DNA of 33,927 bases from Calditrichota bacterium (GTDB lineage: Bacteria > Zhuqueibacterota > Zhuqueibacteria > Thermofontimicrobiales > Thermofontimicrobiaceae), in the NCBI GenBank assembly GCA_013152715.1, contig JAADFU010000027.1, positions 1-33,927 on the forward strand. Reading direction: 5' to 3'. Shown here piece after piece: positions 1 through 33,927 of this stretch. Numbering within the stretch: position 1 is the stretch's first letter; each line of letters begins with the position of its first letter. The notes beneath the pieces are model-generated. The model was not told the origin of the DNA, ran no database searches, and was given only the letters and a program-made list of their open reading frames with translations. The position numbers were made by a program, and so were the translations under genes.

Positions 1-675
1 CAGAAAAAGCCCGTTGCGCGGCACGAGATTGACCAATCGCCGGAACGCCTGTTTGATTTGATCCAGATCATCGTAAATGTCGCCGTGATCAAATTCGATG
101 TTGTTGACGATCAGCGTGTGCGGCAAATAATGAAAAAATTTCGCCGCTTTGTCAAAAAATGCGGTGTCGTATTCATCGCCTTCCACGACAAAAAGATCGC
201 TTTCGCCCAGCTTGTAGCCCTGATTGAAATTTTTCGGAATGCCGCCAATCATAAACGACGGATCCTTTCCCGCAGCTTCCAGCAACCACGCCGAGAGAGA
301 GCTGGTTGTGGTTTTCCCGTGCGTGCCGCTGACCACGATGGAACGTTTGCCCTGAATGAAAAATATTTTCAAGGCTTCAGCCGAAGACAGATAGGGAATT
401 TTTTTCTCCAGCACAGCTTCTACCTCGGGATTGCCGCGCGACATGGCATTGCCGACAATGACCAGATCTGGCGCAGGCTCAAGATGTTTTTCGTCAAAAC
501 CGTCAAAAACAGGAATTCCTTGTCCCGCTAAAAATGTGCTCATGGGCGGATAAACGTGGCTGTCAGAGCCGTACACGTGAAACCCTTTGGCTTTCAGCAT
601 GGCGCCCAAAGATCCCATCGCCGTACCGCAAATGGCAATCATGTAAATATTTTTAATTTCTTTATCAAAAATCAT
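1..675 (-). CDS. mpl: UDP-N-acetylmuramate:L-alanyl-gamma-D-glutamyl-meso-diaminopimelate ligase (Mpl), 5' part
   Basis: Cytoplasmic Mur-family ligase that joins recycled murein tripeptide to UDP-MurNAc, saving peptidoglycan fragments. The window holds the first 225 residues; the gene runs off the left edge (the family is about 450 residues). Visible are an N-terminal Rossmann start (ICGTAMGSLGAML, 15-27), the Mpl-typical stretch YGSDSHVYPPMST (35-47), GNAMSRGNPEVEAVLEKKIPY (75-95), the ATP loop GTHGKTTT (117-124), EGDEYD (165-170) and NNIEFDHGDIYDDL (191-204). The VYPPMST and NAMSRGNPEVE segments favour Mpl over MurC. The ATG at 675 lies 2 bases after the stop of the thioredoxin-like gene, so the two are almost certainly co-transcribed. 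The reading frame is open to the window edge. Family assignment is very secure. Confidence 0.95.
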   Translation of the reverse strand, partial: MIFDKEIKNIYMIAICGTAMGSLGAMLKAKGFHVYGSDSHVYPPMSTFLAGQGIPVFDGFDEKHLEPAPDLVIVGNAMSRGNPEVEAVLEKKIPYLSSAEALKIFFIQGKRSIVVSGTHGKTTTSSLSAWLLEAAGKDPSFMIGGIPKNFNQGYKLGESDLFVVEGDEYDTAFFDKAAKFFHYLPHTLIVNNIEFDHGDIYDDLDQIKQAFRRLVNLVPRNGLFL

Positions 676-677
676 CT

Positions 678-1187
678 TCAATTTCCGGCTGCGTTCAATA
701 AAATTTCCACTAAATCTTGTTCGATTGTTTCTGTGGGCGTTTCGATGATTCTGCCAATTTCTTTGCCGTTTTTCAGCACGACAAAAGTGGGGACGTATTC
801 GACAGCAAATTTCTCACCCATGCCCAGGGAATCTTTTTTCGCGCGATCCAATCCGAAAAGTTCGTACTGAAAATGGGGGTTGTGCGCCGAGCTCATGACC
901 TTTAAAAATCGCGGCACTTCCCGGCGGCTGTCCGGGCACCACGTTCCCAGTAGGATTGTCACAGTAATATCTTGACTAAAATTTTTTAAAAATCCAATTG
1001 CTGCCGAGTCCGGCTGATAATTTTCCAGTTCTGTTTTCATGGCGGGGATTTTGGAAAACATTTCTTCCACATTGATACGATTCGTCATGATGGGATAAGT
1101 TGCTTTTTTCACCGCCTCTTGTTTTTTCTCACAAGAAACAACAAATAATAACAGAAGCAATCCCAGCGCAAGAATTTTTTTCGGCAT
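678..1187 (-). CDS. Thioredoxin-fold lipoprotein with CPDS active site
   Basis: Predicted envelope lipoprotein of 169 residues. Residues 1-19 form a lipoprotein signal peptide (hydrophobic stretch, then VVSC with C19 as the lipidated cysteine). The rest looks like a thioredoxin fold: a beta strand followed by GTWCPDSRREVPRF (81-94), and YVPTFVVLKNG (131-141) carrying the cis-proline P133. The usual CxxC motif reads C84-P-D-S87, so the resolving cysteine is a serine. That fits a monothiol thioredoxin-like protein better than a disulfide reductase; WCPDS-type motifs occur in the Thioredoxin_9-like group as I recall it. It sits between an HTH gene (32-base gap) and mpl (2-base gap), probably one operon, so a role in envelope redox homeostasis is plausible. 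Substrate unknown. Confidence 0.85.
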   Translation of the reverse strand: MPKKILALGLLLLLFVVSCEKKQEAVKKATYPIMTNRINVEEMFSKIPAMKTELENYQPDSAAIGFLKNFSQDITVTILLGTWCPDSRREVPRFLKVMSSAHNPHFQYELFGLDRAKKDSLGMGEKFAVEYVPTFVVLKNGKEIGRIIETPTETIEQDLVEILLNAAGN

Positions 1188-1219
1188 AATTTTCCCTCTG
1201 TTTTGGATTAATGAAATTT

Positions 1220-1570
1220 TTAAGGGGACACTTTTTTAATTCCGACCATTTCAAAAACTTGCTTAATTTTCGGTGCGGTTTTCGGCATTTCTATTTCAGC
1301 CTCACATTGTTCAAGTTCATGAACTCGCCGGCGCACTTCTTCAAACTCTTCCAGCAAACGTAGGGCAGTTTTGCTAATGCACGCCAAATAGCTTTTCATG
1401 AAATGGCGCACATAAAATTCCGGCAAAAAATCAAACTCGCCGTCTTCAAATTTTTTCAAAAAATCACGATTAATTTTCGTCCTATCTGCAATTTCTTCCA
1501 AAGAAATATTTTTTCCCAAACGCGCTTCTCTCATCTTTGCGCCAAGCTGCTTGAATTCATCCTGTTCCAC
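1220..1570 (-). CDS. RodZ-type helix-turn-helix protein (HTH_25), no membrane segment
   Basis: A 116-residue cytoplasmic protein. Residues 8-75 match the RodZ N-terminal HTH_25 pattern: LGAKMREARLGKNISLEEIA, then KINRDFLKKFEDGEFDFLP, then YVRHFMKSYL. Full RodZ continues with a transmembrane helix and a periplasmic domain. Here the chain ends after a charged, probably coiled-coil tail (LLEEFEEVRRRVHELEQ), with no hydrophobic segment. In RodZ this domain contacts MreB; HTH_25 proteins can also bind DNA. Start is GTG at 1570, supported by GGGAGGAAG about 7 bases upstream. It appears to head an operon with the thioredoxin-like lipoprotein and mpl, which links it loosely to cell-wall metabolism. 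I see no frameshift that would explain the short length. Confidence 0.8.
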   Translation of the reverse strand: MEQDEFKQLGAKMREARLGKNISLEEIADRTKINRDFLKKFEDGEFDFLPEFYVRHFMKSYLACISKTALRLLEEFEEVRRRVHELEQCEAEIEMPKTAPKIKQVFEMVGIKKVSP

Positions 1571-1762
1571 GATAGACTTCCTCCCATGAATTTACTCCCG
1601 CCAGCAGCCCTGAGATGAGTGTTTCTCATAAAAAAGGCCTGTTGTGAACTAAACTTAGCGACTTCAGAAACATTAACAATAAATGAAATAATTTGAAAAC
1701 TGATCCAACCCAACTCTACATAACTATTTACGAGATAGAACCCATTTTAAAAATTGATTTTT

Positions 1763-2056
1763 TTAAATCTCCACAACCTCTTCCAAAATTCGCTGCCCAA
1801 TTTTAGGCTTTAAAGCCTTTTTCATTACCAAATCAACTTTAACTCCCAATAAATCAGAGAGGTAATTTTTAAAATTTACAAAAGTAAACAAATCGATTGG
1901 CTTTTCAAATTCGACCAGAATGTCGAGATCACTATTTTCATTCTGCTCATTTTTCACAAATGAGCCAAAAATTCCAATTTTAGCCACAGCATATTCTGAT
2001 ATCAATTCATCCTTATGCTCTGCCAAAATTTTTCTTAAGCTTTCTAATTTCTTCAT
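1763..2056 (-). CDS. mntA: MntA-like nucleotidyltransferase antitoxin
   Basis: A 97-residue minimal nucleotidyltransferase. It carries the pol-beta-type signature GSF (31-33), [10 protein letters not shown] (41-50) with metal-binding D43 and D45, and a third acidic residue in VKVDLVMK (D75). In characterised pairs, MntA adds AMP to a tyrosine of the HEPN toxin HepT and so neutralises it. The gene overlaps the upstream hepT by 4 bases (ATGA), the usual toxin-first, translationally coupled arrangement. The base composition is clearly more AT-rich than the mpl, maf and nrdJ genes nearby, consistent with horizontal acquisition. All catalytic residues are present, so the antitoxin should be active. 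Confidence 0.88.
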
Positions 2057-2391
2057 AATTTTTCTAACAATTTTTTAATGTAAGGTTCTATTTGTGGAAT
2101 TTTTTGAGTAACTGTCAACCAAATTGTTTCCCGATCTATTCCAAAATAATCATGAATTAAAATATCCCGCATCCCTGCCATTTCTTTCCAGGGAATTTCA
2201 CTATGCTCTTCCCTTATTTCATTTGGGATGTTTTTAGTAGCTTCTCCAATAATTTCCAATGCCCTAATGACAGCGAAAACAGTCTTATCATCTTCAGAGA
2301 ATTGGCTAAAAGGCAGATTTGCAATGAAGTCCTGCGTTTTCACCATTGCAGCATAAATATCTTTTAGATAATCTTCAAATTGTCTTTTCAT
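2053..2391 (-). CDS. hepT: HepT-like HEPN ribonuclease toxin
   Basis: A 112-residue all-helical HEPN (DUF86) protein. The catalytic motif Rx4HxY is intact: R75, H80 and Y82 in [10 protein letters not shown]. In known HepT toxins R and H form the RNase centre, and the tyrosine is the residue AMPylated by Mnt[17 protein letters not shown] (41-56) is also typical of the family. The ATG at 2391 has a weak AAAGA ribosome site. The gene is immediately followed by, and overlaps, the mntA-like gene. The pair sits alone between the rodZ-like operon and maf, flanked by noncoding stretches, as an insertion-like cassette. The family call is strong; in vivo activity is inferred. Confidence 0.88.
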
Positions 2392-2482
2392 ATTCTTTCA
2401 AACAAACCATATTGTCGTATTTTTTACTAATATGAATGACCAGTTGAAAAAATTTCTTGTAAATGTTACGTTTAAAGACATT

Positions 2483-2510
2483 GTAGGGGACGCATATATG
2501 CGTCCTCTAC
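2483..2510. repeat. 28-bp near-perfect palindrome (REP-like)
   Basis: The core GGACGCATATATGCGTCC is an 18-base perfect palindrome. It is extended on each side by GTAG/CTAC-type arms to 28 bases, with one G-T exception. It lies in the noncoding gap between maf and hepT (2392-2608), in which I see no gene. There is no T-run of terminator quality on either side. It could be a dispersed palindromic repeat, a regulator site or a cruciform-forming element. No second copy was noticed in the window. Confidence 0.6.
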
Positions 2511-2608
2511 CACCTAATTTCAATAAAAATGGTGAATCATAAAATTTAACTGGTAATTGGTATTACTAGTCGAGAAAAAATATCACCTGATTATCTCTAG
2601 CAAAACAT

Positions 2609-3205
2609 TTATTCCAGATTCACCATTAATTCTCTCACCATCAGATAAACCATCGACACCGGCAAGCCTACGACGTTGTAGTAGCAGCCGCGTATTTCTT
2701 CCACAAACACCGCCGCGTCATCCTGGATGCCATAGGAACCCGCTTTGTCGAACGGTTTGTTGCTGCGAATGTAAGCATCAATTTCCCAATCGCTCAGTTC
2801 GCGGAATTTCACCTCCGTCACCGAGACATCAGATAGCACGCGATTTTCCGGTCGTTTGATCGCACAGACGCCGGTCATAACCTGATGCGACTTGCCGCTG
2901 AGCATTTGCAGCATCGTCCGGCTTTCCTGCGCGTCGGCTGGTTTACCCAGAATTTTTTTGTCAACAACGACGACAGAATCCGCCCCGAGGATAATTCCCG
3001 CATCAATTTGACGGCTAATTTTTTCCGCTTTTCGCCGCGCCAATTCTTTGACGGCATCTTCGGGAAGCTGGCCCTCAGGGACGTCCTCGTTCTCGTCACT
3101 GGCGCGGCTCTCAAAATGCGTCACTATTTTCTTCAGCAATTGAATGCGCCGCGGAGATCGTGATGCTAAAACAATACGTTTGTTTTCCGTGTTTAATATT
3201 GCCAT
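2609..3205 (-). CDS. maf: Maf-family nucleoside triphosphate pyrophosphatase
   Basis: A 198-residue cytoplasmic house-cleaning enzyme of the Maf/HAM1 superfamily that hydrolyses dTTP/UTP (YhdE-type) or modified pyrimidine nucleotides to the monophosphate. The signatures are LASRSPRRIQLL (13-24), the catalytic GADSVVV (74-80), LGKPADAQESRTMLQMLSG and DKAGSYGIQDDAAVF. The last motif matches the YhdE-like subgroup rather than YceF. Length is normal and the ATG start at 3205 agrees with the family N-terminus, although the ribosome site is weak. It is transcribed away from cobO across a 157-base gap with its own promoter candidate. Confidence 0.93.
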   Translation of the reverse strand: MAILNTENKRIVLASRSPRRIQLLKKIVTHFESRASDENEDVPEGQLPEDAVKELARRKAEKISRQIDAGIILGADSVVVVDKKILGKPADAQESRTMLQMLSGKSHQVMTGVCAIKRPENRVLSDVSVTEVKFRELSDWEIDAYIRSNKPFDKAGSYGIQDDAAVFVEEIRGCYYNVVGLPVSMVYLMVRELMVNLE

Positions 3206-3279
3206 GTAACCAATCGAGTTGAATAAAAAGCGCCCGCCAGCCGCCGAAACAAAAGCGTGCGAGCTATTTGCATTACAAT

Positions 3280-3308
3280 TATATAGCCAATTTTTTTTTG
3301 AAAATCAA
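3280..3308 (-). promoter_or_regulatory. Sigma70-type promoter candidate for maf
   Basis: Minus strand: TTGATT (3303-3308), a 17-base spacer that includes a nine-base A-tract, then TATATA (3280-3285). A slightly shifted TATAAT overlaps the same place with a 19-base spacer. It would give a leader of about 70 bases before the maf ATG at 3205. Confidence 0.45.
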
Positions 3309-3362
3309 GAAAAATTTAGACGTTGAATTCCGGCTGGCTATAGTGAAACCAACTTTCCAGCG

Positions 3363-3881
3363 CTAACTCTCGATCCCAGCGCGCGCCTTGACGCCTTTTT
3401 GGTAGTAATGTTTGACTTCCTTCATTTCCGTCACCAAATCGGCCAAAGCAATAAATTTCTGCGGCGCCTTTCTTCCGGTGAGAATTAGCTCAACATTTTC
3501 CGGCTTTTCCGAGATAAACTTCAGCAAATCTTTCTCCGTGATCAATTGAAAATAAAGCGCCATGAAGATTTCGTCAAGAATCACAATGTCATATTTGCCG
3601 GAGTCGAGTGCCTGGCGCGATGCCTCAAGTCCTTCCTGCGCCATGCGGACATCCTCTTCCGTGGCCTGATCCACATGGACAAATGTCGCTTTGCCGAATT
3701 GGTGAATGGTAATTTGCGGAATATTTTTCACGGAATGCAGTTCCCCGTAATCCTGCCCTTTCATAAATTGAGCGATGAAAACATTTAGCCCTTTGCCGGC
3801 AGCCCGCAGCGCCAAACCCAGAGCGGCGGTTGTTTTCCCTTTCCCGTCGCCGGTGTAAATCTGCACATAGCCTTTTTCCAA
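3363..3881 (-). CDS. cobO: Cob(I)yrinic acid a,c-diamide adenosyltransferase (CobO/BtuR type)
   Basis: A 172-residue cytoplasmic enzyme that transfers the 5'-deoxyadenosyl group of ATP to cob(I)alamin or cobyrinic acid diamide, yielding the coenzyme form of B12. The start QIYTGDGKGKTTAALGLALRAAG (7-29) holds the family P-loop GDGKGKTT (11-18), followed by IAQFMKG, ILDEIFMAL and LILTGRKAP, all typical of CobO/CobA. The start is TTG at 3881 with AAGGG upstream; no ATG is available near the conserved N-terminus. It lies about 1.1 kb downstream of nrdJ on the same strand, separated by an outer-membrane protein gene. Since NrdJ requires adenosylcobalamin, the proximity is functionally sensible. 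No other cobalamin-synthesis genes are present here, so salvage is likely. Confidence 0.93.
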   Translation of the reverse strand: MEKGYVQIYTGDGKGKTTAALGLALRAAGKGLNVFIAQFMKGQDYGELHSVKNIPQITIHQFGKATFVHVDQATEEDVRMAQEGLEASRQALDSGKYDIVILDEIFMALYFQLITEKDLLKFISEKPENVELILTGRKAPQKFIALADLVTEMKEVKHYYQKGVKARAGIES

Positions 3882-3944
3882 AATTTCGACCCTTATTTCT
3901 CTTCAAAAATGCAAACTCAATTCATCGGTCTTTTGCTACAAAAA

Positions 3945-4634
3945 TCACTGCGTCCCTAAAAAATATCTCAGCGTCACACCAAAAGTAAGATACCAGTCAT
4001 CACGATAAATCTTTTTGTGCAGTTCAGCCGCGGAATCCGCTTTCGGCGTGGTCAGAGTCTCGCCCCAAGTGTGCAGATAAAGCACATTGGCGGTCAATCC
4101 GACCAATACGTTTTCGCTGAACGCATCCGTAAACACGCCAAATTCAAACAAGCCTCCCGGCCCGTGACGCCGACGCGGTCCTTTTATTTCGCCGTAGTAA
4201 GGATGATCCAGCCGCGTGCGAAACCAGTAATATGCCACGCCAGCGCCCACATATCCGGCGAGTTGGGAATGAAGCTGAAAGCGAAGCCTCGTCGTCAAAG
4301 GGAATCCATAGACATTAACTGTTTCCTGCTGCAAATAAGAAGAATAAGTGTAATAATCATAAAAACTCACCCACTCCGGATCGTGGGGCGAAGAATTGCC
4401 GAAATCAAACGACAGGTGAGCTATCTCCCAATTTTGATTCAACTGATAGCCAATGCCGGCGCGTAAGGAAAATCCGGACAGTACGTCGTGGCGCGTTTCC
4501 GCCATTGGCGCACGAATACCGAACATAAATTCAGTGGTGAATTTGTGCGGCTGCTCAAAATTACGGCTTTGCCCCAAAATGACCACAGGAAAAATGATGA
4601 ACATTGCCGCCGAAAAAATCAAAAATCGTCTCAT
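3945..4634 (-). CDS. Outer-membrane beta-barrel protein, unknown function
   Basis: A 229-residue exported protein. Residues 1-21 are a Sec signal peptide (MRRFLIF, hydrophobic core, cleavage near ILG-Q). The remainder alternates aromatic and polar residues in short amphipathic strands (FTTEFMFGIR, GFSLRAGIGYQL, LAGYVGAGVAYYWF, VLVGLTANVLYLHTW) and ends in LTFGVTLRYFLGTQ, as expected of an eight-to-ten-strand outer-membrane barrel. A loop KGPRRRHGPGG (150-160) is basic. ATG at 4634 is preceded by AAGGAG with ideal spacing. A promoter candidate and a structured leader lie upstream (4700-4806). I do not recognise a specific family. Confidence 0.8.
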   Translation of the reverse strand: MRRFLIFSAAMFIIFPVVILGQSRNFEQPHKFTTEFMFGIRAPMAETRHDVLSGFSLRAGIGYQLNQNWEIAHLSFDFGNSSPHDPEWVSFYDYYTYSSYLQQETVNVYGFPLTTRLRFQLHSQLAGYVGAGVAYYWFRTRLDHPYYGEIKGPRRRHGPGGLFEFGVFTDAFSENVLVGLTANVLYLHTWGETLTTPKADSAAELHKKIYRDDWYLTFGVTLRYFLGTQ

Positions 4635-4699
4635 GCTTGCTCCTTAAAAAATACACCATAGTAGAAATTTTCATCTGCTATTAGTTTAATGTCATTCAA

Positions 4700-4733
4700 A
4701 TAGTCGAGTTCCCACTCGCCGGATTCGGGCTAC
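4700..4733 (-). other. Compact three-way-junction RNA candidate in the leader of the barrel gene
   Basis: In an otherwise AT-rich stretch, 34 GC-rich bases can fold on the minus strand as two adjacent hairpins closed by a short outer stem. Hairpin one is CGAGT-GGGA-ACTCG (4705-4718) with a GNRA-type loop. Hairpin two is CCG-AATC-CGG (4719-4728). The outer GTAG (4730-4733) pairs with CTAT (4700-4703). It lies between the promoter candidate and the ATG at 4634. Confidence 0.35.
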
Positions 4734-4777
4734 CCCTCTTTTTTTCTAATTCAAAAAATTACAATCATGACTATTTC

Positions 4778-4806
4778 AATATATTATCAAAAAACTTGAA
4801 TTGCAA
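4778..4806 (-). promoter_or_regulatory. Sigma70-type promoter candidate for the barrel gene
   Basis: Minus strand: TTGCAA (4801-4806), 17-base spacer, TATATT (4778-4783). It would give a leader of roughly 135 bases. The whole noncoding stretch 4635-4969 holds this promoter, the folded leader and the nrdJ terminator; I see no gene in it. Confidence 0.5.
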
Positions 4807-4905
4807 GAAATATTTGAAAAATATTGGTCATCGAACATGAATCACCGACATTTGTTATCAGCAATTGGTGATTTTGCTAGCGTCTCTTTTTTTATTTTCA
4901 ATGAA

Positions 4906-4943
4906 AAAGGCAGCTTCTCTTTTTTTTAAGGAAAGCTGCCTTT
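4906..4943 (-). terminator. Rho-independent terminator of nrdJ
   Basis: A perfect 11-base stem AAAGGCAGCTT / AAGCTGCCTTT (4906-4916 with 4933-4943), followed on the minus strand by a five-base U-tract. It sits about 25 bases after the nrdJ stop codon. Confidence 0.75.
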
Positions 4944-4969
4944 GTTGATCATTTTTTTATTATTTCAGA

Positions 4970-7318
4970 TCATCCGCATTCGGAATAGCCGCAGGAACGG
5001 CACACGGAACAACCGCTTTCATATTCAATCTGGCCGCCGCATTCCGGGCAAGCGCCAAATGATTTGATCTTCTCCGCAGCGCTATTTTTGTTATTCAAAT
5101 AAAAACCAATCGCTTTGGCAATCGCATCAGCACAGGACGTAACTTTATTTTTGCCGAATCCGAACGGTTTATGGCAGTTGATTCCGATGAGCTCTTTTTG
5201 AACTTCCAACGGCTCCACTCCGCTGCGCAAAGCCAGCGAAATCAGACGCCCGATAGCTTCCGCCTGACTCGCGGCGCAGCCGCCGGCTTTTCCGATAGTG
5301 CTGAAAACTTCAAATAATCCCTGTTCGTTTTCATTGATCGTCACGTACATTGAGCCGCAGCCGGTGCGCATGCGAATTGTTTTTCCGGTCAAAACCTCGG
5401 GCCGGCTCTGCACTTGAACGGGCTGATCCGGCGCAGCCTTCTTTATCTTTCCCACATTTAAAACCTGCTGTTCGCGGCTGCCGTCGCGATAAATAGTAAC
5501 GCCTTTGCAATTCAATTGGTACGCCAACTCGTAAACTTCCTTCACATCGTCAACTGTCGCATGGTTGGCAAAATTCACGGTTTTGGACACGGCATTATCT
5601 GTGTATTTCTGAAACGCGGCCTGCATTCGAATATGCCATTGCGGCGAAATATCATGCGCCGCAACGAAAATGCGCCTGACGGCTTCGGGAATCTCATCGA
5701 TGCGTTGAATGCTCCCTTCCTCTGCCACGCGGTTCATGATTTCATCGGAATAAAAACCATTCTCCCTGGCGATTTTTTCGAACAAGGGATGCACTTCGAG
5801 CAGGCGGTCGTTATCCATTACATTGCGCCAGAATGTCAGCGCAAAAAGCGGCTCCACGCCCGAAGAGCAACCAGCGATAATGCTGATGGTTCCTGTCGGA
5901 GCAATGGTAGTCCTTGTCGCATTGCGCAATCGAGGACCATTTTCCCTGTAAATGCTCTTTTCGAAATTGGGAAAAACGCCGCGCATTTGAGCTAATTCGA
6001 CGGACATTTGATCGGCTTCGTCGGAAATAAAGCTCATTACTTTTTCAGCGATGGCAATGCCTTCTTCGCTATTGTAAGGAATTTTCAATTGAAGCAGCAA
6101 ATCCGCAAAGCCCATGACGCCCAGCCCGATTTTCCGGTTGCCGCGCGTCATTTCGGCAATTTCCGGCAGCGGGAATTTGTTCTTGTCGATGACATTGTCC
6201 AGAAAATGAATCGCCAGACGCACTGTTTCCCGGAGACGGTCAAAATCGATGCCGCCGTCGGAAACGAATCTTGCCAAATTAATCGAGCCCAGGTTGCAGC
6301 TTTCATAGGGCAAAAGCGGCTGTTCGCCGCACGGATTGGTGGATTCAATTTCGCCGATTCCCGGCGTTGGATTGTCACTATTGATTTGATCGAGGAAAAC
6401 AATTCCCGGCTCCCCGTTTTTCCATGCCATTTCGACAATTTTGTCAAATACTTCTCTGGCTTTGAGCTTTCCTGCAGGCTGATCATTTCTCGGGTTGATC
6501 AATTGATACTCCTCGTCATTTTTGAGCGCCGCCATGAAAGCTTCGGTCAACCCGACGGAAATATTGAAATTGTTCAGCCGATCGTTTTCCGCCTTGGCAG
6601 TGATAAATTCTAAAATATCGGGATGATCCACGCGCAGCACCGCCATATTAGCGCCGCGACGCGTACCGCCTTGTTTGATCGCTTCAGTCGCCGCGTCAAA
6701 CACCGTCATAAATGAAATAGGGCCGCTGGACACGCCTTTGGTGGACTGAACAATGTCTTTATTCGGTCGAATCCGTGAAAAGGAAAAGCCGGTGCCGCCG
6801 CCGCTTTTGTGAATCAGCGCCGTATTTTTCACGGTCTCAAAAATGCTATCCATGGAATCGTCCACCGGAAGCACAAAACAGGCGGACAACTGCCCCAATC
6901 TTCGGCCGGCGTTCATTAATGTCGGCGAATTGGGAATAAACTCCAGTGTCGCCATCATGCGATAAAATTTTTCAGATGTGTCCCGGACATCTGCTTGCGG
7001 ATTGTAAACCAGATCTGCCGAAGCAATAAAATTTGCAACTCTCCGGAAAAGCTGTTCCGGTGCCTCAATCACGTTGCCCTGTTCATCTTTTAACAAATAA
7101 CGACGCTTCAGAACGGTCAACGCATTTTCTGTCAGTGCGATCGTGGGAAGCGGCTCCTTTGCCGGCGCTTGATCCGGACTCTCGCGATCCTGAGGCGGCG
7201 CTTCCGTCACCAAATTGCTGGATTCAATTTCAGTAATTTCCGCGGACATGGCTTCCCTTGCCGCAATATCCGCGAACAAATTTAACGTGCGGGAATCTTT
7301 CGATACTGTGGCTGACAT
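4970..7318 (-). CDS. nrdJ: Adenosylcobalamin-dependent (class II) ribonucleotide reductase
   Basis: Reduces ribonucleotides to deoxyribonucleotides using a thiyl radical generated from adenosylcobalamin, so it works with or without oxygen. The chain is 782 residues. It has the substrate loop GGGTGFSFSRIRP and the catalytic N-P-C-G-E motif with C330 (radical) and E332. The redox pair is C147 (LSACFVLP) and C341 (YESCNLGSINL), with the same 11-residue offset from the radical cysteine as in Thermotoga NrdJ. The C-terminus is a zinc-ribbon-like tail with two CxxC pairs (CPECGG, CSVCRSCG) and a final ECG. There is no ATP-cone at the N-terminus. I chose ATG 7318 because AGGGG lies just upstream; an in-frame ATG at 7330 has AAGGA directly abutting it and looks worse. 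Two NrdR-box matches and a strong promoter precede it; a terminator follows. cobO lies about 1.1 kb downstream. Confidence 0.96.
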   Translation of the reverse strand: MSATVSKDSRTLNLFADIAAREAMSAEITEIESSNLVTEAPPQDRESPDQAPAKEPLPTIALTENALTVLKRRYLLKDEQGNVIEAPEQLFRRVANFIASADLVYNPQADVRDTSEKFYRMMATLEFIPNSPTLMNAGRRLGQLSACFVLPVDDSMDSIFETVKNTALIHKSGGGTGFSFSRIRPNKDIVQSTKGVSSGPISFMTVFDAATEAIKQGGTRRGANMAVLRVDHPDILEFITAKAENDRLNNFNISVGLTEAFMAALKNDEEYQLINPRNDQPAGKLKAREVFDKIVEMAWKNGEPGIVFLDQINSDNPTPGIGEIESTNPCGEQPLLPYESCNLGSINLARFVSDGGIDFDRLRETVRLAIHFLDNVIDKNKFPLPEIAEMTRGNRKIGLGVMGFADLLLQLKIPYNSEEGIAIAEKVMSFISDEADQMSVELAQMRGVFPNFEKSIYRENGPRLRNATRTTIAPTGTISIIAGCSSGVEPLFALTFWRNVMDNDRLLEVHPLFEKIARENGFYSDEIMNRVAEEGSIQRIDEIPEAVRRIFVAAHDISPQWHIRMQAAFQKYTDNAVSKTVNFANHATVDDVKEVYELAYQLNCKGVTIYRDGSREQQVLNVGKIKKAAPDQPVQVQSRPEVLTGKTIRMRTGCGSMYVTINENEQGLFEVFSTIGKAGGCAASQAEAIGRLISLALRSGVEPLEVQKELIGINCHKPFGFGKNKVTSCADAIAKAIGFYLNNKNSAAEKIKSFGACPECGGQIEYESGCSVCRSCGYSECG

Positions 7319-7393
7319 ACTACCCCTCATTCCTTGCTAATATTAATTATTTTTTGCGATTTCGACAAATCAATGTGACCAAAAAGCAAAAAT

Positions 7394-7422
7394 AATATAC
7401 AATTCTCTGACATTAATGTCAA
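7394..7422 (-). promoter_or_regulatory. Strong sigma70-type promoter of nrdJ
   Basis: Minus strand: consensus TTGACA (7417-7422), 17-base spacer, TATATT (7394-7399). Transcription would begin near 7387, about 70 bases before the nrdJ ATG. Both NrdR-box matches lie just upstream of the -35. Confidence 0.75.
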
Positions 7423-7438
7423 GAACTTTTTCCATTTT

Positions 7439-7454
7439 TTACAATATTTTGTGT
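7439..7454. promoter_or_regulatory. NrdR box 1
   Basis: TTACAATATTTTGTGT matches the published-type NrdR consensus ACAC-WATATAT-WGTGT at 13 of 16 positions. Its start is 31 bases (three helical turns) from the second box. NrdR is the zinc-finger/ATP-cone repressor of ribonucleotide reductase genes. Confidence 0.7.
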
Positions 7455-7469
7455 CTTTTTTTTATCCTC

Positions 7470-7485
7470 ATACCATATATTGTGT
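7470..7485. promoter_or_regulatory. NrdR box 2
   Basis: ATACCATATATTGTGT matches the NrdR consensus at 14 of 16 positions. A 15-base spacer separates it from box 1, the tandem geometry normally seen for NrdR. The 402-base noncoding region 7331-7732 contains these boxes plus divergent promoters for nrdJ and the riboflavin cluster; no gene is seen in it. Confidence 0.72.
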
Positions 7486-7548
7486 TCCCAGAAGCTCAAT
7501 AAATTTTCTAAAGTTAACATTAATTTGACGCTGATCCGGAAAATTTCC

Positions 7549-7577
7549 TTGACTTGTTATTAAATTATCTGTATATT
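7549..7577 (+). promoter_or_regulatory. Sigma70-type promoter of the riboflavin cluster
   Basis: TTGACT (7549-7554), 17-base spacer, TATATT (7572-7577). It leaves an AT-rich leader of about 150 bases before ribD. The leader contains a small TTGTTTAAACAA palindrome but none of the conserved FMN-riboswitch segments. Confidence 0.65.
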
Positions 7578-7732
7578 AGATTTCCAAAGAAAAGAAAAAT
7601 TAATAGGTTGCGTTGTGAAATTGTCGTTTTTATTGTTTAAACAACAACTTTATTTTTTTCAATTAGTTAGCAATGTTTTAAAATATTTAATTTTGCCGTT
7701 TTTCCACCAGAAGACGAGGATATTTTTTTAGA

Positions 7733-8851
7733 TTGAGTGCCGACACAGACAGTAAATTTATTCGCGAAGCTTTGAATTTAGCCCGAAAAGGAAAAGGGAA
7801 GGTTCAGCCGAATCCGCTTGTCGGATCAGTCATAGTAAAAAATGGCGAAATTATCGGGAAAGGTTACCATGCGTGCTTCGGGAAAGAACACGCAGAAGTT
7901 GCCGCCATCCGTGACGCCGGCGAAAATACCCGCGGCGCAACGTTGTACGTAAATCTGGAGCCCTGCTGCCATCACGGAAAAACGCCTCCCTGCACTGACG
8001 CCATCATCCGTGCCGGAATCAAACGCGTCGTCGTGGGCATGGTTGACCCCAATCCGTTGGTCAACATGCAGGGAATCGAAACGCTGCGTCAGGCCGGCAT
8101 TGACGTGACTTACGGCGTTGAAAAAGAGGCCTGTGAAAATTTGAATCGCACATTCGTTAAGTACATCAAACAAAAGTTGCCTTACGTAACATTGAAAATA
8201 GCGCAAACATTGGACGGACGAATCGCCACGCGGACAGGCCATTCGCAATGGATCACTTCCGAACCGGCGCGGAGACTGGCACACCGACTCAGAGCCGACA
8301 ACGACGCCATTATCATCGGCATCGGCACGGCGCTGGCGGACGATCCGAAATTGACCGTGCGCATGGTTCACGGAAAAAATCCGCTGAGAGTCATCGTGGA
8401 CAGCCGGTTAAGAACGCCTTTGGCAAGCAAAATATTGAACGACGCCCAAACGCATCAAACAATTTTGGCGACGATCTCTGACGACGCAGAAAAGACGAAA
8501 GCAATCAAATCCACCGGCGCCCACGTCTGGCGCTTTGACGCCGACGACTGCGGCAAGGTGCCGCTGAAAGGGCTGTTAGAGAAGATCGCCCAGGCGCGCA
8601 TGAGCTCTGTTCTGATTGAGGGCGGCGCTGAGCTGGCAACTTCGTTTTTGAAATTGCAGCTTGTCGACCGGCTCGTTGTTGCTCTGGCACCGAAAATTTT
8701 GGGCCAAGGAAAAGAAGCGATTGCGGATTTGGACATTCTCTCCGTAGATGACAGTTTGCAACTAAAAAATTGGAAATTAACAAAGCTGGGGCCTGACATT
8801 GTCGTTGACGGCGAAATCATCTATCCCGGCAAAAAGAATCAAACTGATTAA
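7733..8851 (+). CDS. ribD: Bifunctional pyrimidine deaminase / 5-amino-6-(5-phosphoribosylamino)uracil reductase
   Basis: Second and third steps of riboflavin synthesis: deamination of the GTP-derived pyrimidine, then NADPH reduction of the ribosyl side chain. The protein has 372 residues. The deaminase domain (about 5-145) has the zinc ligands H53, C78 and C87 and the proton shuttle E55 in HAEVAAI and PCCHHGKTPPC. The reductase domain (about 148-365) begins PYVTLKIAQTLDGRIATRTGHSQWI and includes IGIGTALADDPKLTVR and VLIEGGAELA. The start appears to be TTG at 7733, directly at the family N-terminus; a GAGGA lies rather far (13 bases) upstream, so the start is moderately certain. First gene of the cluster; ribE begins 5 bases after its stop. 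Confidence 0.95.
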   Translation: MSADTDSKFIREALNLARKGKGKVQPNPLVGSVIVKNGEIIGKGYHACFGKEHAEVAAIRDAGENTRGATLYVNLEPCCHHGKTPPCTDAIIRAGIKRVVVGMVDPNPLVNMQGIETLRQAGIDVTYGVEKEACENLNRTFVKYIKQKLPYVTLKIAQTLDGRIATRTGHSQWITSEPARRLAHRLRADNDAIIIGIGTALADDPKLTVRMVHGKNPLRVIVDSRLRTPLASKILNDAQTHQTILATISDDAEKTKAIKSTGAHVWRFDADDCGKVPLKGLLEKIAQARMSSVLIEGGAELATSFLKLQLVDRLVVALAPKILGQGKEAIADLDILSVDDSLQLKNWKLTKLGPDIVVDGEIIYPGKKNQTD

Positions 8852-8856
8852 AAGAG

Positions 8857-9495
8857 ATGTTTACCGGATTAATAGAAGAAATCGGCACAGTTCGCTCAAT
8901 TCAATCGGCAGCAGGGAAAAAAATTTTTGAAATTTCCGCGTCTCGCGTGCTGGAAGATTTGCAGGTAGACCACAGCATTGCGGTAAACGGCGTTTGTTTG
9001 ACCGTGACCCGCCTCAAACCGGATGCTTTTTTCGTCGATGCCGTCGAGGAAACGCTCAATCGTTCCACGCTGCGCGGCCTGAAAGAAAACGACGCCGTCA
9101 ATCTGGAACGCGCCATGCGGCTTTCCGACAGATTGGGAGGCCACATTGTCCAAGGCCACGTGGACGGCGTCGGAAAAATCATTCGCATCAATCAAAACGG
9201 CGGCCAATCCAGCCTGATCGTCGAAATTCCGGAAAATTTGGAAAAATACGCTATTGGCAAAGGTTCCGTCGCCATAAACGGAGTCAGTTTGACCATTGCC
9301 GCCAAAGACGGCAATCGACTGCAAATCGCCGTGATTCCGCACACCTGGCAAAGCACTACATTTCAGTTCAATCATACCGGCGACGCAGTCAATATCGAAG
9401 TTGATTTTTTTGCCAAATATATTGAACAATTTTTTTCCCAAGCGAGTAAAACTAAAATTACAGAGAATTGGCTTAAGGAACAGGGATTTGATTGA
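8857..9495 (+). CDS. ribE: Riboflavin synthase alpha subunit
   Basis: Catalyses dismutation of two 6,7-dimethyl-8-ribityllumazine molecules into riboflavin and the pyrimidine precursor. The 212-residue protein shows the duplicated lumazine-binding fold. Repeat one starts MFTGLIEEIGTV with SIAVNGVCLTVT and LNRSTLRGLK. Repeat two starts GGHIVQGHVDGVGKI with GSVAINGVSLTIA and WQSTTFQ. Length and N-terminus are standard. The gene starts 5 bases after ribD with AAAGAG as ribosome site. (Named ribE here; ribC in E. coli usage.). Confidence 0.96.
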   Translation: MFTGLIEEIGTVRSIQSAAGKKIFEISASRVLEDLQVDHSIAVNGVCLTVTRLKPDAFFVDAVEETLNRSTLRGLKENDAVNLERAMRLSDRLGGHIVQGHVDGVGKIIRINQNGGQSSLIVEIPENLEKYAIGKGSVAINGVSLTIAAKDGNRLQIAVIPHTWQSTTFQFNHTGDAVNIEVDFFAKYIEQFFSQASKTKITENWLKEQGFD

Positions 9496-9512
9496 TTGTT
9501 TGAAAATTAACC

Positions 9513-9529
9513 GACCCTTTGAAAGGGTC
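9513..9529. repeat. Short hairpin between ribE and ribBA
   Basis: GACCCTTT-G-AAAGGGTC is a perfect 8-base inverted repeat around one base, flanked by CC/CGG that can extend the stem. No T-run follows, so it is not a terminator. Possibly an mRNA-processing or stability element, or a relic of a dispersed repeat. Confidence 0.4.
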
Positions 9530-9567
9530 CGGCTTGACAAATTTTGACATTTGAGACCAAAGAAAAG

Positions 9568-10806
9568 ATGACTAAATTTAATACTATTGAAGAAGCCATC
9601 GAAGATTTCCGCGATGGAAAAATTTTGATCGTCGTTGACGACGAAGACCGGGAAAATGAGGGCGATTTTATCATGGCGGCGACGAAGATCTCGCCGGAGA
9701 GTGTCAATTTTATGGCGACCTACGGCAGAGGATTGATTTGCGTTCCGCTGACGCAGGAGCGTCTAACCGAGTTGGAATTGGAGGCCATGGTCCAGAAAAA
9801 TACCGCTCACCACGGCACACAATTCACGGTTTCCGTGGACGCCAAGAAAAATACAACCACCGGAATTTCTGCCCACGACAGAGCGATTACAATCAAAACG
9901 CTGGTTGATGGCGAAGCCAAGCCGTCGGATCTCGCCCGACCGGGACACATTTTTCCCATCAAAGCCGAAGCAGGCGGAGTATTGAGCCGCGCCGGGCACA
10001 CTGAAGCGGTTGTTGACCTGGCTCGTCTGGCAGGATTGTACCCGGCCGGCGTTTTGTGCGAAATCATGGACGATGACGGGAGCATGGCGCGCGTGCCCAA
10101 ATTGATGAAAATCGCCAAACAGCACAACTTGAAAATCATCACTATCCGCGATTTGATCGAATACCGCCGACGCAAAGACAAACTGGTCACGCGTAGGGCG
10201 GTGGCAAATTTCCCGACAAAATTCGGACATTTTAAGCTCTATCTTTACGAAAGCGCTGTTGACGAACACCACCACTTGGCAATTGTCAAAGGCGATGTCA
10301 ACACCGAGGAGCCGATCGTCGTACGCGTACATTCTCAATGCCTCACCGGAGATATTTTAGGATCGCTGCGCTGCGATTGTGGGGATCAGTTGCACCATGC
10401 ACTGCGAATGATCGAGAAAGAAGGGCGCGGCGTTGTGCTTTACATGCGCCAGGAAGGCCGCGGCATCGGGCTGGCAAACAAAATTCTGGCGTATGAACTT
10501 CAGGATGAAGGGCTGGACACAGTGGAAGCGAATGAAAAGCTGGGATTTAAAGCGGATTTGAGAAATTACGGCATCGGCGCCCAGATTCTGGTTGATTTGG
10601 GAGTGAGAAATATTCGGCTACTGACCAATAACCCCAAAAAAATTGTCGGACTACAGGGCTATGGTTTGAATATTGTGGAGCGGCTTCCCATCGAAATTCA
10701 GCCCAATGCGGTAAATGCCTTTTACCTGGAGACCAAGCGCGACAAATTAGGCCATCTGATTTTGAACGGAGAAAAATGCCAAACGCCGGACACGCTTGAC
10801 AAATAA
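9568..10806 (+). CDS. ribBA: Bifunctional 3,4-dihydroxy-2-butanone-4-phosphate synthase / GTP cyclohydrolase II
   Basis: Feeds both branches of riboflavin synthesis: the C4 unit from ribulose 5-phosphate (RibB half, about 1-200) and the pyrimidine precursor from GTP (RibA half, about 205-412). The RibB half has the acidic active-site loop [11 protein letters not shown] (24-34), [23 protein letters not shown] and [16 protein letters not shown]. The RibA half has the zinc cysteines C258, C269 and C271 in [19 protein letters not shown] with E. coli RibA spacing, then [11 protein letters not shown] and [12 protein letters not shown] set the start at ATG 9568, the family N-terminus (412 residues); a TTG at 9544 would add eight residues but has no better ribosome site. 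It follows ribE after 72 bases that contain a hairpin. Confidence 0.95.
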
Positions 10807-10985
10807 AAATTTCGTTCTGTTTTGTTCAGCGCAGAGAGACGGAAGACGCCGAGAAAAAAATATTTTTCTTTGTGCCTTTTTGTCTGGGGATTTCATCTGA
10901 AAATGGCCTGTTTTATAAAAAAAAACGAACAGCCAAAACAAAGATTGAAAAATTTAATTCGCCAACATAAATTCCCGGAGGAATT

Positions 10986-11459
10986 ATGCCGAAAATAATT
11001 GAAGGAAAATTTATTGGGAAAGATAAAAAAATTGGCATCGTTGTCAGCAGATTCAACGAATTCATTTCCAAAAAACTGTTAGAAGGCGCGCTGGATTGCC
11101 TGAGTCGTCACCAGACAAACGACAATGACATCGACATTGCCTGGGTGCCGGGATCGTTTGAAATTCCCCTGGCGGCGCAGAAAATGGCGCAGTCAAAAAA
11201 ATACGACGCCGTTATCTGCCTCGGCGCGCTGATCCGCGGCGCTACGCCTCATTTCAATTACATCGCCGCTGAAGTAACCAAAGGCATCGCACAGGTGAAT
11301 TTGCAGACAGGCGTTCCCACTGTTTACGGCGTAATTACCGCGGACACCATCGAACAGGCCATTGAACGCGCCGGAACAAAAGCCGGCAACAAAGGCTGGG
11401 ACGCTGCCATGACGGCGCTGGAGATGGCTGAATTGGTGACGGAAATTGACAAGAAATAG
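10986..11459 (+). CDS. ribH: 6,7-dimethyl-8-ribityllumazine synthase
   Basis: Condenses the pyrimidine from RibD with the butanone phosphate from RibBA to make lumazine, the RibE substrate. The 157-residue protein has [19 protein letters not shown] (18-36), [16 protein letters not shown] (53-68), [16 protein letters not shown] with catalytic H89 (the position of B. subtilis H88), and [26 protein letters not shown] precedes the ATG. It ends the complete ribD-ribE-ribBA-ribH set. A 179-base spacer separates it from ribBA; that spacer has a purine-rich CGCAGAGAGACGG-type stretch and a pyrimidine-rich counterpart and could hold a secondary promoter. Confidence 0.96.
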
Positions 11460-11575
11460 TTAGGAGCTCAAAGTTCAGAATTTTGCACAGACAATTTGGG
11501 TAAAAATTCAAATAGGGCATTCTAACTCCGAAAGGTGTAACTCAAAACCCGAAACTAAAAAAGTGACTTCAAAAT

Positions 11576-13786
11576 ATGAAAATAAAAACAATTCTATTGC
11601 TCATTGCACTGACGATTTCACAATTATTCGGCGCTGTGGGAGACTGGATCACGTTTACGAATCAATCTGACATTCGCGATATGGCTGTGGACAGCGAAGC
11701 CATCTGGTGCGTGACAAATGGCGGCGTGTTTCGATTTGACCTGGCTGACAGCGCATTTCAACAATTTTATAATACAAACGGTTTATCGGCGCTCGACGCG
11801 CAAGCAATTACTATCGACGGGAAAGGCGCTGTCTGGGTCGGATTTTCCGACGGCTGGCTCAACTGTTACCACCCGGAAACAGGCGCCTGGGTTCAATTCG
11901 ACGATTACCTGGGACATCAGATCAACGATCTCACGGTTTTGGGCGATTCGCTGTTAGTTGCCCTGGACATCGGCATCAGTTTGTATGACATTCAACGCCA
12001 AGAAGTGAAGGAGACATACAAAAATCTGGGCTCACAAATTCCCGTGGAGACGCCTGTCGTGTCCCTTCTTCTCAATGGAAAAGAAATCTGGGCCGCGACA
12101 GAATATGGCATCGCTCAATCGAGTTTTGACTTAGCGAATTTAATGGCACCGGAAAGCTGGACAAACTACACCATGAATCACGGACTGCCGTCCAATATGG
12201 TTCATTCCATCGAAGCAACAAATAACGCCATTTTCGCAGCGACAGATGCGGGAGTGGCCAAAAAAGAACAAAATAATTGGATTGAGATGAATACCGGGCT
12301 GCCGAGCGAGAACGTTCTTGATTTGGCCTCTTTTTCGGACACGCTTTTTGCTCTCGCTGAAGGTTATGTTTACCAGTGGGATTCATCGGCGCAGTCCTGG
12401 CACTTAGCATCACCCTACATTTACAAGCCGGTTAAACTGGTATTTTCCGGCGACGGCACGCTCTGGGTGGGACGCCAAAAAACCACTGCTTCCGGCGGGC
12501 TTGGCCGCTTTAATAAGCAGACGAATCAATGGACGGAATTTTATCCCCCCGGGCCGCCGGGGAACGATATTTCCTGTTTGAAAATCGACCAGAACGGAAT
12601 TCTCTGGTGCGGTTCCCTCACGGACGGCGTATTTAAATACGACGACAAAAATAGCAATGTCCGCCAGCGCTGGCAGCAATTTACCACCAACGACGGGCTT
12701 GCCAAAAATGTGATTGAGGCAATTGCTGTCGATTACCTTAACCGAAAATGGGTGGCAACCCGAGGCGGCGGCGTCTCCATCATCGACGACAAAGATTCAC
12801 TCACGTCAATTACAACATTCTCCACCAATGTCTTTTCGGGAATTAGCTCGGATCCGAATTATATTTTGATCACAGATTTGAAACAAGATCGCTACAACAA
12901 CATGTGGATTCTCAACCTCGAACCGGCAAACAACAACGTCGTGGCTGTCTATTCAGCATTGCAACAATGGCAGTATTTTTCCCGACAGGAAGGTTTTCTC
13001 AGCGGCGACGTCCGCGCGCTCGACTTTGATCAATATGGCCGCGTCTGGGTCGCCAGCGACGGCGGCGTGAATGTTATTGACTACAACAACACACTCACGG
13101 ACAAATCCGATGACGACCTATCTGGCACTTTGACAACAGTTGACGGTCTGGAAGCTAATAAAGTCAAAGATATCGCAATCGACCAGGATAACATCGCCTG
13201 GATCGCCACTGAAGACGGTTTAAATTATTGGGCGCAGGGGAATGTTTACTACCAGGGCGGCCTGATTAGCAACAACATTAACGTAGTCGAAGTCGATATC
13301 CGAAACAACAAATGGTTTGGCACCACCGGCGGCGTGAGTGTACTCGCTCCGGACGGCATTACCTTCACTCACTACACAACGGAAAACAGTCCGTTGGTGA
13401 GCGACAACATAACCGCTTTTGCATTTGACGAAGAAACCGGTCGCGTTTACATCGGCTCAACAGAAGGATTGTCCTGTCTCGTGACGCCGTTTTCTAAACC
13501 CAGAGAAAATCTGAACGACATTAAAGCAGGGCCCAATCCATTTTTTCCGCCCAAAGATGCGGTATTTTCCATTGCCAATCTGACCGACGACGTCGATATT
13601 CGCATCATGACCGAGAACGGCGCTGTTGTCAGAACCATTTCCAAAGATGAAATTTTAGGCGCGCAAGCGCTATGGGATGGCAAGAACGATCAGGGGAAAT
13701 ATGTCGCCAGCGGCGTCTATCTGTTTGTGATTTTCAACAAAGAGAGCGGCATAAATCGCATTGGCAAGGTGGCGGTAATTCGTTAA
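11576..13786 (+). CDS. PorZ-like secreted two-propeller protein with FlgD-like C-terminal domain
   Basis: A 736-residue exported protein. Residues 1-19 are a Sec signal peptide. Nearly all the rest consists of repeated blades of the two-component-regulator propeller type, for example IRDMAVDSEAIWCVTNGGVFRF, ITIDGKGAVWVGFSDGWL, IAVDYLNRKWVATRGGGVSII, LDFDQYGRVWVASDGGVNVI and IAIDQDNIAWIATEDGL. This is enough for two seven-bladed propellers. The last 80 residues (AGPNPFFPPKDAVFSI to VASGVYLFVIFN, IGKVAVIR) form a FlgD/T9SS-type immunoglobulin-like domain. The layout (signal, two propellers, small C-terminal domain) is that of PorZ, a surface component of T9SS in Bacteroidota. A T9SS cargo is encoded at 24.5-26.0 kb. 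A generic sensor-type propeller protein remains possible. The ribosome site is weak. Confidence 0.8.
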   Translation: MKIKTILLLIALTISQLFGAVGDWITFTNQSDIRDMAVDSEAIWCVTNGGVFRFDLADSAFQQFYNTNGLSALDAQAITIDGKGAVWVGFSDGWLNCYHPETGAWVQFDDYLGHQINDLTVLGDSLLVALDIGISLYDIQRQEVKETYKNLGSQIPVETPVVSLLLNGKEIWAATEYGIAQSSFDLANLMAPESWTNYTMNHGLPSNMVHSIEATNNAIFAATDAGVAKKEQNNWIEMNTGLPSENVLDLASFSDTLFALAEGYVYQWDSSAQSWHLASPYIYKPVKLVFSGDGTLWVGRQKTTASGGLGRFNKQTNQWTEFYPPGPPGNDISCLKIDQNGILWCGSLTDGVFKYDDKNSNVRQRWQQFTTNDGLAKNVIEAIAVDYLNRKWVATRGGGVSIIDDKDSLTSITTFSTNVFSGISSDPNYILITDLKQDRYNNMWILNLEPANNNVVAVYSALQQWQYFSRQEGFLSGDVRALDFDQYGRVWVASDGGVNVIDYNNTLTDKSDDDLSGTLTTVDGLEANKVKDIAIDQDNIAWIATEDGLNYWAQGNVYYQGGLISNNINVVEVDIRNNKWFGTTGGVSVLAPDGITFTHYTTENSPLVSDNITAFAFDEETGRVYIGSTEGLSCLVTPFSKPRENLNDIKAGPNPFFPPKDAVFSIANLTDDVDIRIMTENGAVVRTISKDEILGAQALWDGKNDQGKYVASGVYLFVIFNKESGINRIGKVAVIR

Positions 13787-13889
13787 ATTGGGTTGGCCTA
13801 CATTTTTGCATTTAATTTTTTGACTAATTTCTCCCCAAAACCGGACACACATTTTTTATTTTGTAACAAAATCACCAAACAGGAACGCA

Positions 13890-15614
13890 ATGTTAAAGAG
13901 TTTGCACGTTGAAAACTTCGCTCTGATAGATAAAATTGACGTTGAATTCAGCGCAGGTCTGAACATCATCACCGGCGAAACCGGCGCGGGAAAATCGATT
14001 CTCATCGATGCGCTGGGCTCCACGCTGGGAGAAAAGATTCCGGCGGATGCCCTGCGCAGAGGAACGAACAAGGCGATCACCGAATCTCTTTTTGAAATTG
14101 GGCACTTGCGTCACGTCGTTGAATTCATGCGACAGACCGAAATCGACAATCTTGACAACGCTCTGATTTTGCGAAAGGAATCTTCCCAGAGCGGCCGAAA
14201 CCGCGCTTTTGTTAACGACACTCCTTTCCCCAACGCGATGCTGGAGCAATTGGGCGAATTTCTCGTCGATCTCCACGGCCAGCACGAACATCAGGCATTA
14301 CTCAAAGTCAAATATCATATTCAATACCTCGATGATTTTGGTGGTTATTCCGATTTGCTCATCGAAACCGGCCAAGAATACCGAAAATACACTCTGCTCG
14401 TCGAGGAGTTGCACAATTTACACAAAAAAGAGAAACAGTCTCGCGAAAAACGGGATTTGTACCAATTTCAACTCCAGGAAATTCAAGAAATTGATCCCCA
14501 ACCCGGCGAAGAGAAAGAACTGATTCAGGAAGAAAAATTACTCGGAAACAGCGAAAAGCGATACCAGTTGTCCGCCGCAGCCGCCAACGAGCTTTACGAC
14601 GCCGAGGAATCAATTTACGATCGGCTATCGCGGACTCTGGAAATGGTGGAAGAATTAGCGGCCATCGATTCGGAGCTGGGTCCCATTCGACATGACTGCG
14701 AATCCGCTCAAGTGGCAACACAGGAAATCGGCAAATTTTTGCAGAGTTACAGCCAGAATATTGAAATTGACCCCGAACGGCTGGAGCAAATCCGCGACAG
14801 ACTGGGTCAATTTTCCGCGCTGAAAAGAAAATACCAACGAACCATCGACGAAATTATTCAGTACAAACAGCAGCTTGAGCAAGAGCTCCATCTGATTGAA
14901 AATTTGGAAGAAGCGATTTCTCGGAAGCAAGAGGAAATCCAACGCCAGCGAGAAATTCTAACCAAGCTTTGTCTGCAATTATCCGAAAAAAGAAAACAGG
15001 CTGCCCAGAAACTGGAAGCGGAAGTTCAGGCGCATTTATCCCAGCTAAGCATGAAAAACGCCAGATTTCAAGTCTCCGTGACCCAGATTCCGGACGAAAA
15101 AGGAGCTGTCGAGGTGAACAGCGGCAGAGTTCGCGCCAACGAACGCGGCATCGATCAGGTGGAATTTTTCATGGCCGCCAACCCCGGCGAAGACCTGAAA
15201 CCCTTGATTCGTGTGGCATCCGGCGGAGAAATCTCCCGCATCATGCTGGCGCTGAAATCCTCGCTCGCCAGCGCCGACAGAATTCCAACGCTCATTTTTG
15301 ACGAAATCGATATCGGAATTTCCGGGCGCATCGCTCAAGCCGTGGGGCTCAGTCTGAAAAAATTGGCGCAAACGCATCAGATTATCTGTATCACCCATCT
15401 ACCGCAAATCGCCAGCATGGCTGACCATCATTTTGTCGTAGAAAAAACTTCAGCAAATGAAACCACGACAACCCAGATTCGCAAACTGTCCGCCAGTGAA
15501 CACGTTTACGAAATTGCAAAACTACTGGGCGGCGAAACCGTATCCGAAGCCCACATCAATAGCGCCCGCGAGCTCATCGCCGAAGCGCAGCGGCTTGCCA
15601 CTGATACAGTCTGA
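13890..15614 (+). CDS. recN: DNA repair protein RecN
   Basis: SMC-like ATPase acting in double-strand break repair with RecA. The 574-residue protein starts MLKSLHVENFALIDKIDVEF, typical of RecN. It has Walker A GETGAGKS (29-36), the ABC signature ASGGEISRI (443-451) and Walker B LIFDEIDIGISG with D471/E472, separated by a long helical coiled-coil arm (about 150-380), then THLPQIASMADHHFVVEK. Start is ATG 13890 with AGGA about 8 bases upstream. Length is normal. There is no recognisable LexA-type box in the 103 bases upstream, so its regulation is unclear. Confidence 0.96.
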   Translation: MLKSLHVENFALIDKIDVEFSAGLNIITGETGAGKSILIDALGSTLGEKIPADALRRGTNKAITESLFEIGHLRHVVEFMRQTEIDNLDNALILRKESSQSGRNRAFVNDTPFPNAMLEQLGEFLVDLHGQHEHQALLKVKYHIQYLDDFGGYSDLLIETGQEYRKYTLLVEELHNLHKKEKQSREKRDLYQFQLQEIQEIDPQPGEEKELIQEEKLLGNSEKRYQLSAAAANELYDAEESIYDRLSRTLEMVEELAAIDSELGPIRHDCESAQVATQEIGKFLQSYSQNIEIDPERLEQIRDRLGQFSALKRKYQRTIDEIIQYKQQLEQELHLIENLEEAISRKQEEIQRQREILTKLCLQLSEKRKQAAQKLEAEVQAHLSQLSMKNARFQVSVTQIPDEKGAVEVNSGRVRANERGIDQVEFFMAANPGEDLKPLIRVASGGEISRIMLALKSSLASADRIPTLIFDEIDIGISGRIAQAVGLSLKKLAQTHQIICITHLPQIASMADHHFVVEKTSANETTTTQIRKLSASEHVYEIAKLLGGETVSEAHINSARELIAEAQRLATDTV

Positions 15615-15640
15615 TACAACCCATCTGGCGAAATTCCTCC

Positions 15641-15695
15641 CTCTTTTTTAAAAAAGAGAAAACTGCGTTTTTAAACGCGCCATTTCTTTTTATTT
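15641..15695 (+). terminator. Possible recN terminator: two small hairpins and a T-rich tail
   Basis: An 18-base perfect palindrome CTCTTTTTTAAAAAAGAG (15641-15658) is followed by GCGTTT-TT-AAACGC (15665-15678) and then a T-rich stretch. Each stem is weak, so this is only a plausible terminator. The rest of the 352-base gap 15615-15966 holds an operator-like dyad (15885-15900) and the ribosome site of the next gene; no gene is seen. Confidence 0.4.
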
Positions 15696-15884
15696 TTCAA
15701 TTACTTACAAACTATTTATTTAAACCCTTATAAAATTATTGTCGTTACTCATTTTTGGAGCAATTTTTGCAACCATCGCACTACAATTGGTCGAATTACA
15801 TTCACTACCAATTTTTTCACACGGGCTGAAGATCACAATTGCCGTTATTTTTCGAATCTCACTGGCAAACAGGCGCTCTTTCTT

Positions 15885-15900
15885 TTGTAAGCGCTGACAA
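15885..15900. promoter_or_regulatory. LacI-family-like operator
   Basis: TTGTAAGCGCTGACAA is a 16-base dyad, symmetrical at 14 positions, centred on AGCGCT, the centre typical of LacI/GalR-family operators. It lies 66 bases before the ATG of the TPR protein. A weaker relative, TGTAAGCGCTTGCC, begins at 20792, upstream of the YIP1-like gene. No LacI-type regulator is in the window. Confidence 0.35.
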
Positions 15901-15966
15901 AATTGAATTCCCAAAAAGTAAGTCGGAAAAATGGAAATTTACGATAAATTTTGAGGAGGAATCATC

Positions 15967-17100
15967 ATGAACAACAGCAAAACGCTTATCCGCTCCTCCA
16001 TTGTCTCATTGCTCATCGTGGCGCTGGGTCTGTTTTTGTTGTGTGTGAGCCGAGCTCCGCGCATTGAAACCAATGACTCAGTTGTGGGAAAAAGTGATGC
16101 CGGGAATGGATCTGCTGCTGACGAGCAAACGCTTATGGCTCTTTTGAATGAAGCTGACGGAGAAATTTCGCAATCAACATCAGCGACCGAGCTTTCCGCC
16201 GCCAGCGGACAACCAAATTCGGACCAAACCAATAGCGACAACGAACTCGGTTCCTTGCTGTCCGAAGCAAACGACGCCTTCGCCAATGATCCGTCGTCTC
16301 AAAGCAACGATGGGACGGATGAACTCATGAAATTGCTGCAAGACGACAACGCGGGACAAAACCAGCCCCTGCAAACAGCAGCAACGACGGACAATAGCCA
16401 GGATGTTGCCGCTAATCAACCGCAGGATGACTTAAATCAACTTCTTGGCGCATCCGACGGGCAAAATCAGCAAAACGACACGTCTTTGGCCGCCATCAAC
16501 GACGAGATTCATCATCTGGAAAATGTGCTCAATGAAAAGACGTCCCTGAAACAGCAATTGCAGCAGCAAATTCAACAATACGATCAAAAGATTGCAAAAT
16601 TGGAGGCGCGTTTAACTTCCCCGGCGTCCGAGAACAATTATTACGCCGGCGAACAATCAACTACAGACCAGGGCTACAGCGAAACCAGCGCCAGTTCGTC
16701 AAACATTACGCTCAATTCCAATCGGCCTATTGATGATTATGAAATTTCCTACAAAGACGCGCTGCAATTATTTAACGAGCATCGCTATCAAAACGCGATC
16801 GATCAATTTTACGCGTTATTGCAGATTAATCCCAACCACAAACTAGCGGATAATTGTCAATATTGGATTGGCGAATGCTACTATGCCCAGGGAAAATACT
16901 ATCAGGCGATCGCCGAATTCAACAAAGTCGCAGCTTTCGACGCCGCCGACAAAAAAGACGACGCGCAACTGATGTTGGGATTATGCTTTTTGAAAGTCGG
17001 CGATACAGACGTCGCCCAAACGGAATTGAATTGGCTCATCGGCGCTTTTGCCAACAGTGAATATGTGAACAAAGCCTATCGCTATCTCAAACAATTATAA
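15967..17100 (+). CDS. Membrane-anchored protein with LxxLL repeats, coiled coil and C-terminal TPRs (YbgF-like)
   Basis: A 377-residue protein with an N-terminal signal anchor (about 8-27; the C26 context FLLC is a poor lipobox). Residues 30-175 are low-complexity (Asn/Gln/Ser/Asp) with four short acidic repeats, LMALLNEAD, LGSLLSEAN, LMKLLQDDN and LNQLLGASD, starting at 56, 94, 120 and 156. Residues 178-215 form a Gln-rich coiled coil (IHHLENVLNEKTSLKQQLQQ). Residues 255-377 hold TPR units (YKDALQLFNEHRYQNAIDQF, YWIGECYYAQGKYYQAIAEF, LMLGLCFLKVGDTDVAQ), as in CpoB/YbgF, which couple the Tol-Pal system to cell-wall synthesis. tol-pal genes are not adjacent, so that role is tentative. GAGGAGGAATCATC precedes the ATG; a strong terminator follows. 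Confidence 0.78.
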   Translation: MNNSKTLIRSSIVSLLIVALGLFLLCVSRAPRIETNDSVVGKSDAGNGSAADEQTLMALLNEADGEISQSTSATELSAASGQPNSDQTNSDNELGSLLSEANDAFANDPSSQSNDGTDELMKLLQDDNAGQNQPLQTAATTDNSQDVAANQPQDDLNQLLGASDGQNQQNDTSLAAINDEIHHLENVLNEKTSLKQQLQQQIQQYDQKIAKLEARLTSPASENNYYAGEQSTTDQGYSETSASSSNITLNSNRPIDDYEISYKDALQLFNEHRYQNAIDQFYALLQINPNHKLADNCQYWIGECYYAQGKYYQAIAEFNKVAAFDAADKKDDAQLMLGLCFLKVGDTDVAQTELNWLIGAFANSEYVNKAYRYLKQL

Positions 17101-17111
17101 CTTTTCTCATC

Positions 17112-17147
17112 AGGGGAGTTTTGAGTTAACAAACTCCCCTTTTTTTT
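17112..17147 (+). terminator. Rho-independent terminator after the TPR gene
   Basis: A perfect 10-base stem AGGGGAGTTT / AAACTCCCCT (17112-17121 with 17131-17140), 9-base loop, followed by a run of eight T. It begins 12 bases after the stop codon. Confidence 0.92.
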
Positions 17148-17337
17148 CTTCAAATTCATCTTCGCACTTGCTTCTTGAGTTTTAGTTTATTATATTAAAA
17201 ACATCCGATGAAATATGAAATCTCATGAAACAAACTTCCAGCACGATTGTTAGCGGTTGTTATTTTTAATTTTTATTGTCTTGTCTTTATTTAAGTTACA
17301 GCCACTCCACCAATCTTCAAACAGGGGACTTTATGCT

Positions 17338-20300
17338 ATGGCAGAATTTATCCATTTGCACAATCACACCAGTTACAGTTTATTAGACGGGGCCTGCCGC
17401 ATCAGCGATATCATTGAGACGTGCAAAGCGTTCAACATGGACGCTTTTGCCATTACCGATCACGGCAACATGTTCGGTGCGATTAATTTTTACATGGAAT
17501 TAAAAAAAGCCGATTTGAAACCCATCATCGGCGCGGAAGTTTACATTGCGCCAGGAAGTCGACTTGACAAAACAAAATCGGACAAGCAAAAAGATACCTC
17601 CTATCATCTGGTATTACTCGCTAAAAATTTTGAAGGATATCAAAATCTGATGGAATTGGTTTCCATTGGATTTCTCGAAGGATTTTACTACAAACCCCGA
17701 ATAGACAAAGACACGCTTCGCAAACATTCTTCGGGCTTAATCGCCATGTCGGCGTGCATGTCCGGTGAAATTGCCCGCAAAATCAGAAACAACGACATGC
17801 AAGCCGCCGAACGCGCCGCGTTGGAATATCGGGAAATATTTGGCGATGATTTTTATTTAGAACTTCAACGGCACGGGATTGAAGAAGAAGAGGCGGTCGT
17901 TCAGGGAATGGCAGAACTTAGCAAAAAACTCGGAATCCCAATGGTGGCGACTAATGACATTCATTACTTGAAGCAGGAACATAGCCGCGCCCATGAAATC
18001 TTGCTCTGCATTCAAACCGGCAAAACACTCAAAGACGCCAATCGAATGCGATTTAACACCGACCAGGTCTATTTCAAATCGCAGGACGAAATGATTAAGT
18101 TGTTTTCCGATTTTCCTGAAGCTATTGAAAATACGACAAAAATCGCCGACAAATGCAATCTCGAACTTGATCTTGACCAAATTCATCTTCCCAGATTTGA
18201 TCTTCCCGAGGGTTTTCAGCATCTTTCCCTGGATGAATATTTGCACCAAATCGCCGAACAAGGGCTGAAAAAACGATATACGGAAATCACGCCGGAATTG
18301 AAGCAACGGCTGGAAAAAGAGCTTGACATCATTAAAGAAATGGGCTATGCCGGCTATTTTCTGATTGTGAAAGATTTTATCGACCACGCTCGCAAAGAAG
18401 GAATCCCGGTGGGCCCCGGCCGCGGATCTGCGGCAGGAAGCCTGGTATCCTACTGCCTGGGCGTCACCAATATCGAGCCCATGCAATACGACCTGCTTTT
18501 TGAACGTTTTCTCAACCCGGATCGCGTGAGCATGCCGGACATCGACATTGACTTTTGTTTTGAACGACGCGAAGAAATCATCCGCTACGTTAAAAACAAA
18601 TACGGCGAAGACAACGTCACCCAGATCATCACTTTCGGTACCATGGCCGCACGCGGCGTCATTCGCGACGTCGCCAGAGTATTGGAGATCAATTTAGCGG
18701 AAGCGGACAAAATTGCCAAACTGGTTCCGCAGGAGCTAAAAATGACGCTCACGAAAGCGCTGGCCCAGGTGCCGGAATTGCGCGAAATTGCCAACAAAGG
18801 CGGCATTTACAAAGAGCTCATTGATAATTCGCTGGTTTTGGAAGGATTGCATCGCCATGCGTCCATTCATGCCGCAGGCGTCGTTATTACGCCGGGAAAA
18901 TTGACCCGGTACACCCCCCTCTACAAATCGCCACAAAAAAAAGATATCACTACCCAATACGACGGCAAGACGTTGGAAAAAATCGGCATTTTGAAAATGG
19001 ACTTTCTCGGGCTGCGCACGCTAACCGTCATTGACGATACGTTGAAACAACTGAAAGCGCGCGGGAAAGTCATCGATCCCGATCAAATTCCTTTGGATGA
19101 TCCCAAAACGCTGGAAATTTTCAGCAAAGGCGAAACTGTTGGCGTGTTCCAATTTGAAAGTTCCGGTATGCGCAACTCGCTCATTCAGTTGCAGCCGCAA
19201 AATATCGGCGATTTAATCGCCATGAACGCTCTTTATCGTCCGGGGCCGATGCGAAATATTCCTGATTTTATCGATCGCCGCCACGGCAGAACGCCGATAA
19301 CTTACGCTCATCCGAAACTGGAGCCAATTTTAAAAGAAACTTACGGCATTATTGTCTATCAGGAACAGGTCATGCGCGTCGCCAGCGAGTTGGCAGGCTT
19401 CAGCATGTCAAAAGCGGACGAGTTGCGGCGGGCGATGAGCAAAAAGATCAAATCAGTCATGGAGAAGCTCAAAGTTGAATTTATCGAGGGCGCCAGGGAA
19501 AACCGCCTTTCCGAAGCCGATGCCATTGAAATTTATGATTTGATTGAAAAGTTTGCAGAATACGGATTCAACAAATCCCACGCCGCCGGCTACTCCGTCG
19601 TCGCTTTCCAGACTGCCTATTTGAAAGCGCATTATCCGGCCGAATTCATGGCGGCTAATTTAACCAGCGAAATGACCGACTCAGACCGCATCGTGATCCT
19701 CATTGAAGAATGCAAGCGCATGGGACTGGAAATTTTACCGCCGGACGTCAATTTCAGCGATTTGAAATTCAAAGTCGAAAATGGGAAAATTCGTTTCGGC
19801 CTGCTCGCCATCAAAAATGTCGGCAAAAATGCTATTTTATCCATCATTCAAGCCAGAGAAAAAGAAGGTTCCTTTAAAACGCTTTTTGACTTGTGCCAAC
19901 ACGTGGACCTGCGGTTAGTGAATAAAAAAGTTCTGGAAAGTTTGATCCAGGCTGGCGCCATGGATTCACTCGAAGGACACCGCGCACAGCAATTTGAAGC
20001 CATCGATACGGCAGTTCACTTCGGCCAACGAATGGCGTCCCAGCGCGCCAATGGGCAGACGAGTATTTTTAGCACTGCGCCCGAGACGCAACATTTGGAC
20101 ACTCCCCCGCTTCCGGAAACTGAAAAATGGACGGAACGGGACAAATTAAATTATGAAAAAGACGTCCTGGGATTTTATTTTTCCGGCCATCCGCTGTCGC
20201 AATACGCATTTGTGCTCAAACTTTTTTCCTGTGACTCTCTGAAATCACTTCTGACTAAAAAGAATAACGATCCGGTGCGCGTAGGCGCCATGGTCACCCA

Positions 20301-20772
20301 CATCAAAACGCATATCGACAAGAAAAAACGCATTATGGCATTTATCACCGTCGAAGATTTGACACAAGCCGGCGAAGTTGTCGTGTTTGCCGACGCCTAT
20401 CAGAAGTACAAAGAACACCTTCAGGAAGACAAACTGATTTTTATCACCGGGAAAGCATCCTCTCAAGAAGGCCAAAAGTCGCCGAAACTCATTTGCGATC
20501 AAGTGATACCATTCGATCAGGTCTGGAATCAGTTGGGCGAAAAACTGCACATTCGAATCGACGCGGGAAACATGTCCCGGGAAAAAATTTTCAACATCAA
20601 AAATTTACTGACGCAATCCAAAGGACAAGTTCCGGTGTACATCAATGTCCGTACGCCGAAAAACGGTTCCTATGTTTTACGTTCGCGAAAAATTTTTACT
20701 CACTTGACACCCGATCTTGCCAATAAATTGGCGGAACAAGTCGGGAAAGATAACGTTTGGGTCGAGGGATGA
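17338..20772 (+). CDS. dnaE: DNA polymerase III alpha subunit
   Basis: Replicative polymerase, 1144 residues from ATG 17338. That ATG follows AGGGGA with good spacing and gives the family start MAEFIHLHNHTSYSLLDG; the frame is open upstream to 17257, but those extra residues look non-coding. The PHP domain (1-275) keeps its metal motif residues (H6, H8, D41, H42), as in DnaE proteins with an intact PHP site. Polymerase motifs include GRGSAAGSLVSYCLG and the catalytic aspartates D401 and D403 (PDIDIDF) and D555 (KMDFLGLRTL), at the same residue numbers as in E. coli. A helix-hairpin-helix region (about 790-900) and an OB domain (about 970-1060, VRVGAMVTHIKTHIDKKKRIMAFITVED) follow. No intein or break is seen. 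Confidence 0.97.
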   Translation: MAEFIHLHNHTSYSLLDGACRISDIIETCKAFNMDAFAITDHGNMFGAINFYMELKKADLKPIIGAEVYIAPGSRLDKTKSDKQKDTSYHLVLLAKNFEGYQNLMELVSIGFLEGFYYKPRIDKDTLRKHSSGLIAMSACMSGEIARKIRNNDMQAAERAALEYREIFGDDFYLELQRHGIEEEEAVVQGMAELSKKLGIPMVATNDIHYLKQEHSRAHEILLCIQTGKTLKDANRMRFNTDQVYFKSQDEMIKLFSDFPEAIENTTKIADKCNLELDLDQIHLPRFDLPEGFQHLSLDEYLHQIAEQGLKKRYTEITPELKQRLEKELDIIKEMGYAGYFLIVKDFIDHARKEGIPVGPGRGSAAGSLVSYCLGVTNIEPMQYDLLFERFLNPDRVSMPDIDIDFCFERREEIIRYVKNKYGEDNVTQIITFGTMAARGVIRDVARVLEINLAEADKIAKLVPQELKMTLTKALAQVPELREIANKGGIYKELIDNSLVLEGLHRHASIHAAGVVITPGKLTRYTPLYKSPQKKDITTQYDGKTLEKIGILKMDFLGLRTLTVIDDTLKQLKARGKVIDPDQIPLDDPKTLEIFSKGETVGVFQFESSGMRNSLIQLQPQNIGDLIAMNALYRPGPMRNIPDFIDRRHGRTPITYAHPKLEPILKETYGIIVYQEQVMRVASELAGFSMSKADELRRAMSKKIKSVMEKLKVEFIEGARENRLSEADAIEIYDLIEKFAEYGFNKSHAAGYSVVAFQTAYLKAHYPAEFMAANLTSEMTDSDRIVILIEECKRMGLEILPPDVNFSDLKFKVENGKIRFGLLAIKNVGKNAILSIIQAREKEGSFKTLFDLCQHVDLRLVNKKVLESLIQAGAMDSLEGHRAQQFEAIDTAVHFGQRMASQRANGQTSIFSTAPETQHLDTPPLPETEKWTERDKLNYEKDVLGFYFSGHPLSQYAFVLKLFSCDSLKSLLTKKNNDPVRVGAMVTHIKTHIDKKKRIMAFITVEDLTQAGEVVVFADAYQKYKEHLQEDKLIFITGKASSQEGQKSPKLICDQVIPFDQVWNQLGEKLHIRIDAGNMSREKIFNIKNLLTQSKGQVPVYINVRTPKNGSYVLRSRKIFTHLTPDLANKLAEQVGKDNVWVEG

Positions 20773-20790
20773 TTTTATCGTCTGGAAAGA

Positions 20791-20806
20791 CTGTAAGCGC
20801 TTGCCG
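20791..20806. promoter_or_regulatory. Weak LacI-like half-operator
   Basis: TGTAAGCGCTTGCC shares the left half and the AGCGCT centre with the dyad at 15885-15900, but its right half is degenerate. It is 107 bases upstream of the YIP1-like gene. The remaining 20773-20912 sequence shows nothing else. Confidence 0.2.
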
Positions 20807-20912
20807 GAAAAAATTCTTGGCAAAGAAATGTAAATCATTTTTTGTATTCTGAAATTTTCAAGCCGCGTTCATGTGTCAAATGTAAATTCGCTTCAATTCT
20901 ACGGAGGGCAAA

Positions 20913-21467
20913 ATGAATCGTTTATTGAATCGGATGAAATCCACACTCTTGCCGCCAATGACCGGGTGGGATGAACTGAGAGAAGACGCCATTTCCGAAA
21001 AGGAATTGATTAAAAATTATTTGTTGTTCACTGCCGCAATTCCTGCGATTGCCGGATTTCTGGGATTAATTTTTTCCGGTGAAAATTTATTCCGTTCTTT
21101 GCTCTGGGCTGTTTTATTCTACGGTTTTGCCATCGCCGGCATCTACCTTCTCGCGAAAATTATGACCCACCTGGCAAGCAGCTTCAATGCTGAAGAAAAT
21201 ACGCAAACATATTTGAAATTGGCTATTTTTGCCTCAGCGCCGATTTTCGCGTCGTGCATTTTTTTCATTATTCCTCCGCTTTACTGGCTTTCGATTGTCG
21301 GCGTTTACGGCTTTTGGCAATTCTGGGTTGGCTACGAAAAAATCGTTTTGTGCCCGGAAGAAGAGAAATTCAACTTTTTCTTCATCAGCCTGGTAGCGTT
21401 CATTCTGATCACCATTCTCATATTTCTCATTCCGGCGCTCATAATGAATACAGCAGTTTATCTTTGA
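20913..21467 (+). CDS. YIP1-family integral membrane protein
   Basis: A 184-residue membrane protein with about five hydrophobic segments (roughly 36-56, 61-84, 99-120, 122-140, 156-181). It resembles bacterial YIP1-domain (PF04893-like) proteins: an N-terminal cytoplasmic stretch with PMTGWDELRE, then LAKIMTHLASSFNAEENTQTYLKLAIFASAP, then a GVYGFWQFWVGYEKI segment. Function in bacteria is poorly defined. GGAGGGCAAA precedes the ATG. It is followed 80 bases later by a DUF5362 gene on the same strand, and the two may be co-transcribed. Confidence 0.75.
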   Translation: MNRLLNRMKSTLLPPMTGWDELREDAISEKELIKNYLLFTAAIPAIAGFLGLIFSGENLFRSLLWAVLFYGFAIAGIYLLAKIMTHLASSFNAEENTQTYLKLAIFASAPIFASCIFFIIPPLYWLSIVGVYGFWQFWVGYEKIVLCPEEEKFNFFFISLVAFILITILIFLIPALIMNTAVYL

Positions 21468-21547
21468 TTTTTCTGTATTCAGAAATTCAGCGCATAGATC
21501 TCACAAAAATTAAGACGAGGTCTCTCACAAAAACCAAGGAGGCTTGA

Positions 21548-21907
21548 ATGGAAGAAAAAGAAGTGGTGCAGCAAATGAGTTCTCCGCTCTACGACGCCAA
21601 AGGCTGGCTGAAATTGATCGGCATTGTTTCGATTATTTACGGCGTGCTGATGATTTTCACAATTGTGGGCATTGTCGTCTGCTGGCTGCCGATTTGGATG
21701 GGCGTTCTTCTCTACGGTGCGGCTTCCAAAATCGACGCTGCGCGTTCAACCGGAGACTCGACGGCGTTTCTGGAAACGATGTCCAAACTAAAAACGTATT
21801 TTATCATCAACGGAGTATTGATTCTCATCGTAATTGTTGGCATTGTCTTCGCATTTGTCGCTACCGGCGGGGCGATTCTCAGCGGGATCAGTTCCTTGAA
21901 TTATTAA
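21548..21907 (+). CDS. DUF5362-like membrane protein
   Basis: A 119-residue membrane protein: a short N-terminal tail, a double hydrophobic segment (about 20-58, KLIGIVSIIYGVLMIFTIVGIVVCWLPIWMGVLLY), a polar loop that includes ASKIDAARSTGDSTAFLETMSKLKTYF, and a second hydrophobic hairpin (84-112). The pattern, in particular LPIWMGVLLYGAA and the charged loop, matches the DUF5362 family common in the FCB group; function unknown. AAGGAGG with ideal spacing decides the ATG at 21548. A longer open frame that starts 4 bases earlier in another phase is judged spurious. A bidirectional hairpin terminator follows. Confidence 0.78.
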   Translation: MEEKEVVQQMSSPLYDAKGWLKLIGIVSIIYGVLMIFTIVGIVVCWLPIWMGVLLYGAASKIDAARSTGDSTAFLETMSKLKTYFIINGVLILIVIVGIVFAFVATGGAILSGISSLNY

Positions 21908-21916
21908 TTTTCGCGC

Positions 21917-21953
21917 AAAAAAGCCGGTCCGACGATTCTGCCGGATCGGCTTT
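21917..21953. terminator. Bidirectional hairpin terminator between convergent genes
   Basis: A 12-base stem AAAGCCGGTCCG / CGGATCGGCTTT (21920-21931 with 21942-21953) with one G-T exception. On the minus strand it is followed by six U, giving a good terminator for the 22006-22371 gene. On the plus strand the T-run is short, so it is weaker for the DUF5362 gene. Confidence 0.7.
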
Positions 21954-22005
21954 GACTTCAGAGAAAAAATACAATGAAAACACCGGTGCGGAATTTTGTT
22001 TCTCT

Positions 22006-22371
22006 TTAGTGCATTGGCCCTCTTCCGCGATGCCGGCGGTTCATAATTTTTTTCAAACCGATTGCCGACTCCCTGCCATCGCAAATGCCGTCGCCATCCC
22101 TGTCTATGAAAATATCAGATTTTCCTTTTTTCATCCCATGCTTCCCGCGTTTCTCAAGACGGTCGTCCACGCCATTAGCGTTTTTATCGACAAATCCGGA
22201 CAACTTTTTTCCCTCTTTCTTGGCGGCATTTTTCGTCACATTTTTCTTGACGGCAGATTTATCTTTAGTGGTAATTTTCTGAGTTTTTTGCGTGCTATCC
22301 GGTTGCTGCGCAAACAACAAAACAGGAAACAAAAATGCAAAAAACAGATATGTCATAATTTTTCTTTTCAC
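22006..22371 (-). CDS. Small secreted Asp-rich (DxDGDG) protein
   Basis: A 121-residue exported protein. A signal peptide (1-21, cleavage near FAQ-QP) is followed by a Lys/Thr-rich linker and two calcium-loop-like segments, DKNANGVDDR (62-71) and DRDGDGICDG (90-99), of the EF-hand/dockerin/thrombospondin-3 type. The end is basic and His-containing (NRRHRGRGPMH). It is a paralogue of the protein at 26117-26578 by layout and motifs. GTG at 22371 is supported by GAGGTGA about 5 bases upstream; ATG 22356 is an alternative. Last of five consecutive minus-strand genes for exported proteins. Function unknown; metal or calcium binding is an inference from the loops. Confidence 0.75.
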   Translation of the reverse strand: MKRKIMTYLFFAFLFPVLLFAQQPDSTQKTQKITTKDKSAVKKNVTKNAAKKEGKKLSGFVDKNANGVDDRLEKRGKHGMKKGKSDIFIDRDGDGICDGRESAIGLKKIMNRRHRGRGPMH

Positions 22372-22442
22372 AAAATCACCTCAATTTGAGCCTAAATTTT
22401 TCATTTCAAAGCTCAATAATGTGCCGACGAATAATTTAAATT

Positions 22443-22916
22443 TCACAACCCAATTTCGAGTAAAGTGTCCAGACACGCGGCATAATTTTCACTCCCGTAA
22501 AATTGAATGTTTAGCTGCATTCCTACCTGACTTGCGCCGGGCAGGAAAAAATCCAATTCGCTCGCATGAGAACAAATGCACCGCGCGTGGTAGCCGGACG
22601 TGTCCTTCAAAAAAATGTGCAGCCAGCCATCGCCGATCACAGCGCTATCCTGAAAAGCGGAATAGCACGTACAATCGAACAGGAGGTGAAGTTTTAGCGT
22701 GTCATCACGGTAATTCCAATAATTCAGATAATGCCCCGAGCCTGCTGTCTCTGTAAATTCTTCGGAAAGCGTTCCCGCAAGTCCTTCGGGACAGCGGGAA
22801 TCAATAAACTTTGTTGCTGACCATTCATTTTTTCCCGGAGCAGTAACGTCATTATTTTTGTTACAGGAATAAAAGCTCACAAGCAACAAGAAAGCGAAAG
22901 TTAGTAAATATTTCAT
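22443..22916 (-). CDS. Cysteine-rich lipoprotein, unknown function
   Basis: A 157-residue putative lipoprotein: signal MKYLLTFAFLLLVSFYSC with lipidated C18. The mature part has six further cysteines (C42, C82, C84, C113, C115, C148), including two CxC pairs (FDCTCYSAF, ARCICSHAS), which could form disulfides or bind a metal. The rest looks beta-rich (LKLHLLFDC, GWLHIFLKD, MQLNIQFYG). I chose ATG 22916 because GGAG lies 9 bases upstream; a TTG at 22931 is in frame but contains that ribosome site. No family recognised. The gene sits within the cluster of exported proteins, 71 bases from its next neighbour. Confidence 0.68.
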   Translation of the reverse strand: MKYLLTFAFLLLVSFYSCNKNNDVTAPGKNEWSATKFIDSRCPEGLAGTLSEEFTETAGSGHYLNYWNYRDDTLKLHLLFDCTCYSAFQDSAVIGDGWLHIFLKDTSGYHARCICSHASELDFFLPGASQVGMQLNIQFYGSENYAACLDTLLEIGL

Positions 22917-23091
22917 TTTTGACGTCTCCAATTATGTTCCCGGATGAGGATGTCAAAAAACGTTACTCGTCAAAATAGCTTGAAATTATTCGCTCTTTTC
23001 CGGAAAACAACTGCCCACACTTTCTATTTAGCAAATTTTCCAGCCAAAATCAATATTTTTTTTAAATGTCCTGCTTCAATCTCCGTAATCA

Positions 23092-24324
23092 TTAAAAATA
23101 AAATTCGAGTCCAATTGCCGCATACTGATTGCGATAGTCGTACCAGTAACTGTTCGATCTATTTTCTAACCATTGATAATTTACAGCTATGGTCACGGCA
23201 AATGCTGAAAAATTCAGATCTTTGCTGATCGTAGAATAAGCCACTTTTGTGTCATCAACCCGTAGGACATTTTCATCGTAAGTTTCCGAATCCGAATAGA
23301 TGCCCTGTGCGGTGAAATTCTTTTTTGAAAAATACGCTGACAATTTCAATCTGATTGCCCAGGGAAAAATTTTCGTAATTTCCGCTCCGATGACGTCACT
23401 CTCGTAGCCCATGGGATCGTTGAAAATTTCCGATTCCTTGCTGTAACTATCGGCCACTCCTGTGATAAATCGACTGTTTCCGCCAACCAGACCTCTATTC
23501 ACATACTGCAAGGCAACGCCAAGCGTGGGCGCCACAGACTGTGCCACGCGAACCATTGAAACAATCTGACTGACGGATGCGTTAACAAAATCGCTGTAAG
23601 CATGAGGCGTCATGAAGCCTCTTCCATGATCGTTATCCATGTAGCCGCGTTTTGACCCATGATTTCCGTTAGCGTTTGAGTTTTCTCGTCCCCACCCGGC
23701 GATTGCCACGGGCATGTCCATCATTAACGGAGCATCAGACAGTCCGCGCGTTTGGGAATTCTGGTAATTTTTATATTCAAAGTCCGCTCTGGCAATCAAT
23801 ATAGTTTTTGTCTGAAAGCTGCGATTAAAACCGATTCCCGCTGAAAATTTCATATTATTCAATTCCTGAACCTGATTGAAAAAATTCATTTCAGCGCGAC
23901 CGCTCAGATTGATCGTAAAATTCTTCACAAAAAAACGATGCGTCACTTGCGCATTTGTATTCCAATAATCGTACAAATCATAACCTGTTTTATCGATCCG
24001 CTGCTCCGCGCTCAAGCTGAACATGGTCGTATCGCTTCCCGCCTGCAGCGTCAATGAATGCCAATAAAAATTACGATCCCTCATATTGGCAAAATCCGAA
24101 TAAAGCCCCTCATAACTCAAGTCCCAGTGTTTCCAACTTCGCTCCGCGCCCAACAGCGCCGAAGAAACCCAACTTTTTTCCTGTTGCGGCAAGTGAAACG
24201 GATTATTGTTGTATTCCTGATTCAACGACATCTGGAATCCCCACTGACCAAACAACTTTGCCGATGACAAAAGAAAAATCAATGCGAGCAAAATTGGAAA
24301 ATATTTCTTTTCCCTTTGATGCAT
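23092..24324 (-). CDS. Outer-membrane beta-barrel protein (about 14-16 strands)
   Basis: A 410-residue exported protein with a signal peptide (1-26, LIFLLSSAKLFG-Q). The mature chain consists of alternating amphipathic strands (WDLSYEGLYSDF, FTINLSGRAEMNFF, KTILIARADFEYKNY, IRLKLSAYFSKKNF, AVTIAVNYQWLEN) and ends in QYAAIGLEFYF, the terminal aromatic signature of outer-membrane barrels. A long loop (about 205-245) is rich in Asn, Gly, His and Met (GRENSNANGNHGSKRGYMDN, GRGFMTPHAY). GAGGTCTTGAA precedes the ATG. Function not recognised. Its place between a T9SS cargo and a lipoprotein gene suggests it works at the outer membrane with them. Confidence 0.75.
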   Translation of the reverse strand: MHQREKKYFPILLALIFLLSSAKLFGQWGFQMSLNQEYNNNPFHLPQQEKSWVSSALLGAERSWKHWDLSYEGLYSDFANMRDRNFYWHSLTLQAGSDTTMFSLSAEQRIDKTGYDLYDYWNTNAQVTHRFFVKNFTINLSGRAEMNFFNQVQELNNMKFSAGIGFNRSFQTKTILIARADFEYKNYQNSQTRGLSDAPLMMDMPVAIAGWGRENSNANGNHGSKRGYMDNDHGRGFMTPHAYSDFVNASVSQIVSMVRVAQSVAPTLGVALQYVNRGLVGGNSRFITGVADSYSKESEIFNDPMGYESDVIGAEITKIFPWAIRLKLSAYFSKKNFTAQGIYSDSETYDENVLRVDDTKVAYSTISKDLNFSAFAVTIAVNYQWLENRSNSYWYDYRNQYAAIGLEFYF

Positions 24325-24528
24325 TTCAAGACCTCATAATTCTACTAAAAAAACTCTTAAAGCAAGCTCCCTGTTTGATGCTTGAATTTGCGAGTCGATG
24401 CGACGCTTTCCTTCTCTGGCTGTGTTAGCGATTTAAAAAATGTTTTTTGCTCAGTTAAATGTTAGCGCGGGGAATAACTCATGCCTTCCCCACGCTTCTG
24501 ACCAACCGGGAATATCGACGATTTTTCC

Positions 24529-26031
24529 CTATTTCATGAAAATCATCCTCCGCGACAAAGTTGTCTCTCCGGCGTGCAACTTGTAAATATAGATTCCCGA
24601 GGAGACTAAATTACCGGCGCTATTTCTGCCATCCCATTGTATTTGATGCATACCCGCGTTCTGAACGCCTTCGTAGAGAGTTCTGATCAATTGTCCGTTC
24701 AAATTATAAACCCTCAGACTCACCGAAGTTCCCGATAAATCGACACGATAGGAAATCGCAGTGCTCGGATTAAACGGATTGGGATAATTTTGCCCCAGCG
24801 AAATCTTTTCCGGCAAAACCGCTTCATTGATTTCGACGTCGGTCGTCGAACCGGCAATTGTGAGCGCATAATAGCTATTGACATCCTGCGTTTTAAAATA
24901 GATGATTTCTTGGTTGGGATCAATTTCAATCTGATTTTCCGAAAACCACTGTTGCGCGTTTTCATCCCAATACTTCAAAACAACATTTCCCTGGCGCAAA
25001 ACTTTTGCCAGCGGCGAAATTGCAGAATCTCTGTTTCCGTAATGAAATGCAATGCGCAGACGTTTGGCAAAGCGAACAGGGACGCCTCTTCCCTGCATGC
25101 AGCGCCCTGAAGGATTGGAAAAATTCAAATGAAATCCAAACATGGCCGAATCTGGCTGCCCGGGCAGGCTATCGCCAAAAATGTGCATAAACTCCACAAA
25201 CATGGAATCAGGGAACATCATTCCGCCGTGCCCGCCGCCATGCATTGCGCCTGGAGGAATGTCCATCCAGCTCAGACTATCCGTTGGGCAAAAAATTCGA
25301 ACGGAATCGCGCCAATTTTGATGTACCCAACGACCAGCCCAAGGAGCGGGACCTGTCGGTTCGCGCCATGTCTGTCCGTCAATAGTATAGACAATAATTA
25401 CTGGCATCAGGCGCCCTTCATTTATGCCGCCTTCAACCGTAACAATTGAACCAGCGCTCGGTTTCTCCACTCCTTCCGGCTGATACCAGGGCGGTCCAAA
25501 ATTGAGAAAATAATCGGCTTCACCGTCATTATTTTCATCAAGATAATAGTGAAAATAAAAATACGTTGTATCGACCAGCACAGTACCGGTCACGGTCACT
25601 CTCTGCAATGAGTCAGGCCATTGCGAATGATGCCACCAATTTTCCACTGGTTCGCGCCACAGCATTCCATCAATTTCAAAAACTACGATTACCGGCAGCA
25701 TGGGATTTTCGCGGACCAGCCCGACAATTTCCACAGTATCTCCGACCTGCGGGCGTTGCGCGCCGCTCTCCGGCTGATACCAGTCAGGACCGAATGCCAA
25801 TCCGTAATCTCCGACTCCGTCGCCGTCAACATCGAGCAAGTAAAACATGTGGACGAGAGAATCCTGAACAACAACACCCTGCACCGTCACTGTTTCCAGC
25901 GAATCAGGCCAGGCGCGATTGCCATGATGGCGCCCCATGTCCTGCGCGGTCAACGGCAGTGAAAACAGGAAAAGTCCTGCCATTGCAACAGTCAAAATCC
26001 AAACTGCTGAGCTGTTTACATGTGATTTCAT
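24529..26031 (-). CDS. Met/His-rich secreted protein with internal duplication and T9SS sorting domain
   Basis: A 500-residue exported protein: signal peptide 1-29, then two tandem repeats of about 87 residues (41-127 and 138-224). Each runs from WPDSL through VTVxGxV, a DxDGDG or DENNDG loop, an FGPxWYQPE segment and MPVIxVxxIDGxxWREP. A Met/His/Gly-rich segment (260-300; GAMHGGGHGGMM, FMHIFGD) follows. The C-terminus (412-500, SLGQNYPNPFNPSTAISYRV to SGIYIYKLHAG) is a classic type A T9SS sorting domain, so it is probably delivered to the surface. GGAGGTAACTTT precedes the ATG. It lies 85 bases after the DxDGDG protein gene, across a hairpin. The repeats look like small beta-barrel units; their function is unknown. 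Confidence 0.82.
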   Translation of the reverse strand: MKSHVNSSAVWILTVAMAGLFLFSLPLTAQDMGRHHGNRAWPDSLETVTVQGVVVQDSLVHMFYLLDVDGDGVGDYGLAFGPDWYQPESGAQRPQVGDTVEIVGLVRENPMLPVIVVFEIDGMLWREPVENWWHHSQWPDSLQRVTVTGTVLVDTTYFYFHYYLDENNDGEADYFLNFGPPWYQPEGVEKPSAGSIVTVEGGINEGRLMPVIIVYTIDGQTWREPTGPAPWAGRWVHQNWRDSVRIFCPTDSLSWMDIPPGAMHGGGHGGMMFPDSMFVEFMHIFGDSLPGQPDSAMFGFHLNFSNPSGRCMQGRGVPVRFAKRLRIAFHYGNRDSAISPLAKVLRQGNVVLKYWDENAQQWFSENQIEIDPNQEIIYFKTQDVNSYYALTIAGSTTDVEINEAVLPEKISLGQNYPNPFNPSTAISYRVDLSGTSVSLRVYNLNGQLIRTLYEGVQNAGMHQIQWDGRNSAGNLVSSGIYIYKLHAGETTLSRRMIFMK

Positions 26032-26064
26032 AAAGTTACCTCCATGTGATTTAATGATAAAATT

Positions 26065-26107
26065 GCAAATTCCCCGGCGCTACAAATCAGGCTGCCGGAG
26101 AATTTGC
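26065..26107 (-). terminator. Hairpin between two secreted-protein genes (terminator or attenuator)
   Basis: A 14-base stem GCAAATTCCCCGGC / GCCGGAGAATTTGC with one mismatch and a 15-base loop, 10 bases after the stop of the 26117-26578 gene. On the minus strand a short U-containing stretch (AATTTTAT) follows, so termination may be partial. Confidence 0.5.
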
Positions 26108-26116
26108 GTTGATTGG

Positions 26117-26578
26117 TTATTTATTCGGTTGATTCGCTCTGTTGCCTTTTGGCCCCGTGCCATCGCAGACGCCGGTGCGATTGCCATTTCCGACTTTATT
26201 GCCGGACCCAAACCCACCTCGTCGGCCATGTCCGCGAAAACCTTTTCCACTACCTTGATTGTCGTTAATGCCGTCACCGTTTCGGTCAATAAAATTTTTT
26301 CCCTGGCCGGCTTTTCGATTTTTGGGACCCGTGTAATCCGGATCAACGCCATTTGGAATTCCATCACCGTCGTGGTCAGGCGCGTTGTCATTAAAGCCGT
26401 CGCCATTTTTATCAACAAAATGGTAACCATGCTGCATTTTGCTGGGATCGACTGTGACTTGCTGCTGCGTCTTGACTTTTGCCTTAGTGTTATCTGTTTG
26501 CTGGGCAAAAACTGCCACGACAGAAAAAAGCAAAAAAACAAATAGACCAGCCAGTAGCGTTGACATTTTGTTTCTCAT
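26117..26578 (-). CDS. Small secreted DxDGDG protein with His/Gly-rich tail
   Basis: A 153-residue exported protein. The signal peptide (1-25, VAVFAQ) is followed by three calcium-loop-like segments: DKNGDGFNDN (56-65), DHDGDGIPNG (68-77) and DRNGDGINDN (98-107). A Gly/Arg/His-rich tail (GKGFRGHGRRGGFGSGNKVG) ends in GVCDGTGPKG. It shares the layout of the 22006-22371 protein, so the two are paralogues flanking the same cluster. ATG 26578 has GGAGGTTCAGA directly upstream. It is the first gene of the minus-strand cluster and diverges from the ECF sigma gene across 358 noncoding bases that hold a sigma54-like element. Calcium or other metal binding is inferred only. Confidence 0.78.
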   Translation of the reverse strand: MRNKMSTLLAGLFVFLLFSVVAVFAQQTDNTKAKVKTQQQVTVDPSKMQHGYHFVDKNGDGFNDNAPDHDGDGIPNGVDPDYTGPKNRKAGQGKNFIDRNGDGINDNQGSGKGFRGHGRRGGFGSGNKVGNGNRTGVCDGTGPKGNRANQPNK

Positions 26579-26635
26579 TCTGAACCTCCGTCGTTAATTT
26601 CAGTTATAGTTTCGCTTGTCATTTGTTACCGCTTA

Positions 26636-26651
26636 TTCAACTACTGTGCCA
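26636..26651 (-). promoter_or_regulatory. Sigma54-like promoter element for the secreted-protein cluster
   Basis: Minus strand TGGCACAGTAGTTGAA: the -24 half TGGCAC is perfect and the spacing to TTG of the -12 half is correct, but the -12 half reads TTGAA instead of TTGCA. It would give a leader of about 45 bases before ATG 26578. A sigma54-dependent regulator gene lies 3 kb away. Confidence 0.4.
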
Positions 26652-26685
26652 GCATATTTTGTTTGATTTAATTCTTTATTTATTT

Positions 26686-26702
26686 GTAAGTTACAAACTT
26701 AC
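26686..26702. promoter_or_regulatory. Dyad in the divergent intergenic region (1)
   Basis: GTAAGTT-ACA-AACTTAC is a perfect 7-base inverted repeat about 65-75 bases upstream of the expected start of the minus-strand cluster, a distance suited to an activator site for a sigma54 promoter. Confidence 0.4.
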
Positions 26703-26726
26703 TTCAAATTTTCCGTTTATTTCAAT

Positions 26727-26744
26727 TTCGACCGCTTGGTCGAA
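26727..26744. promoter_or_regulatory. Dyad in the divergent intergenic region (2)
   Basis: TTCGACC-GCTT-GGTCGAA is a perfect 7-base inverted repeat, 41 bases from the first dyad and different in sequence, so probably a different regulator or a small hairpin. The noncoding stretch 26579-26936 contains the sigma54-like element, both dyads and the ECF-type promoter; the short open frames in it have no support. Confidence 0.35.
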
Positions 26745-26860
26745 CTACTCGCCCCAATCGGCGAAAAATCAAAACATGAGAATGTTTTTTAACTTTATCA
26801 AAAACTGAACATAAAAAATTGGGAGAAGTATAAATTTCAACTCCATTTAATAATGCCTAG

Positions 26861-26890
26861 CGAATGATTTTTTCATTTTTAGTGTCTAAT
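26861..26890 (+). promoter_or_regulatory. Putative autoregulated ECF-type promoter, copy 1 (upstream of the sigma gene)
   Basis: CGAATGATTTTT (26861-26872) and GTGTCTAAT (26882-26890). The same two blocks with exactly the same spacing (21 bases start to start) recur before the anti-sigma gene. GTCTAA resembles the -10 of ECF promoters; the block at the -35 position is not a textbook GGAAC. Confidence 0.6.
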
Positions 26891-26936
26891 TATGGAGATA
26901 CTTGTCAAAAATTTGGTTAACTAACGGCTAACAAAA

Positions 26937-27509
26937 TTGCGCGAACAGGAACTTCTCCCAAAAATTGCCACAGGCGACATAAACGCATTCAAGCGATTAT
27001 TTGAAAAATACCAGACATCGGTATTCAATCTCTGCTTTCGATTCGCCAAAAATCGGGAGGAAGCCGAGGATTTGTGTCAGGAGGTATTCTTAAAAATATT
27101 TCAAGCTGCGCATACTTTTCGCCAGCAATCTCGTCTCTCCACCTGGATTTACCGCATTACTGTCAATTTGTGTCTGAATTACAACAGGCAAAAAAATCGC
27201 TACTCATGGTTTTCGCTGCAAGACCTGGTAAAAGCGAAAAATTCATCCGAGCATGACATCGAAGACGTCACTCTGACAAATCCGGAAGAGAATCTCGAAA
27301 TCTTTGAACGGGAAAAAATAGTTCAACGGGCAATTCAGTCGCTCCCGAAAAATCAACGCATTGCTTTAGTTTTGCAAAGATACGAAGAATTATCAGTGAA
27401 AGAAATTGCAGAAATTCTCGATTGTTCTGAATCTTCGGTCCAATCCCGGCTTTCGCGGGCGCGCGAGAATCTCGCAAAGAAACTACTTCCGTTAGCACAG
27501 GATATCTAA
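26937..27509 (+). CDS. ECF (sigma70 group 4) RNA polymerase sigma factor
   Basis: A 190-residue ECF sigma factor. Region sigma2 (about 12-85) includes ALFxKYQ-type AFKRLFEKYQTSVFNLCFRF, EEAEDLCQEVFLKIFQAA and STWIYRITVNLCLNYNRQK. Region sigma4 (about 128-182) includes LPKNQRIALVLQRYEELSVKEIAEIL and SSVQSRLSRARENLAKKL. A linker of about 35 residues lies between. Start is TTG at 26937, which matches the family N-terminus (REQELLPKIATGDINAF); the ribosome site is poor, which might keep expression low. The gene is followed by a zinc-finger anti-sigma gene and a Spy/CnrX-like sensor gene, so it is likely held at the membrane until a periplasmic signal appears. Upstream and downstream copies of one promoter motif suggest it drives its own operon. 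Confidence 0.93.
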   Translation: MREQELLPKIATGDINAFKRLFEKYQTSVFNLCFRFAKNREEAEDLCQEVFLKIFQAAHTFRQQSRLSTWIYRITVNLCLNYNRQKNRYSWFSLQDLVKAKNSSEHDIEDVTLTNPEENLEIFEREKIVQRAIQSLPKNQRIALVLQRYEELSVKEIAEILDCSESSVQSRLSRARENLAKKLLPLAQDI

Positions 27510-27514
27510 CCGAC

Positions 27515-27544
27515 CGAATGATTTTTCCCCGCGGTGTGTCTAAT
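27515..27544 (+). promoter_or_regulatory. Putative ECF-type promoter, copy 2 (upstream of the anti-sigma gene)
   Basis: CGAATGATTTTT (27515-27526) and GTGTCTAAT (27536-27544) repeat the motif at 26861-26890 with identical spacing, while the bases between them differ. It lies wholly in the 55-base gap after the sigma gene and would give a very short leader that holds AAGGAG. Confidence 0.6.
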
Positions 27545-27564
27545 AATTATAAGGAGACCAAAAG

Positions 27565-28062
27565 ATGAAATGCACAGCCGCAAAGAAAAAATTTATCGCC
27601 TTGATCGACGGCGAATTGACTAAAAATGAGAAGATTGCAATTCAAACCCATCTGGAAGTTTGTTCCAAATGCCAAGTAGATTTTGAATTTTTGAAAAAAA
27701 TTTATATTCCTGCTCACGAGCTTAAGCCAATTGCACCCGCTCCTTTTTTGTGGCAAAAAATTTATCTTCGCCTTGCTGAAAGAAAACAGAAAAAAACTTG
27801 GGGATTTGGCATTAGTGAGTTCTTTCCCAGAATAGCAACTGCCGCTGCAATTTTTTTGCTACTGGTTACAGGAATCACGTTTGGGGTTTATCTGGGCAAT
27901 TTTTCAGACAGCATTGTTGCTACCGACCAGAATACGACCGCGCCAACTGAAGAATTGGTGCGTGACGCCTATTTAGACGCTTTTGATACGATTCCGCCAG
28001 AATCGGTGGCCGGAGTTTATTTTTCATTACAAACTGCTGAACCAGATGACGGACAACAATAG
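27565..28062 (+). CDS. Zinc-finger (ZAS/zf-HC2) membrane anti-sigma factor
   Basis: A 165-residue single-pass membrane protein. The N-terminal cytoplasmic domain carries the anti-sigma zinc motif H29-x3-C33-x2-C36 (THLEVCSKC) with C3 as the fourth ligand, then a helix and linker (45-88). One transmembrane helix (about 90-111, IATAAAIFLLLVTGITFGVYL) leads to a short periplasmic acidic tail (112-165). Such proteins bind and hold the cognate ECF sigma factor. AAGGAG is well placed before the ATG. The gene follows the sigma gene directly and is followed 42 bases later by a Spy/CnrX-like gene. The periplasmic tail is short and has no recognised fold; it may be what the sensor contacts. Confidence 0.87.
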   Translation: MKCTAAKKKFIALIDGELTKNEKIAIQTHLEVCSKCQVDFEFLKKIYIPAHELKPIAPAPFLWQKIYLRLAERKQKKTWGFGISEFFPRIATAAAIFLLLVTGITFGVYLGNFSDSIVATDQNTTAPTEELVRDAYLDAFDTIPPESVAGVYFSLQTAEPDDGQQ

Positions 28063-28103
28063 AATTTTAGCAATTTTAAACAAACCGGAATAGTATAAAA
28101 GCC

Positions 28104-28652
28104 ATGAAGAAAAAGCTTTTTATCCTCGGCCTGATTTTATTGACAATAATAAATTTATCGGCATTTGGCACTTTGACTTATCGTAAATACTGCCAGCGGA
28201 GCACAGCCTGCCCCATGACTGAAGCCAAATCGCTTCGCGGCCAGGCAATCTGTCAAAAACTACAATTAACCGACAATCAGATTAAGCAAATGCGCGAAAT
28301 GAGCTACGGTTTCCACAGCAAAGCTGACAGTCTGGCAGATGTTTTGAAAGAAAAAAGATTAAAATTATTAGACCTTTTAAACGAAAACCACGCGACAAAA
28401 AGCCAAATTTTAACCTATGTCGATCAAATAAATCTACTGCAAAAGGATTTGCAATTTGAGGTAATTAATTATTTGCTCAATCAGAAAGAAATCTTGAGCC
28501 CGGAGCAACAAAAAAAATTCATCGATTTAATTGGAACACGTATGAAGAGTGAAACCGTCCATTTCAAATCCACCGGGTTCGATTTTATTGAAGGCACTTG
28601 CGCTCATAATTCTGACAATCCAAATAAATGTGATACAGTAAAACAAAACTAA
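28104..28652 (+). CDS. Spy/CpxP/CnrX-like periplasmic metal- or stress-sensor protein
   Basis: A 182-residue protein with an N-terminal signal anchor (5-25) and a helical periplasmic domain with the LTxxQ features of the Spy/CpxP/ZraP/CnrX superfamily: KLQLTDNQIKQMREMSYGFHSKADSLADVLKEKRLKLLDLL (52-92) and ILSPEQQKKFIDLI (130-143). Before and after this core are cysteines and histidines (C30, C36, C50, H71, and CAHNSDNPNKC near the end) that could bind metal. In CnrYXH a protein of this fold senses Ni/Co and signals to the anti-sigma. In Zra, ZraP binds zinc and dampens ZraSR. Its place directly after sigma and anti-sigma genes favours the CnrX-like role. Chaperone-like activity is the alternative. 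Metal identity unknown. Confidence 0.78.
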   Translation: MKKKLFILGLILLTIINLSAFGTLTYRKYCQRSTACPMTEAKSLRGQAICQKLQLTDNQIKQMREMSYGFHSKADSLADVLKEKRLKLLDLLNENHATKSQILTYVDQINLLQKDLQFEVINYLLNQKEILSPEQQKKFIDLIGTRMKSETVHFKSTGFDFIEGTCAHNSDNPNKCDTVKQN

Positions 28653-28670
28653 CTTTGAAAGGAGTCATCT

Positions 28671-29045
28671 ATGAAATCATGGAAACTCATTGGAACTCTT
28701 GCGCTAGCTCTTGTGGTGTTGGCCAGTTTCACCGTATTTTCAACGGCTCAAGACAAAAAGCAGGACAACAAAACAAAAAAAACCACCGTAAAAGTGGAAG
28801 CCAAAAAAATTGACAAAACAAAATTAAATCAGAGTAAATGCACTCGGCACGCACAAAAAGACAAAGTCAGCAATTGTTTGAAAGGGAAAGTTCTGATCTC
28901 TAAAGATCACGATTGTGCGAATTGTCCCGAGGCTAACGCTGAAAACGCTACTGAATGTGAGCATGAGAAAACAAAATGTGAGCATGAAAAAACAAAATGC
29001 GAGCATGAAAAAGCAGAAAAGAAAACAAATAAAGAGAAAAAATAA
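28671..29045 (+). CDS. Small secreted Cys/His-repeat protein, candidate metal binder
   Basis: A 124-residue exported protein: signal peptide 1-26 (LASFTVFSTAQ-D), a Lys/Thr-rich stretch (28-56), then a Cys/His region with CTRHAQ, NCLKG and DHDCANC, and three seven-residue repeats CEHEKTK, CEHEKTK, CEHEKAE beginning at C96, C103 and C110. A Lys-rich tail ends the chain. The Cys and His spacing strongly suggests binding of a thiophilic metal such as Zn, Cu, Ni or Cd, though no family is recognised. The gene has a good GGAG site and is the last of the sigma, anti-sigma, sensor set, so it is likely an effector made on induction. A long-stem terminator follows. Confidence 0.72.
   Translation: MKSWKLIGTLALALVVLASFTVFSTAQDKKQDNKTKKTTVKVEAKKIDKTKLNQSKCTRHAQKDKVSNCLKGKVLISKDHDCANCPEANAENATECEHEKTKCEHEKTKCEHEKAEKKTNKEKK
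28956..29018 (+). repeat. Three in-frame 21-bp tandem repeats
   Basis: Three consecutive 21-base units, each beginning TGTGAGCATGA or TGCGAGCATGA and encoding C-E-H-E-K-x-x. Units one and two differ at one base, unit three at a few. Near-identity indicates recent duplication by slippage, so copy number may vary between strains. Confidence 0.85.
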
Positions 29046-29063
29046 TTCTCAAATTTTCATCGT

Positions 29064-29162
29064 GGGGTCGCGTCAAAAGTAAATTTGGACCGCAACTTAT
29101 GTCCCAAAAATGCATTTATTGTGGAGCCCAAACAATTATCTTTTGAGGCGACCCCTTTTTTA
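29064..29162 (+). terminator. Long-loop inverted repeat and terminator between convergent genes
   Basis: Arms GGGGTCGCGTCAAAAG (29064-29079) and CTTTTGAGGCGACCCC (29140-29155) pair at 15 of 16 positions around a 60-base loop, followed by seven T. The T-run is on the plus side only, so it terminates the metal-operon transcript. The loop itself contains a small TTTGGAC/GTCCCAAA pairing and an ATGCAT. The length suggests either a structured 3' end or a small MITE-like insertion. Confidence 0.6.
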
Positions 29163-30524
29163 TTTCATGCCCAATTTTTCCAGCCGTGACCGCAGATGAC
29201 GCTCCGTAATTCCCAACAATCTGGCTGCCGCGCTCTGGTTCCCGCCGGACTGAGCAAGAGCTTCACGGATCATCTCTTTTTCGAATGTCTGCATTTTGTT
29301 TTGATAGCCGCCCTGAAGATGATAGGGATCAAGAATCGCGCGTTCGGATTTTGTTTTCATCTGGGCAGGTAAATCTTTTTGCGTGATTAATTCGCCGCGG
29401 CACATCACCACAGCGCTTTCGATCATGTTTTCCAGTTCTCGAACATTCCCCGGAAATTCATATTTCATCAGAAAGTCCAACGCTTCGCGAGTGATGCCTT
29501 TGACATCTTTTTCGTTTTGCTCGGCATATTTTTGAATAAAAAACTCGACCAAAGGCGGGATGTCCGCCTTTCTCTTTCGCAGCGGCGGGATCCAGACACT
29601 CACGACGTTGAGCCGATAAAATAGATCTTCTCGGAAATTGCCATCTTCCAACATTTTTTCCAGAGGTCTGTGAGTAGCAGCAATAATTCGCACATCTATT
29701 TCAATAGTTTCATTGCTCCCCAGTCGTTCGATTTGGCCAAACTGAATAGCGCGCAGCAATTTTACTTGTACCGACAGCGGAATGTCTCCCACTTCGTCGA
29801 TGAAAAGTGTACCCGTATGCGCTTGCTCAAATCTGCCAATGCGTCGCTGCGCCGCGCCGGTGAAAGCTCCTTTTTCATGACCAAAAAGCTCGCTCTCCAG
29901 CAAATTTTCCGACAGCGCCGCCACGTTCACAATGACAAACGGTTTGTCGCCCCGCGGAGAGGCAAAATGAATGGCGCGGGCAATCACTTCTTTCCCTGTC
30001 CCGCTCTCTCCGCGAATGAGCACCGTGGCTTTGCTCGGAGCCACGCGCGCCGCTGTATTCAATACATTTTCCATCTCGCTGCTGCGTGAAATGATGCCTT
30101 GGAACGAATAGCGGCCCACAAGCTGCTCTTTCAGCGCCCGATTTTCCGCTTGCAAAGTTCGTTTTTCCGCCACGCGTTCAATCAATATTTCCAGATCGTC
30201 CAGATTGATCGGTTTGGTCAAATAATCGTACGCGCCAGATTTCATCATCGCAACCGCATTTTCCACGTTCCCGTAGGCTGTCATCACGACAATGTCGATC
30301 TCCGGGTTCAGTTCTTTGACGCGTTTCAGCACGGTCATGCCATCCATTTCGGGCATGCGGAAATCTGTCAGAACGAGATCAATGGCATTTTTCTCGGCAA
30401 GCGCCAGCCCTTCTTTGCCGTCTGTCGCCGTGAGAATTTTGTACTTTCGTCGCTGCAAAAAACTTTTCAGTGAGAGCAATTGGGCTTCTTCGTCATCAAT
30501 GATTAAAATAGTCAATTTTTCCAT
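29160..30524 (-). CDS. NtrC-family sigma54-dependent response regulator (ZraR/AtoC-like)
   Basis: A 454-residue response regulator. Receiver domain 1-120 has acidic D10/D11, phospho-acceptor D54 (LVLTDFRMPEMDG) and K104 (LTKPIN). The AAA+ domain (about 142-370) has Walker A GESGTGKE (172-179), the sigma54-contacting GAFTGA loop (219-224) and Walker B FIDEVGD (D243, E244). A Fis-type HTH lies at the C-terminus (about 415-454, QSGGNQSAAARLLGITERHLRSRLEKLG). It activates sigma54 promoters when phosphorylated. The gene follows its kinase by 28 bases and is convergent with the Spy-like and Cys/His genes, recalling the zraP/zraSR arrangement. Targets are unknown; the sigma54-like element at 26636-26651 is a candidate. 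Confidence 0.94.
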   Translation of the reverse strand: MEKLTILIIDDEEAQLLSLKSFLQRRKYKILTATDGKEGLALAEKNAIDLVLTDFRMPEMDGMTVLKRVKELNPEIDIVVMTAYGNVENAVAMMKSGAYDYLTKPINLDDLEILIERVAEKRTLQAENRALKEQLVGRYSFQGIISRSSEMENVLNTAARVAPSKATVLIRGESGTGKEVIARAIHFASPRGDKPFVIVNVAALSENLLESELFGHEKGAFTGAAQRRIGRFEQAHTGTLFIDEVGDIPLSVQVKLLRAIQFGQIERLGSNETIEIDVRIIAATHRPLEKMLEDGNFREDLFYRLNVVSVWIPPLRKRKADIPPLVEFFIQKYAEQNEKDVKGITREALDFLMKYEFPGNVRELENMIESAVVMCRGELITQKDLPAQMKTKSERAILDPYHLQGGYQNKMQTFEKEMIREALAQSGGNQSAAARLLGITERHLRSRLEKLGMK

Positions 30525-30552
30525 AAAAAATGTTGTCCTGAAATATGCTTTT

Positions 30553-32595
30553 TTAGCTTAAATTTTCGGTTTTCTTTGCTTCGACGGGAAGCTTGATAAT
30601 AAATTCCGCACCGCCCTGATCGCGATGACGCGCGGTGATTATACCGCCATGTTCAAAAATTATTCTTTGCACAATGCTCAGTCCAATGCCAGTACCTTTC
30701 GCCTTTGTCGTGAAATAGAGATTAAAAATTTTGTCCAAAATTTCCTGCGATATGCCAGTCCCCGTATCTGCAAAAGAGATTTTCATTTCATTATTTTTTA
30801 TCTGTTCAGTTTTAATGATAATTTTTCCACTTTCTTTGATTGCATCAATGGAATTTTGAACCAGATTGATGAAAACTTGTTGCATTTGCATGCGATCCCA
30901 TTTCACTTCGCCGTCCCATTGAAGATTCAATATCAACTCAATCTTTTGTTTCTGCAGCACATTCTGATATTGCTTTTTCAAAGATTCAAAAAAATCTGAC
31001 AACTTAATTTTTTCCGGATGCACCGGCAACGGTCTGGCGAAGCGCAGGAAATCCTCCACGGTCTGGTTGATCCGACTGACTTCCTTGAGGACAATTTCCG
31101 CTAATTGGTGATATTCATCGGCTTCAGATTTTGGTTCAAAGTCTTTGTTGAGTTGCTGGACGATGGTGTTAATCGAATTTAACGGATTGCGAATTTCATG
31201 GGCGACGCCGGATGCCAGTTCCCCCATGGCCGACATTCTTTCCTGACGCTCGATTTGCGCTTGCAATTGAAGCTGTTCCGTCAGGTCGCGAATGACAAGA
31301 ATGACATTTTCGCGATCGCGTTCATCTTGAAATTGAGCCCGCGACACGAGCAAAACCCGATTCTGATCTTTGATTTTGCATTCAATTTGCTTCATCGCTG
31401 ATTCCGAGTGCAAAATTTCCTCGCACTGATCGGACGAAAATATTGTTCTTAAATCTTTGTTCAGTGCGTCCGAGGCTTTGATTTGAAAAATTTCTTCCGC
31501 AGCGCGATTCCACAGACTGATACGCCGCTCAGGATCGAGCACAATGATGGCATCGCTGACATTTTGGATGACGTTTGCCGAATACGTCTCCACAATTTGA
31601 TATTGCTTTTCCAGCAAGCTGTAATTTTGCCTGATGAAAATAAAAATCATTACCACAAAGCCGAAAACTAACAAAATAATGCTGATGATGACAATTCTGC
31701 GGTAGAGCCGGGCTCTGATTTGATTCAGCGGTTCCATGGAAATTCCCAGTCGGAAGACACCCACAAAAAATTCATCAAAATAAAATGACTGCACAGCCTC
31801 GAAAATAGTTTCGGTCCCAAAGGGAAACTCGCGCGTGTGCAGCAAAGTATCACGTGTGGCACTCAGCAAAAACTGTGACTCGGTAATTTTTTCCATACTT
31901 TTCACGTCACCGCTGGCAGCAATAATTCCACTCGAATCCTGCAAAACCACGTAGCGAATACCCTTGTTCGCACTGATTTCTTTCAAGAGCGAACCGAAAC
32001 CGATCTCGCGGCGGAATGCCAGTAACTCTGCCGCTTCCAGATTCAGCACAATTGCGCCGTGATTCTCCGTAGCAAGGGCAACAATATATCTCATGCCTTC
32101 TTCTTTTTCAGCGCGATGATAGCCGAGAATCAGCGTGTCCTGTTCGCCGCTAAAAATTGGCGCCAGATTTTCTCGTGCTGCGCTTTCCAATAAATCGCGC
32201 TTGTGCAATTGCCCATGGCTGGAATACATTAATTTGCCGTCATGGCGAAATATTTGAATGCGAAAAATATGATATTCTTCGGAAAACTGACGCAAAAATT
32301 TATTGTTAATTTTGTTTTGTTGCAACAAAAACTTGAGGAACATCGCGTCGTTGAGCAGGCGGTCTTCCAAAAACATTTCCAAATGATCGTAAGTCAGCAA
32401 AGCGTTTCGTGAGGACGAAATGACCGTCGCCAGCAGCGTGCTGGCATGTTCCTCCATCAAATCCAACAATTCTCTTTTGCTCTGATGCAGCTCGATCAGC
32501 GCCGACGAAAACATCACCAGCGCCAGAGCCAGAAAAACGAAGATCAGGCTTTTGGGCTGAAGAAATAAAATTTTCTTAAATCTCTTTCCTGCCAT
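30553..32595 (-). CDS. Membrane sensor histidine kinase with PAS domain (ZraS/NtrB-like)
   Basis: A 680-residue sensor kinase, cognate to the NtrC-type regulator downstream. TM1 (about 14-34) and TM2 (about 300-322) enclose a periplasmic sensor of about 265 residues of probable double-Cache type (IFRHDGKLMYSSHG, VVLQDSSGIIAASGD). A cytoplasmic PAS domain (335-440, VIQNVSDAIIVLDPERRISLW) follows, then HisKA with H466 (GVAHEIRNPLNS), and HATPase with N-box NLVQNSIDA (577-585), FADTGTGIS and GTGIGLSIVQ. I chose ATG 32595 because GAGG lies 5 bases upstream; TTG 32640 is also in frame but lacks a site. The signal sensed cannot be read from the sequence. The regulator follows after 28 bases. Confidence 0.93.
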   Translation of the reverse strand: MAGKRFKKILFLQPKSLIFVFLALALVMFSSALIELHQSKRELLDLMEEHASTLLATVISSSRNALLTYDHLEMFLEDRLLNDAMFLKFLLQQNKINNKFLRQFSEEYHIFRIQIFRHDGKLMYSSHGQLHKRDLLESAARENLAPIFSGEQDTLILGYHRAEKEEGMRYIVALATENHGAIVLNLEAAELLAFRREIGFGSLLKEISANKGIRYVVLQDSSGIIAASGDVKSMEKITESQFLLSATRDTLLHTREFPFGTETIFEAVQSFYFDEFFVGVFRLGISMEPLNQIRARLYRRIVIISIILLVFGFVVMIFIFIRQNYSLLEKQYQIVETYSANVIQNVSDAIIVLDPERRISLWNRAAEEIFQIKASDALNKDLRTIFSSDQCEEILHSESAMKQIECKIKDQNRVLLVSRAQFQDERDRENVILVIRDLTEQLQLQAQIERQERMSAMGELASGVAHEIRNPLNSINTIVQQLNKDFEPKSEADEYHQLAEIVLKEVSRINQTVEDFLRFARPLPVHPEKIKLSDFFESLKKQYQNVLQKQKIELILNLQWDGEVKWDRMQMQQVFINLVQNSIDAIKESGKIIIKTEQIKNNEMKISFADTGTGISQEILDKIFNLYFTTKAKGTGIGLSIVQRIIFEHGGIITARHRDQGGAEFIIKLPVEAKKTENLS

Positions 32596-32693
32596 TCCAT
32601 CCTCGCCGTTTTCAAGGCGGGTTTTTATATGAACTTGCAAAATCGGAATTATTTATTTTCACGTTAGAAAACGATGATCTCCTGATTTATTTC

Positions 32694-33455
32694 TTATTTT
32701 TTGCTTGAAGTCAAATTTCCCACAGAAATCATCCCATTTCTAAAATCATCTTCCAACTCATCCAAGCTGTAAACTTTCCCGACGTCCCGCCAGTAATTTC
32801 CGGTAATGTCAAACGCCCCGACGGGATATCCTTTTTCAATGAGATCGAGATAGACGTCGATGATGGAAAATCGTCCCTCGCGAGTCATCAGATCAAAAAT
32901 TTTTGGCGAAATCACATGAATGCCGCAAAACCCAAGCCGACGCACCGATCCGACGGGCTCGCGGCGAATGCGAATGCGATTTCGGGAAACATCTTCGTGG
33001 CCGCAAATTCGATTTTTTTCATCAATCACCAGAAAACGCGTCGTTTTTCTTTCCTTCACTACCAGCGTGGCGAGACTTTTTTGCGCAAGGTGAAAGTCGG
33101 TCACTTCTTTGAGATTAACAGTAGAAAGGATATCCACATTGTGAACAATGAAAGGATCGCTGTCTCTCAAAAACGAAGCCGCTTTTCGAATGCCGCCGCC
33201 GGTGCCCAGAATCTCTGGTTCAAAAGAAAATTCGACATGAATATCAAATGAGTTATTTTTTCTGACAAAATCTTTGATTTGCTCGGGGAAATGGTGCAGA
33301 TTGATGACGATTTCCGTGACGCCGCAATTTTTCAATTTAGGAATGATAAATTCCAACATCGGAATGCCGTGCACAGGGACCAGCGCTTTGGGGATAGTCT
33401 CAGTCAATGGCTTAAGCCGTGTGCCGAATCCGGCAGCTAAAATCATCGCTTTCAT
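32694..33455 (-). CDS. Sugar-1-phosphate nucleotidyltransferase (MurU-like or mannose-1-phosphate guanylyltransferase-like)
   Basis: A 253-residue cytoplasmic nucleotidyltransferase. It has LAAGFGTRLKPLT (6-18) with the nucleotide-binding loop, PKALVPVHGIPMLEFII (22-38), GTGGGIRKA (84-92), metal-binding D108 (HNVDILS) and a C-terminal YWRDVGKVYSLDE. It joins a sugar 1-phosphate to a nucleotide. MurU of the MurNAc recycling route has this size and shape. The upstream RapZ-C domain gene overlaps it by 4 bases (ATGA), and a further gene overlaps that one, so the three are translationally coupled. The exact sugar and nucleotide cannot be read from the sequence; a hexose guanylyl- or uridylyltransferase is equally possible. 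Confidence 0.88.
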   Translation of the reverse strand: MKAMILAAGFGTRLKPLTETIPKALVPVHGIPMLEFIIPKLKNCGVTEIVINLHHFPEQIKDFVRKNNSFDIHVEFSFEPEILGTGGGIRKAASFLRDSDPFIVHNVDILSTVNLKEVTDFHLAQKSLATLVVKERKTTRFLVIDEKNRICGHEDVSRNRIRIRREPVGSVRRLGFCGIHVISPKIFDLMTREGRFSIIDVYLDLIEKGYPVGAFDITGNYWRDVGKVYSLDELEDDFRNGMISVGNLTSSKK

Positions 33456-33856
33456 GGCTGGCCTCGCTCCAATTCGGCGTGGTGCAATCTCACCGTAATC
33501 GACTTCTCAGCCAAATATTCTCGCATGCGTTCCGCACAATACACCGAACGATGTTGGCCGCCGGTGCAGCCGAATGAAATCATCAAATGGGCAAATCCTC
33601 GCTCGCGATAATTCTCAATAGCAAGATCAATAATTTTTTTTGCCGCCTGTAAAAATTCACTCACCTGCGGATATTTTTCCAGATAAGAAATAACTTCTGC
33701 ATCTTTTCCGGTCAAATCAGCATATTCCGGCTCCCTGCCCGGATTGGGCAAAAAACGGCAATCAAACACAAAGCCCCCGTTGTTTCCGGTATCGTCCTTG
33801 GGAATGCCCGATTTTTGATAACCAAAACTGAAAAGATCAACCACCAAATCTGTCAC
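33452..33856 (-). CDS. Stand-alone RapZ C-terminal domain protein
   Basis: A 134-residue protein that aligns with the C-terminal half of RapZ (YvcJ family): FVFDCRFLPNPGREPE (29-44), LTGKDAEVISYLEKYPQVSEFL, and FGCTGGQHRSVYCAERM (95-111). In E. coli RapZ this domain binds glucosamine-6-phosphate and the GlmY/GlmZ RNAs; the N-terminal P-loop kinase domain is absent here. GTG 33856 overlaps the stop of the upstream gene, and its own stop overlaps the nucleotidyltransferase start. Such tight coupling suggests it works with sugar-nucleotide metabolism, perhaps as an amino-sugar phosphate sensor. Not obviously truncated, since the domain is complete. Confidence 0.87.
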   Translation of the reverse strand: MTDLVVDLFSFGYQKSGIPKDDTGNNGGFVFDCRFLPNPGREPEYADLTGKDAEVISYLEKYPQVSEFLQAAKKIIDLAIENYRERGFAHLMISFGCTGGQHRSVYCAERMREYLAEKSITVRLHHAELERGQP

Positions 33857-33927
33857 TGTTCTTCTCCCATGCGGTACAATTCTTCGTCAACAACAAGTCC
33901 CTCGTAAATGCGGCGCAGCGTCGGTAT
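33853..33927 (-). CDS. C-terminal end of an upstream gene (unidentified; possibly a sugar kinase)
   Basis: Only 24 codons are inside the window (ending EGLVVDEELYRMGEEQ, stop at 33853-33855). The stop overlaps the GTG of the RapZ-C gene (GTGA), so it belongs to the same operon. In related operons a MurNAc/GlcNAc-type phosphotransferase (AmgK-like) often precedes a MurU-like enzyme, which makes that the leading guess. The fragment itself is too short to assign. Confidence 0.5.
   Translation of the reverse strand: MPTLRRIYEGLVVDEELYRMGEEQ

Follow-up and report, generated by a model that had tools for sequence, protein, structure and literature searches.

In Corynebacterium glutamicum the ECF sigma factor SigH drives a separate promoter of its own anti-sigma gene, rshA, an arrangement proposed to serve quick shut-down (PMC3489674). 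For Neisseria meningitidis sigma-E, PMC2893595 gives a -35 element GTMAGBWTT, a -10 element CGTCTAAH and a small regulon that includes its own operon. In Escherichia coli RpoE, R171 bonds to G'-31, the base opposite C-31 (PMC6713349). A review reports that an AAC in the -35 element, an early hallmark of ECF promoters, is no longer required, and that autoregulated ECFs have already served to derive a residue-to-base code for such promoters (PMC8103513).

We report that a contig of a Calditrichota bacterium (JAADFU010000027.1, 33,927 nt; hereafter the window) carries the bipartite element CGAATGATTTTT-N9-GTGTCTAAT in two exact copies, at 26861-26890 and 27515-27544, with the blocks 21 bases apart start to start in each, as the original prediction had it; the 9-nt spacers are unrelated between the copies, and so are the flanks. 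Copy 1 ends 46 nt upstream of the TTG start of an ECF sigma gene, and copy 2 begins 5 nt past its stop codon and ends 20 nt upstream of the ATG of the anti-sigma gene (Table 1).

Table 1. The twin element, the presumed operon and neighbouring genes in the window
Feature	Positions	Strand	Basis or remark
Protein with C-terminal T9SS sorting domain	24529-26031	-	TIGR04183, 8.5e-10
Protein with DKNGDGFNDN-like repeats, calcium-binding in appearance	26117-26578	-	divergent from the sigma gene; no match in a Pfam search
P1 -35 block CGAATGATTTTT, predicted sigma-gene promoter, G-35 at 26862	26861-26872	+	conserved before relatives' sigma genes
P1 -10 block GTGTCTAAT	26882-26890	+	predicted transcript start ~26896
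ECF sigma factor, 190 aa, TTG start	26937-27509	+	Pfam Sigma70_r2, Sigma70_r4_2
P2 -35 block CGAATGATTTTT, predicted anti-sigma promoter, G-35 at 27516	27515-27526	+	conserved before relatives' anti-sigma genes
P2 -10 block GTGTCTAAT	27536-27544	+	predicted transcript start ~27550
AAGGAG, probable ribosome-binding site of the anti-sigma gene	27551-27556	+	read in the sequence
zf-HC2 zinc-finger anti-sigma factor, 165 aa, one apparent membrane span, ATG start	27565-28062	+	Pfam
Membrane-anchored LTXXQ protein, Spy/ZraP/CnrX superfamily, candidate sensor or chaperone	28104-28652	+	profile, predicted fold
Small Cys-rich exported-looking protein, last gene of the presumed operon	28671-29045	+	ORF, relatives
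Two-component pair, sigma-54-type response regulator and histidine kinase, just past the operon	29160-32640	-	best NCBIfam scores AtoSC/ZraSR-like, below cut-offs

No third copy was found in the window at ≤3 mismatches and 100 shuffles of the window gave 0 copies; from base composition, the 21 fixed letters of the element are expected ~2.5e-8 times in the window. A search of the whole 4.15 Mb genome with the element minus its first C returned the window pair as exact matches, one site with 1 mismatch and one with 3, the control giving 2 matches. The window's copies are thus the only two mismatch-free ones, and the original prediction is not refuted by random frequency of the motif in the genome, a ground for rejection that it had named. 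The site with 1 mismatch was rejected as a regulon member, being antisense and inside the coding region of an ABC-transporter ATPase (C117). Coincidence, or a recent local duplication that serves no function, would agree with there being two exact copies only, but the low expectation and the unrelated spacers and flanks speak against it, and the twin placement, conserved across the class and in other phyla (see below), contradicts it; we give this explanation next to no weight.

The sigma protein matches Sigma70_r2 (1.1e-19) and Sigma70_r4_2 (8.4e-19), both above cut-off, and consists of only regions 2 and 4 joined by a short linker, which places it among the ECF (group IV) factors. It scores 115 bits with TIGR02937 (cut-off 42.9) and 132.5 bits with the E. 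coli-type RpoE equivalog TIGR02939, short of its cut-off of 236.15. The adjoining gene encodes a class I zinc-finger anti-sigma factor (zf-HC2, 6.3e-7, 29.8 bits vs a cut-off of 22.2); such adjacency is an ECF trait, and the two proteins are predicted to be a cognate pair. The LTXXQ family profile matches the ZraP (8.5e-7), Spy (5.4e-7) and CnrX (~4e-4) chains, and a search with the predicted fold (mean pLDDT 72.5) places CnrX, CpxP, Spy and ZraP near the top of its matches, with weak E-values throughout. The locus accordingly has a CnrX-like candidate sensor beside a sigma/anti-sigma pair, a CnrYXH-type trait, at the superfamily level only. The Cys-rich protein repeats CEHEKTK, and similar proteins close the operon in several relatives; in two others (L049 and L052) the homologous sigma/anti-sigma/LTXXQ operon continues, judged from translations, into efflux-like genes of outer-membrane and membrane-fusion type and, in L049, an ABC ATPase.

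The TTG start of the sigma gene at 26937 lacks an obvious ribosome-binding site. By eye, homologues in the same part of the tree (L006-L009, L013, L015, L017-L021 and L025) also appear to start their sigma genes with GTG or TTG, and their anti-sigma genes mostly with ATG. Outside the operon, the gene for the DKNGDGFNDN-repeat protein is kept at the equivalent place in a same-genus genome (L043 648-1124), and the two-component pair is likewise present in a same-genus genome.

Homologous loci were taken from genomes of the class and phylum and from named genomes. In these relatives the element usually has the form GCAAGTTTT-N12-TGTC(T/A)AA and, as seen by eye and with a mask, stands before the sigma gene, the anti-sigma gene or both; several loci carry one of the two sites only, or none. 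The mask scores G-35, A-33, three T and TGTC(T/A)AA and leaves -34, -32, -31 and -30 free; it was applied to anti-sigma windows of 280 nt and to other windows of ~210 nt. With ≤1 mismatch it hit 24 of 175 sigma windows, 37 of 176 anti-sigma windows and none of 354 internal coding windows, the first two fractions being lowered by the many remote ECF homologues among the loci. Among the 21 nearest loci, ≤2 mismatches gave sites before 13 sigma and 19 anti-sigma genes, a level at which 9 of the 354 internal windows also match. In 61 windows G-35 and TGTC are 21 nt apart; 17 windows have a distance of 20 and 9 one of 22, every other distance occurring in at most 3. With the free positions filled in, -35 to -30 reads GCAAGT, and mostly a G immediately precedes TGTC. 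As a rule the second copy is placed at the stop codon of the sigma gene, and the anti-sigma start follows ~6-30 nt past the -10. A class-wide pattern search of 63 genomes gave 17 sites and 0 control matches, and 12 of these sites directly precede ECF sigma or anti-sigma genes. Twin copies also extend to Bacteroidota (records L092, L093, L095 and L097); in Flavobacteriaceae and Ignavibacteriota, related sites have CATCTAA as their -10. A scan of viral contigs yielded remote ECF sigmas only.

That many homologues have this bipartite element, identically spaced, before their sigma genes, their anti-sigma genes or both, and that internal coding windows lack it, lends good comparative support to the predicted promoter motif and to a putative autoregulation. 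From the sequences, spacing, conservation and gene context of the elements we infer, with a probability of roughly 0.87, that they are promoters read by the ECF sigma encoded between them, P1 serving the operon and P2 the anti-sigma gene in a self-limiting feedback. Two identical sites near two genes would also fit operators of a separate transcription factor, for example the response regulator encoded at 29160-30524, rather than promoters. This we consider very improbable: the sites have the layout of ECF promoters (two blocks at a fixed distance, a TGTCTAA-like -10, 20-46 nt before gene starts), recur at loci with no such regulator nearby and are not palindromic.

A somewhat better case, though still an unlikely one, can be made for ECF promoters read wholly or partly by another of the genome's own sigmas in a cross-regulated network. 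There are ~17 ECF-type sigma genes in this genome, and TGTCTAA-type sites lie upstream of ECF genes on C131 and C180. One candidate is the C153 paralogue; its sigma is 46% identical and a related site, GAAAGTTTTT-N11-TGTTTAAT, precedes its anti-sigma gene, so cross-reading may occur. The window's -35, GAATGA, is however unlike those of these other loci, and in homologues the type of -35 follows the recognition residue of the local sigma, suggesting cognate reading.

As for this -35, the early AAC hallmark is absent both from the window (GAATGA) and from most homologues (GCAAGT), and the original prediction was right that it is not of the GGAAC type: throughout the family, G takes the place of C at -31 (56 of 58 sites at ≤1 mismatch). 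Q169 of the window's sigma aligns with R171 of E. coli RpoE, and its presence in place of the arginine would fit the altered -31 and -32. Family members have E, Q, H or D at this position; among genes with K or R, G at -31 was seen in 0 of 12, counted at the looser cut-off of ≤2 mismatches, which also lets in chance sites. Q or H goes with T or C at -32, and E mostly with A: T or C was found in 14 of 15 Q/H sites vs 4 of 41 E sites (p 7e-9 by site counts, ignoring kinship). We do not accept this significance, as all Q/H sigmas except L215 belong to a single clade, which leaves only 1-2 independent pairs. That residue 169 sets base -32 is put forward as a hypothesis, since shared ancestry confounds the relation and there are exceptions to it; given the published residue-to-base code, it would be an instance of known work. 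More broadly, an ECF lineage across the window's phylum and Bacteroidota may keep the twin-promoter circuit, in which the sigma drives itself and, separately, its inhibitor, and the lineage's -35 specificity may have been rewired by changes at a single position of the recognition helix, where E goes with GCAAG, Q or H with GNA(T/C)G and K or R with C at -31; we hold this tentatively, at slightly less than even odds.

A degenerate pattern (≤2 mismatches) gave 15 sites in the window's own genome vs 11 control matches; 5 of the 15 precede ECF sigma or anti-sigma genes, and outside ECF loci nothing rose above control. Two other genera of the family (L263 1501-1528 and L264 1501-1528) have a window-type site 69-70 nt upstream of orthologous genes that encode a membrane 4Fe-4S protein with NapH/NosR-like matches. 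This points to a small regulon specific to the lineage, of which the gene is a possible extra member. The 53% homologue of this gene in the window's own genome is without a site.

With the elements read as promoters of the local sigma, P1 would drive an operon of the sigma, anti-sigma, LTXXQ and Cys-rich genes, and P2 would add transcripts beginning at the anti-sigma gene. Since no terminator-like site was found on the + strand between the sigma and anti-sigma genes, read-through from P1 into the latter is expected. A signal at the envelope, possibly metal or misfolding stress, that the LTXXQ protein may help to sense would free the sigma from its membrane anti-sigma; the freed sigma would raise its own synthesis through P1 (positive feedback), and P1 and P2 together would yield still more anti-sigma and LTXXQ protein, such that the response would first grow and then bring itself to an end. 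The separate control of the anti-sigma gene that had been predicted holds in that the gene has its own promoter, but the predicted regulator is the same as for the sigma gene: with the same sigma most probably reading P2, this promoter would shift the anti-sigma:sigma ratio rather than provide independent control. The start signals (TTG without an obvious ribosome-binding site vs ATG with AAGGAG) would push toward anti-sigma too.

These data give a concrete consensus for the promoters of an ECF lineage found in uncultivated bacteria and in Bacteroidota, and suggest that it is by conserved design, and not as a local oddity, that the inhibitor has a second promoter. The family also offers a natural test of how single region 4 residues set -35 specificity, which might be of use in regulon prediction and for orthogonal switches.

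For the circuit, the nearest precedent is C. glutamicum sigH-rshA with its sigma-driven separate anti-sigma promoter; there, sigH is transcribed from housekeeping promoters, whereas the window's sigma gene carries the twin element too, and the -35 is TGGAAGA compared to GAATGA (PMC3489674). For the -35, the nearest precedent is Neisseria sigma-E (GTAAGGTT with CGTCTAA; PMC2893595), which shares with the window G, not C, at -31 and a TCTAA -10. The -35 itself is unusual, in keeping with the predicted unusual specificity, but given this likeness it is not unique. Unlike that element, the window's GAATGATTTTT has T at -32, and the consulted part of PMC2893595 does not describe a twin promoter. 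E. coli RpoE has the same domain architecture as the window's sigma and reads GGAACTT (PMC6713349), where the window has T at -32, G at -31 and Q in place of R. Finally, Cupriavidus CnrYXH likewise combines an ECF sigma and a membrane anti-sigma with a four-helix protein of the CnrX/Spy superfamily that is periplasmic and anchored to the membrane, but differs in gene order and in the type of anti-sigma, which in the window is of the zinc-finger type. Taken together, the locus is a well-conserved variant of known regulation and no new kind, its general design being already known.
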